Shown piece by piece: positions 1 to 64,000 of a DNA stretch of 64,000 nt; positions within the stretch are counted from its first letter, which is position 1, and every line of letters begins with the position of its first letter. The notes beneath the pieces were generated by a model. It was not told the DNA's origin, did no database searches, and saw nothing but the letters and a program-made list of their open reading frames with translations. The translations under genes were made by a program, and so were the position numbers. Source of the stretch: Gyrodactylus bullatarudis (taxonomy: Eukaryota; Platyhelminthes; Monogenea; Gyrodactylidea; Gyrodactylidae); NCBI GenBank assembly GCA_012064415.1, contig SSNU01000075.1, forward strand, positions 576,844 through 640,843, in the 5' to 3' direction.

Positions 1-51
1 TAACCAATAACCTTTCGATGTTCATTTTCTTTCTAAAAACCTTATATATAT

Positions 52-104
52 GGCATGTATCACACTGATGAGTATGCCCGAAATAAAGGCCTTATTTGTG
101 AAAA
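52..104 (+). ncRNA. hammerhead-like ribozyme motif, copy S
   Basis: The core CTGATGA lies at 65-71 and GAAA at 80-83. Helix I pairs TCACA (60-64) with TGTGA (97-101), a perfect 5 bp. Helix III pairs ATAA (83-86) with TTAT (92-95), which supplies the required A-U pair. The predicted cleavage falls after U96. Between the core boxes are exactly eight nucleotides, GTATGCCC, which do not form a normal helix II. Their ATGCC (74-78) is complementary to GGCAT at 52-56. The core layout matches type I hammerheads (established); activity is inferred. Confidence 0.6.
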
Positions 105-489
105 TCTTGGCATCACTTTCTTCTTCTCTCTATAAAATTTGCTCCTTCTGCGTTCTTCCTAATTAACCCTCCATGTCTCAAATTATTTTTTTTATCACAC
201 AAATGAGAAAATTTGCAACCTAACCAAAATAATTACGTTGATTCTGAATCTGAATTCCTTTTTGAAAGCCGAATTATCATTTCATAGATAAAAGAGGTTA
301 AAATTGACATTTTTGTTTTAAAAAAAGTTATCTTCTAACTATAAGAGATATCGAGCAGGTGAATACATATTTGAGATTTACAACTATTTTTTTCTAAGAC
401 CTCAGCAAATAGGTTTTCAAAAAAACGTTCTAAATATTTTTTAAATATTTGACAACATTTTCAAAAAATCACCCTTCTTCAAGTAACTA

Positions 490-948
490 TGGTGTGCATT
501 AGGCTAGGGTGAAAATTTTAACCGACTTTTCTGATAGAACTATCAATTCTAAGCATTATTTTGTATTGAAGCATGTGTCGAAAATGATTCTCCATTATGT
601 CATTCGGTTTTAAAAATCCAAAAAATTTAAATCGCCGCTCAATTTTCAATGAGTTTTTACTGCGCAATCACTAAAATCCGGAATATCTTGGCCATTTAAT
701 GAGTTTCTTAACTTTTATTTCTAAAAATAGTAATCTTTTCATCAAAAGGAGCTTCATGGTTAATTTCGTTATTTTATCATGTCCGTGGGAGATTGTGGAA
801 AAAATGGGCAATGACATAATGGAGAATGACTTTCACGCTTTAAAATTATGCAAAACATGATCTGAGCACTAAAATTTATCAGAAAAGAAAGTCCTCTAGT
901 GTGTTATTCGGAGAAAAAAAAATTTCACCCTAGCCTAGTGTGCATCAG
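490..948. repeat. MITE-like foldback element
   Basis: Inverted termini share TAGGCTAGGGTGAAA (500-514 on +, and its complement near 923-938). A second, internal inverted pair shares ATTCTCCATTATGTCATT (about 585-602, complement 810-828). The element is about 460 bp and non-coding. Nested inverted repeats without an ORF fit a miniature inverted-repeat transposable element. No clear target-site duplication was found. Confidence 0.5.
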
Positions 949-1478
949 TTAAAAGCTATCTTTATGAATTATATTTTTTTAGCTTAATAAATTTCCTTTC
1001 TAATGAGGGGTAAAAAAAGTGTTTTAGGTATCTTTGAGTTAAAATTATCGCTCGAGAAAGAGTTGGGTTCCACTGGTGGAACAATTTTGTAAAATGAATA
1101 GATTTTCCGAATCAGCCTTGAGGAAAATCGTATCATTCTTAATTTCTATAGTCGAGAATTTAGAATTAACAAGAGATGGAGGAAATTCTGTCGTATTTTA
1201 AACTAAATAAAGGATTTTGACAAGTATTTTTTAAAAAAGCAATGATTAAAATTTTCAATGTGTAAACTAACTCAATTCTGAAGCAGTTGATTATAGTGGA
1301 AATACTTTGAATTTCTATTGGCGAATCAATCTGTTAAATCTTTGTTAAACTAAACTCAATATAGGAAATCCTATTGGAAAAAAATATTTCTTCATTTACC
1401 ATTGGTTGTTTCAGCTTGGTGGAAAACTTTAAGATAAAGAAACTCAATAGATATACAATCTAATCTCAAGTCTCGCCT

Positions 1479-2054
1479 ATGGAAGGTAAAAAGAAATTCC
1501 TTTTGGCTCTCGGAATTATTATAATGGTAAAGCATAGATTAATAATCACTTTGCAATAGCTTTCGACCCTGGTCGTTATTGGCATTGGAATATATTTTTG
1601 TCTCTATATTAGGAATGATGCTGAAATTGTCTTGGTCACATCCGGCTGTCTGGGTTTCATTAGCTCAATCGTTTGCATTTCTTTTGCGGCAAAGGAAAAA
1701 AATGGAAATTGTACCAAAAACTTTGTAAGTTATCAATTGTATAATAATTGATTTTTTTCATAGCTTATCATAATACTGGTGTTCAGTATTGTTCTAGCAG
1801 CTGTGGCTGGTGCCTTGATAATTTTACGAATTCAGGCAATAGATTACATAGCAATTTTATTCAATTCATCTTCGCTCTATTCTAGTTTTTCGAGTGCTTT
1901 TGAAACAATCAAGACACTATACGTGGTGGCAGCAGCATTTGCTTTGATTGTGGCTTTTCTTAAGTTGATCTACTTAATCACAGCTCCTCTTATGTATAAG
2001 AACGAGTTTAAAATGGCCTGTTGTCCCAATCATTCACAAAATAACAAATTATAA
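1479..2054 (+). CDS. small tetraspan membrane protein, cluster member 1
   Basis: Three exons: 1479-1526, 1560-1724 and 1764-2054. The phase-0 introns are only 33 and 39 nt, both GT..AG. The predicted protein is 167 aa. The start ATG opens MEGKKKFLL, a short basic tail before the first helix. Four hydrophobic segments lie at about residues 7-30, 42-62, 72-95 and 120-150. The longest hydrophilic loop is between helices 3 and 4, and a Cys-Cys pair follows helix 4. It shares exon number, intron phase, first-exon length (16 codons) and topology with three genes downstream. The layout resembles tetraspanin, MARVEL or MS4A-type four-helix proteins, but no CCG or other family signature is visible. 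The function is unknown; a membrane location is inferred. Confidence 0.8.
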
Positions 2055-3129
2055 ATTGAGCACATGAATCACACAATTCCCAGCACATTTCACGAAACTC
2101 ATGAGATTTCTAACAATACTCATACAAGATGAACAATATGAATATTTTTAATACATCATTTTCTGATATTTTCTAACTTTTCTCTTAAATGTTTTTACTA
2201 AACTGTCATCTCAATTGTATTATTTATAGTAACCTTATGATGGGGTTTGTTTAGATCTCAGTAACTTAGCAACAGATTTAGGGCAAAAACATAGACTTAA
2301 AACTATCTTGAGTTTTCGACATTTACTAACCAGAAGACAATCTGATCAAATTGTTTCCTCTTTTATAAATAGCAATGTAGATGTTTATATGATTATCCAA
2401 TGTAGATTCCGAATTCATTTGTGATATTTTGAAGACCAGATGGTATCATATTTTCTTAAAAATTACTTTTTTTGTCCTATCATTTTAGATTTGATCTTAA
2501 AAAATTGAATGATTCATTCAATTTCAAGTGCATGAAGTACAAAAACATGAATGAGATAGAAAGAAATAAATGAAATCATCTTATTCAGGAATAAATTCTT
2601 AACAAAAAAGAAGAAGGAAAGTTTCCCTTGACTCTTCTAGTTTCTGAGCTATTTGAAGTAGAAAAGAAATCTACCTCAATTAGGATACAGTAGTCCTTGA
2701 AGTGATGGTCTAAAATTTTGTGCAAATTTGTCTTTTGGTCAATAGCTCAGCTTGGGAATAATCAAGGATTTTTCAAGATCAGATTCGTGATCAGCAAAAC
2801 ATTTTGGACCAGAAAAATCTTATCTGAATAAAAAATCTCAAAAATAATCAATTTACAAACTGTTCTTTACTACACAATAGTACACATAATTCGTACACGA
2901 ATCTCTAAGCCCTCACTGTAGAGAGTGAAATTTTCATTTTTTCAATTATTCCAAATCTATATATTTATTATAAAAGTTCTAAGTAATCCAGCCATGGTGC
3001 AATTTTTTCGTCTATTTTGAGTAATGCACTCACCATTAAAGCTGGATTGGTTATCTTTTGATGTCTTTTGAAATAAAAATAAAATTTGAGTAAACCAGAG
3101 AATTTTATCAACAAGGAATTCATTTTGAA
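2055..3129. other. intergenic spacer between tetraspan genes 1 and 2
   Basis: AT-rich spacer. No ORF, RNA gene or repeat could be supported. It should contain the 3' UTR of gene 1 and the promoter of gene 2. Confidence 0.5.
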
Positions 3130-3662
3130 ATGCCATCTCAACGATCCTTATTGCTTGGAATAGCAGTATTAATTCTGGTAAATTTGAATTTATTCTATTG
3201 AAACAGATTTCATCCCTCATAGTGTTGGGCATTGGTGCTGATTTATACCAACAGACAGATGGAGCTAAAGAGAGGAATGCAGAATCCCTACTGATTGCCT
3301 GCGGTGTAATCGGGTTCATATGTGGATTAATCTGTCTCTTTTTCGTAGTTAAAACAGAAAACCGATTTATTAGAATTCTCGTGAGAAACTAAGAATTTCT
3401 TAATTTTCGTTTTTAGCTATTGCCATTCCTGTTGGTCAGTATAATCCTTGCTACAATTGCATTCGCTTATACAATAAAACGTCTTGAAGATATGAAAGGT
3501 TTCATGTCCGCTTTCAGCATCTTTAAAAGTGAATCTTTGGATGCATTTGAAAAAGAATATCAGGCATCAGCTGCATTCGCAATGATTGTTGCAATCCTGA
3601 GTTTAATATTTTCAGTTTTGGTCCTGTTCAACTATAGAAATGAAATTAGAGAGGCTTGTTAA
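3130..3662 (+). CDS. small tetraspan membrane protein, cluster member 2
   Basis: Three exons: 3130-3177, 3207-3380 and 3417-3662. The phase-0 introns are 29 and 36 nt. The product is 155 aa (16 + 58 + 81 codons). Four hydrophobic segments sit where they do in member 1: across exons 1/2, late exon 2, early exon 3 and late exon 3. Exon 2 (174 nt) and exon 3 (246 nt) have exactly the same lengths as in member 3, which supports recent common origin and the splice model. The start was chosen because it gives the 16-codon first exon seen in members 1 and 4. No catalytic motif is visible. The function is unknown. An antisense ORF over exon 2 is treated as a shadow. Confidence 0.8.
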
Positions 3663-4123
3663 ATTCGATCAAATTTCTTTTTTTTCAAATAAAATTTACT
3701 TAAAACTTTATCCTATTTTATATAGACCGCTTTACATGAACTTCTCATTGCCAATATATATATAAAAATCAAGTAATAAATTTTAAAATACCAAATAATA
3801 TTATTAATTAAATACATATATCGATTTTTCTGTATTTTAGAAACTGTTAAAAGTTAAGAAAAAATATAATTACAAATAAAAAATTTAAATAGTCAACCTG
3901 TGATCATATCTTCTTTCATTTGACACTAAAATTGACTTTCATGAAACTTCTTATTTTAAGCTTGAATTCAATTTGAATTGTGTTGATCTTCTCACCACAA
4001 GGAATTCGTTTTCATTTCATCGATGTTAAAAAGCCCTTAGTCTCTTAGACTCTCTTTGTCACTCAGAAAAATTACTGAAAAACAAGAGGGGGCAAATGTT
4101 CTATAGATTAGTCTAAACATCAA

Positions 4124-4179
4124 GCCGGTGTAATAGTCTGATGAGATCCGGTATATAAGCTTAATCACTAAATATTCAC
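4124..4179 (+). ncRNA. hammerhead-like motif, degenerate copy C1
   Basis: CTGATGA is at 4138-4144. Helix I is TAGT/ACTA plus an outer GTG (4128-4130) / CAC (4177-4179) around an internal loop. The predicted site is AATC/ACTA, after position 4166. The GAA of the GAAA box appears deleted, so this copy is probably inactive. The eight-nucleotide helix II segment, GATCCGGT, has CCGG complementary to CCGG at 4125-4128. Downstream sequence is shared with the foldback element at 29.5-29.8 kb. Confidence 0.35.
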
Positions 4180-4534
4180 TCAACTTCTAATTTCTCATCA
4201 AGATCCCTTCGTCATCAGAAAATATTTTTGAAGAAGCTCGGCATTTTCCACAAAAAGAATTTACCTCAATTATAATTATCAATATATTAAAATAATAAAT
4301 TTAAAACGATTTATTGTATTATAAACCCAGTAATCACATACAAAGCATTCGAAGTTGAATCTTTTGATCAATTAAATATTCTATTCATTCTTCATTTCTT
4401 GATATAGAAATTCAATAAAATCAGTGTATTTAATTAAACATTATTTATTATTTTTTTTTACCAGATGAACTGCAATCTTTTACTTTGGCTATGCTGTCTA
4501 CCATTTTTCAAATGAAAGGCGATGCCCAAATTTT

Positions 4535-4584
4535 TAAAGAGATAAGCGCTATATTTCAGGCATACTCATCAGTCTTTACATGCC
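4535..4584 (-). ncRNA. hammerhead-like ribozyme motif, copy D
   Basis: Read on the minus strand: GGCAT (4584-4580), then TAAAGA (4578-4573), CTGATGA (4572-4566), GTATGCCT (4565-4558), GAAA (4557-4554), a helix III of AUA-AG/CU-UAU with one bulged U, the cleavable C at 4541, then TCTTTA (4540-4535). Helix I is a perfect 6 bp, TAAAGA/TCTTTA. Its sequence differs from copy S (TCACA/TGTGA) while pairing is kept, so the two copies covary. The loop ATGCC is complementary to the upstream GGCAT. This is the best-preserved copy in the window. Confidence 0.65.
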
Positions 4585-4716
4585 AATATAAGTACATTCA
4601 TAATTACAATATTTAAAGAAAGGGTTTTGATTGGATAGCCTCTCATAGGTAGGTACATTGGGTGTATGTAACATAGACACACTCATAATGTACAAACTCA
4701 TAGTTATGATGAAAAC

Positions 4717-4735
4717 CCCCACGTAACACGTGGGG
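4717..4735. repeat. short perfect hairpin
   Basis: CCCCACGT (4717-4724) is followed by AAC and then ACGTGGGG (4728-4735). This is an 8-bp perfect stem with a 3-nt loop, unusually GC-rich for the neighbourhood. It could be a hairpin or terminator-like relic of a mobile element. No function is assigned. Confidence 0.4.
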
Positions 4736-4968
4736 AGTGTGTACAGACATGTTTGTAGTTTTTTTAAATTTTTCATACATATGATTGATAGGAAATTAAT
4801 AGTATACATTTAATATGTTATTTATGATTAGATATTACAGTTTATATAGTTGATTTTTTACAATTTACAAATTCATCATTGGCTGTAGAACGAAGTTAAG
4901 GTAGTTTGAACCGCTGTCTTGCTACGTTTGGATTTTTCAGTCTTTTCACCATCGTTCCATTTCTGTCT

Positions 4969-6240
4969 TTACTTAATTAGTGGTTTAGGGATCACTAATT
5001 GTTGCAAAAATTTCTTTTGGACACATAAGCTGGGTTGTTCTTTTAATATAAAGGTGGCTTCTGCAGTCTTGAGGCTGTGATGTTTTTCCCTGTTTGTCTG
5101 TTTGTATAGAATTTCAAAGTTTTTTGGGGAAACTTTTTCGTCACACTCCTTCAAGTGGTCCCTTATTGCAGTATTACCTGTGTTTAAATGTTCTGTTACT
5201 CTGTCTTCAAGCCTCCTTGTGGTATGGCCTATATATTCAGCACAACAAAAGCATTTGAACTTGTACACAGCATACGATTCTGATAACGGGTTAGGTCTGT
5301 CCTTCGTAGTATTGGAAAATAATCTTTTGGTTTTGAACACAAATTTTACATCTAGTTTCGGAAAGGTTGAGTTGTACCATTGTCTGATCCTAGATTTTGT
5401 TGTGTCAGCCAGGACGTCATCTTTAAACGGTAAGAGCACTGTTATGTTGTTGTCTACTTCTTTTTCATTCATGACTGTCTCTTCTCTTCCAACTATATTG
5501 TTAAGAAACTCTTCTGGATACTTGTTCTCCATGAAGATTTTCTTTAAGTTTTCTTTTTCATCTGCAAGGAATTCATCTGAGACGATTCTTTCTAATCTGT
5601 TGAATAAGGATTTAACCAATCCTATATTTGTGGACTTGGGTGGAAAAAAGAGTTGAAGCTCAGCAGCTTTCCTGTGAACGTTGATTTAAATCAGAAAATT
5701 TTCTAAAGATTTTCCTTAATAATGTACCATCCTCTTTTCTGCACAACAAAACTTCTAAAAATGGTATTTGGTCATTTTCTTCTGTTTCTAAAGTGAATTT
5801 GAGGCAATGGTGAGCACTATTAAACTTCTCCACTATTTCCTCCGGGTTGATGTCTTTATTCTCAATCATGAAAATATCATCAACGTATCTCCTGTAGATT
5901 TTGGATTTATCAATGGACTCCGCTAAAGGGCCTATCTCCAATTTGCCCGTGAATATTTCGGCCAGGATCGGGCCCAAGGGGGAACCCATTGCTACACTGT
6001 CTATCTGGACAAAGATCTTATCGTCAAACGAAAAAGTCACATTTTTGCAACATAATGATAGTAGTCGTTTGAGCAGCATTGGAGGGATTGGGAATCCTTC
6101 AATTTCTTTGGATATTTTTATAATGAAATCAACTGTTTCAATTAGGGGGACATTCGTGAACAATGACGAAACATCTAGTGAAATCATTCTTTGCGTTAAC
6201 CTCCTTGATTATCTCCACGAATTCATATGAATTTGCACTC
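4969..6240 (-). pseudogene. Penelope-like retroelement, decayed RT + GIY-YIG
   Basis: On minus, from about 6240 down to 4969, lies the C-terminal half of a Penelope-like polyprotein. The reverse transcriptase part (about 6187-5660) shows SLDVSSLFTNVPL (palm motif with the catalytic D), AMGSPLGPILAEIF and the YVDD catalytic box, then IPFLE. The second part (5619-4969) carries a GIY-YIG endonuclease signature (YAVYKF..C..EYIGHTTR). At least two or three frameshifts separate the pieces: near 6195, near 5665, and near 5635 where the thumb region changes frame twice. The N-terminal RT region is missing. The combination of RT and C-terminal GIY-YIG is diagnostic of Penelope-like elements (established). 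The copy cannot be autonomous. Confidence 0.85.
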
Positions 6241-7352
6241 GAATATTAACAAGTTTATCGAGCTCAGGAGAGAATGAAATTTCTCTGCTAAAAATTGTTT
6301 AATCGATTTATGAAATGAAACCAATAAAAAATTCAGATAAGATAATTCTGAATAAATTGCTAGGCTAAATCTAAACTTACTTCTGTATTATTATTACCTA
6401 AAATTTCAGTGATATTCCCGAAGAAATTATTCTGATTCAGATTTATAATTTATAAGGTTTTAGAAAAATTATTTATTTCAAGTTATTTTTATTTCAAGTC
6501 TAGCCAATCAGAGATGAGCTTGAATCTACCACGAATGCTAATTATAATTAGTAATTTATAAGAAGACTAAACTTTTTCACACTTGAAAATGTATGTTACA
6601 TTCAATATATTCAGTCATATGTTCAGTCATAGTATCTTGAAACTTCTGAATAAGAAAAAAGACAAACCCAGTACGAAATCAGTGTATTCTTAAAATTTAA
6701 ATAACTTGAGGATTTATTGTACTGGTTTTAAGATTACTAGAATATTTATAAAAATATTTAAGAATGTAAAAATATATAAGTTTGACACTCTCATTAAAAT
6801 ATGTCCATGAATTTCTAATTTATTTTTCAAAACTTGGCTAACTTTTAGGATTAATTTCTTACTTAATTTAAATTGAAATTCCCTGAAATCTTGGCCAAAA
6901 GATTGTCTGCTAATTCTGTACCACTATCATTTTCCGATTAATTCTATAGAGCAAATTTTCAGAATAACTTAATTTGAGTTCATAAAATTAAAATTAATTA
7001 TTTTTTATCAACATTGATATTTTCAATACTTGTAAAACATAACTGTATCAACTGTTATAATCATCATATTCTGTAACTTGGCTTGAAAATATGAAGAAGC
7101 TTCACTAAAGATAAAACTTAATAATTGCTGAAAGCTTCAATAGATGTCTATACAAACTTCAAAATGTCCTGAAAGGAAGAATAGTTCAAATCATTCAATT
7201 TGATTGATAAATCTATATTCAGAATATATAGAACTAACAATTTTGTAAAGTCTAGTTCTAAAAAGACTTTTGTCGTCTCAATTTCTGATTGGACTCGAGA
7301 TATAATTTAAATAATATTTCTTTTCTAAAACTACATCAGAAAATCCTTGATT
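6241..7352. other. intergenic spacer
   Basis: AT-rich sequence between the retroelement remnant and tetraspan gene 3. Nothing further could be supported on either strand. Confidence 0.5.
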
Positions 7353-7888
7353 ATGAATAAAATTCTTCATATAACTCTCGTATGCCAGTTAACGACGCTA
7401 AACATTGTGAATTATAATTATTAATTTTTATAATAATAGATTGCGTTTGCATCAATACTTGGCATAGGTATCGACCTTCACATGATCAATGATCCAGTTT
7501 CGAACCTATATGTTTCATCTTCCGTTATGACTTGTGGCAGCTTTGGCTTGCTATCCAGCCTTGCCTATATAAGATTTCTCTTGATCAACCAACAAAATAT
7601 TGTCAAGATTTCAGTGAGAAGTTTCATGATGAGTATTTTCAGATTGTTTCTATAATCATTTTAATATTGATTGTTAGATTCGTTGAAGCTTTTTTCCTAA
7701 CGATTAACATTTTCGCTGTGCAATTTAGTTCGGTAAATCCAGACATTTGCTTGCAAAAGAGATGTCAAATATACTCTGGGATCCTGTTTATTGCGCAATC
7801 GTTGAATTGTTTCTTTCTTTTTATCGTTCTGATCTACAGACAATTTCGTAAACCTCAAATTGAAGATTGTCAACAAACAGTGGAATAA
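7353..7888 (+). CDS. small tetraspan membrane protein, cluster member 3
   Basis: Exons 7353-7406, 7440-7613 and 7643-7888. The introns are 33 and 29 nt, phase 0. The product is about 157 aa. Exon 2 (58 codons) and exon 3 (81 codons plus stop) match member 2 exactly in length. Exon 2 reads IAFASILGIGID, aligning with ISSLIVLGIGAD of member 2 and LSTLVVIGIGIY of member 1. This is the clearest sequence evidence of paralogy. The exon 1 donor is less certain: GTATGC at 7380 would give a shorter first exon. Exon 3 carries the third and fourth hydrophobic segments, rich in I, L and F. The tail has several cysteines. Function is not known. Confidence 0.75.
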
Positions 7889-8490
7889 AGCTGGTTTGCT
7901 CTTCTAGAAAATTTCAATTTTTATTCAATAAATTTTTTCTCTTTTTCCAAACACTAATCGATCATTTACAGTAACTCCATTTTTTAGAAAATTCTAAATT
8001 ATCATTTTTGTGAAAATCTCCAAAACTAAAAGCAATTCGCAAATTCTAAGACCAGATTCAGATTCTGTGTCAAATTTCTATTCTTTTTTAATGTCATCAT
8101 ATCACAATAAATGAGGAAAGCCATGTTTTTGGGAAAGAAGTGAATTTTCTCGGCTGAACAATAAATTTTCAGATCCGATCTATAGAGGAGAAATATGATT
8201 TTGTCTTTGCTTTATTCTTATCTTCATTAACCAGATGATTTTCGAATTTCTTGCAGACACTATAGTTCTCAAGTTTCAAGTAAGTAAAATTAGAATTAAG
8301 AACCAATTTCAAGAAAATTATGGCATGTTTCAAATCTCGATTTAACGCCATTTTTGAGTTGAGTGAGAGAGTTATCAAAAACCGATTACCGTATCACCAA
8401 AAACTTTTGATGAAATCCTCATTATTCAGGGACCTTGAATCATTAAAATTTCGTCGATTATCAAGTAGGGAAAATGATCAAAAATAAAAT
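7889..8490. other. intergenic spacer
   Basis: AT-rich. No exon, RNA gene or clear repeat was found between tetraspan gene 3 and the doubtful minus-strand gene. Confidence 0.45.
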
Positions 8491-9196
8491 TCAAATTTTT
8501 AAAGAAATGTATGGCGTATCTCGTAGTAGCGCAAAAAACTCATTTCTTTGAAGTTTGAGTTCTAAATTTTTTGTTGATTTCAAAGTGAAAGGGTGATCAA
8601 AAGTTGATTCTGTTAGTAAAGCAGTATGAACGTATGATTTGATAGCTAAGTTCTCATTAAATATGACTGCAAGTGGATGAATACATGAATAGCCAGAATA
8701 ACTAGTAGAACCACAGGAGAACCATACTTTTTCACAAAGATTCACAACACTTATGATATCAGAATTGGCCTCAACATTTTGAACCAGAACTTTAAGCTTA
8801 GGAGCAACAATTGATGCGGCCAAGAAGTAATCGTTAAATTTTGGACCAAATTCTTGTAGTGCAGTCTTGCAGTCTTGTACTATTTTTGAAAACCATACTA
8901 GTTTAGACTATAAAAGAGTATTGTAACTAAATTCTAAATAAGAGTGAACAAATGTAGACTAGTTCTGAACAAAAGAAAAAATAAAAATAGACTAAAAGTG
9001 AAAATTAAATACACACAGGTAAGTATAGACTAAATCTGATTAAACGCATGTACTATGGACTAATTTTCCAAATACCTCTTGATTTTTTAGGATCATAATG
9101 AATAGAACAGTCGTTGACTGTCAGTAAGGCAAAAATTTCTCTTGCGTTATCGTCCAGTTGTTCTCCTTCCAAGTTCCCATAATGAAACTGATGATA
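8491..9196 (-). CDS. possible two-exon gene, unknown product
   Basis: Two exons that splice in frame can be read on minus. One is about 9190-9076 (GNLEGEQLDDNAREIFALL..., ending phase 1 before GTATTT). The other is 8879-8491 (beginning TACAAG, stop at 8491). The joined stretch is about 165 aa, with conserved-looking segments such as VQDCKTALQEFGPKFNDYF. The intron is about 196 nt. A candidate upstream exon (9330-9279, NIAFLLAVYNHSFSPND) has good splice sites but the wrong phase, so the 5' end is unresolved and the locus may be a pseudogene. The last 40 residues overlap a dispersed repeat also found at 23.5, 28.9 and 52.5 kb. No family recognised. Confidence 0.35.
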
Positions 9197-9330
9197 CCTC
9201 AAATAAGTCAGAATTATTAGAGAATTATAATGAGAGAATCATAATAATGATTCTATCAAAGGTGGCGTGGATACTTACGATCATTTGGTGAGAAACTATG
9301 GTTGTAAACGGCCAACAAGAAAGCTATATT

Positions 9331-10212
9331 CTGAAATAAGTGATTTAAATTTTAAAGGACCTATCATTCAAAGGCTTTGAATCAAAGCTAAACATAGAAA
9401 AGTAGCTAGAAATTTTTCCATCAAGGAATTAGCGAAAAGCATAATAGATCATGCAAAAGAATAAACGAAATTCTCATGGAAGAAAAAAACCGAAGCTAGT
9501 GGTAGTTCAAAAGTCTAATAAATGTGATTATTATCCACGCAAAGATCACTTTGCTATTTAAAAATGTTTTGAATCAATTTTCCTACATTGTAGAGATTTT
9601 CCTTTTGCTCTTCAAGGAATTTTGCAGATTTACGATTCAAGGGTTGATGACAAGAATAAATATATCTTGAGATAAACACGTCTTCTCCCGCTAGTCCTGA
9701 TAAACTGAATTATTTTGAGGAGCGATACCACAAGGTTCTGTTAAGATAGCTACTGCAATCAGCTCAACAATCAAAGATCATACCCAAAGATTTTGACAAA
9801 TTAGCGTAAATTAATAACAGATTTTTTTCCAATGATAAAAAAGGTTTAGGAACAAAAGAGGAGACCACAAAACTTAATTAAGGTTCCTTATTTTGCTGCA
9901 AAGCTGAATACAACACTGCCTTATACACAGCAGTACAACAGCGAAAATTTGCTGACAGACAGTTTAGAAAATGGGCTGGTAATTTTTGAAAATCGAGTAA
10001 ATAATTGTAATGCATCAGAAAATTTACTCACTCTTAAACTATAGATGGAATTTTATTCTAAAAATAACATCTCAGCCATAAATCAAATATGATCTAATCG
10101 AGAATGAAATTCTTCCAAATATTTGAATATTTTTTGTCCAAACTGATTGGATTTTCATATCATGTCCGTTTCTATAAATACCAAGTATATTATTGCTTGA
10201 TTTTGGTTGAAG
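9331..10212. other. intergenic spacer
   Basis: No supported feature. It may hold the missing 5' end of the doubtful minus-strand gene and the promoter of tetraspan gene 4. Confidence 0.4.
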
Positions 10213-10719
10213 ATGGTTCCCTCACGAATTTTCATCTACTCAGTAACTGTATTGAAATCGGTAATTTGAAATTCTTTAATTTGAAATAATCAAGATAATT
10301 GCACCGCTTATTCTCATAACTGACATTGTTCTGCATTACCAAGTTCATTCAAAATATTTCAACGACGATAAGCCCATCTTTTTTGGAACAGCTTATATTA
10401 TCGAGGCTTCTTTATGCTGGGTTTTATTGAAAAAAAAAGAGTCTTATAAAGGAAAATTACTGGTAATTTATATATTTTATGCTTGTTGTTTTTTTAGATA
10501 TTCATTTTAGTATTATTGGATATGTTTATCGGATTTTATGTATGTTCAGTATTATATGGATATATGAACGTTTTTCGTCTTCACGATAACCTTGCCTCAA
10601 ACTTTAGATTTGGATTCATAATACTAGAGATGATTCTATCTTTTGTATTCATTTGTTTCTTCCTAATATTTCGTCGGGACGAATTAAAAAAAATGGTACA
10701 TTCTTGTTCTGTGTGTTGA
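10213..10719 (+). CDS. small tetraspan membrane protein, cluster member 4
   Basis: Exons 10213-10260 (16 codons), 10295-10462 (56 codons) and 10498-10719 (73 codons plus stop). The phase-0 introns are 34 and 35 nt. The product is about 145 aa. It begins MVPSRIFIYSVTVL. The start was chosen because it gives the 16-codon first exon of members 1 and 2 and keeps phase 0. A longer overlapping ORF from 10104 is in another frame. Four hydrophobic segments are in the same places as in its paralogues, and the most divergent part is the exon 2 loop. The C-terminus ends in a Cys-rich short tail, HSCSVC. This is the last member of the tandem array. Function unknown. Confidence 0.7.
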
Positions 10720-11814
10720 AATTTAATCATTATAATTATTAAAGTTGTTGAGAAATAAATGAAAAATGTTTCAATCCTAGTTACTTTTCTCTTCTTTAGA
10801 AAAAGTTATTCCGTTAAAAATTTTTGTCTTCTAAACATTGGATTAGAGACAATAAAAATATAGCATTTATTTCTAGAAGGAATTAATTTAATTTTTTTCT
10901 AAAATTAAATTTTTGAAAAAAACTATTTCTCGAATAGTACATTTTTCTCTAACCCTTAAAGTCCCACAGTGATAGTTTTATCACACATCATTTTAGCAAC
11001 TCATTATTATTCATTCAAGCCTCAAAGAATACTTCGTTTACCACCCAATCGATAGGAATACGCAAAGATCTTGGCTCTATCATTCGTCAAACTCGCGCTA
11101 TACTGATTCAAAGAGAGTTGTTTTTTTTCAAAAAATTAATTTTTGTTTAAAAGTTTTTTTTGAAAGCCTACTTCCCAGTGTCATAGGTAAATAGTAAGAT
11201 AACTTTTATCGAGTAATCATACCTTCAGGATATACCATAGAATATACAAAAGATTGAATGCGAATCATGAAAAAAAATTCACTGGCTAATTTACGTAAGA
11301 GAAAAGAAGTCGAATCTATTCTAATTAGTCATTTATAAATTATAAATAATTATTATAATTATAATTATTTCAAATTGCATGTGAATATCATCGGCAACAA
11401 TCAGTGATTCCATAAACTCAGAGATTATCTGGTTGTGAGACCTTGACTGATCCCAAATTAGTCATATCATATCAGATCTAAACTGAATTATTCCAAGTCT
11501 CTTCTCTATTCTTTCGATGATTGAATAAAATACTAAGAGTTCAGTTGTTTAATAATTTTTTCGAAATCTCTCTCCGTTCAAATGTTATGATGTGTACCAC
11601 GTATGGGACAACGGAACTCCTACATACGATCTACTTGCAAATGACAGTAAATAGAATACAAGAAATAAAATTTTTATTGTCTATTGTGAAAAACTAAGAA
11701 ACGTTGTCTGTTTGACACAAAACAGAGCCTAACTTCACATATATTAAAAGTTACATAAGTTTTCATGTTAGAGTTTCTGCATTTTCCTCTCTCTGGCAAC
11801 TGACGTACTTCATC

Positions 11815-12105
11815 AAAAAGAACGTCTTCGCATGGTATTGGCAATATTTTACGTTTCTTTTGAGGTGGCTTTAAACTAGATTCGATCCAGATATAATAGG
11901 AGAATTAGCAAGTTTCACAAGGTATAACATCTTTTACTGACAAGTCCAAAAGAGAACGAAACGCGCGTTTTCCAAATAAGTTTACTCAGAATATTTCTAA
12001 ATGCTTTGTGAGTTTCGGTGTGATCCATTACTAAACTGTAACATTCAGCGACATGACGTAATCCATTACCAAATAAAACGTTTCTTTTGGATAAATTACC
12101 TAGAA
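11815..12105 (-). repeat. degenerate copy of unknown coding repeat
   Basis: DNA-level similarity to 54900-55115 in the same orientation. Shared blocks include CGAAACGCGCG, TATTTCTAAATGCTTTG, CTGTAACATTCAGCG and TAATCCATTACCAAATAA. The 54.9-kb copy has an open frame of about 99 codons; this copy is broken. The family was not recognised. Its presence twice near other transposon debris suggests a mobile element. Confidence 0.5.
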
Positions 12106-12165
12106 CGATATATTTCTAGTTAATTATGTAAGCATTTATAGAAGCGCTATCAATTGTTTGCCAAA

Positions 12166-12254
12166 AACAATATTATTTTGAACTTGCTGACTCGAAGTCA
12201 TGCTAGTGTTAAGAACAAACGAACGAGTCAGCAAGCTCAAAATATTTTTGAGGA
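12166..12254. repeat. hairpin with about 25-bp arms
   Basis: An inverted pair shares TTGCTGACTCG and flanking TATTATTTTGAA/TTCAAAATATTT-like sequence (about 12166-12193 and 12228-12254). The spacer is about 35 nt. It adjoins the piggyBac-like fragment and may be a terminal hairpin of a mobile element. Confidence 0.45.
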
Positions 12255-12256
12255 AA

Positions 12257-12470
12257 TCAGGCTACTGTTGTCTTCATATAAATATTACTTTTTTGATTTG
12301 TAATTTGTTGTAAAAGAATCAAGAGATCGACTCCTTCCATGTACTTGTTCAACTGCGAAACAAGTTTGGGCTTTTGAACAAGTATAAATTGTTTAAATCT
12401 CTTGTCATATGATTTACATGTTACAATCGACTCAGCTGAAACAAAAGTGCTCATCATCTCAATCTACTCA
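12257..12470 (-). pseudogene. piggyBac-like transposase fragment
   Basis: On minus, an open fragment of about 66 codons begins STFVSAESIVTCK and continues with QKPKLVSQLNKYMEGVDLL. The pattern P-K-x-x-x-x-x-N-K-x-M-x-G-V-D is the characteristic stretch in the C-terminal half of piggyBac (DDE) transposases (established); the D of GVD belongs to the catalytic set. After it the frame ends within 20 codons. No other transposase domain is nearby, so this is a relic. Confidence 0.6.
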
Positions 12471-13056
12471 ATTCTCCATTCTGCATCTTATGAAAAGTTG
12501 TTCTTCTAAATTCGTATAATTTTTCACTATTTTTGTATTTTTGTCTTCGTAATATTTCAATAAGCTCTCCTCTAATTTAGTAAAGTTTTTTATTAATTTT
12601 GTATTGCTCTTCACTAAATTCGATTATCTGTCCTCTAATTTTATTTCATTTTCAATAGAGATGTCATTTTTGATCTTTTTCAAGAAATTGCATCAGATTT
12701 ACCGAATATATATAATATCTTACCGAAAATAAAAATGCATTATTTGATGCTTTTGAAGAAAGCCTCGAAGAATAATTCATGAGAGAAGAAAAACAAATAA
12801 AATTTTTTTGAAATGCAAAATTAAATTTGTTGAAAATCATTCAAAAGTGTTCGAAAATGAAAAAAAAATCACAAAATTCATCAAGCTTACATTTTTCATG
12901 TATTTAATCCTGTTTAATTTTGGTTTTGAATTGAAAAAAAAAACTTCAAGAATTTGTATCTCTGCTTTGTATCTTGAAGAAAAAATCAATATATTTTAGT
13001 AAATTCGAATGTAATTAAAATAATTTAATGAAATTCTGTCGTTGGAAAAGAATGTG

Positions 13057-13410
13057 TTATTTTGTAACCATATCAGTTACTCTTTTATCTTCATAAGATT
13101 TGAATACTTTTTTTGGGTTACCTTTGGCCACGAATTTAGGTGCTGTATTACTATATCCATCATCCGAATATCTAACTCTATAGTAAAAGTTACCTTCTTC
13201 GGTAAGAAACGGCAGCTGTGTGTAATTAAAAGATTCATTAGAAAAATTTCAACAAACCTTATTCATGTAGATACAATTGGATGGAAGATGACTGATGAAA
13301 TCTTCTTCGCTTTCAGGGCTCTCGACAACATAGACTTTTTCACTTTGCATGATTATTGAAATAAACGATAGGAGAAATGTGATGAATGTCTTAGATGAAT
13401 GTGATTTCAT
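13057..13410 (-). CDS. small secreted protein, unknown function
   Basis: Two exons on minus: 13410-13258 (51 codons) and 13215-13057 (52 codons plus stop). The phase-0 intron is 42 nt (GTTTGT...CACACAG). The product is 103 aa. It starts MKSHSSKTF followed by a hydrophobic run of about 13 residues (ITFLLSFISIIM), a typical signal peptide with likely cleavage near residue 22. The mature part is polar, with a single cysteine (in SNCIYMNK) and a basic C-terminal half ending VTDMVTK. Both exons are open in the same frame with good splice sites, and the length suits a small extracellular peptide or effector. No family is recognised. The gene lies alone between transposon debris and the eL15 gene. 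Confidence 0.65.
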
Positions 13411-13961
13411 GAACAAATTCAATTGACAGAAGTATATTTAAACCAATGAGAAATTGGATTTGTGTGTGTGTTGCTTAGTAATAGTAAAATTGTCTAGCCA
13501 AGTATAAATTTTTAATGAATAGAGCTATTTGATTGGTTTAACAGATTATTGATTAAACGGGCTATATTAAAAAATGAAATAAGGGAATATAAATTTCAAC
13601 TTTAGAAAGTTTTATGAGAAATTTTTGCATCTATTAATTAAATTTTTTTAACAATTATTTTTTAAATCCTTACTTGAGAGTAATTACAAATTCCCCTAAT
13701 TATTTTGTTAGAACTACTAGCTGATTAATAATCATAGCTTATAAACAATTGAATTATTGAATTCTACAGCTCATCAAGATAGTTAGCAAACGAGTTGAGC
13801 TCAATATTGGATCGTTTCTCTTAAGAAATAATCAAGTGATAAATATACTGAAGAGTGGTTATGATCAAGACGTTTATCTATTATAAGCGAAGTAATTCAA
13901 CAACTTATGGTAGAGACAATGTAAGACTTCGCAATCGTTAAAAATTTTATTGATAAAGTCC
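13411..13961. other. intergenic spacer
   Basis: Holds the promoter of the small secreted-protein gene and the 3' end of the eL15 gene, both on minus. Nothing else was supported. Confidence 0.5.
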
Positions 13962-14576
13962 TTAACGCTTTCGTAAGAAACGTTCAAGATTATTTCTCTT
14001 CCAGGCAGCATGTCGGGAACCACCAATAGTTTTACTAAAACCATGTCCATGACCGAGACCTCGGGATTTCTTAGTGGCAGAGGTTAATCCACGATTTTCT
14101 CTGTGCTTGTGGACAGCTTTACAAATCCATCTGATTTTAGGATCTCTTCTAATGGCTTCATGGGCAGGATCTACACAAATGACTTCGAAAAATTTGTAGG
14201 TTGAATCTTCTGCTACCCAGTATGAATTAAGGACGCGTAGTCCACCGCATTTCTTGCCAACTCTAGCTTCAGCAGTACTTTGAATGGATTTAGTGGGCTT
14301 GAGCTGATTAACACCATGGTTTGTTGGTTTACCATAGGTTGCACCCTTGGAGACTGGCTTCTTTCTATTACCGCGACGGACACGAACTCGGTAAATTACA
14401 TAACCTTGCTTAGCTTTATATCCGAGGCGTCTTGCACGATCAGGACGTGAGGGTTTGGTTAAGCGGACAATTGAGTCTGTTTGTCTATATTCCCAAACTT
14501 TCATTCTCTGGAGATAGCGCATGGTGTCACTTTGCTTGTGACGGTATAGCTCTGACATGAACTTGTAGGCACCCAT
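13962..14576 (-). CDS. RpL15: 60S ribosomal protein eL15 (L15)
   Basis: A single coding exon of 204 codons, the usual length for animal eL15. The N-terminus [17 protein letters not shown], the central [46 protein letters not shown] and the C-terminal [12 protein letters not shown] are hallmark blocks of the family. It is a structural protein of the large ribosomal subunit that binds rRNA, hence the many Lys and Arg. Just before the ATG (on minus) is a pyrimidine-rich TTTTATTAG acceptor. A GTAAGT donor about 60 nt further upstream suggests a small 5' UTR intron (about 14640-14582). The gene is head-to-head with GTF3C1, with 198 bp between the start codons, so the two probably share a promoter region. 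Identity is certain; the UTR intron is inferred. Confidence 0.97.
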
Positions 14577-14774
14577 TTTGTCTAATAAAAGAGGTATGAT
14601 ATTATACTATACAAAAGAAAAGAGAGATGCATGCCACTTACATTACCAAAATTTGTAACTTGTTGTTAGATTTAAACAATAATAAGAACCTATACTCCAT
14701 AAAAATATTGTTTAAATTCAATCAAATTTCAAATATTTTGTAAAGATTGAAATAAATTAATATTCATCCTCCCC
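14577..14774. promoter_or_regulatory. shared divergent promoter region, RpL15 / GTF3C1
   Basis: The 198 bp between two divergent start codons must contain both 5' UTRs and core promoters, unless more distal exons exist. No TATA box could be assigned with confidence in this AT-rich sequence. Pairing a ribosomal protein gene with a Pol III factor may be incidental. Confidence 0.45.
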
Positions 14775-17700
14775 ATGCATTTTTATCGTCAATTAATTGA
14801 AATTATTTGCAGTCAAGGTTTGGAAGGAATAAGCTTAAAACATTTCTGGGAACTTCTGGGAGATCCAAAAACTAACTATCCTCTTGTTATTGATGATCAT
14901 TCAAAAGATTTCATTTGGAACCATATTAAGGACTCCAACAAGATAGAAATATTCACTTATAATGGAAAGTTCAATGATTTTCCAAATTTTGATCGTAGTC
15001 AGCTACAAGTTACAAGGGACGGTTCTTCATTCTTTAAGATGATGGTAAATTATGATTTATTAATTTATCACAGGCAATTAAAGCAGAAAAAGTTAAAATA
15101 ATTAACAAAAATGGAATAATAGGATGTAGTTCAAGTTTTGAGAAAAGAAAGCTCATAACTTGCAAAGAATTCGTTAAAATGAATAGTGAACACAGAGAAA
15201 AGTAAGTCATCAATCAAAGTAATTCCTCCAAAGGATATCTGCATCAATAATTTTGGTTGCCATTCAATCTGAGCGAGAGAAATATCTCTTAGGATCGGTC
15301 ATGAAACTAACTGACATTGGAATTAATGGTTATTGTATTCTGGAACTTATCACTAGAAGTCGATATAATGGAATTACATCTTGTGGAAATTTCAGTCTAC
15401 TAACTCATGGCTTCTCATCAAGCACAATGCATTTATGTCGAAAAATTCTCTCTTCAAAAGGATTGATATTTATTCAGCCGTATTATGAGAAAAAAAGTTG
15501 CAGCGATGATGCTCAGTTCTCTATTTTATTTCTGCACTATAAATTTAGACATGTTTTCCCCTACTATCCAGCTATTCTACTTGAAAAGATTACTCTTCAT
15601 CTCTCAGAAATGCCTTTAAAAGCAGATTACCGTATCTCGTTACGCAAAAGATTCAACATGAGTAACAAGTTTTCTCATTCATTATTTTCATATGCAAACA
15701 GACTTGGGATCCTTGAAAAACAGACTGATACAATCTATAATATCATTAAAGTCATGCATCCAGATGTTCATGATGACGATGAAATTGATAAATTAATTAA
15801 ACAGTTTAACGAAAATTTCTCTGCCACTGCTGATGATAGTGACAGTGAAAAGGTGAAAGAAAAACCAAAGAAAAAATCTAAAAGCAAAATAAAGCCTTCT
15901 GACCAATGTCTAAAATCTTGTGTCTGGAAATTGGTCAATACATTTAGCTATACTCAGTGGGAGAAAGATTGTCTTGAAACTCAAGATAGTAAGCTTAACT
16001 TCTACATAATAAAAAATGAAAAGCATAAGAGAATCAACACTTGTTTTAGATTCTTGGAATACTGATGACTTGCCAGAGTTGAAATTCAAAGCAAAACGAA
16101 CAGGCGGAGAAGGAGACTTTGAAGATGAAGACGAAGATGATGAACTTGATGAAAAAGACATTAGCTACATTGCTGGTACAGCGAAGGGAGCCGGTGTTAA
16201 ACATTGCTCTAGTCTGAATCTTTGGAAAAAGTTTGGGGGTGAGTGTGCGATATCTGTCTGAACATAGCATCCGAGAAAAAATTCAATCAATCCAAATTTT
16301 TTTAGTTATTCCAAAGTTGAATGCTTTTGATAATGTTATTGATCAAATCTACAACTTTATAAGTGAAGAAGGTCCATGCTCAGTTAACTACATTGCCAGA
16401 GAGTTTAGCCTTGATATAGCCTGGCTGCGAAAATATCTCCATACTCTAGTCAGCAAGAAGAGGGTAAAGGGTGTTAAACGTGTATTTGGCAATTCTTCAC
16501 CATACTTGTGAGTTTTACTTTAACAACAAATCTCCTATTTGGAAATATGTAAGAAAGAGATATATTTAAAATCATATACGTATTTCTCAAAGCAACATCA
16601 GTGGCATTGCTTAAAAATTATAAAAGTTAAAAGATTCATTCAAAATGTAATAATTTACAAATAATGAAAGAAATAGTAAAAGATGAATAAAATTAGAATG
16701 TAATATGTAAGCTGAAAAAAACACCAAAACTCTCCAATAAATAGCAACAGTGGAGAGAAAAGTGAAAAAAGCTCACATAGGCCAGGGGAGTTGAAGGTTA
16801 TAAGAGTAGTTTTTTTGAACACATAGATTGGGTTTGTAAAGATTAATAAAGAATTTCTCTTTAACCCATACATCTATACTGTCGTCTGGATTTTTGTATA
16901 AAATGGAAAAATTTGAAACTTAAGCAGCATGTTTCTCCTGTTTGATATGACTAGTTACCGCAGTGTCCTTGTTCAGATGATCGTCTGATCTTGTCATTTT
17001 TATAAGCAATACTACTGATGATGCTTTTAGAAATACGTATATGGTTTTAAATATATCTCTTTCTTACATACTATTTCCAAATTATGAATTTAAGTGGATA
17101 GTCGGACGTTTTTGGAAAAACAACGTGAATTACTCATTCATAAAAATCTCCTATGGTATTCATAATTCATAGCATCAAATTGAGATATTTTATTGTCCTT
17201 CAAGATTTTAAAATTGTATTCATAAATGTGTTATTACTATTTCAGCTATGAAGTTATGGAAGAAAAGTCCAATAAGAAGAAATCTGAAAATTGTGAGTCT
17301 ACATTTGGTATTTTTACAAATTCAATTTACACGTCCAGCATCTCAAACTCAACTCGTAATCAATTTTTTGTATTAATTTAGGATATCAATAAGTTTTAAC
17401 ATGGTATAAAATTAAAAGAAAACTCCGCCAAAGAAATCAAAAAAAACTAAAGTATAGAACACGAAGCAAAATTTTGAACCTATTCAACATTAAATTAAAA
17501 AATACTGTTCCTTAATTAACTTTCAAAAATAATAGATGATAGGTCGTATATATAAGCCAAATATGTATGTGATATATCCATTAACCTCCCTCCCTATTAT
17601 TTCTCAAGTATCTCAGCGTCAAATTAGAGGCAACACTGTCATTGAATGTCTCAAGGAAAATAATGGAGCCTGTGAATTTTTCGGGATTCGTCGTTATATA

Positions 17701-20700
17701 CGCGAAAAGGAATTAAAAGGAGGTCATATTGGAGTTATGGATAGAAAATCTTTTCAACGTATCGTTGGTGATCTTCTTGAGGATAAGCGCATTCAAATTA
17801 TAACCGTCAATTTGCCTACAAAGAAAAATGTGAGAATTTCCTTCATCATTTGTAAAAATTAAGGTCTTTTAAAATGTGGAAAACGAATAATCTTACTTTC
17901 TATTTGATTTTTATTGAATTTCCTATTTAATTATAAATAATTAAAAATTAATTCTTCTTAGGTTGAGGTAATCGCTTTGCCCAATCTCGACGTAGAATGT
18001 CTAGCTGTAAAGAATGCTGTGAAACAATGGAACCAGGATGCTAAAACATCAAATGTTGGCAGTGCTATTTTTAACAACTACTCAAACCTTGATTTCGATG
18101 ATTCTAAAAACATTTCTGTCCAAGTTGAGACTACAGAGAAAAAAGAGAAAATATCCCTAATTAATTTTCTCAACCGAGATGATCCATTCTGGTCAAGTAT
18201 TAAAATTGAAGATCGTGATATGGTTATGGCAAATGTCTCTGATAAGATGAGTCCGCGTCTCAAAAGACGTCAAATATTGCATCAATTCCTCTGGTACATT
18301 ACTCATCAAATGAAACCCACTGATCAACCAATCGAAACTGAATCTGTGAGTCTAGTCATAGATACGTATTCCTAATACTAGAGATTAGCGTACATTTTGT
18401 GATTTTGATTCGAATTATTAATTCTTTTTAGAACGGTCAAAAAGTTTATCGGGATGAATTTACCTGGCGAAGATATCTTCCCCCTTGTAATCTCGAAGTA
18501 AATGAGTGGTTTGCAATCTTCGAAGCATTATCATTGATGCCTCTAGGAATTTATTTAAATCTTGTCATAAAAGATTTAGTGCCTCTTGTCATTTTTGAAT
18601 GGATCGGAGCCATGTCAACGAAAGATAGAGTTGAGTCTTGTCTATACGAGCCATTTAAAAAGTTGAATTTAAATCCTAAAGATGAGGCTCGCCGTAAATT
18701 TGCACTTTTATGCTGTCCTCTTAAAAATTTAAATTTCCCTGGTGGCGTCACTGGCCCATTGGCCACATGGCTGTTCTCTCGTCAGAATTATAATCGTATT
18801 CAGAAAGCGTTAGAGGGTCTATGCTTTCAAAATCTACTCACAATGAAGCATAATATAAACAACTATGTGAGTCTCATACCCTATTTGTTCACTTTCATCC
18901 AATTTTATCATTCTTTGCAAAATTAGTTTGATTGTCGACTACACCTCTACGCTACTATCATCGATACCAGAAATTGTTGCCCTGGGAGAAATTTGATATT
19001 TGATCTCTCTAACTGTGAAGCACTTGTCTTTAAATTTCGTTCAGAAGAGTCTATCGAACGTTATTGGATGACATATCAGCATATTTGTCTAAATACGAGA
19101 CTTGGTAAGTATCATTCAGGTTGATGTTTTCGGAGAAATCGTAAATTAAATTCGAGTTAATTGGCTTTGAGAAATTTTCATTTAAATTTTACCTTCCTTT
19201 AAAAATCTTTCAATCGTTCAAAGTTCCCTTAAATTTAGTTCCGCAAACCTCATCTTCAGACATTTTGATAAGTGGTTTTCCTATAGAATTTCAGTTTATT
19301 ACTTATCATTAGGGTTTCAAAAAGTCCTAAAAAGTCTATTTTTTCCTAAGGATACTGTGGCTCCGAGGATTAATAAAATGTTAAAAAAAGTTATTTATTA
19401 TGATCCAGATCAAAGTTATAAAGTCTTAGATCGGTCTTATTTTCATGATAAAGTCTTAAAAAGTTTAGGGTCCCAGGTTTTAGGTCTTTAAACGCAATTA
19501 TCAATTTTGAGACTGAACTTAACAAAATCAAACAAAAAAAACAGCGTGCTTGTTTCTCATTGGTAGATTTAGGCATAATTTATATGATTATAATTATATG
19601 ATATGCTTTCACACCATATACTATGTATATCATACATGAAACCATATACATGTATTAGCTTGTGTATATGATATTGACCAATCAGAATCGTTCTTTCCAT
19701 ATCGATATTCAATTTTTTTGGTTTTCCACGTTAAATTGAATACCGAGAGTAATTCCCTGTCAAAATGAATCATTGCATTCAGAAGGACTGTAAAGTGGAT
19801 GGATTTCACTGTATAATATAAAGTTATATTTTAATATTTTTTTAAATTTAATATTACTTTTACTTATAAGTAGTTTAACTATTATCTGTGAAATTTTGTT
19901 AGGTCTTAATTTAAGACCTAACGTTGGGAAATATCATTTTTAGGTCTTAAAAAATGATTTTAGCGTTTTGAAACTTGAGGCCCTACTTATCATAAACTCC
20001 ATTTTCACCTTTTAAGGTCAAAGATTGATATCTGATGACCCCCCCTGGAATCGACGATACATTCCCAGCCTGAATGTAATCAAAGATCGATCTGAGATGA
20101 TAGATGATGCTAGAATCAACTATTTCACAGGCTATGTTCAAGTACCCTTTTGTCACAATCTTGTAAAGGTCCCGGTACGAAATCATTTGGATGCTGATCC
20201 TGATTTGAAATTGGAAGTAGTTCAAGCTTATCTCCCCACTAGTGCTGCAGGCCATCATCCTTCAGAATTCAACTTTCTAGTTAGAAATTGGTTCAAAACA
20301 ATGCACAAGGATAAAATGACCGATCTCACTGATATAATTAATGAACAGTCGATTTGTAATGTTATGGATACTAATGGAAAGCAACATCGGTTATCTACTG
20401 TATTATCGAGGCATGAAATCCTTAATTACTTTGATGAAGATGAAAAATTAATTCTCATCTATCCTAATGTGATTGAATTCACTTGGCTATGGTATAATTC
20501 CTTAGGATCAGATTTATTCTGTACTTACGATCTGCCTCCATCTAAGCCACTGGATGAAAAAGTTAGGAACGTCCTATCTCAAAGCTTAGCCAATGAAATT
20601 CGTGCTCGACGGAAGAACAAGTCAAAAATGGCAAGGAAGCTCGGAATTAAATTGGAAAATGACTCATCTGAGTCTGAAGCTCTCATTGATAGTGATTTTG

Positions 20701-23700
20701 AAGAGCCAACTTATAAAAAAGTACGCATTGAAGAGCCATCAGTGTTCAAGGTTCCGGTAATACAAAACCTTAAAAAGCCTGTGTTACGAAAGAGACCAGT
20801 TACAAGAAATTCCTCTCGTGAAAATGTGAGAACTGAATGATTCATTCCGGTTGAATTCATAAATTGAACGTATTTATTCATTTTTAGCTTGAAGAAACCG
20901 AGGACGAAATAGATAACCAAAAGGATATTAAATCTTCTAGCGAAGATGATCTTAGTCTGGAATCTGATGAAGCTGACTACTACGAGGAACTAGAGACTGC
21001 TGCCAAGGGTATAACAAAGAAGAAAAATCAAGAAGGTATGTATCATATAATTTTTCATTTTATTCTCCTTAATAACTCAAAGGGCTTTTGGTCCTCTTTT
21101 TCAGTTTAAGGACTCGAAATTTAAGACTAAAAATCTATTACCCTTGTCTCAACAATGAATACGCTATCTCTACAATTTAAATCTTGCATAATATGTATCG
21201 TTATTATTACTAAAATACTCCCTCCATTTTTCTACTGGTAACCTTTTAACATTTTCGAATTTCATTGCGTCAGAATAATTTTTGATTTCCTAAGTTAGTT
21301 GAGCAAACATTGATAAGAAAGGATGCTGAAAAATGAGTAGAATAAGCCCTTTATTTTGTCATAATATGTAGGCTTTTGAAAATAGTTAAATATCATGTTC
21401 AAATATATTCTTATATACAGTAGAGTAATACAAATTTTTCGACTATTTGCTCATTCGATAGGGAATTAAACTTTGAGAAAAAAGAATCATATTGAATAAA
21501 ATATTCTAAATTTTGTTCTGATATACAAAATCTCATTTGAAAATAACAATTTTTAAATACACGCCAACAAATTATGAATTTTACTATGATAATTGATAAA
21601 ATTCATGTTTTTGAGCAATCAATATGACTTTTTGAATGAGAATTCTTCTGATAGTTATTTAGAATCCCCTCTCTATTCATCCTGATCTTTTTCTGGAAAT
21701 TTTATGCGTTTTTAAAGAATTTTAGGAAGATTAATGGGTATCAGAACGATAAATCTTTTGATTATAATAAATGAAAATCTTCTTCCTTGTGTAAAAGCGC
21801 CCAAAAAGTTATTGGCTAAGGTATATTATGAAATGCCGTTTTAATCCTTTCGAATTTAATTTTTAGATTCTATTGATAAGAAAATTCGCAAAGTAGTCTT
21901 GTCGTCAAGAATAAGTTGGACTCATGAAGAGGATATGCTTGTGAGTTAAATCTGTCGATAAATTTTGATTGCATTTTCAATTAATGTGAAAATTAAATTT
22001 TCAACTGACTAGCTCTTGGTAATGCACTGTGCCTCGGTTCTAGTTGAGGGTATCCGTCGTGTTCCGATTGCAGTTCCCTATGAAATTGTTAGAAATCTTC
22101 TCATGGTCTACTGTCCAGTGAGTAAATATATATTCATTTTTGATGTTTGATTAAACTTCAAAAATAAAAAATCTATACAGAGTGTATATTTTGTTGAAAT
22201 AATAATTGAGTAAAAGTCTATTTATATGTAAGCTCTCGAAGCAATCAAAAGATATCATGTCACTACATAATAAATTTGTAAGTTTTAACTATTATCTTCA
22301 AGTGATGTTATACTTAAAATTATCTATCGAATATGTAAATGTTATACTTAACAATAACCCTTTTGTTTCTTAATTGGAAAAATACTCTTTAAAAGCCGCA
22401 TGTTCTACTTTTTTTCAGTCGAGAGTAAATGCATAGAGTATTCTAAATATATTTTTCTGATTTGATTGAATTGTACCTTTCTATATAATGGATTATAGCG
22501 AATGAGCGTTGATTATAAACTCATTATCCAGTAAGAATTAAGCAATTCCGAACTCATAGGGCAGAGTAAATTAGCGCCAAATTTTGAATGCATAAAAATG
22601 GCAGTTTTAGTTATTTGGTCCTCAATGTGACGGTTTGCTGCATGACTATGTTGTCTTGATATGGTTTAATCTTGAAAACTGATCGTTTATTGATAATTTT
22701 CATTCTTTTATAGCCCATGTTTGATGCAGGTATTAACATAGTCAAGCAACAAGCGAACAAATCTCGAATATAAGATATCATATTTAAATTAACCTTTTAC
22801 AATGAGAAACTCAAACTTTTCATCTAGAGATTATAAAATCGATAATTAGAAAGAATAAGTTAATTCAAATTAAAATCATTTGAAAGTAAACCCTCGGATT
22901 TAACCTAAAAATGAAACAATATGAAGGAAAAATAGTAATTTTTTTTATCCGCATAATTATATAATACTTAAACACTATATTCTATATAATAACTGTATTT
23001 TAGGTACTGAATATGCGTTAATTTTTTTTCAAATAAAATTTTTATAACATTCGTTATATCTTTAGATAATCGAACCTAAAATGACTAAAGCCTGTCAACG
23101 AAGATTGAAATTCTTGATAAGGAATCGAAAGAAAATTGAAGTCATGTACGCAAGATCAGCTTCCCTTCCGATTAATCAAAAGATCAAACAGACTTTTAAG
23201 AAATCATGGAAAGCTTTCCTCATTAGCAACAAAGAAAAGGCTGTTAACCTTTATTTGGAGACCTTTGAAGTTCTAGTCAAAGAGTTTATGCCCAATTGTA
23301 AAAAGATTTATGAGAGTGCCGAGGAAGCCTTGATAGCATATGAAGAAAAGATTTGTAAGCTCTATAGAAATGAGTAGATTATAGGTCATCTTTAAAAAAT
23401 CTCTATTACAATGTTATATAAACCTATGATTTTTACATAAATCTCAATTTCACCATCAAGAACTTAAATATGCACAATGTACATTGGACATCAACTGGAA
23501 AATTTAATTGATTTAAAAAGCAATGAAATTTCAATCCTGAAAGACTCCTTTTGACCACTCTTGATAAATCAATAAAAATTTTAGCTTTAAGTCCGAAAAA
23601 TGGGGATTTACAAAAATTTGTAAAAGTGAAAATACTTAACATATTCGAGCTCTTGATGAAAAATTGAGAATTTCGAAAAAATCATATATTCCCAACATCA

Positions 23701-26700
23701 TAACAAACAAATCTAGCTCTTAGAGATTTTAGATTTGTAACCCATAGAAAGACCCCACAATTTCCTGATCAAGATTCTTCTCAAAAACCTAAATTATCTA
23801 ATGTAACTTTTTCAAGATTCCGAGAAGAACTTTGATATTGACAAGACTATACTCGATCGTTCCATGGTATTCCAAAACACCAATCTAAACAAACAAGAGA
23901 AAGACTATTTTATGAAAGCTCAGAACAACGATGATGTTGAAAAGATTTTGGCAAAGTTTAGTCTCTCTAAAGTTCCTTCCAAGGAATTCACTTCCATGGA
24001 GACTCGTGGTAAAAAGACTAATGTGATTCTTGCTGTCCTATTCAATTATATGATGGTGAGTATTTGGGAAAAAATAATACCTTGAATTGAATTATTTTCC
24101 AGTCAACATAGAGCTCGTTGATTGAAGATATATTTTGACTCCAAATAGTCAGGAAGATTTTAGTTTTTCTCAATGACGGATTTGAAGCAATAAATGATTC
24201 GAATTCCCCACAGAAGTTAGTCATTATTGTGGGAAATCGAACCATCTAAATCATCCAAAATAAACAAGTTTAACTGTATTCCTTGTGAACTTCTTTGATC
24301 GAATTCGAAGCATTTATCTAACATTGATCTCTAATATTATGATTTTTTTATTTTCAATCTCTAAAATCGATAACTTATCAAAACTCGATAATTTTGTGTT
24401 CAAAAGTTTAAATTTGAAATTAAAAAATGGCCTAATTTTGATTGAATATCTAATTTCCAACAACTAATGTGCTCATTTCATTATGGTATTCAAAAGATAA
24501 TTTTATTTCTGACCATTTGGGGAAAAGTATTTGAAATATTTCAATAATTCTCATCCTCTTGTCAATTAGCTTAAGTAGAATGCCATAAGAGACTCATGAA
24601 TTATAATTAATAGGCTATTCTCAAATTGAATCTTTCATTCGATTGAAAAATTACACATCTTGAAGATTAAAACTTTGAAATTTTTCTATGGAAAATTCTG
24701 CGCAACTCTGAGAAATGATCACAAATATAACAGTCTATCATTACATAGAACATTTTTGAATCTGATTAATATCATTAAATTTCAAACCTTTCAGAGCAGT
24801 TTCAGAATTCTAGATCATGATACAGAATTTGAAGAGACAGTTTTCAACCGAATTCTCCAGCAGTATCCTTCGACAAATTTGAAATTGCTAATTGATTTCA
24901 TGCATAAGAACAACATCATCTGCTTATCCAAAAAGAGTAGTGTGAGTGTCTATTCATCAGCTTGATATAAAATTTCTATTTGTACGATAATACTGTCGAA
25001 CCTCACCAAGAAAATTTCTATAAGCCGGAGAATTTTCACTATTTGAACTTTGACAAAGAGATCGAATATGCTATATTAGGAATCATCGTACGATGTGAAA
25101 GTCTTTTTTCGATTTCTTGATCATTTTTTGATCTCTGAGATCTCTGAAAAGGCAACTCTATCTAGAATTTTCTCAGTTGATTACCTTTTTCAATTGGGAA
25201 AATGAAAAAAAAACAGATTTAAAAATATTATAATTTCACAAAATTTATATTTTGTTTATTTTTCTAGTTTTTAAATAATTTCTATTATTTATTTCAGCGT
25301 TTTCTCGCCCAAGTGAGTCTATTCAACGTTCTGATGAAATTTATCTTAATTTTGATTAATCTCTTAGCAATAATAAGTAGCCATGTCAATCTAGTCTATA
25401 AACTTTACAAATTCTTAATTAACCTAATGGGAAAGGAGCCTCTGAACTAAGTTCAATATAGCTGAAAATAAATTATCTGCCTTGTGAAGCAAATTAGAGG
25501 GGGCTTTGACTCTATTCATTTGGACCTACTTCAGCATAGAGTATTTTTTGCTTCCAATCATGAGCCAAAATATTCTTCTAGTGTGCATTTATAAAAATTA
25601 CTTCGCCGAAAGAATTCACTGCTTCTGCAATAATCACACTTTTTCTCATACAACTTGCACAATTCGACTTTTTTACATCAAGTTAGATTTCTTTTGTTTT
25701 ATGCTTATAAATTGATTTTTATTTGTTGATAGAATCATTTCTAAAAATATTCTGATAAAAAAAATTAGTTTTCCTGATCCCAATTGTATTCAGATGATCA
25801 AATCAATTTTTATCATATATTCTTGTTATAATTTTCAATATATTTTCTTCCTATGGTTATAAAAGTAAATGACGTGTCTACTTTCTGATTTTTTCTTTGA
25901 AAGATCTCCTGCCCAGTAAGGACCCTATCGCACTCTCATATTATTGTTAATTCATTCATTCATTATTAACTGTTGGAAAAAATTTGCATGCTCAGATAAT
26001 ATAAAAACTAAAATAATCTTATTATATATTTAATGATATTTTCAGGAAGAAACTTGTTTTAGACGAATTGGCCGAACTTATGTAAAGTTTTCAGTTCGCC
26101 AGAAACTTTGGCTTCGAATCGACTTTTGTACTCTGATGAAATATTATCTTGAATACTTTGAAATCTGCAATAATTTGCCAGTCAACATGCAAGAGGCAAC
26201 AACCAAAAAATTCCATTACACGCACGATATGGCAAAGACGACTACCGGAGGACAAGCTGCTTTCTTCTCGAGCATCTTGCCTGATCCAGTGAGTACTCGT
26301 TTCAATCGAGGTCTTAAACATGCAAGAATTGCTAACTTGTAATTTTTTTGTTTAAAGTAAATTAAATGAAAATTATTTCATAAACCTTACATTTTACACG
26401 AATTCTTCAGACTCTCTTACACTGGCTTTGTTTTCTAAAAAGTCCAAAATTAATTTATGAGAAAAGTTATAATTTCTTTTTCTTTCAGCTCATCAATATC
26501 GATATAAATTTCTCCATTCAAGACATTGAATTTCTCTCCAAGTCATCAATTAATTTCGGTAAGTCTCATTAAATTTTCAACAAATTTTATACCTAAATTA
26601 AACGAAAATATTCAGCTCTCTCTGTTAAATTACTCAAAGGTAATCTTGATTAAACATCCTTTTTCCTTAATCAATATTAGGCTTTAATTTTTTGGGTTTA

Positions 26701-29700
26701 TTACAAAATTTCCACACTGTATACACTACCCACTTGGTCTACGCAGTTTATGTGAGTTTTTACTAATGGTCTCTAGTCTTACACAGAAATATTTTTAAAA
26801 GTGTATTTGAGATTATTCAAATGACTTTTTAAATAAACTTGATTCCTAGATAATATTTTCCAACATTGGCGGTGGAAAACCCTTGGGAAACCTTTGTAAT
26901 TACAGTATTCTTTATCTTCCATCAACCTTACCATAATTTCAATTGAAATGTTTCTATGATATTCTTTCCTATTTGACATAGAAAAAAATATAGACCAAAG
27001 GTATAAACTTTCATGACGCAGGCTATTTTGTAAATAATCAACCCGTTTTTTTCATTTATCTTTTCTCGAATTGAAACAATTCTACAACTATATATCTTGA
27101 CTAATTCGAATTACTTTTTTTTCCATACACTTGGTTAGTTTTATTACATTAGTTATCCGGATGTTTGATAAAAGAGTCTATCTTTTCTAGCCAAGAGAAT
27201 GAAGTTGAGTAAAAAGTTGAAAAAGGAAGATTCAGAGTCAGAAACCTCCATTGCCTACTCAAGTGATGAAAACCAGTCCGATCATGAAGAGGCAGAAGAG
27301 GAAGAAATCAACGATACCCTTAAAGATTGTGAAGAGGAGGAGGAGGAGGATGATGATCTAGAGGCCATTAACATCATTCGACCAGGTGGTCGTCTTTACG
27401 AACAGAATAGAACTCAAAATAAAATTCGGCGCAGTCGAAGGATTGATAATCTCATCAAATTAACTGGGGGAACAATATCTGCTGTAAGTGAGAAAAAGGA
27501 TGTAAAATACCAATAAATTACTCTATTTTTCCATATTTTAGACTATCGATAAAGCTGTCGAAGGACAAAAGTCATGTCTGCTAAATCAGATTGATGAAAT
27601 GTACTATAAAACCATTGAGACAATTATATCAGAAATCACAAATTCTCACATTGACTGGTCTCCTGCCATTTCCCTTTCCACAACTCAATCGAATAATTTG
27701 GTTAAAGATGACTCTTGTGAACTAAACGGTGTAGACGAACTATTAAAGAAATCTGAAATGAACAACTCGTTGAAAGATGTTGAATTGAAATTGTCAACAT
27801 TTATCACTGAAGGTTATGAACTTGGCAAGACTGGAAAGAATATCCTGGTACGAGCTTGAATTCAAGTTCTAGTTAAAATTATCATTTATTTATTCTTTTT
27901 TAATAATCAAGGACGCCTTTGGTTATTCTGAGAATCTTCTCGCAGCCTTGGAAAGTCTTGTCGCCAAAAAGGTTGTTTATGAGGTTGGTGTGGAAGAAAA
28001 GTTATTTGTTTCCTCAGAATACTTGAGATTATGGATTATCCATCTAAAGGAAACCACTCAAAAGAATTGCACAAAGAGGTAAGTAAACAAGTTTGATCTG
28101 CTTACCTAATATGGATTCTAAGAAGAACCCCCCCCCCCACTTACTTTGAAATCAAAATAATTTCCACGACAAAATTCAAAAAAAATGAAAATCTTTCTTT
28201 TTTCTCCTCGAACGGTTAAAGGGTACCTTAGTTTTTGATTAAAAAAGCCATTTGAACTATTGAAGCTTATTGATATAAAGCTTAACATTTGAAGAAAAAA
28301 AAATCTGAAAAAATGGTCTTTTTTTTTGTTAGACAATATTTATTTAAAAATAATTATATACAAAATAAATTCAATGTTATCTGGATAAGTTGGTAATAAA
28401 TAAATTCAATTTCAGAAAAAAGGTTTCATAAAAGAAATATAAAAAATAGCATAATGACTAAATAAGCCCTTCTAGAAATTTCACTAGATCATTCTGGAAT
28501 TATTGAAGATAAAGTAGACTTTTTGTATAATCTAATTTAGATCTAATATGCAACATGATTGCCTTAATATTGGTCAAATCATTGCATTCTGATATTTTAA
28601 ATTTGTTTTCAATCATGTTATATGTAGATAACAAATAATGATTGGAGAAGGAGGAAGATCTAAGATTATATGAATTTTCAAAAATTTTGGCTGATTTTAC
28701 AAAAGTTTTTGTAATTATTGCGTATTTTTCAAATTTCGATTTGACGTCATATTCCCTTTTATTGAACTTAAAGCTGAGAATTTTACACTTGCAATATCAT
28801 TTTTTTCATTAATTTCAGTTACAGTATAATAATAGACTGATGTTTCATTTTAGATTAGTTTCTTTGAAAAACCAAATCTTCTTTTAGATCACCCTATCAC
28901 TTTCAAATCAATAAAAATTTTCAGCTCAAAATTTAAATGAATGATCATTTGGTGTCAAATCTTATTTTCTGATTCTAATGAACTATTCGTTAAGAGGATT
29001 TAGAAGACGAGTGAATATTTAGTTATAAAGCTTATATTTCACTGGTTCTCATCAGACTATTACACCGGCTAGATATATATAGCAAAATGTTTGAAAATCG
29101 AAATCCTCTGATTGGTTCTTTTAATTTGTAGTATTGAATGAAAGGGGGGCCAGGGTTGATGGCTTGTATCCATGATCATTGCTTTCTTTTTACGTATCTG
29201 TCCAATGTTGGTTGCCCACTCAGACTTTTACGTTTTCTACCTCTTTTACCATTTGCAGGTGCAGCCTTTTTCACATTTCCGATACTGCTAATTATTGGTT
29301 GAGAACTAATTCGATTATCAACTACCGTTGACTTTTCTGTATTCGCACTTTCATTCTCAATCATAAATTTTGTTGGGGCAGAAGATTGGAGTTGATTATA
29401 ATGAGACGTAATTTCAACTACTTGCTCTTTGGGTTCAATTATAATTGAGTAATAATTATTACTCCGACTTCATTTCCATTTTGTTTCTGAGTTGAACAAC
29501 ATTACGCAACCAACATTGGACAGATACGTAAAAAGAAAGCAATGATCATGGATACAAGCCATCAACCCTGGCTCCCCTTTCCTTCAATACTCCAAATTAA
29601 AAGAACCAATCAGAGGATTTCGATTTTCAAACATTTTGCTATATATATCTAGCCGGTGTAATAGTCTGATGAGAACCAGTGAAATATAAGCTTTATAACT

Positions 29701-31244
29701 AAATATTCACTCGTCTTCTAAATCCTCTTAACGAATAGTTCATTAGAATCAGAAAATATTTTCGAAGTAGCTCGGCAATACTTCCCAAAAAATCTTATTT
29801 TGAAAAGTAGCCGTTTTTTTCTTCAAATATAGTAAAAGGTTTTTTTTTGTTGGATAAAACCTTATATTGAAATATAAAAATAAAATAAATGTAAGTTAAT
29901 CTGATCAATAGAATGAAATAAATCTGGATCTTGTAGTTTTTTTTCAAATGTTGTAAAATAAATGGCAATAAAATGAGTGAAAAGGTATAAACATGATCTG
30001 AATTCCAAAAAGTCTACTGTATCAAATAATAATTCCAGTTAACATAGTTAACTATAGTTCTATTAATAATGATTTATGTGAAAGATAATTTGAATTCATT
30101 TCCCATCCAGACAAGTCTCTTCAAATGCACCCAAAGACTACTATTTCATCCCAGAAGTTTGGCTTAATGAATACGGCGAAGTGTTGCCAAAGTTAATCAT
30201 ACAAATGTTCATTGTGGTCATGTCAGCTATCACGAATAATGCCGGTATCGACGTGCTCTCTTTGGGTCGTCAATTCTCTCGTCTAACAACTCCCTATTCC
30301 ACCTATAAAATTGTTTGTGTGAGTTTTCCTTCCTCTCTCAAATTTCCTTCATTTATGTAGACAATTTTACTCATTTTATTTTTATTCTAGTACCTTGAAC
30401 GACTGGGCTGTGTCAGCATGAAATATCTCCATAGCAATCAGAAAACAGGTCTCTTCGCCAAGGTTATCATTAAAGAATTCAAAGGTAAAATTTTAATAGC
30501 GTACAGCTGTTCTCAATGATTTTAGAAATAATAACGAAACAACTCTTTTTGGAAAAATCTTTAATTTTCGAGTTGGTGCGATTTTTCCAGTTTTTTTTAA
30601 ACTTTGAGTTGAAAATTTTTTGACAGGGATCAAATGTCATTTCTCAAGATCATCATTAGACAAAGAAACCAATTATCTCTATTTAGTTTTTGAAAGAATC
30701 TGAATTTTGAACTGATCTCGGATCCTCTTTATTTATTTATTCTCAGACAGTAAATATAGTCGAAAAATAGGTAGTAGAATTGTCTTTTGAACCATTCTCT
30801 CTGCTAGAATTACAACTTAAAAATAGGATTCATAATCTCTTTTGAAGAAACAACGGGGTTGAATTGATTCTGATGAATCAAAAATTTCTTAATCAAACAA
30901 GTTTGAAAATGCCTTTTTGAGTCCACTCGATTGTTGGGGATAATCTACCTTCATTACCCTCTCAATTGATAAATTCACACATTTTATTTTTACGAATATC
31001 TCTAGGCTCTCTGGTCACTTTAAATTTGCCTTCTTATTGATTCATTCATAAGCTAATCTTCGTTTTAATTATCTTTTTAGATTTCCCTGTGATATTTGGA
31101 AATTTTGATTCAATATTCATTGAACCCCGAACCCATTATCAACTTCGTCTGCACGTATTCATAAAACAGATGGTCCAACGATTCAATATTCCTCTGGAAC
31201 TATATTTACCCCGGTTTAAAATCAACGCTAAAAATAGCTATTAA
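14775..31244 (+). CDS. GTF3C1: general transcription factor IIIC subunit 1 (TFIIIC220)
   Basis: Encodes the largest, B-box-binding subunit of TFIIIC, which recruits TFIIIB and Pol III to tRNA genes in the nucleus. Exons: 14775-15044, 15074-15201, 15234-15988, 16024-16238, 16306-16507, 17246-17292, 17543-17829, 17962-18345, 18432-18866, 18927-19104, 20017-20825, 20888-21035, 21867-21940, 22013-22117, 23066-23354, 23817-24055, 24795-24941, 25298-25312, 26046-26288, 26489-26558, 26616-26639, 26681-26751, 26850-26895 (tentative), 27191-27483, 27542-27847, 27912-28078, 30111-30318, 30391-30484, 31081-31244. Phases agree throughout. About 2,135 aa, like the vertebrate protein. Recognisable parts are the N-terminal winged-helix B-block region (ILSSKGLIF), the extended winged helix VDRKSFQRIV-like MDRKSFQRIV segment, acidic linkers (27.2 kb), and the C-terminal EPRTHYQLRL. 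The 17293-17542 intron end and a possible 12-nt exon at 25904-25915 are uncertain. Confidence 0.9.
19105..20016 (+). other. long intron of GTF3C1
   Basis: A 912-nt intron in a gene where most introns are below 90 nt. AT-rich, with imperfect ATATGATAT runs near 19570-19680. No coding or mobile-element signature was recognised. Other long introns (21036-21866, 22118-23065, 24056-24794, 25313-26045, 30485-31080) likewise show no supported content beyond small dispersed-repeat pieces. Confidence 0.5.
23355..23816 (+). other. GTF3C1 intron with dispersed-repeat piece
   Basis: The donor GTAAGC at 23355 was preferred over reading on to the stop at 23377, because joining to TTCAAG/ATTCC at 23817 keeps the frame and the conserved protein. 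Within the intron, about 23545-23600, is a copy of the AAATCAATAAAAATTTT dispersed repeat also seen at 28.9 and 52.5 kb. Confidence 0.55.
28885..28945 (+). repeat. dispersed repeat, TTTCAAATCAATAAAAATTT family
   Basis: Shares TTTCAAATCAATAAAAATTT plus flanking GATCAC and TCAAA blocks with 52465-52520. Related pieces are at 23545-23600 (+), 55165-55205 (+), 8566-8612 (-) and about 62405-62455 (-). The family type is unknown. It directly abuts the foldback element in the GTF3C1 intron. Confidence 0.55.
29011..29065 (-). ncRNA. hammerhead-like motif, copy C2 (left arm)
   Basis: Minus-strand CTGATGA at 29055-29049, eight nucleotides GAACCAGT, then GAAA at 29040-29037. Helix I is TAGT/ACTA with an outer GTG/CAC. 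It is the mirror copy of C3 in the right arm, so the transcript of either strand would contain one ribozyme motif and the complement of the other. The long arms could sequester both. Confidence 0.5.
29176..29364 (-). CDS. 62-codon ORF in foldback element, basic C-terminus
   Basis: The open frame starts MIENESANTEK and ends with a basic segment, GKRGRKRKSLSGQPTLDRYV. The RGRKRK run is AT-hook or nuclear-localisation-like. A diverged relative of this segment is encoded on minus near 39245-39300 (RKRKSLSDQP), in an otherwise non-coding region. Conservation of the peptide at a second site suggests it is, or was, part of a mobile-element protein. It overlaps the left inverted arm. It could be the C-terminal fragment of a larger lost protein. 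Confidence 0.35.
   Translation of the reverse strand: MIENESANTEKSTVVDNRISSQPIISSIGNVKKAAPANGKRGRKRKSLSGQPTLDRYVKRKQ
29653..29710 (+). ncRNA. hammerhead-like motif, copy C3 (right arm)
   Basis: CTGATGA at 29666-29672 and GAAA at 29681-29684. Helix III is AUA(U)AA/UUUAU with the closing A-U pair, and the predicted site is after A29697 or A29698, before ACTAAA. Helix I is TAGT/ACTA plus outer GTG/CAC across an internal loop. The eight-nucleotide segment GAACCAGT contains ACC complementary to GGT at 29655-29657. Confidence 0.5.
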
Positions 31245-31423
31245 ATCATTAATTAATTTTGATAAGATATTTGCTATGATATATTTATATACAAAACTGA
31301 ATTATTCGACAGTTGTATTATAAAATAAATAATAATCTTGTAAAATAAATTTTCCTACAATGATTTCTTGTCTTGATCTCTTGATTTGGCTTTGATATAA
31401 TCTGATATAATCCACACCAATTT

Positions 31424-32809
31424 TCAAGTGAATAACTTATTTTCTTTGATTCCGCTAAAGATAAAAGTGATTTTATTCCAAGTTTTGTATTCATGCGTTC
31501 TTATTACGTTACAATGGAAACCGATCAAACAGACTGCTGGATAAACGTTCTCATACTCATCAAGGAAATTATCCTGTATGGCTTCTTCATATGGCGGAAA
31601 TGATTCTCGAAGAGACACTTCATGACGTGATCCACCATCACTCATTTCGTCAATATTTATTCTTCTATTCTTGTTAGTAATAAATGAAATGTTATCAACC
31701 ATCCAGCCACATGTTGGATTGATTACTTCAATATATTCATTGTCATCAAGAGTGATTTCAACTTCATCGGAAGTATCTATTTCTGGAGTGGAGACTTCGA
31801 ATTTTTCTTTGGTTGAATAATCTTCGTAAATGACCCTGACGCCGGATATCATTTTACCATGACCATCCCATCCATTAATTCTATAAAATATCATCTTTCT
31901 CATGAACCAGTGTCCCTTAGAAGGTGGCAGAATTTCGACATTTGATTTTAGAACAGCAAAATTATAGCTGTCCTCAGGATGAGCGGCATAATAGCCAGGT
32001 TTACCAATGAGAATATTTGGCTCACCAAAATAAAGCTTTGATCCATTCAACCGCCTTGATTCAATCTCTGCTTTCATCATATTCCTTAAAGATATTGCTT
32101 TGGCATTATCATCAAAAGAATCTGTTAGAATCTCTCCAAGTTTCTCCTCATAATCTATTCTTATCAATGGCTTTTTTGAGTATGAACCAACAGTGTCTTT
32201 CAAGTAAACATTAAAAGAAGACATGAATGCAGTTAAATCATCATCATCATACAAACCGAGGAGATGACACTTGTCCTCAAAGTTCTTGCAAATGAATTGA
32301 TTCAAATATTGAATAAGATTGAAACTTTGATATTTGTGATGAAGACTCAATAGACTCTTCGATGAGTCAATATTCCATTGAGAAAATTCTTTGTAGGAAT
32401 CAATACATAATTCAAGCAAATTTGGAATTAGGAGATAATTTGCTGCTTCAAATGCATCGAACATATGCTCAGTTGATATCTCCTCAGTTAATTCGTACAT
32501 GAAATCGATGATAAATGCCATCAAATCAGGAACAATTTCATCAAGAGTTATCGATTTCATATCTGATTGATGGCGAAGAAAGCCTGCTATATAATCAGAT
32601 TGGCACGCTACAACATTTGAATGAACGTGTCTTTCAATTCCTTGGTTAATTATTACAAAATCAGTTAGAAATTTATCTTTTAATTGTTTACTGAGTTTAG
32701 CTGAAAGTGTTTGCTTTTGAGAAGTTTGCGTTGATTTATGTTCCAGAAAAGGCTGAGGAATAAATCGAGGTCTGAAAAAATTAAGGTTCATATCCATAAA
32801 TTGATTCAA
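31424..32809 (-). CDS. BTB-BACK protein with jacalin-like C-terminal domain
   Basis: A single-exon gene of 461 codons on minus. Residues about 45-145 read as a BTB/POZ fold (FVIINQ..., HVHSNVVACQSDYIAGFL) and about 145-235 as a BACK helical region, the usual arrangement in Cullin-3 substrate adaptors. From about 290 to 450 the pattern fits a jacalin-like beta-prism: INGWDGHGKMISGVRVIY, LDDNEYIEVI, DNISFITNKNR, GG, then LIGFHCN. BTB-BACK proteins usually carry Kelch or MATH domains, so a lectin-type C-terminus is uncommon and would imply glycan or protein recognition. No Kelch repeats are seen. It ends 179 bp from the convergent GTF3C1 stop. The BTB call is firm; the jacalin call is moderate. 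Confidence 0.8.
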   Translation of the reverse strand: MNQFMDMNLNFFRPRFIPQPFLEHKSTQTSQKQTLSAKLSKQLKDKFLTDFVIINQGIERHVHSNVVACQSDYIAGFLRHQSDMKSITLDEIVPDLMAFIIDFMYELTEEISTEHMFDAFEAANYLLIPNLLELCIDSYKEFSQWNIDSSKSLLSLHHKYQSFNLIQYLNQFICKNFEDKCHLLGLYDDDDLTAFMSSFNVYLKDTVGSYSKKPLIRIDYEEKLGEILTDSFDDNAKAISLRNMMKAEIESRRLNGSKLYFGEPNILIGKPGYYAAHPEDSYNFAVLKSNVEILPPSKGHWFMRKMIFYRINGWDGHGKMISGVRVIYEDYSTKEKFEVSTPEIDTSDEVEITLDDNEYIEVINPTCGWMVDNISFITNKNRRINIDEMSDGGSRHEVSLRESFPPYEEAIQDNFLDEYENVYPAVCLIGFHCNVIRTHEYKTWNKITFIFSGIKENKLFT

Positions 32810-35269
32810 ATTTGGGGCTTGAAGTCACAATTGATAATTTTCTAATAATATTAGACTAATATAAAAATCGTATTCACACTATAGAAAAAATTTGCTTAAA
32901 CAAAATTCCGAGCCAAACTATTTTTATTTTAATCGTTATAATTTTTCGCCTAAATCTGAAAATTCTAGTTAGTAACTAGTAGTTACGAGCTAACGGTTAC
33001 CCTTACAAAAAATATTATTTATGATGCTACTTACAAGTAAAAATTGAAAATAAGTTTTTTTATGCATACAATTTTTTATTACTTTATAGTCGTGTCCTTA
33101 CAGTATATAAGGCAAGAACAGTGAATGTAACTTAAAAAGAGACAAGAAATCGAAACTAATTTATGACTGAAAAATTATCAAAATTTTCCATAAAATATCA
33201 AGACAAGATATTCAGAATGTGAAACATCTGCAAGATAAAAGTGACATTTAAAAAAAATGTAGAAGGAAAAAAATCAGGAAAACTTACGAAAAATTTGTTT
33301 GATTTAAGAAGCGCGAGACTTCTAAATCCTGTGGCCTTTAGCTAGAAGGAATTTTTTCTGCACTGAGTAAATACTTTCAAATTTTTTGATTTTCCTCCAT
33401 TTCGAGAAAATTTCACTAGCAGTGGGTTATTTAAAATAACTTATTTTAAAGTAATCAGCATTGTATAAACTTATGTCGAATATAGGACGAATCTGGAAGA
33501 AAACTAATTCATTTTGACCTTGATCGAATCAGAGTTTTTAAATGAACTTTTAATTCAACACAGGAAGTTTAAATATATATCATCATGATTTATTGATTCT
33601 ACTTCGTTTTTTATTAACCAAAAATTGACCAAGTAACAAAAATAGGAAGTCTGCAATAAAAATCGACTGAAATAAAACTAAATTTCAACATAGTTTACCA
33701 AAATTTATCTAAGAAATGCGTCTACATTTGCAACCGCATAAAATATTTTTGCCTAGTTTCAATTTCAAAAAAATTTTTTAAATGTTTCTAGTCTGAAGAA
33801 CCCTACTGTAATTGAAAGTCGAAAGGCAATTATTTTTCGAAATTTGAATCAACCTTGGGAAATTTTTTCCTAGAAAGTTGCATATCCGCTCAAGTCAACC
33901 GTCAAGATTAAATTTTTCTTATTCAATAAGAAATATCATGAATACTTGGAAAAAGTACTAAAATATTGTGCTTAATTTCCAATTAAAATGCAAACATTTG
34001 AAAATCCTTAGATATTAGAGATGAAAATGGCTTCTTTATGAAATCTAATGCATAGACTATATTTTTTGTAGAATATATACTGAGCATCTTCTCAAAAGTA
34101 AAGAAACTTAATTTTATTATTAATCTCGGCATGAAATAGCTGACTCGATTTATACCTCGAGATTAAACAATAAAAACAAATAGCCTTCGGATAAATGATG
34201 AAAAGTTGGCTGATAAATTATTAAAAAAATAACATGAGAAATATCATGTTTATTCATTCGTCTGAATGAAAATTTGGATTAGTTTTTCTTCATGCTAAAC
34301 ATAATGGTATAAAAAGTGAATCGATAAAATTAATCATAAAACAGTGTTTATCAATAAAGATTTGTCTCGAATTCACTCAGAGTGAAAAATATCATAATTT
34401 ATTATTTATTAGATTTATCTTCTAATGATAAATAAACCTTACTCTTTATACATTTATTTATAATATATTGCTTTGTATTCAAAAAATTAAACTGTAGAAT
34501 CATAAAAACTATTGTACACAAACAGATATAATACATCTAATCCTACTTTACCTTTGATAAATGTATTAGGATATATGTAAGAGAGAGATGATCCTTGTAT
34601 ACAAATAGTCTTTTTTTAGAATGTGCCTTCGTATATAACTAAACAAGAGTAGAAACAGTATTGATTTTTTCCATCTCTCTGACTGGCCCTTCCATGTTTC
34701 CTTGGATAAATCTGAACAAAATACTAGTTTTATCATTCCATGATGATAAGCAAATTGAAGAAAATTACCAATTATACGCATACAAACACACTGTGTGTAC
34801 AAAATGTACAGTGTAGAGTGGGAAAAGTGAAAAATCTACAAAAAATACTAAGGTCACATTTACTTTTTGCACTACATTGTTCCTCTCTCTCTTTCTACCT
34901 CCTCCCTGAACTTGAGATGGTGAAAAAATTATTTTTTTTTTGACAATTGGGAAAATGCATCCAAGTTTTATTCCCTTCACTCAGTCAAGGTAGATTATTC
35001 TTATTTAGATAATAAAGACCCATTTATTTATTGGATAAATACAGTAGAGTATATAATATATATTTCAGCAAATGTCAGAAAGATCGATAATGAATCAAAG
35101 AAATGAATCATCTAGCCAGTATTTCCTATATAGGAATATGATTGTAGAACTTTAGGACGATAATGTTGTCGAACTACTTCAAGAATATTATCAAGTATTA
35201 TAGTTTCTAAATAGGTGTATACAGTATTTCAGTAATAAATGTGACACTTTATCAGACTTTTTTCAGACT

Positions 35270-35740
35270 CTAGCCCGGTTATGATAGAATGCCTATCAGT
35301 TCAAGGAACTATTCTTAGCCTACTTTTAGGGCCTGGCGCTAGGAACTATATTATCATGACCATGTTTGACAGAACTTCTACAGATTAATGTTCCATCCTA
35401 ATTAATTCGTTTTGGGCCATTCATACCCGCAGTCAATGAACGGGTGAGGGCACGTGGAATCAGCATGTCGAGCACACTACAGTGTATCAACGCTTACTGA
35501 TGCAGTCGGAGGTTATCGGTACTTTACAGCAGATGACCTGTACCGTTGAGTTCGTTGGCTTTATTTACTTGTAACAAAAATTTCCTTTCATGGAGACCAT
35601 GCCATGGCATTTATGAGGCCATCCAGAACCAGGAGAGCCTGTAATCGCCTACAATGATTTTCTTCAGTATCACCCAATAGGCACCCTTTCTCTAGCCTTT
35701 TGCGTTCCGCCCCCTGGCTTGATATTTCAACCTTTATAAC
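35270..35740. other. GC-richer island of unknown nature
   Basis: This stretch is visibly richer in G and C (roughly 45%) than the surrounding 28%. Its frames are interrupted by stops, but fragments such as VNERVRARGISMSS and GGYRYFTADD look protein-like. A decayed mobile element or foreign sequence is the likely explanation; no family is assigned. Confidence 0.35.
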
Positions 35741-38700
35741 TCAGGTTTTGCTTGAGATGCACCATTTATTAGACAAACTTCCCTAGTTTTATTTATTTGG
35801 CAAGTTTGAGCACTACCATTGGTTAATTCTGCTTAATTGGTTTATACTCGATCAGAATTGAGTTCTGCTTTCTAGTTAGAAAACACATATTTCAAACCTC
35901 ACAATGAAATTAGTCGATAAGTTTTAAAAAATTAGGTTGATTTTTAATTTTGGAAAATTAACCAAATTTCCACTTTTCAACTTTTAAGCTTAAAATATTT
36001 AACCGATTTCGAATATAACTGATTTCGGTTATTTGAGGTCAGCATTAGAAAAAAAATAATTTGGCATTATAAGTTCCAAAAAACCATGTAAAAAGAGTTA
36101 AAAATTATGTTTTTTGTAATTTTCCTCCATGATAATTAAATCGATTCAGAATAGATCAATAGTTTAATTCAAAAACAATGTTTAGAAGCGAACTCATTAC
36201 ATTTAAGATCTCGAATGCTTATTTTAATCCGGATAATTACTAGTACAGTCAGAAACTCATTGGCCAGTCCAGTCCGAAGAAACTGGGGTGTGATAAATTG
36301 TGAAAAGTATACAAATGCATCAAAATTTTACAAAAAATTCATTAGTGCATTTAATTTTCCGTTTAACTTGTGTTTTCAAGGGCAAAATAGTTTTAGATCA
36401 AATAGTGAAGGGCTGTGAGTCAATTATACGTTCACTTGAGCTTCGAATAGTCTAGTCTGAAAGATAAAAAAGTGTAGATTTCATAAATAGTGAGGGCATG
36501 AAAATAAGTTCATCAGATAAACTTTGAAAATTTTAAAACTACAGTCGGAAACAAAACTCCAATAAAGTTTCATGTATATTTTTGATCTATTCTTCGTTTA
36601 TTTCTATTTGATTTTATATTATAACAGTAAAGGTAGGAAAATTTAGGATTAGTGGTGGTTGACTGTTCAATGCAAATGAAGATGCATATAATTTTAAAAA
36701 GAGTTGTTTATCGGTTTATAAGTACCATTTACACATGAGAACTAATGAATAACACATTTAATAATTTATTGCATAAATAAAACCAACATTTGAACTTGAA
36801 ATCAACTTGAAATATCTGATAAAAGAGGATTAATTTCTGATAAAACTAAGCTGGGAATTATAAAAAGGGTTGGTTTTAATATATAACCAAGAATGTTCTG
36901 ATCATCTGAATCTTCTCGTTTCACCTTGACAAAATTCTCAAGAAAAATACCTCAACTGACTGATGAAAGAGGTCGATCAAGCTTCCTAGCAAGATCTGAC
37001 TCAAGATGAATAAGAATTCAATTATTTGAATGAAGCTTTGCTCTTTCAGGTCTCATATTATGCTAGTAATCACAAGATATCTATGAGAGAATAAATTACT
37101 TTTTGATGAGTCATCATCTTAAATTGTTGAATTTTTAATGATCCGATTCACTCTTATTAGTTGTATCAATAACATCAATTAAGAATAATAACATTTTGTA
37201 ACTTATCATCTTTGAATGCAATGCATATTGGTGGGTAAAAGATTTCAATCAAAAGCAATTTACTTTTTCACTCAGGGTTTGTCCGGACGAGAAAATTCGA
37301 CTCCATTAATTATCAGTCTTTTGATTATAAGCAATACTCTTTGCTTTCGGGTCACAATAACAAAATGACTCATTGAATCATTTCTGTCGGAGAGAATCTT
37401 TATCTTTAGCAAGAATATACAACACTAGTATTCCTGTATAAATCGATATACAATATTTTGCCCTATAATCCATCTTTATTGCTTGAAATTGTGTGGATCT
37501 TTTGTGCAAGGCTTTAAAAACAATATAATTCGCTTAAGAGTGCGTAACTTTGAAGGCTATCAATAGATTGGCATTTTTGCAGACGAGAATTCGAGGGAGT
37601 TTTACGGTTGAATAGCTTAGCCTGTGTGTATTGTATTCATCTGAATAAATAATACCGATTACCAATTGAAGATTGATGAACGGAAAAAGAAACTTTTAAT
37701 CGAGTTGGATCAAATCAAAATATGAAATGTCAAATTAAATTTCGAATAAACCCCTTCAGCTGTGATTTCCGTTTTTTTAGTCTAAATTGACATCTTCTTC
37801 AGATTTAATTGAATGATTAGCAGGTGAAATAAGAGTCTCTTCTAAAAAAACTCAAAAGCACCTAAGTTTAAGTGAAGAATTAATTCTATTTTGGTAAGTA
37901 TTGTATGTAGGCAGGCATACACTTGTCTTGTCTTCATTTTGGATACTTGATTAAAAAATCAAAAAATTTAAGTGAAGATATTCTAAGTTGAGATTATCGT
38001 GACCCTCAATCTGCTAACGACCAATTTGATTTTCCTATGAAAGTAACCTTGTTCGTCCGTTCCCTACAATCTGTTTATGATAACTTATCATTACTAATTA
38101 GTAAGTTTATTATTATAATAATAAACTGATTAATCTTGAAAACAGGTATCATCAGCAGAAAAGTTTTCTATCAAATTTATAGTATAGATCAATAAAAATC
38201 TAGTAAATGTAACAGTCTGATGAAATTTAATACAGTAATGAGATTTAATGAATATTCTATGTAACATTTAATTTACTTTGATGATCACATCAGACATAGT
38301 CGATTATCGTATCTATGATTATTTTATTAAATCTTATCCAGAATTTATGGGATTTTTTAAGCAATTGTAAGTGTGAACTAAATAGATATTTTTTAGATTT
38401 TCCAATGATTATGGGGCCAACTCCAAGAAAGGATTAATTAATATTGACCTTTTTAAATAGGTAATTTTATTATACATTATTTTGAATGATTCGTATATTA
38501 GAATATCTGATTCTTGAAATTAAGAATATAAATCTTGACATTTCTAAAAGTGTCTAATTGACAGATGTTATAGTAGACATTTATTTTATAAGTGCAAATA
38601 AAGGCAAGAATACCAAAAATTTGAAAACGTAATTATTTCATGGAATTATTGCCGTTTTGGTTCTACTTTTGTTCTTGATTTTAGGGTCGATTTTGATGAA

Positions 38701-39239
38701 ATAAAATTAGAAGGATATATTTGATATTCTTGCTCTTTTAATTGTCCATTCATCTATAAATTAGGGGTTGATCAGTAAATTTTGTTTGATCTACTTTTTC
38801 TATGTCAATAAATGGCTGAAAGCAAATACAAAATGTCGTGAGAAATCATTAAAATTTGATCAATGCTTGCAAATTTTCTGTTTATTCTTTTATAGAATCA
38901 AGCTGATATTTTTTTCTTCAATCGATATGTGCTAAAGAATTATAGATCAATGAGAAAACTGTTCAGAATTAAGAATCGTAATTTTTCTAACGTTAAATCT
39001 TGGCTGTAGATGATAATTTGGTTAGATTTAAAGACGATAAGCTATAGGATTCTTGAGATAGTTTAGATTCGAAATTCGAATTTATTAAATCACGATTTTA
39101 AAGTTTATTGGAAGAGTTATCTCGAATCGTAAAAAGATTAATATTCAGATATAACTGTCCTATCAGATTTTTTTGATCCAATCAGATTTTAGCATGATAA
39201 TTGGGAAGAGGGAAATTTGATGATTTTCTCCTCCTGACA

Positions 39240-39310
39240 TTCCTCTATCCATTCTTGGTTGATCACTTAGACTTTTACGTTTTCTAACCTTCTTAGTAAG
39301 ATTAGTAATT
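39240..39310 (-). repeat. relic related to foldback-element ORF
   Basis: Minus-strand translation gives RKRKSLSDQP, matching RKRKSLSGQP of the ORF at 29176-29364, and the DNA shares AGACTTTTACGTTTTCTA. It is isolated, with no arms found nearby. Confidence 0.45.
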
Positions 39311-41556
39311 ATAAGAGCCTTAAAATCGCATAAATCGCAAATTTTTTTCTGGTGATACAGAAATTACGAATTATTATAAAACCCTTCTTTTTAAGCCATG
39401 AAAGGGGATTAATCTGAATACTCGTTAGAAATAAAAATTTTGACCTGTCACTGTATACAGAATCATCAGAGGAATATTATAATCTTGAAAAATCAATGAA
39501 AATGTATTTAATGATACATCAGAGGCTAGTTGCATGACCTTTAATAATAAAAATAATATACTAATCCCAAATGAATAAATAAATAAAGAATACAGTTTAT
39601 TTAAGAATAGAGGGAATAAACACATTCTTTGAACATGGAGTGATAATATAAAGGGAATTAAAATTAACATAAAGCCGGTAGGAAAGTATGCAGATGAAAG
39701 AAGATGTGCTCTCTAACACACGAAGCAAATGTGGGAATTTTGATTTTATGTCTTCTTGCACAAGTTGGGAAATCGAAGCTGGGAAAAAAGTGGTCTAACC
39801 CGAAACTTCAATTTAAAATTAATATTTTTCAAGTTTCAAGTTGATTTTTTTTACAGTGAAAAAGAATAAGTTTTATTACCGAATCCGTCTCAAAAAGCAG
39901 ATAATGATTCTATAAATAGATGAAGGAAATTCAATGTTCAATTATTCTTTCAATCATGTGACATATTAACATCACTATTTTTATCATAGAATTATAAAGA
40001 ATAAATTTATTTAGATTAGTCATCTGTTTAAGGTAACCAAGTAACGGGAGAGTGGTAAATCCAACCGAAAATACAAGATTACCGACTTAAGCATTTTTGC
40101 TATTTAAATGAAACTAATCAATGAAATTGAGAAGAATATATATGATGTAACAAAAAATTTATTTTGACTAATATAAAGTTCTGTTTTTATATATTTCATA
40201 AACTTAAAGAGAAACATAAAGTCAATTGGTTATTATTCTTTGAACGAGAATCAAAAACAGTTAGAACTATAAACAGTATAGAATGATGATAATAGTGAAG
40301 AGATATTTATCAATAGATTCCATATATATGCATAACTTTTAGAAGACTGTATTGTTTCTTTATTGTAGAAATAGAGGTCGAGGTGGGGGAGAGTGAAGTT
40401 GGATAATTTCATAAAACATACTGAGTTATTTTTCTATTGGAAAAAATGTATTAATAGATGTGATTGTTCTTTTATAATGTGGGTTAATAAGGAGGGATAT
40501 GGGATGAATAACAAAACAGCTCATTGGATTTATTATTTTTCATTCGTCTTTTTGTATTGGGATCTAATGCAAAAGAGTTTAGCGAATTTGAGATTAACTA
40601 TTCTTGTCCAGAGAGAAAGCGAATGTATTAATTTTAAAAATCAAAATTTATGTTAGATTGGATGGATGAATTCGAAAAAAATAAACACTTTTCTTCATCA
40701 ACGAACTGAATAAAAAATTTATTTTCTAGAGAGAGACGATTTATTTGAGGAATTTCCAACCTTGTTCTCTCGTTCATCTTATCATGGTTGAAATAATAAT
40801 AATACTTGATCCACATAGAAAGTTAATAGGCGTACGTTTCCAATTGTGATATGAAAGCTTTATTTCTCTGCAATAGACTTTATGACGTGTCCTCTTTGTG
40901 TCTTAGTAAATAATAAATCCATAATTAAATCGAAAGGTTTTGTTAATTAGAAAAGGCTTATTTCTAATTTTTTCTTCTTTGAGTATAACGAAAAGACTAC
41001 ATAGTTATAGATTAGAGAGGATAATTTTGTTACAATAAGAGATGAACAAAATATTCAAAAAGTCTGTTGGGGTAAAAATAAATAGGGATCACACGTTTTA
41101 TTTAGGGATTCTAAAACATTATTTCAAACAGCAAAGTTATTATTGACAGGCAAATTTGAGATCAAGGAAGCTTCCAATACAAATAATCGCTTTTTAAATA
41201 GAACATAATTATATTGATCAAAAGGTTCTGTTTTTTGCTAAGGGTAATTTGACGATGAAAATTTCAAGATAATTTTGCTTAAACATTATATAAGTCCGGA
41301 ATGAGATAGATTGAAATCTGTACAATATATATTTAAGACGAAGAGGATCTAGAAGAAGATCCTAGAGAGATTGTCAAAAGAGATAATGGATACATTTATC
41401 TTCAATGTGATAATGGCATTGATAGAGGGTATATTCTGGATAAGTATCAGTTGTTTTAGTGTTGTTTGTTGAAAGAGCAATACAATAATTATATATGATA
41501 AACCTAATAAACGCTATTTTTGGTTGTTTAAATTGTGTGAGAGAGATGATGAGAGA

Positions 41557-44500
41557 TCAGTTCTTTGATTTCTTAGACATTGTAAGGAATCTGCTGACAC
41601 CCCCCTTCGTTGCTCCACTATCCTTTTGTTCACTGGGAAGAGTCTGAGTTCTTGTTACTTTGGGAGGAGCAGATTCTCGAGATTGAGACTTTGGTGTAAG
41701 AGATTGTTGTTTAGCAACACCATTAATTGCTCCAACCCAAGCGAGCATAGCTTGTTCTGATTCAGCTTGGTAGAGTATTTGACCTTGATTGCGCAATTTG
41801 AGGCGGAAGACAAAGTTGCGCTTATTGTAGTCAGTAGCTGGAGCGGCAATACATCCAGACACGTTCAAGGGACTTTCGTTCTTAAGATAAGATTGTGGAT
41901 GACTTTTAAATACAGCTTCAGATTCGTAAGCGGATAAAGTGCAAAGATCCTTGTTGAGAACAGTGTAAGCAGTATGCCATGATCTATTAGAAGCTTTCTT
42001 GTTCTGACTTTCCCATTCTTTTTTGCGGACAAGAATACCAAATCTGTCAGATGGAATGGCTTGGCCATCAATACTGTCACGTGGTTTTTGAGAACCAGTG
42101 GTAATTCGTTTTGGTGTACCGACTGGAGTTTGTGAAGAGACACCTTGAGCGTAGCTTGATGTGGCAACATTCTCTGGAACTGGTGTTGAGGGCACTTGAA
42201 TTGGAATGAATTCTTTGACAGCCTCAGCAATTTTCTTTTGTTTCTCCCGCTTTCTCAGAGCTTCAGATTCTGGTGTTCTTTCGCGAGCTTTCAATTCAAG
42301 CTGAAAATGAATTTCATGATGATTTGTATATTAAAATTATTACTTAATTAATACTTACAGTTGTTAGCTTTTTAAGAGCTTCAAATCTCTCTTCTTGAGT
42401 AGCTGCAGCTCTTTCGAAAGCAAGATGCTTCTTAAGAAGAGCCAATGTTTCATCCAAACTTTCCCCTAGATCTTGACTATTAAGATAAGGTTCTTGGGCA
42501 TATAGCCATGCCTCAGCAACTGCTGCTTCTCTAGCAAATTGATAGACTTCAAGCATAAGTTGAAGAGTTTCAGATCGATCAGTCCATTCGTCGAACATGT
42601 GAATACGTTCAGTGACAAGATCAATACAGTTTTCACGAACTTCTTCCATTTTGGGATGTCTACGGTTAATAAGAGTTCTGCCCAAGCTGAGACAAACACT
42701 GAAATTTTCTTCACGAGCATCAATTTCAGCTTTAAGGCTACGATGATTATTCATGAGCAATTCAACACCAGAAACATCTCTAGGCCGTTCTTTAGCAGCC
42801 ATTTCAGCACGCATCTGATCCATCCAACTTCTGAGTTTGCGATACATTGCAAAGAATCTGTGAATGTCACTGGCATTATGGAGTTGGCTTTTTCTTTGTT
42901 CACAGCATGATTGAAGTTGGCGCCAAGCACTGAGGACCTCTTCACAGCGATCGCATATTAGACGTTCACGCTCATTAGCATAACTTGGTAGGAGAATGTT
43001 TGCTTGATTTTTAACTTCATCGACTTGTTTACCCAATCTCTCGAGTTGACTTTCAAAAGCAGCGTGCTTACGTTGAAGACCAGCAACAGCCTTTGCATCT
43101 TTACCAATATCTTCAGGGATGCACCCTTTCTTCTCATTAATACGATCAAGAACATCTTGACATTCACAAAGGAATTTATGGAGATCCCATGCTGTCTTGA
43201 GAAGTTGAATACGTGTTTCAATGAGCTCCAAGAGATCAGCCCAGGATTCATTGATTCGATCTTTGCATTCAGCAATCTCAGCGGCTTCAGCGTGACCTTG
43301 ATCGATGAGAGCATTGCAGAGTTCATTGGCTGAGGCAACTCTCTGTTTGCCAAGTTCATTGGTTTCACGAGCAAACTCGGCAAACCTATCACGAAGGACG
43401 CAATTGTGTTCATAATCTGTTCCTGATTCATGATTACTGGCAAGTTGAGTTCTTTCGGCGATCCATGCCTAAATGATAAAAATCAAAATTTATTTTTTAC
43501 AAATTTTCAAAAATTGATTTTAACATACTTCAAGATCCATAATTTCTTTGAGAAGATTGTACAATTTAGTAAGTTCTTCAAGGCGGTTCTTCTTTTCAAG
43601 GCACAAGTCAGTTAATCCAGCATACATTTTATCAACTCTGGCTTGCTTGTTAGCGACAGCATCTGATTCTGGATGATTAGATTCAATCATAGCACGACTT
43701 CTTTCTCCAAGTAGTTTGATTTCTTCACCATACTTTTCAATAACACGTCGAATTTGTTCGTGTTTCTTAGTGGCATTTGAAACCGATTGCTCATCCTTAG
43801 TGCGTTCTTCGCCCATAAGATAGAGCTCTTGTTCGCCCATCCAGGCTTCTGCTTCACTGGCATCAAATAGATATTTTTGTGCGACTTCATTCTTTTCCAG
43901 GTTGTTTTGCTTATCATTCACGGATTTTTTGAGTTTATCCCAATCTTCCCACAAGGCATCGATAGCAGACCTGAATTTAGCACTTTGAGGATGACCCTCT
44001 TGGATCATCTCTTCTCCGACTTTGCAGACAGAATCAATTCTTGGTTCATGATTTTCAACTTCCTTTGCCAACATTTTGTGACGGCGTTGAAGCTGTTGAG
44101 CACCCAAGAGAGATGGTGCAGACATAGAACTAGGATCGCTAACAATGGCTAGTTTATCACCAATCCAATCACGTTCATCATCAACATCTCTAAGGAACTG
44201 TCGAACTCTTTTTTGCTTAAGAAGCTTATCCCTTTTAATAGTGAGAGGAGCTTCCAATTCTGTGAGTTTGAAGCGGACTTCTTGGTGAACTTGTTCAAAT
44301 TCTTCTCGTCTTTCAGGATATTGTTCCTTCAGTTTTTCAGCATGCATTTGCATATCTTGAAGTAAACGTCTCTTGGTGGCTAATTCTTGATCCTTCTTAT
44401 TCTGTTCTTTCATTTGTTCATTGATTTCAACAAGGCCGATTTCTTCAGTAACCTCTTCAGTTGTAGTGACAATTTGACTTTTAACTTCGGTGATCCATGT

Positions 44501-47500
44501 CATCATAGACTTGGCTGTTTCATCAAACAAGGTTTCACGGTTAGCATCTGCCATCTTGGCACTTTTATCGATAGTTTGCTGGTTAAGATCATTCCATTGT
44601 TTTTGAAGTTTTTCAAGACGTGGTTTCACTTGTTCAGAGAGGTGTGGATGATCTCTCATGGTGTCTTCAGCTTGTTTAACAACATGATCAAGTTTATCTT
44701 TGTTAGCCTCGAGTTCTCCTTCGAAAGCTTTGAATCTGCTGTACATAGCTGCAATATTCTTCTTCTCTTTCTGTGGAACTTCTGAAGCAACCAAGGATTT
44801 TTCAGCAATCCATTCTTCAACCTGTTCAGAGATGAAAAAAATTATCAAGATTCAATTTTAAAATAATTTAATACTCACATCATCAATTTCTTGATACAAT
44901 TCTTGAAGTTTGAGTTGTTGATTCAATTGGTCTTTACGCTCGTTAGCCTTCTTTTGTAGTTCCTCGCGTTTATTTTTAATTGCTTCACACTTGGCTCGAA
45001 TCTTTTCATTCAAGAAGTTATTTTTAGGCAAGTTCATTCCATTATTGAGAACATTGTTGACACGATCTTCATGGAAACCAGAAGTGAAATTCTCAAAGTT
45101 TCTCAGCAACTCTTGAGCGACATCATGAGAGTTCTGAAAGATAAACAATAATGGATGAGTAAATCAATACAAGAACCAGACTAGTATGAAATTATTCATG
45201 CTTGAAAAATCTAATCGAAGGATTTGATCAAAATAAGATGATGATTTGATTGAACAACATAATTTACAAAATTATTTCTTTTGAATCAATATTTAATGAG
45301 ATTGAAACATCAAGATCAATATTCATTGATATTACTTTGCTACTAATTTTCGAAAATTCGGGAACTTCAGGGGAAACCAATGATGATTTTACACATTGGA
45401 TTGATGAAATCTATATTGTAATAAAAATGATAAAGAAATTACGACTACTAGAAAAAATTGAATGTTAAAATTTCTTAAAAATAGAATATCCGAATTTGAG
45501 ATAAAATTCAAGAAATACTTACAGGAACGTCTTCTTTGGATAGATAATTTTCTTGCTTGCTAAACATGACATCGATTTGGTTAGCATCACGGAAGAATGC
45601 CTGATTAGAATGAAAGAGAAAATTAGGAATAATTTAAAAGTTTCAATCATTATTTCTTACTTGTGCTTCAGCAGCTTGCTTAAGAAGAATCATTCTATCG
45701 TCATACATCTTTTGTAGAGTATCCCAATCTTCTTCCATACCATTTAGACGTTGTGATAAAAATACGTATTGTGCGTCTGTTTGACCATCGGTAACCTTTC
45801 TACCATAACTCATGAGATCATTGAAATCTTTACCATATGCACCAATTTCAGTTTTAAGATGTTCAAAGTCTTGAATTTTCTTTTCAGTTTCTTGAAGAGT
45901 TTGTGGAACATCCTCTGAAGCAATGGTTGTTTTCATCTTCTTGAGCCACAATTGGAAGTGGTCCAAGTTCAAAAGGAACTTTTGGAGTTCACTAGAATCA
46001 TTAAGACGATCGTCACGTTCTTTGAGCATTTCATTGAGAGATTCCCAGAGTTTATGAAGTTTCTTACGCTCTTCCTTTATGACAGCAACAGCTTCAGGTT
46101 TCTCTGAGGAGAGATTATCTGCTTCTTTATCCATGTGATCAAGTTTAGCTTGAATGGCTTGTAGATCACGCTGGAGTCCACCGAGTCGTCTTTGAAGTTG
46201 CATTATACCTTCAAGATCATTGCCCAATTCATCAGTAGATTCAACAAGTTTTGCTTTTTCTTGAATCCAGTTTCCTGTTTCAGTAGATTCTGTAAGGAAT
46301 TGATTGTACCTGTAAGCAACATCAATGGCTTTCTTCTTCTTGGTGACGAGATCAGTGAGATCATTCCATGTTGTATTGAGACTATCTTGTTGATATTGGA
46401 TTTTTCCTGAGTCGGGATGTTCAACTTTGACAGCAGATTCGGATAGTTTGTTGACGGAGCTAACTTTTTCAGCATTTGTCCTCATTTCTTTCTCAAAGCA
46501 ATCAAATCTATGTCTGACAACTTCAAGTTCGCTTAGATCCTCACCAGGAACCAAGGTTGAGATCAACTTCTCTTTTTCAGTAACCCAGGTTCGAACAGTG
46601 TCTGACTCATCAAATAATTTGTACATGTCAATTGCGTTCTTGAGACGGTCTTCACGTTTGATTGCATTTTCATTAACCTTTTTGTAGTGTTCATTAAGTT
46701 TTTGAAGACGAACATTGAGTACATTAGCATTGGATTCAGGATAATCAGCAACTTTAGCTCCGGTGGCATTCAATTGTTGAATGTTCTCCTTAACATTATT
46801 TAGATTCTGAAGAGTTTCTTGGTTGTTCTTGATTAGGGATTGTGTTACAGAAAGTTTAGTGCCAACATCATCATTTTTGACAACACGATCAATTTCATTA
46901 AGAAGAGCATCACAGTCATCACAATCGGCCATGAGTTGGTAAAACTCCTGGGATTCCTTGAGGCGTTGCTTTCGTTCTGCTATGAGATCAACCAATTTCT
47001 CGCTCAACTTCTCGACATCTTCATTTTCAATTTTGATATTTGAAGCACCTCTGTTGCCAGCATTAATGAGTTTAACACCTTCATTGATTTGTGCTTTAAT
47101 TTGGGATTGTCTTGTCTGACATTCTTCTTCAAGTGCACGGTGTTTACGTTGAAGACGTTCTACAGAGCTGAGATCATGGCCAAGATCAGGGTTAGACATA
47201 AGTTGACTCTTTTCACGAATCCATTCTTTTTCACCTTCCATTTGAGAGAAGAATTCCCACATAATTTTGGCATCAGACAAGATTTTCATTCTCTCTTCAG
47301 ATAAAGCGATTAGTTCGAGGTATGCATTCTTAAGATCTTCGCCCTTTTTGGTAATAACTTCAGGTTCAACAGGCTTATACTCTTTAACTTCTGGTGGGAA
47401 TTCACAATTGATAAATACCTGTGCACTTTCAAGAGCTTTATCTTTTCTATTTTCTAGCATACGGATATCAGCTTCAAGTAATCCATGTTTTTGGATAAGA

Positions 47501-49265
47501 TCTTCTACTTCCATTAGACTGCGACCAACATCTGGAGACTTTAAGCGAGTTTTAATCTCATCAATCCAATCTTGAATGCAAATATATTCTTGGAAGATTT
47601 TCTGTATTTCAAGACTCAAATTGAGTTTCATACGTCTAAGTCCCATAATTTCAATAAGGTTCTTCCAGTAAGTCAAAACATTGGCTTGTCTTTCTTTAAT
47701 AGCAGCAATATCATGGAAATTTTCAACCTCTAGATCATTAGCTACATTGACAACAGCTTTGACACGTTCTTCATATGCATATATATCAGTTTCAATAGCT
47801 TCATGTTTTTTGGTAGCAGCTTCGACAGCAGCCAAATCACTTCCAAAGTTCTCCTGAGCAACAAGACGTTGATTTTCACTCAACCAAGCTTCTCTCATGC
47901 CAGCCTTTCTGTAGAACCTAAGAGCAAGTTGTTCTAACTTCTCTTGACGAATAAGTTCATCTCTGAGTGCAAGTTCACGTAAATGCTCTTCCTTTTCTAG
48001 TAGTTCCCATGCTCGATTAATGTCAGCAATTAGCTTTCCATCTTCTGGTGTATAAGGTATTTGGTTATTTGCTCTCATTTTGCTTTGAATTGTGAATAAG
48101 AGTACTTCTAAGGCTCCCTTTTCACTGAATTTCACAGGTTTTTCGACGGTACGATAAGTTTTAAAGCCAGCAAGTTGAGATTGTACTCCGCTGAGAGAAT
48201 TGGCAAATGATCTTTCTTTAAGGAGTTCAATTGTTTTACTAATCCATTCGAGAAGATCTGAAGTAATTCTTTCATAATCATGAATGAGTTGAGAGCTTTC
48301 TGCAGCTTGGTCAATGACTTTACCGATACGTTTGCTCTGAACACTTTGAGCCTTTTGATTGTTAAATGCGTGATACAAGGTTGCAACATAGGTGATAATT
48401 GATTTTTCATCAGGTTGTTCAATGTTAACATCCTTGGAGTCTAGGATAGGAGCAACTCCAAGACTATCGTTGGCTGTATTGAAAGCTCTATCAAGATTTT
48501 CAATTGGGCGATTCTTTTGAAGCTTGGGATAGTCTACAAGATCAGGACGATGTTTGTGGATGAGAGCATTGAAGGCAAGACCATCACGCCAAGAAGTTGT
48601 GAAGTTACGTACATTTACATTGTTGTAGCCAGCTGTTTTCATTTGACACCAAAGCAATAAGGCATCTTTAGCTGATCTAGTCTCACTAGACTGATATTCT
48701 TCGATCATGATATCCTGGATTTGGAAGCGAAGGATAATGGTCCAAATCAGACCTAAAGTCAATCTAGAGTTTCCATCGACAATATCATGAGGTCCGACAT
48801 TTGAGAATTGAACATGCTGTTCAGTAAGGAAGTTTATAGCTTTGTCTACGTTTTCAAGACAATGGATTCTCATTTTTCCACGAGTTGGTTTGGGCAATCT
48901 TTCTCCAGACAGAATTTCTAGTAATTTGAGTAGCATCTTTCCGTCTCTTAAGTCCATATACAAATCTTCTATCTGACATTTGACAAGAGATAAATGAGAA
49001 TTGACCCATTTGGTGAAGGTTTTCTTTTGTACAGCTTCTCTTTCATCTAAAGAAGACGAGAAATTAATAGACAATAGAATTTAAGTAAGTTTATAGCAAA
49101 TAAATAAGTTGACAACTAACCTGCAAGAGCCTTGATACGAGAACGCTCGTATAACTTTGCTGTACTATTACCACTTTCAAAATCATCATCCTCCATTTCA
49201 TAATTTGGAACTGGGTTACTAACAGGATCCCAATGGATGTTCTGATGAAGAGTTTGAATCTCCAT
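41557..49265 (-). CDS. beta-Spec: spectrin beta chain
   Basis: A membrane-skeleton protein that pairs with alpha-spectrin and links actin to the plasma membrane. Exons on minus: 49265-49121, 49046-45661, 45600-45523, 45133-44879, 44821-43529, 43468-42359 and 42300-41557. All phases agree, giving about 2,336 aa, the normal length for a conventional beta chain (not beta-heavy). Domains: a short N-terminus ending LYERSRIKAL, two calponin-homology domains (about 50-275; KKTFTKWVNSHL, LLLWCQMKTAGY, SWRDGLAFNALIHKHRPDL), 17 or so spectrin repeats through exons 2-6, then a PH domain (about 2175-2285; FGILVRKKEW ... AMLAWVGAI) and a basic tail ending MSKKSKN. Introns are 57-74 nt except one of 389 nt. 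The start is set by the conserved N-terminal block. No frame damage was seen. Confidence 0.97.
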
Positions 49266-49837
49266 TCTAATATTCCTTCGAGGTTACTTAATAAATGTCG
49301 AATGGGAAGGTTATTTAAAGCTTTCGAATAAAAATCTTATTACGGAAATTGTTTCGTTGGTTAGTACCGCCTATTAATCAATGATAACCATATATATTTG
49401 AATAACAAGTTAAAACAAATGTTTTGATTAAAGATTTATATTATTATACAAATAATTATTATAAATAAAATAAAATTTTAAAAGTTGGAATTAGATTCAA
49501 GATTTTATAAAAAACGTTTTGAAAATAGCTAATTCGAAACAAAAATCATCAATAAAACAACTAGCACAATATTTTAGATAGTACATTAATTTGAAGTCAA
49601 TCAGCGTTATTGATGAGATGATTATTCAATCTTTCCAGAAATTTGCTCTTTCTGAAATTTTAAAGCCTTTCTAAACGTTTCGTCAATCTAATTTTAAATA
49701 ATTTTTCCAGTATATACTTTAAAGTAGATCTGTGAAAGTAAATGAAGATAAATCGATTAAAATAAATTATTGCATTTTTCTCAATTTATTATTAAAATAT
49801 GATAAGATCCAAGTTATCTGTTCATAATTTCCAGCAT
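49266..49837. other. intergenic spacer, beta-spectrin promoter side
   Basis: Contains the beta-spectrin 5' UTR and promoter, and the 3' end of the GPCR gene (both on minus). AT-rich; no other feature seen. Confidence 0.5.
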
Positions 49838-50953
49838 TCATGATGATGTATCATTCAATTTGTTTGGGGAATTATTTGAGTTCCTATCATCCGTAGTGTC
49901 CATTTTTGTTTGATACTTTTGACAGAAATAACAAAAAATTGCCCTAATCTTTATCTTTATCTCGGGCACTGAAGTACTATAAGCAACAATATTACAAACA
50001 GAATCTAAGTTTATAAAGATTTCTGTGATGAAGTAAAGATTTTCATTGTTCTGAATGTATTTGGTATAAAACTCATCTTTAGAATCGAAAAATTCGTAAT
50101 ACTTCATCAGAGTTGAAAATATGAAAGTTGGCGTTTCAAACAACGTAAAAATAGCAGCTAAGCAGAGAACTGTATGTGTTGCCTTCTTGTGATGTCTTCG
50201 TCTTACTGGATTACTGCTGCTCGAAATATTTGTTAGTGATGATGAGCGTGGAGCTATGTAATAAATGATTAATGATGCTGTCACTATAACAAGAATAAAT
50301 GGTAAAAAAGTCTGAAAACTGAAATACAGAAAAAACCAAATGTTCAAGGAAGAGTCGAATTGTTTGAACCATAGTCTTTCTCCAGTTTCTGGAATTTCGC
50401 ACCTTTCAAACCATTCATAGAAGAATCGTTTGATGTTTAACAAAAATCCGAAAGTAAATAGCATTCCGTATAAAATGAGTATTCTGTTTTTTGAGAAAAT
50501 CTTTCTACGTCTTAGCGGCGAGACAATAACTTCAGTCCTTGAAACTGAAATGATAACATTACACCAATTGCGTGTAGATAAAAATGTATCACCAATTACT
50601 ATGATCAACTGGATGATTCTAGCTCGCCAAAAAACATGTTCTCGATTTCCTGGTAAATTATAAAGATTATTCCCTGCCCATGATAGGATGTAATCAATGA
50701 TGAAGAAGCCGGTAAAGAATACTTCTGTCATTGAAAGCAATATGAGATTCTGACGCATTACATTCCTATGTTTTTTATCATTCAATAAAACAATAAGACA
50801 AAATAAATTCAAAATAAATCCAATTGGACAAATCATAAAGGTTAGATAGGTTTTAATCTTCCATGAATTCTCCCCGCAGACCTCATCGTGAATAGAAATG
50901 ATTCTGTCGCATGTTGCCAATGATTCATTGAGGTAAAATGTCCCACAGAGCAT
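49838..50953 (-). CDS. rhodopsin-like G-protein-coupled receptor, probably peptide type
   Basis: Single exon, 371 codons, seven hydrophobic segments at about 35-57, 69-90, 112-137, 157-173, 203-232, 260-284 and 305-327. The N-terminus has an N-glycosylation sequon (NES) and three cysteines. After helix 3 the sequence is SRTEVIVSPLRRRKIFS, occupying the place of the DRY box. Helix 6 has ETPTFIF, and helix 7 has LDSVCNIVAYSTS in place of NPxxY. The layout resembles the FMRFamide-receptor-like invertebrate peptide GPCRs (inference). The usual cysteine at the top of helix 3 is not where expected, though one is present in loop 2 (RCEIPE). A Ser/Asn-rich C-terminal tail offers phosphorylation sites. 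The ligand is unknown. Confidence 0.85.
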   Translation of the reverse strand: MLCGTFYLNESLATCDRIISIHDEVCGENSWKIKTYLTFMICPIGFILNLFCLIVLLNDKKHRNVMRQNLILLSMTEVFFTGFFIIDYILSWAGNNLYNLPGNREHVFWRARIIQLIIVIGDTFLSTRNWCNVIISVSRTEVIVSPLRRRKIFSKNRILILYGMLFTFGFLLNIKRFFYEWFERCEIPETGERLWFKQFDSSLNIWFFLYFSFQTFLPFILVIVTASLIIYYIAPRSSSLTNISSSSNPVRRRHHKKATHTVLCLAAIFTLFETPTFIFSTLMKYYEFFDSKDEFYTKYIQNNENLYFITEIFINLDSVCNIVAYSTSVPEIKIKIRAIFCYFCQKYQTKMDTTDDRNSNNSPNKLNDTSS

Positions 50954-51575
50954 AATTCCATATCCTTTTTAACAGTTATTAGATGGTTAACACTTAGAAA
51001 TGCATCATTGGGAAGTTTATGAAGTTTATTCTTGGGATAATATATTTTCTAAAGTGATGTTCCCATTAGAAATATAGTGTAGAAATAGAAGTAGAATACT
51101 AAATGCTTGATTCTGATTGGTTCAAATAATTGGTCGAATTGTTTTAGGACTAGCAATGTTAACAATATTACATTGTATTGTTTAGCAACTTTGGCTAAGC
51201 AGTTAAATCCATTCCACCATGATAATTATTTCTTTTTCTCAATGAAAATATTTCCAAGGAAATTTCAGGTGGATAATTTGTTTTAGTCCATATTCTGAAA
51301 TGTAGCTTTCTTCCATCTAATCTATTGATCGATGAGCATGAATTAGACTACACTTTTATTATTTTCTTCCTTGAATTTTTCATATTTTTCCATATATAGT
51401 TCAATACCTGACAAGGTATAAACTATTGATCATTGATAAAATTCTCAATTGACTCAATTTGACTCAACAAGTTTTGATAAAAACAGGGTAAAAGAATATT
51501 TCATTCTTAGATTTTTTTTCACAAAATATCCCCTGATGTAACCCGGCCATTAATCCTCATGTTTATTGAACATGA

Positions 51576-51740
51576 ATGGCGAAGAAATCGGTTCCAAGTG
51601 AATTTAAAGAAGAAATAGAAGAACCAACCATTCGCCAGTTTAAACGAAAATTCCCGTATTATCCTAATTTTAATAAAAAAGAAAATAAAGTCCAATTTGA
51701 TCAAGCATGTTTTTTTGGGTTCTTCCATATAAATATTTAA
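51576..51740 (+). CDS. possible small ORF or exon, unknown
   Basis: An open frame of 54 codons with mixed composition (KEEIEEPTIRQFKRKFPYYP, then NFNKKENKVQFDQ), unlike the low-complexity K/N/F/L noise typical of this window. A longer antisense ORF overlaps it. It could be an exon of an unrecognised gene or a transposon relic. No splice partner was identified. Confidence 0.2.
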   Translation: MAKKSVPSEFKEEIEEPTIRQFKRKFPYYPNFNKKENKVQFDQACFFGFFHINI

Positions 51741-52199
51741 GTGAAAGAAATTTGAAAATTCAATTCCAGTTCATGTGACAAAAGAAATAATAATTAGGGA
51801 AAATTTTTCTTTTGATAAGTCTATGATAAACAAGAACACCTTCTCGAATATTTAGTAAATAAAAATAAAAAAATTTTCTACACTAATAAAAAATATTAGA
51901 GATAGATTTTGAAAATTATCAACTTCTAGCCTGGGTCAGAATCTGATTAGATTCTTCAGAAGAATTCGAATAATGTAATTAAAACTTATGGTCAAAAACT
52001 TGAATAATTATTTGTGTGTTGTGATCCATGAACACAGTTCATTGAACAGGATGAATCATTTGATTTATGATAGAAGCTAAAATATTTTTTCTCTCATCAT
52101 TTTCAATATAGTGTAAGCGAAATAAGTTTTATGGATCAATTTTTTATCAAAAGCCTCGAAATCTTCGATGACTACTCCAAAATTTTTATCGATTTCGAT

Positions 52200-52310
52200 G
52201 ATTTGTAGCAGTTTGGTGATGATATTTGGGATCAACATTGAACAAAGAATTCGAATTAACTGAAGTTCGTCATTACTGTGGGAAATCGAACCATTTGAAT
52301 TTTTCGATTA
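52200..52310 (+). repeat. dispersed repeat, TGTGGGAAATCGAACCAT family
   Basis: Shares GTGGGAAATCGAACCAT and preceding GAATTCGAATT..GAAGTT..GTCATTA blocks with 24190-24250 inside a GTF3C1 intron. Non-coding; class unknown. Confidence 0.5.
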
Positions 52311-52399
52311 TTTTTTTTTACGAATCATCGAAATCGAATAAATGAACCATGTCGACTGCAGATTGATTTTTCATATAAATTTCAATCTTCGAAAAGAAT

Positions 52400-52690
52400 A
52401 CATCAAATAATTAAAGCTAATTGATAAAAAGTTGGGAATCTAATCCTGATCTTGAAAAAACTTCTTTGATCACTCTCCAACTTTCAAATCAATAAAAATT
52501 TTCAGTTCAAAGTTCCAAAAAATAGGATTTTGGCGCCAAATCGATATTTTTTCAGAATTTTCATCTTCAAATGTTAAAAGTGGGCAACATGAGTAGGATT
52601 CCAAAAAATCATTAACAAATTCGAATTCTTGATAACAAAATCGAGATTTCTGTAAGAATCGTAGATTGCCAACTTCATATCAACCACTTT
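52400..52690 (+). repeat. dispersed repeat, copy inverted at 63.0-63.2 kb
   Basis: The interval 52530-52690 matches the reverse complement of 63000-63195 over about 150 bp. Shared blocks include AGTGGGCAACATGAGTAGGA, AATTCGAATTC and CCAACTTCATATCAA. The left part carries the TTTCAAATCAATAAAAATTT motif seen elsewhere. Non-coding. Confidence 0.6.
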
Positions 52691-53319
52691 ACATCAATCT
52701 GATTTTTTAGCTGATTTCCGTCTATTATTGATGTTTCCTAATGCTTAGCCTATAGTGTATAAATCTGAATCTGTACACTTTAATCTTTCAAATTAGACTG
52801 TTCGTAAACGTAGTTATACTTCATTCATATCCTTTTATAGCCTTTAATATTATAATATAAAGTGATGGGATCAAAATCTCTAATTTTGATTCATCGTTTA
52901 CAACTTCAAGTAAATTAAAAGTGAAAAATTGCATAAAGCTATTCTCGATGAATTTGGGAATCTATAAATTTTACAAAAGTCACACTTATCTGAAGAATTT
53001 CTGAAAGAACCCTCAGTAAGAACTGATTTCGGATTAACCTAATTCATTGATATTAAAGCAGTAAAAATGGTCGAAAAATAGGAAATAGACTTTTCACGTT
53101 AATGAAGTGTTTCCTGAATGTTTTTTTTCGAAACCTTATTGAAAAAGTGAGATTTTTGTAAAAAATAGTAAATTCCCAAGAATAGCTAAAAATTTAGCGA
53201 TATAATAGACGTTAATTTCTTCAGACTGAGTTGGTGCTTAACAACTAGTCTCTCAAAGAAATGTAAATTTATAATTTTTATCTTAATTTTGAACCAAGTA
53301 GTTCTTCTGCATAGATTGA

Positions 53320-53931
53320 CTATAACGTTGTTCGCTTTATACTTGACCATGTTGTCTTCTGGCTTGTATTGGTCTATCTGTAGAAAAAGAAAGGGGAAAG
53401 AAAGGTGTAGTATTTCTTAAAGAATAAGGATTTTAAAAATTATAGTGATTGTTATAGTAATCAGAATTATTAGAGTAATAACTCTGATACATATAATAAA
53501 TGTAATATAATATTTCGAATAAATTTCGTATTCTTCTTCTGGCGTGAGATTTTTCAAAATACCTAAGATACTTAAAACATTGTGTGTCCAATCAAAACAT
53601 TAAACCAATCAGATTTCTTCTCAGCTTTAATCAATCAATTCTAACCAACGATTTCCAATATTTATATCCGTCTTATTACCATTAACAACCTCGTTTAGTT
53701 TAATCTCTATAGACTCCAAAATCATATTTTTATACTTATTCCTCATGTTTCCGAGACTTTTTACGTTATTAAAATCTATAATATGATATGGATTATCAGC
53801 CCAGTGTTTAGCTAGTGCTGACTTGTCTATCTGTACCTTTTCTATACCTCCTTTCTCTCCCTTTTCTTTTTCTACAGATAGACGAAGCCAGAAGACAACA
53901 TAGCCAGGTAGCAAGCGAACAACGTTATAGT
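53320..53931 (-). mobile_element. Penelope-like element remnant with inverted ends
   Basis: Inverted arms about 86 bp long lie at 53320-53405 and 53846-53931 (shared ACTATAACGTTGTTCGCTT, TGTTGTCTTCTGGCTT, CTATCTGTAGAAAAAGAAA). Between them a minus-strand ORF (53914-53627) reads SALAKHWADNPYHIIDF, NVKSLGN and RNKYKNMILESIEIKLNE, ending NRWLELI. This is the pattern of the C-terminal end of Penelope-like polyproteins after the GIY-YIG motif. The RT and most of the endonuclease are missing. Inverted flanking repeats are common in this class. Confidence 0.6.
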
Positions 53932-54463
53932 AAATTTTTATCTTTTTATAGTGCCCCTAATGGTATTCTTACAGTTTCTTCTTACCACTAGCTAATGATT
54001 TAATAAAAAATTTTATTTCCAAAATCTAAGACACATTTTTGACAATTTTAGTAGAAAACAGTGTTTACAAAGTTTTATCAGATTAAATCAGTGAAATTAT
54101 TCACAAAATGACAAATGAAAAATTTGTAATTCAAGTTAAAGTACATTTTTTCTAACATGTCAGGAGAAATATGATTTAATTGATCTCCAAAATTGTAGTA
54201 GGCTTAAATAAAGCTGATTCGAAATTAAATTTTTGTCCAATTTTACTAAAAAAGTAAGCTTGTGATATTGCATATATCGAATCATCTAAAAAAGAACTCT
54301 TCTAAAAAATCGTAAAATAGGCTCGGAAGAAATATTATAGTATAGTAAACATTTACAGTATGATTACGTTTTGAAAGAATTGTAATTTTTTGAACAAATT
54401 TAAATGATAACAACTAATTTTGCTCAGTTTTATACTAGTTCTGATTAATCACAAAAAATGTTG
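53932..54463. other. intergenic spacer
   Basis: AT-rich, no supported feature. Confidence 0.45.
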
Positions 54464-54899
54464 TCTATACCTTTTGCAGGTCATTTTGAGAGAAAGTGTT
54501 GAACAAACTGGAAGATAGTTGTTTTCATTATAAAGATATGTAAAAAATGGAGTATAAATGTAGTGTAATTACATAGAAGTATATGTACAACAGTCCATTC
54601 TGATATATAATTATATATATATATTAATTATAATTAATGGTATGACGGATTAATTAACAGGACTGTGACTAAAAAATAAACTCAAATCAAAAAGAAAGTT
54701 TATATTTCAATTTGAGAACATTATTTATTCGATTAAATCTTGTTTATTCATTATAATAGGAAAATATTTTTCAACATGTATGGCACATTGAGAAATTGTA
54801 GCTGGAGATAACTGTCTTATAGCTCGTTCAGCCCCAATTTCTAAAATTCTAGCAGTTTGTTCAACACTTTCTCTCAAAATGACCTGCAAAAGGTATAGA
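54464..54899. repeat. perfect 47-bp inverted repeat pair
   Basis: 54464-54510 and 54853-54899 are exact reverse complements over 47 bp, with a spacer of about 342 bp. The right arm overlaps the C-terminal codons (..FAGHFERKC) of the unknown ORF at 54861-55160, so the left arm is an inverted duplicate of that coding end. Perfect identity suggests a recent event or selection for the fold. Confidence 0.75.
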
Positions 54900-55160
54900 A
54901 ATATTTCGTTCTAGGTGCTTAGGTAATATATCCCACAGGAACGTCTTATTTGGTAATTTGAGGACGAAACGCGCGTATATGTTTTCCATATATATACTTA
55001 GATTATTTCTAAATGCTTTGTGAGTTTCTTTTGTACCAGTCTCGGTGAGATACATTAGTAAGCTGTAACATTCAGCGTCATGGGCTAATCCATTACCAAA
55101 TAAGACGGGGTGATTTTCAAAACCAGAATCAGCATATTTGATTTCTTTGACTAAAATCAA
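54861..55160 (-). CDS. unknown ORF of a two-copy repeat
   Basis: 99 codons on minus, including HPVLFGNGLAHDAECYSLL, ETHKAFRNNLSIYMENIYAR and FLWDILPKHLERN. The composition is that of a folded globular protein. A decayed relative lies at 11815-12105. No start context or splice partner is clear. Repetition and flanking inverted repeats suggest a mobile-element fragment; a host gene family is the alternative. No family recognised. Confidence 0.4.
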   Translation of the reverse strand: MILVKEIKYADSGFENHPVLFGNGLAHDAECYSLLMYLTETGTKETHKAFRNNLSIYMENIYARFVLKLPNKTFLWDILPKHLERNISIPFAGHFERKC

Positions 55161-55560
55161 CTTTTGATCACTCTCTCACATTGAAATCAGCAAAAATTAG
55201 CCAAGAAAAATAGCCCTGACCAAGATCACTGGATTTTATTACATCAATGAACACTAGGACTCAAAAATATAGAAATTTCTCTAAACTGTAGCTAAAATCA
55301 TTTAAAAATATTGATGGAGATAGGATCGCTGTAAAAAAAATTATGATCAACTTTGGCAAATAAACTACAAATATTGAAATGCCTAAAGTTGATCTTTCAA
55401 TAAATATAATTTCTTTCATAAGGTGAATATTTTCTTGTAATGTTACAAATGAATAATTAGTTTTCAGAATGCCTGATAGTCTGCAAACTCACTGATTGTT
55501 GCCCAGGGATTTTGTAGAATTCCTAAAGTTTTCAGATTCACTGTAACTAGTTAATGGCTA
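55161..55560. other. spacer between element remnants
   Basis: Contains a short piece of the dispersed repeat (about 55165-55205). Nothing else supported. Confidence 0.4.
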
Positions 55561-56293
55561 ACCACTGGTTATTACTAATTAATAATGAAAAATTCCCTTG
55601 ATATTATTAAAATAAATCATAACTTCTCCCTTCTTAAAGATTCACTCGAGACCATGGGGCTCTATATTAATAGAGATAAATGCAAAATTTTGCTCCCATC
55701 GGGTCTCCCTGCAACCCTCCTTGAATCTCTTCTACTTCCTGGAGAAATTGTCTCCTTAACTTTTGACCTAGGTTTCGGTATTAACTCTAAACTAAAAATT
55801 AACCCTCACTCTAACCTGCCTAATATAAACTCCATGATCATGGCCATTCTTAAATTTTCGAAATCTCTATCCTTAAGAATAAAGGCGTATAAGTCATTAG
55901 TGCTTACAAACTTTGACTATATCTCACCCCTTTTAATTAACTTGACTATTGACCAGGCTAGATATATCGAAAGAATTCAAAGTAGTTTTCTTTATTCTCT
56001 CTACCCTAAACTTAATTCATACAATGCTCGCATTTCGGCGTCTGGCCTCAATGGGTCCGTCGTTACGCTTTCATCATAAAAAATCCTCTGATTCTTCGAT
56101 CAGAATCGAAAGGTCTTACAATCTAAGAAATATGTCATATGAAAATAACTACTTACTCTCTACCTATAATAAACTTAACGATAAATATGACTTATCTAAT
56201 TGTGACAACCTAAACTCGATTAAAAATATTATGAAACATATTCGATCTAAAATCGACTACACCTACTCTCTCCTATATCCTGATCTTCATTAA
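55561..56293 (+). pseudogene. non-LTR retrotransposon RT fragment
   Basis: Two overlapping frames (to 56079, then 55949-56293) make the C-terminal half of a LINE-type reverse transcriptase. Visible are GLYINRDKCKILLPSG (the post-YxDD region), LGFGINSKLKI (the LG..I motif), the arginine-lysine thumb AILKFSKSLSLRIKAYKSL, and at the end RSYNLRN, typical of the C-terminus of Jockey/R1-like polyproteins. A frameshift near 56000-56080 breaks it. No endonuclease, ORF1 or poly-A tail is seen. It is a dead, 5'-truncated copy. Codon use is richer in C than nearby noise. Confidence 0.7.
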
Positions 56294-58258
56294 GTAGAAA
56301 CTACCAAGTGCTATTCGATTAAACTTTTCAGATTTACATCCAACGCTAAACCATCGAAGATGTTCTAATCCAAAAGCCAATTCGATCGCAATCAAAAACT
56401 CTTTCAAGACTATGTTTCATCCTTATAATGATAAACCTTTAAAAGATTTACTATTTATTTGTATTCTCCATTAGTATTTTGTTGCATTTCTTATTTCTCA
56501 ATATAGATTTTATTCTAACAAAAAAAATTAGTAACCAGGGAATCTGAATACCGAGTTTTACAGAATCCCTGGCTTACTATAAGTTTCCAGAATCACTGTA
56601 ACATATGAAGATAATCTTGACAGTTCTATCAAACTTCGTCTTCGTCGTTGAAAAATTTCGAATCTTTGTGATGTATCCACAGTATCTTGTATGGGACTTC
56701 ATAATAGTTATAATTAAGGGGTTATTGAGAAAAACCAGTGAATAGAAAAATTTGATTCTTTATTCATCTTCCTCAAGTAAACAGATAAAATTCCATTACT
56801 CTAAAGTTTATGGTCTGAGAGTAAAGAGTTGAAACTTACTTTCTCATTGATAAAATTCAAAAATTGTTCATCCATAAAATTTACTTGCTCGTTTGTCTAA
56901 TCACATAAAAACATTGAGTCAAGAGCATGGGAAAGGAATTTTTTCAGTTTTCATATATTCAAGGAGAGAGTTAAATGGGAATTCATCATCATCATCATCA
57001 TCTGATCTAATCTTAGATTAGGAAATTTTGAATTTATAATCAATTTAAGTTCCCAGTCAATTTTTGTTGTAGATTAGAACTGTTTTGTCCAATTAGGATC
57101 TCTTATACATGATATAAATCAAGTTAATTTGAAGAAGGGAATTTAGGATTTTTTTCATCAAAAAAATCGAATTTTATCAAGACCTTTTGCAGTTCGTTAA
57201 AGAAGATATGAAATTCGATAAGGAATTCGTGAAATTCAGTAAGAAACTCATGAAATGCATTAAGGAATAGTATTTTAAAATGTCATTATGTAAGGAAGAT
57301 ATGAAATTCAATATGTAAGTTGTGAAAAACGATATGGAATTAATGCAAATCATTAAGGAATATTCAAGTTTTATTCTAACTTAATTAAGATTTATTCGTC
57401 AATCAAAGATATCAATTCTTTGCTTGCAAGGAGACAGAATTAAGATAGATCATTAGGCCCACGTCCAAGATATGAAGTGAAAAAAGTTTTGAACAAATCC
57501 ATTTTTAAGAAAATTGTGGGATATTTCACGATTAGACAAAGAAATCATCGTGTTAAAATTAATTATTTGATCATTTTCCCTGCTTTAGAAATGATGAATT
57601 TATCTAAAATTTCATAGATTTGGCCAAGAAACTTCTCGGGATTACTCATTTTATCATAAAAAATTATAAGATATTTGTCATTATGTCTATACGATGTCTT
57701 TAAAGTTTGAATCAGAATTAATTTTTGACTTCTTCAGATGATGGAAATTTGTCAACTAGAGCAAAATAGATGTAGATGAAAATCGTCTTGAAAGAAAAAA
57801 TCGACGCGGGTCTTTTGGTTTCCAACAGTTTGAGGTGTTCTGAATCGAATAAGCTTCATTCTAAATAAAATAGTAGGTTCTTTGTTATCTTTCATATCTA
57901 AAGTAAGTAAAAACATTTCCTTAGTCAGATAATAATTCATGTCTCTCGAAAATAGAATCTGGTGGTGAAGAAAAAACTCTTAGAAAATGTTAATCTTCAA
58001 GTGGGAAATTTATTTAGTAAAATTGATTAAAATATACTGTATTATCAGTCTATTTCCAAGATAGTTCTCTTATAATCTTTTTAATCTAAAAAGATTGAAG
58101 TTTTACAAGTATATAAAGCCAAACGAAAATGTCAATGCCACCAAAGGATCAGACTAGATCGTAAATCAGTCTATTTTGCTATTTTGAATGAGGCAATTCA
58201 TCTTTGACAAAATGTCACCAGAATTAGACTAAAATTAACCCTTTCAGGACCGAGGAGA

Positions 58259-58321
58259 TTAACCCCTTCGAGCCCATAAGAAAACAGTGATCGCCTGAAA
58301 TAGTTGAATCGAAGGGGTTAA
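58259..58321. mobile_element. 63-bp TTAA-flanked mini inverted-repeat element
   Basis: TTAA, then CCCCTTCGA (58263-58271), a 41-bp interior, TCGAAGGGG (58309-58317), then TTAA. TTAA target duplication and C-rich tips are the hallmarks of piggyBac-type transposition (established), and a piggyBac-like transposase relic lies at 12.3 kb. The element is very small for a MITE, so it may be an internal-deletion product. Confidence 0.5.
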
Positions 58322-60313
58322 ATATGAATGCATATTCGGAATCATAATGAACGATGGCTGAATAAAAAAAATCTTTAATCATCTGAAAATCTTTTTCTAT
58401 ACATTTCCCCTATCAACTTTCAAGCGACCACACAAGTAATTTTATTAATTTTCTAATAAATAGGGTAAATTTAGATAGTCATAGAAGCGATCTGTTAGCT
58501 TCGAGTCATAGGTAATTTTAATCAAAGAAATTTTACCTATAATATAATCTATATGTTAACGTGTATATTGAAACTGCGGGAAAAGTTCCAATTTGATAAA
58601 ATTTTCAACACTTGGTTTGGTGTGAATTGGCACGGAATAATTTTATATAGGCAATGAAAACAAACCTTAAAGAATTCATCGAAAAGAATTCAAGTTGCAG
58701 AAGCAAAAAACAATGGGCTTTACGAATGATCATAAAAGGAGCTCATTTTCTGAATAATATTTACAACTTTTAATAAGTGAAGAATTTATTAAAAATAAAC
58801 TATCTAACAGTAAATATCATACAGTAAATATTCTCTAAGAGTTTTAGTATTTCTAACTTTAATAATAAGTAAAGTATCAATACTCACTCGGGAGTTTCGA
58901 AACTCACAAGTTTCAATACTCACGGAAACTGTGAATTTAGAAACCAGTATCAATATTCACGAAAATATTCGTGAGTTTCAATATTTACAGTAACATTTGC
59001 ATTCTCATATGTTGCAGTAATTTATCTGGATTGCTATGAAACTGAGGACTTTTTAACCCTATCGAGACGATAAGAAAACTACAGTTCTCCTCGAGTTTTC
59101 GTGCTTGAGAATGCTTTTTCTCACTTGAGAAGGTTCTAAAAGCATACTCATAGGAGTCAACCAATAATTCCATTTTTAATTTAAATTGAGTTTTGATTAA
59201 GTCGTGAACAGTCTAGGCTAGGGAGGGTCCCTCCATAAATCGTTAAAAATGTCACCCGGCTTTTCATGCTATTTAAGGGATGTTGAATCAGAATAAGGGC
59301 TTTATTTTGGCACCAGTAGCGTGGAAATGCTTTTTGAATTTTTGTTGGTTCAGAATTTCTTTACCACTTGTAAGAGAATACACGAATGATGAAATTCATG
59401 ATAACAAGCAGAAAACGTTTCACGATAATTTCAGAGTATAACGATGGCTCTTGCAACATTTGAGTAAATCAAAAAAGTATTTTAAAGAGCCTAATTTTGA
59501 AACTTGTAACTGAAAATATTTTATTCTTTTAATCATCATCTAGTTTATGATTTTAAAATGTGAGAATAATAGCTTTTAGATGATATTCAACAATCAACTG
59601 ATTTCTCAGAAATACGGTTGATAAAATTATTTCAAAATACAGTTTTTTAGCTAAAATTAAATTTCTAATTTTATAAACCAACTTACTTTTAAAACAGTTA
59701 AGGTCCAGAACTCTAAAAGCTTCTAGGCACATATGACAACTTTTATTTTCTCAAACTAGGTGTCCATGTTAGTGTCAAAATTCGAGTGACTTTTTTATTT
59801 TCCAAAATTCAAAATTAGGGACTCACTCTAGTGTAGGCTAACATACTCATTGGAACATGAATGTAACAAAATAGAGAGGTTTTAGATAAATTTAAGAGGA
59901 ATGGCCAAAAGAAATAGAAGAGTCAAAATTACGTTTAAATGAGAATGGTTATCCCAACAGGTTTGTAGACAAATTCATCAATATGTCTGATGATGTAGAT
60001 GAAAGGGTCGACAGAGATGAAGGATGGTTTCAGTAATGATGTAAGGAGATGGTTTGTGTAAGCATTGATAAAATTTTTTCCTTAAATCCATAGATCTGTG
60101 TAATAATTCCATGTTTAGTTGGAAAAAATAGTAAAATTAGATTAGTTTGTTGCTGTGTATTACAGTGTGTAATCTACCCCCTTTGTATGTGGTGTTCATT
60201 TTTCAAATAAAAATGTTAAGCTCTGTCATCCGAATTTAGCTTTAAGATTTTTAATTTTTTTAAATTTTGTATAAAAGAAATAATAAAATTTACTTTAGGG
60301 GAGAAGAAAGAGA

Positions 60314-60380
60314 TTTTGACAATTAAGGGCCATTATTTCGGCCATACCGATAAAAAACGGCCATCGGTGTGATACATGCT
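60314..60380 (-). ncRNA. hammerhead-like repeat, degenerate copy E
   Basis: Minus strand: AGCAT (60380-60376), TATCACA (60374-60368), CCGATGG (60367-60361) in place of CTGATGA, a longer helix II region (GGCC..CCG..CGG..GGCC), GAAA (60339-60336), then ATAATGGCCCTTAATT and GTCAAAA. Flanking sequence is clearly homologous to copy S at the window start. Core mutations make activity unlikely. The longer helix II may be ancestral or a later insertion. Confidence 0.35.
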
Positions 60381-61360
60381 ATATATAATATATATATATG
60401 AAATTCTAATTCGTACAATTCCTATAATAAGGCTCAATTATTTTGTATTGTCAATTGCCAAACTCATTGGCGACTCAAGTTTGAAAAAGTACATTACGGA
60501 ATCGATCAAAATTTTTCATTTGTGCATTTAATTTTTTACGTAAAAATTAAACGAGTTTTTAAAAATTTATTTTGAGTATCAGTTATTTGATGTTGATCAT
60601 ATTTTTATTGAATAACTGTAGGTAGATAACAATTATTAGAGTACTGAAGGTTGTAGGTTATTTCCTATGCCTGTTATAACAGTTCCTTATTGTCCCTTCC
60701 ATAAATAAGATTCCATAAGAGAAATCAAAGTTTACGCTAAGAAAATGATCGACTGTTTTAAATAAAATAAGAAAATTATGTTGAATATATTTTTATTCTC
60801 TTTTGGTGACAGGAAACTACTTCAAAAATAGTTTCAACATCTTCCAAAGCTTCCTAATGTACCTAGCTATATAAATATTTTATTTATTGGTAAAATGCAC
60901 AAACTATTATTATATATACCATGAATAAATTAAGCTACTCAAAAAATTCATTAGAGATTTTTAAAAATATTACAAAAGAAATATAAGTGGAAGGAAATCT
61001 TTGGATGATTTTCTTTTCTTATGAATTAAAAATCACTTGAGTCTGAATTGAGATGAAATTAAAATCATTTTGTCTTGATCAATTAAAAATTCCGAGTCTA
61101 ATGATTCAAAGTCTTTTAATTCGTTCATTCAGGTTTTGAATGAAATACCAATAGAATACCACTGGGTTATTTTCATCACAGATCCTCATTATTTTTCCTT
61201 TAGGCATTAGAAAATACTTTGTTCACCACTACTAATAGTTACACTGGGGGAAATTAAAAAAATGATTTTGACTTATTAGACTTAAATGAAATTTCGTAAA
61301 ACTGATGAAACCGCCTGTAATTTTGTTTAAATAATCTTTGAGCTATTTCTGAATCATTCC

Positions 61361-61681
61361 ACCATGTCTGGCTGAGTCAACTCTTTAAATGATTCTTGTA
61401 TCATATAAACAAAATTTCGGAAATTTTCAAATTTTGAACGTTTTTTATTTTAATTTTTGTTAATTATATTCGATTTTATTAACTTTATGCAGTTATGAAT
61501 AGTTTAAATATTTTATTTAAATAGTTTTTCATATCTTGCATTTTGAATGTAAAAGATTAAGACATTTTTAATGAAAATATAAATCAAGAGAATATTAAGA
61601 ACGTTCAAAATTTAAAAATTTCCGAAATTTTGTTAATATGATCCAAGAATCATTTAAAGAGTTGACTCAGCCAGACATGGT
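61361..61681. repeat. inverted repeat with 82-bp arms
   Basis: 61361-61442 and 61600-61681 are near-identical reverse complements (for example CATGTCTGGCTGAGTCAAC, TTTAAATGATTCTTG, AAAATTTCGGAAATTTT). The AT-rich spacer is about 157 bp. No ORF. MITE or foldback type. Confidence 0.65.
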
Positions 61682-62999
61682 AAAATTTTACGCAGATTCT
61701 GAATCTGCTTTCAAAAATTTCATAAGTTGCTCAGTTTTTGCGCAATTCGCGAAAAACCGAAATAGCACAATTTTCATAATCATGACTTGAATAAATCAAT
61801 TTTTCGACTTGTTCCTTAGACATTTCAGAGTAAAATTTGATAACATTTGAAAGAGCGTAAAATTTTCTATATGATGCTCATAAGTTCAAACATGCTTTTG
61901 GAATGGATCATCCTCAAAGTTGTTCGTAAAGTTGAAAAAAGATGAAAAATTAGCGAAAAATGCCATGCACTTTTTTGTTTTTACCCTTCAACAGGCTATC
62001 TTATTTTGATAAAATCTCAAATTATAATACAAAAGAAAAAATATTGATTTTTAACCTATATCCTCGCTCATTCTTAATAAACATGGTTTAATCTCAATAA
62101 CGTAGTCTTATGTCTAAACATAAAAACGCAGTACATCGGTCATTATTTCTTCTATAACACGAATCAGTTTATCATCAACCAAAAGCACTGAGAGCCTAAA
62201 CATTGGTTCGATAAAAGGTATGACATTAATTACAATGAGTTGAGTTTGGTAAAATATTAGTGACTTCCATCGTTGTCAAGCCTTAGCTCTCTTTAGTACA
62301 GAGTCTGTACTTGACCAATTTAACACAGTTTTTACTCAACTTTAAGTATATTCGATTATACTTTTGAAAAGCCTAGAGGAAAAACGTAGCATTGAATTTT
62401 GATCTTTTGACTTGTAATTTTTGTTCATTTCAAAGTGAAAAAGTGAATATTCGATGATCTAATTCAAATGATTTTCAAGCACAAACTGATCATGATTCGA
62501 ATTAGGATTCTTGATTTTTTTTCTAATCGTGATGGTAAAAATGCAATTTCCTCCTATCGTTCCCTTCGAGATCAACAATAATTTTAACAAAAAGTTTAAA
62601 CGATGGAAACTCATCTTCACGTCAACTAGCCTTATATTCTTGGTAAAAAAGTGTAAAGTTACTTTTTTATTGATTCAGTGAAACTTGATATTTCTTTAGT
62701 ATTTTGTAACTATCCATCTTTTTTCTTTAGAGAATCATTAAAATTTGATCACAAACTCTTTAGATGTTCTCCTCTTGATTTGATGAATGTAAATTAAAAA
62801 TTAATTTTGGAAGAGCATGTTCACTCTTAAGTAAGCATTAATCTCTTGATACATTTTTGATTCAAAATTTTCTTAATTAGATCGATGAAAAAATTTTTCC
62901 ATCTTGTGAACTGAAAACTTGTCTTATTCGAAAAGTCATTGCTCTCTTTAATTAGTGTTTCTAGGCATTCAGCCTACTAGCGTGTGGTCACAGGCTACT

Positions 63000-63195
63000 A
63001 AAGCTAATTGATATGAAGTTGGGAGTTTATGATTTTCACGAAAACCTCGATATTTTTATCATGAATTCGAATTTCTCAGAAATTTTTTCGCAATCCTACT
63101 CATGTTGCCCACTTTCACCAGTTGAAGAAATAAATTCTGAAAAAAAAATTTTCTGAAAAATATGACCATTTTTCAAATTTAAATTTGGCGTTCTA
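63000..63195 (-). repeat. dispersed repeat, inverted copy of 52.5 kb repeat
   Basis: The reverse complement matches 52530-52690, with small gaps, through the GGCGCCAAAT-like, AGTGGGCAACATGAGTAGGA and CCAACTTCATATCAA blocks. Non-coding. Confidence 0.6.
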
Positions 63196-63460
63196 AAGAT
63201 AAAAAGAAAATAATTAGTTAAAACATTGATATGATACAAGAGACTGGCATATATGAAATTTAAAAAATAAAATTGATTAGTTAAAAATTATCAGAAGCCG
63301 ACGATGAACTGAGGATCAAGAATTTGAGGACCTCAAATAGACAGAAAAATAATTTGAACGAAAAAATACAAAAATAGTCGAACTTCATCAAGAATATCAT
63401 TGTTGGTTTTGAGCCCTTCCATTGGTTGATATTGCATTGTAATAATATTTAAATGTTAAC

Positions 63461-63517
63461 CAGGGTAGAGTCTGAAGAGACCCGGCGAAATATAACGTTT
63501 ATCACTAAAATATACGC
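63461..63517 (+). ncRNA. hammerhead-like motif, copy C4
   Basis: CTGAAGA (63472-63478, one change from consensus), then GACCCGGC (63479-63486), GAAA (63487-63490), helix III AUA(U)AA/UUUAU, and a cleavable C at 63503 before ACTAAAA. The loop ACCC (63480-63483) is complementary to GGGT at 63463-63466, a different sequence from the other copies. Helix I is only AGT/ACT here. The U-to-A change at the core makes it probably inactive. Confidence 0.4.
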
Positions 63518-64000
63518 ACGTTTTCTCAAACCTTCCTTATGAGTTTAGAAACCAAAAAGAAAAATAATTCTTTATATTCAAGAATAACATAAAATGAATT
63601 TTGATTATTTAGATAATTTATGTATTAAGAGTTCAGGACTGATTTTAGAAGACCTCAAATAGCCAGAAAAATATTTCTCAAAATTCAAGATCAATCAATT
63701 TCTGATTAATTAGGATTGATTTCAAAATTCAATTACTCACTAGAGATGTAACGAATTTAAACCTTTTTCCGTAAAATTTCCACATATAATTTTAATAACA
63801 ATGATGTGTGGAACTAAAATAACCGAAAATTCGTTTGCAATCCCATGCATAGTCGTGCATTGCCTATTTTCCCTAAATTCTCTTGAAGGCATATTGGTAT
63901 AACAAAATTCAACAGAAATCATCCTAACACTATTGTATTACTGTTTTCATTGAAAAAAAACCTTGAAGCTTAAGAGTTATTCAAAATATTAATGAAAACG

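What the first reader, a model, noticed from the sequence alone, without database searches (positions are those of the whole stretch)
4535..4584. Hammerhead-like ribozyme family with covarying helix I in dispersed repeats
At least five copies (52-104, 4535-4584, 29011-29065, 29653-29710, 63461-63517) share CTGATGA-N8-GAAA or a one-base variant, a short helix III closed by A-U, a NUH site and a complementary helix I. Two more copies are degenerate. Helix I differs by copy but stays paired: TCACA/TGTGA, TAAAGA/TCTTTA, TAGT/ACTA. Flanking sequence shows dispersed-repeat copies rather than chance matches. Hammerheads are known in Penelope-like elements and metazoan retrozymes, and a Penelope remnant lies 0.4 kb away.
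Basis: partly seen in the sequence, partly recalled or inferred. Interest (0 to 1): 0.9.

Follow-up and report, generated by a model that had tools for sequence, protein, structure and literature searches.

The report
Hammerhead ribozymes with pseudoknotted stem II
Thousands of copies of a hammerhead-ribozyme-like RNA motif are scattered through this animal genome, many beside Penelope-type jumping genes, and in the sampled copies one of the three usual arms seems to be replaced by pairing with the RNA just upstream; whether they cut themselves is untested.

Summary
The genome holds 3021 exact CTGATGA-N8-GAAA cores against 32 for the reversed control. About half of a local sample (27 of 55) lies within 1 kb of Penelope-like element (PLE) coding sequence, in pseudo-LTR positions. 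Helices I and III pair and covary; H17 is G in 0 of 58. Instead N8 positions 3-8 pair with a 5' leader upstream of stem I: in 62 copies 79.0% of cells pair (50.4% shuffled, 0/500), with 111 double-change cells (38.7 shuffled). At one pair tested genome-wide, three matched combinations total 474 places and three mismatched ones 15. The leader has the polarity of the missing stem II strand. Best reading: a self-cleaving type I-like hammerhead whose stem II is 0-1 bp and is rebuilt as a leader pseudoknot, processing PLE RNA. Hammerheads in PLEs and hammerhead pseudoknots are both known; I did not find this connectivity in the texts I could search. Cleavage is untested, the species unnamed, three primary PLE papers not held.

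The parts
52..56 (+). copy S: leader GGCAT, 5' strand of the pseudoknot (pairs with ATGCC at 74-78)
   Evidence: this pairing class covaries in the sample
60..101 (+). copy S: hammerhead motif; stem I TCACA 60-64 / TGTGA 97-101, CTGATGA 65-71, N8 72-79, GAAA 80-83, U16.1 95, H17 96 (predicted cut after 96)
4580..4584 (-). copy D: leader GGCAT (pairs with ATGCC inside N8 4558-4565)
4535..4578 (-). copy D: hammerhead motif; stem I TAAAGA 4573-4578 / TCTTTA 4535-4540, CTGATGA 4566-4572, GAAA 4554-4557, H17 4541
4882..6208 (-). Penelope-like element remnant (RT and GIY-YIG) 310 bp from copy D
   Evidence: tblastn; RVT_1 E 1.6e-6, just below cut-off; GIY-YIG E 0.043, below cut-off
29018..29069 (-). 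B-family copy, left arm: leader GCCGGT 29064-29069, core 29049-29055, N8 29041-29048, GAAA 29037-29040; pseudoknot 5 of 6 pairs
29652..29703 (+). B-family copy, right arm: leader GCCGGT 29652-29657, core 29666-29672, N8 29673-29680, GAAA 29681-29684; pseudoknot 5 of 6 pairs
28963..29758 (.). inverted-repeat element carrying both B-family copies; arms 28963-29215 and 29506-29758, 98.8% identical
63460..63509 (+). B-related copy with CTGAAGA core (63472-63478), leader CCAGG 63460-63464 against CCCGG in N8 63479-63486 (4 of 5 pairs)
17001..17047 (+). C-family copy: leader TATAAG 17001-17006, core 17015-17021, N8 TGCTTTTA 17022-17029 (5 of 6 pairs)
16569..16615 (-). C-family copy with A9 changed to T; probably dead
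4124..4175 (+). B-family copy lacking GAA of the GAAA core; leader GCCGGT 4124-4129 and N8 GATCCGGT present

Best explanation
These are self-cleaving hammerhead-type ribozymes of PLE pseudo-LTRs, with type I strand order but a rebuilt stem II. The RNA reads: leader (5-6 nt) - about 3 nt - stem I 5' strand - CUGAUGA - N8 - GAAA - short palindromic stem III - U16.1 H17 - stem I 3' strand. N8 forms no stem II hairpin of more than one pair; its positions 3-8 pair with the leader. The leader runs in the same direction as the missing stem II 5' strand, so the helix can sit where stem II normally sits, while the leader crosses through about 3 nt to the outer end of stem I. The first two N8 bases bridge the deep groove. 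The joint helix would hold stems I and II side by side, the job of the loop-loop contact in ordinary hammerheads. Cleavage after H17 in both pseudo-LTRs would release unit-length PLE RNA whose 5' end lies tens of nucleotides before the ORF (in L026 the core starts 67 bp before it). Shown by computation: core, NUH rule, helices I and III, leader:N8 covariation, PLE location of about half of the local sample. Inferred: catalysis, 3D arrangement, dimer use through the palindromic stem III, role in PLE RNA processing.
For: 3021 exact cores against 32 control. Leader:N8 helix on 62 distinct copies filtered without regard to it: 79.0% of cells paired vs 50.4 +/- 2.0 shuffled (0/500), covariation score 0.693 vs 0.211; partners slid by 1-3 columns reach at most 60.2% and 0.262. 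Three stem II pairs: 29.6% vs 35.8% shuffled. C family (42 rows): pseudoknot 86.5%, stem I 93.8%, stem III 99.2% of cells paired. On a tree built from flanks only (50 copies), 14 two-sided compensatory changes in the pseudoknot against 1-5 in slid registers. Genome-wide at one pair with the other leader and loop bases fixed: TTAAAG/CTTTAA 226, TCAAAG/CTTTGA 212, TAAAAG/CTTTTA 36; three mismatched combinations 3, 6, 6. H17 T46 A7 C5 G0. The five-pair pseudoknot is complete in 30 of 58 distinct copies with stem I of 4 or more bp but 9 of 51 without. PLE context: the L018 ORF hits RVT_1 (E 2.6e-14) and GIY-YIG (E 4e-5), the L026 ORF RVT_1 (E 5.7e-9); direct copies around the L026 ORF. Six bp put the two 5' phosphates 10.4 A apart in a crude A-RNA model, within reach of 2 nt.
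Against: No cleavage data of any kind. The sixth pseudoknot pair (leader 1 x N8 8) does not covary in the C family (UA 32, unpaired 10) and only weakly overall (score reached by 37/500 shuffles). The single pair 10.1-11.1 forms more often than shuffled (58.1% vs 41.9%, 4/500), so the A and B families may keep one stem II pair; a one-base bridge would then be strained (12.7 A for 5 bp). On the flank tree 29 changes break a pseudoknot pair, no fewer than the 23-25 breaks in slid registers; many copies are decayed: only 39 of 109 distinct combinations are fully paired at five positions. Of 6 one-mismatch copies with both helices intact, 3 change N7 but 2 change G12 and 1 A14; under a looser filter N7 is only 3 of 12. 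Of five copies folded with RNAfold (no pseudoknots), L116 and L018 prefer other folds; L058, L019 and L024 fold leader with N8, but in L019 and L024 the hairpin runs on into the GAAA core. The A family has a second downstream GGCAT that could compete. 28 of 55 motifs are not within 1 kb of recognised PLE coding sequence, and 24% of random positions in the same stretches are.
Confidence: 0.72

Rival explanations
1. [quoted passage not shown] no strand replacement.
For: 10.1-11.1 is U-A, G-C or G-U in 36 of 62 rows, above shuffle (58.1% vs 41.9%). A longer subfamily, loop GTATGCCAC (24 of the 100 listed N9/N10 matches), keeps the G...C ends. [quoted passage not shown]
Against: N8 begins with A in 522 places genome-wide (with GAAAT), and in the C-family rows of this kind it ends in A, so no 10.1-11.1 pair can form while the leader pairing is kept in most of them. 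A three-pair stem II has no support.
Confidence: 0.22
2. A conserved structured RNA (or DNA) element of the PLE, for example a protein-binding or reverse-transcription signal, descended from a hammerhead but no longer catalytic.
For: No cleavage evidence. For a lizard PLE, hammerhead mutants did not affect insertion in vitro and no reads began or ended at the cut site (PMC11167929, passages). Many copies are decayed.
Against: H17 is G in 0 of 58 exact-core copies (1 of 87 under the filter, at an off-register offset). Stem I and the pseudoknot change sequence while remaining paired, and they are kept or lost together (30 of 58 against 9 of 51). The core was required by the sampling pattern, so its conservation was not tested beyond the small one-mismatch count.
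Confidence: 0.12
3. The leader complementarity is a by-product of shared descent of a few families, not a helix.
For: Copies fall into a few families, and shuffling does not remove relatedness (tool warning).
Against: Slid partners keep relatedness and fail. Fourteen different complementary 5-mer pairs, G-U included, occur at the fixed register. Two-sided changes also occur inside one stem I context: AGAGACCA copies carry TCAAAG/CTTTGA or TTAAAG/CTTTAA. Three mismatched combinations are rare (15 against 474); three other off-diagonal combinations, one of them a G-U intermediate, were not searched.
Confidence: 0.03

Closest known systems
Minimal type I hammerheads of Penelope-like elements and Terminons (Cervera and de la Pena 2014; Luense 2017; Arkhipova 2017; cited through reviews)
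   Same: Type I order, pseudo-LTR location next to RT/GIY-YIG ORF, very short or palindromic stem III, tandem copies.
   Different: Reviews describe the PLE hammerheads as lacking helix III and/or the tertiary loop contacts (PMC7761336, PMC6155905, passages); the lizard PLE ribozyme has stem II and loop II. Here stem II is 0-1 bp and a covarying leader pseudoknot is present. The three primary papers were not held.
Pseudoknotted hammerheads (Perreault et al. 2011, PMC3088659)
   Same: Watson-Crick pseudoknot docking stems I and II; stem II can be one base pair; needed for speed in their mutants (passages).
   Different: Their tested case is type II, loop I with the 3' tail beyond stem II; here it is N8 with the 5' tail beyond stem I, in repeated PLE copies, and in part of the C family stem II itself is gone.
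Non-circularly permuted hammerheads, types SGC, CSG, GCS (Eckert et al. 2023, PMC10085705)
   Same: Displaced strands, pseudoknotted core, a linker of typically three nucleotides joining stems I and II (section 13).
   Different: Block order here is the classic C-G-S. The stem II 5' strand is cut off from CUGAnGA and lies 5' of stem I, which that paper's block scheme assumed not to happen (section 13).
Metazoan retrozymes (Cervera and de la Pena 2020, PMC7229834)
   Same: Type I hammerheads dispersed in animal genomes (passages).
   Different: Retrozymes are short non-coding tandem repeats; about half of the motifs sampled here flank PLE coding sequence. Matches to Rfam's ordinary Hammerhead_1 also exist in this genome.

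Membership tests
Hammerhead ribozyme (type I) | core C3UGANGA9, G12AA, A15.1-U16.1 | tested here: met
   present in the copies, but required by the search pattern; strength rests on 3021 matches against 32 control
Hammerhead ribozyme (type I) | H17 is not G | tested here: met
   T46 A7 C5 G0 of 58; the filter gave 1 G of 87, at an off-register offset
Hammerhead ribozyme (type I) | stem I paired, open-ended, covarying | tested here: met
   C family: 93.8% of cells, 4 of 5 pairs with two-sided change; rows were filtered for stem I of 4 bp, so the percentage is raised by the filter
Hammerhead ribozyme (type I) | stem III between GAAA and cleavage site | tested here: met
   99.2% of cells in the C family, two of three pairs invariant; only 2-3 bp and palindromic, so a stable monomer hairpin is doubtful
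Hammerhead ribozyme (type I) | stem II closed by 10.1-11.1 and directly following CUGANGA | tested here: not met
   29.6% of cells vs 35.8% shuffled for three pairs; 10.1-11.1 alone 58.1% vs 41.9%
Hammerhead ribozyme (type I) | match to Rfam hammerhead models | tested here: not met
   no hit on these window copies at E up to 10
Hammerhead ribozyme (type I) | self-cleavage after H17 | not testable with these tools
   needs bench work
PLE pseudo-LTR hammerhead | lies in repeats flanking an RT + GIY-YIG ORF | tested here: met
   27 of 55 motifs within 1 kb of PLE coding sequence; RVT_1 and GIY-YIG over cut-off in the L018 ORF, RVT_1 in L026
PLE pseudo-LTR hammerhead | lacks stem I - stem II tertiary contact (as reviews describe) | tested here: not met
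   leader:N8 helix
Pseudoknotted hammerhead (Perreault 2011) | Watson-Crick helix linking stem I side and stem II side | tested here: met
Non-circularly permuted hammerhead (SGC/CSG/GCS) | rearranged order of blocks C, G, S | tested here: not met
   order is C-G-S; only the stem II 5' strand is displaced
Metazoan retrozyme | short non-coding tandem repeats carrying the ribozyme | tested here: not met
   TRF finds no such array in the window; 27 of 55 motifs flank PLE coding sequence. The genome as a whole was not scanned for arrays.

The most novel reading that the evidence does not exclude
A new hammerhead connectivity: the 5' strand of stem II has moved upstream of stem I, so CUGANGA is joined by two nucleotides straight to the 3' strand of stem II. 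This is a non-circular rearrangement outside the six block orders so far proposed, spread in hundreds to thousands of copies by Penelope-like elements, and catalytically active.
Probability: 0.42. Interest if true: 0.82.

Novelty: new variant of a known kind. Interest (0 to 1): 0.66.

Why it matters
Reviews call the PLE hammerheads minimal and lacking tertiary contacts, with unknown role. A covarying pseudoknot, exact in 474 places for three subtypes alone, says that selection kept these RNAs folded and probably active, which makes their role in PLE replication testable. If the C family works with no stem II of its own, the assumption that CUGANGA must run straight into stem II is wrong, and model-based hammerhead searches miss this class: Rfam sees none of the window copies.

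Tried and rejected
Terminal inverted repeats of DNA transposons: many motifs come as outward-facing inverted pairs, which suggested a TIR element. Rejected, since several of the stretches between them carry PLE ORFs and other copies are direct repeats around an ORF (L026, L016).

Chance: rejected. Ordinary stem II: no support. Retrozyme: no tandem arrays in the window. A downstream partner for N8: I saw a second GGCAT after stem I only in A-family rows (by eye), so it cannot explain the B and C families.

Distribution: three leader:N8 patterns found nothing in the viral contigs, a collection that need not hold animal genomes; no animal DNA other than this genome was searched. Organism: a BTB protein gave no hit; beta-spectrin gave best matches of 66% (unnamed assembly) and, best among named records, 56% (Mya arenaria), so an animal, not identified. 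The PLE ORF of L026 matches a Dicrocoelium protein (35%) and rotifer proteins (28-34%). Loop length: N9+N10 give 565 matches against 123 control; 24 of the 100 listed are GTATGCCAC, so N8 is dominant, not absolute.

Literature: searches. Seen: PMC10085705 outline and abstract, passages, section 13, first part of section 18; passages only of PMC7229834, PMC7761336, PMC3088659, PMC7936874, PMC6155905, PMC11167929; no whole paper. Not held.

Full report
Observation. One-mismatch core matches in the window number 12, against 3.48 expected and at most 9 in 100 shuffles. In the genome that holds the window (77.3 Mb held, 471 contigs) the exact core CTGATGA-N8-GAAA occurs 1476 + 1545 = 3021 times; the reversed pattern occurs 32 times.

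What carries it. In many of 20 ten-kilobase stretches around listed matches the motifs flank open reading frames with RT and GIY-YIG features. The L018 ORF (481 aa) hits RVT_1 (E 2.6e-14) and GIY-YIG (E 4e-5); the L026 ORF (813 aa) hits RVT_1 (E 5.7e-9); the L011 and L016 fragments hit no family over its cut-off, and L016 was taken as PLE by eye. L026's best named relative is a Dicrocoelium protein, 35% identical over 94%. In L026 one motif lies 67 bp before the ORF and one 171 bp after it, same strand; L016 is alike (69 and 121 bp). In L018, L009, L011 and L024 the 5' copy is inverted, and in L019 inverted-repeat arms carry PLE coding sequence with outward copies. These arrangements fit PLE pseudo-LTRs. 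Of 55 motifs (CTGANGA-N8-GAAA followed by A or T) in the window and the 20 stretches, 27 lie within 1 kb of PLE coding sequence by tblastn; random positions in the same stretches do so in 24%. The other 28 are solo, decayed or unrelated. In the window the B-family pair at 29055-/29666+ flanks a 97-aa ORF (29176-29469, -) whose C-terminus resembles that of the L016 ORF by eye.

Sampling. One search lists 100 of 3021 places. I fetched 20 stretches, 80 short ones (48 from the list and 32 from the list of N8 beginning with A, unusual N8 preferred in part) and 10 loci with N8 beginning with C. Of the 8 loci two were used (L001, L004). After dropping copies with less than 30 nt upstream or with N, and identical ones, 144 exact-core copies remain. 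Of these 87 pass a filter of stem I of at least 4 bp next to a U-H site and A or T after GAAA (57 dropped). These reduce to 62 distinct leader+loop rows (alignment A1), and to 42 distinct rows with the stem III length of the C family (A2). None of the filters used the leader.

No stem II. N8 can hold at most three pairs. On A1 these three pair in 29.6% of cells; shuffles give 35.8%. The first pair alone, 10.1-11.1, pairs in 58.1% (shuffles 41.9%, 4 of 500 as high): U-A, G-C or G-U in 36 of 62 rows.

A pseudoknot instead. Leader columns 3-8 (14 to 9 nt before the core) pair with N8 positions 8-3 in 79.0% of 372 cells (shuffles 50.4 +/- 2.0, 0 of 500), with 111 two-sided changes (38.7) and a covariation score of 0.693 (0.211). 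Sliding the partner by 1 to 3 columns gives at most 60.2% and 0.262; the numbers of pairs with two-sided change and of pair types do not exceed shuffles. A separate script on 58 distinct leader/loop combinations: 31 fully paired at five positions, shuffles mean 8.59, maximum 19 of 5000. On all 109 distinct combinations without any stem I filter: 39 full, shuffles mean 9.7, maximum 20. Complementary pairs at the fixed register include GGCAT/ATGCC, CCGGT/ACCGG, CAAAG/CTTTG, TAAAG/CTTTA, TTATG/CATAA, TGAAG/CTTCA and AAAAG/CTTTT, fourteen in all, G-U included.

Relatedness. On a tree built only from flanks of 50 C-family copies, parsimony gives 14 two-sided compensatory changes in the pseudoknot, 8 one-sided (G-U), 2 gains and 29 losses of a pair; slid registers give 1-5 two-sided changes and 23-25 losses. 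Genome-wide, with the other leader and loop bases fixed, the pair leader 2 x N8 7 is T-A in 226 places, C-G in 212 and A-U in 36; the mismatched combinations searched occur 3 (T-T), 6 (A-A) and 6 (C-A) times. The remaining three off-diagonal combinations, among them the T-G wobble, were not searched. Within one stem I context, AGAGACCA, the 100 of 226 places listed show three T-A copies beside the many C-G copies, and one C-A copy is listed. Within TGACACTA, one search lists two T-A copies beside the 36 A-U copies, with one mismatched copy and none.

The rest of the hammerhead. In the C family stem I pairs in 93.8% and stem III in 99.2% of cells; four of five stem I pairs show two-sided change (rows were filtered for stem I). 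H17 is T 46, A 7, C 5, G 0 in exact-core copies with stem I of 4 or more and either a full pseudoknot or stem I of 5; under the filter it is T 62, A 16, C 8, G 1. The five-pair pseudoknot is full in 30 of 58 distinct copies with stem I and 9 of 51 without, so the two tend to be kept or lost together. Among six one-mismatch copies with both helices, the change is at N7 in three, G12 in two and A14 in one.

Model. The leader runs 5' to 3' away from the core, like the normal 5' strand of stem II, and its partner, the last bases of N8, is the normal 3' strand next to G12. The helix can therefore replace stem II in place. The leader then needs about 3 nt to reach the outer end of stem I; a linker of typically three nucleotides joins the same stems in type-SGC hammerheads (PMC10085705, section 13). 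A9 needs to reach the far end of the other strand by N8 positions 1-2; in a crude A-RNA model the phosphates at opposite ends of a 6-bp helix are 10.4 A apart across one groove and 21.8 A across the other (the fibre coordinates and the assignment of the short path to the deep groove between 5' ends, known from H-type pseudoknots, are recalled). Two nucleotides can span the shorter path. In the A and B families the pairing is mostly five base pairs and 10.1-11.1 may remain; whether both form together is open. In the C family the sixth pair does not covary, so its reality rests on composition alone.

Function, inferred. Cleavage after H17 in both pseudo-LTRs would give unit-length PLE RNA with a 5' end just before the ORF. 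Palindromic stem III (for example AUGUACAU) suggests dimers, as reviews report for newt and propose for PLE hammerheads (passages). Against a need for cleavage stands the lizard PLE, whose insertion in vitro did not need it (PMC11167929, passages).

Known and new. Hammerheads in PLE pseudo-LTRs are known; [quoted passage not shown] I did not find a hammerhead whose stem II is replaced by the 5' leader in my searches of the held library. The three primary PLE papers were not held, so prior description there cannot be excluded. Rfam's models give no hit to these copies, while a stem II hammerhead scores 32.1 bits (gathering 34) at 11931-11977, and 57 Hammerhead_1 matches, 29 over cut-off, were found in the genome as a lower bound (73 of 11180 candidates scored).

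Verdict. The structural claim is strong, the catalytic claim likely but untested, and the new-connectivity reading open between a full strand replacement (C family) and an extreme case of a known loop pseudoknot (A and B families).

Noticed in passing
window 11931-11977 (+): A stem II hammerhead (Rfam Hammerhead_1, 32.1 bits, gathering 34), different from the motifs of the finding.
   Followed up: partly
L100 (G000:C126:43052-43090, -): A Hammerhead_1 match (32.4 bits; reads CAGACGA, so U4 is changed) starts about 70 nt after the start of a C-type core on the same strand; perhaps a nested insertion.
   Followed up: partly
[quoted passage not shown] likely PLE remnant.
   Followed up: no
window 109-113 (+) and other A-family copies, e.g. 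L018: A second GGCAT follows stem I downstream and could compete with the leader for the same N8 bases; a switch or a relic.
   Followed up: no
G000:C98:507849-507868 (-) and C98:508079-508098 (+): Longer subfamily with loop GTATGCCAC (N9), also in outward inverted pairs.
   Followed up: partly
L009 and L011, outer side of the left copies: Sequence like GGTAGCTCAGCTCAAA, reminiscent of a tRNA A box, follows two A-family copies (impression only).
   Followed up: no
L021:2091-3453 (-): Two adjacent ORFs that look like a piggyBac-type transposase with a cysteine-rich end (impression only, not tested).
   Followed up: no
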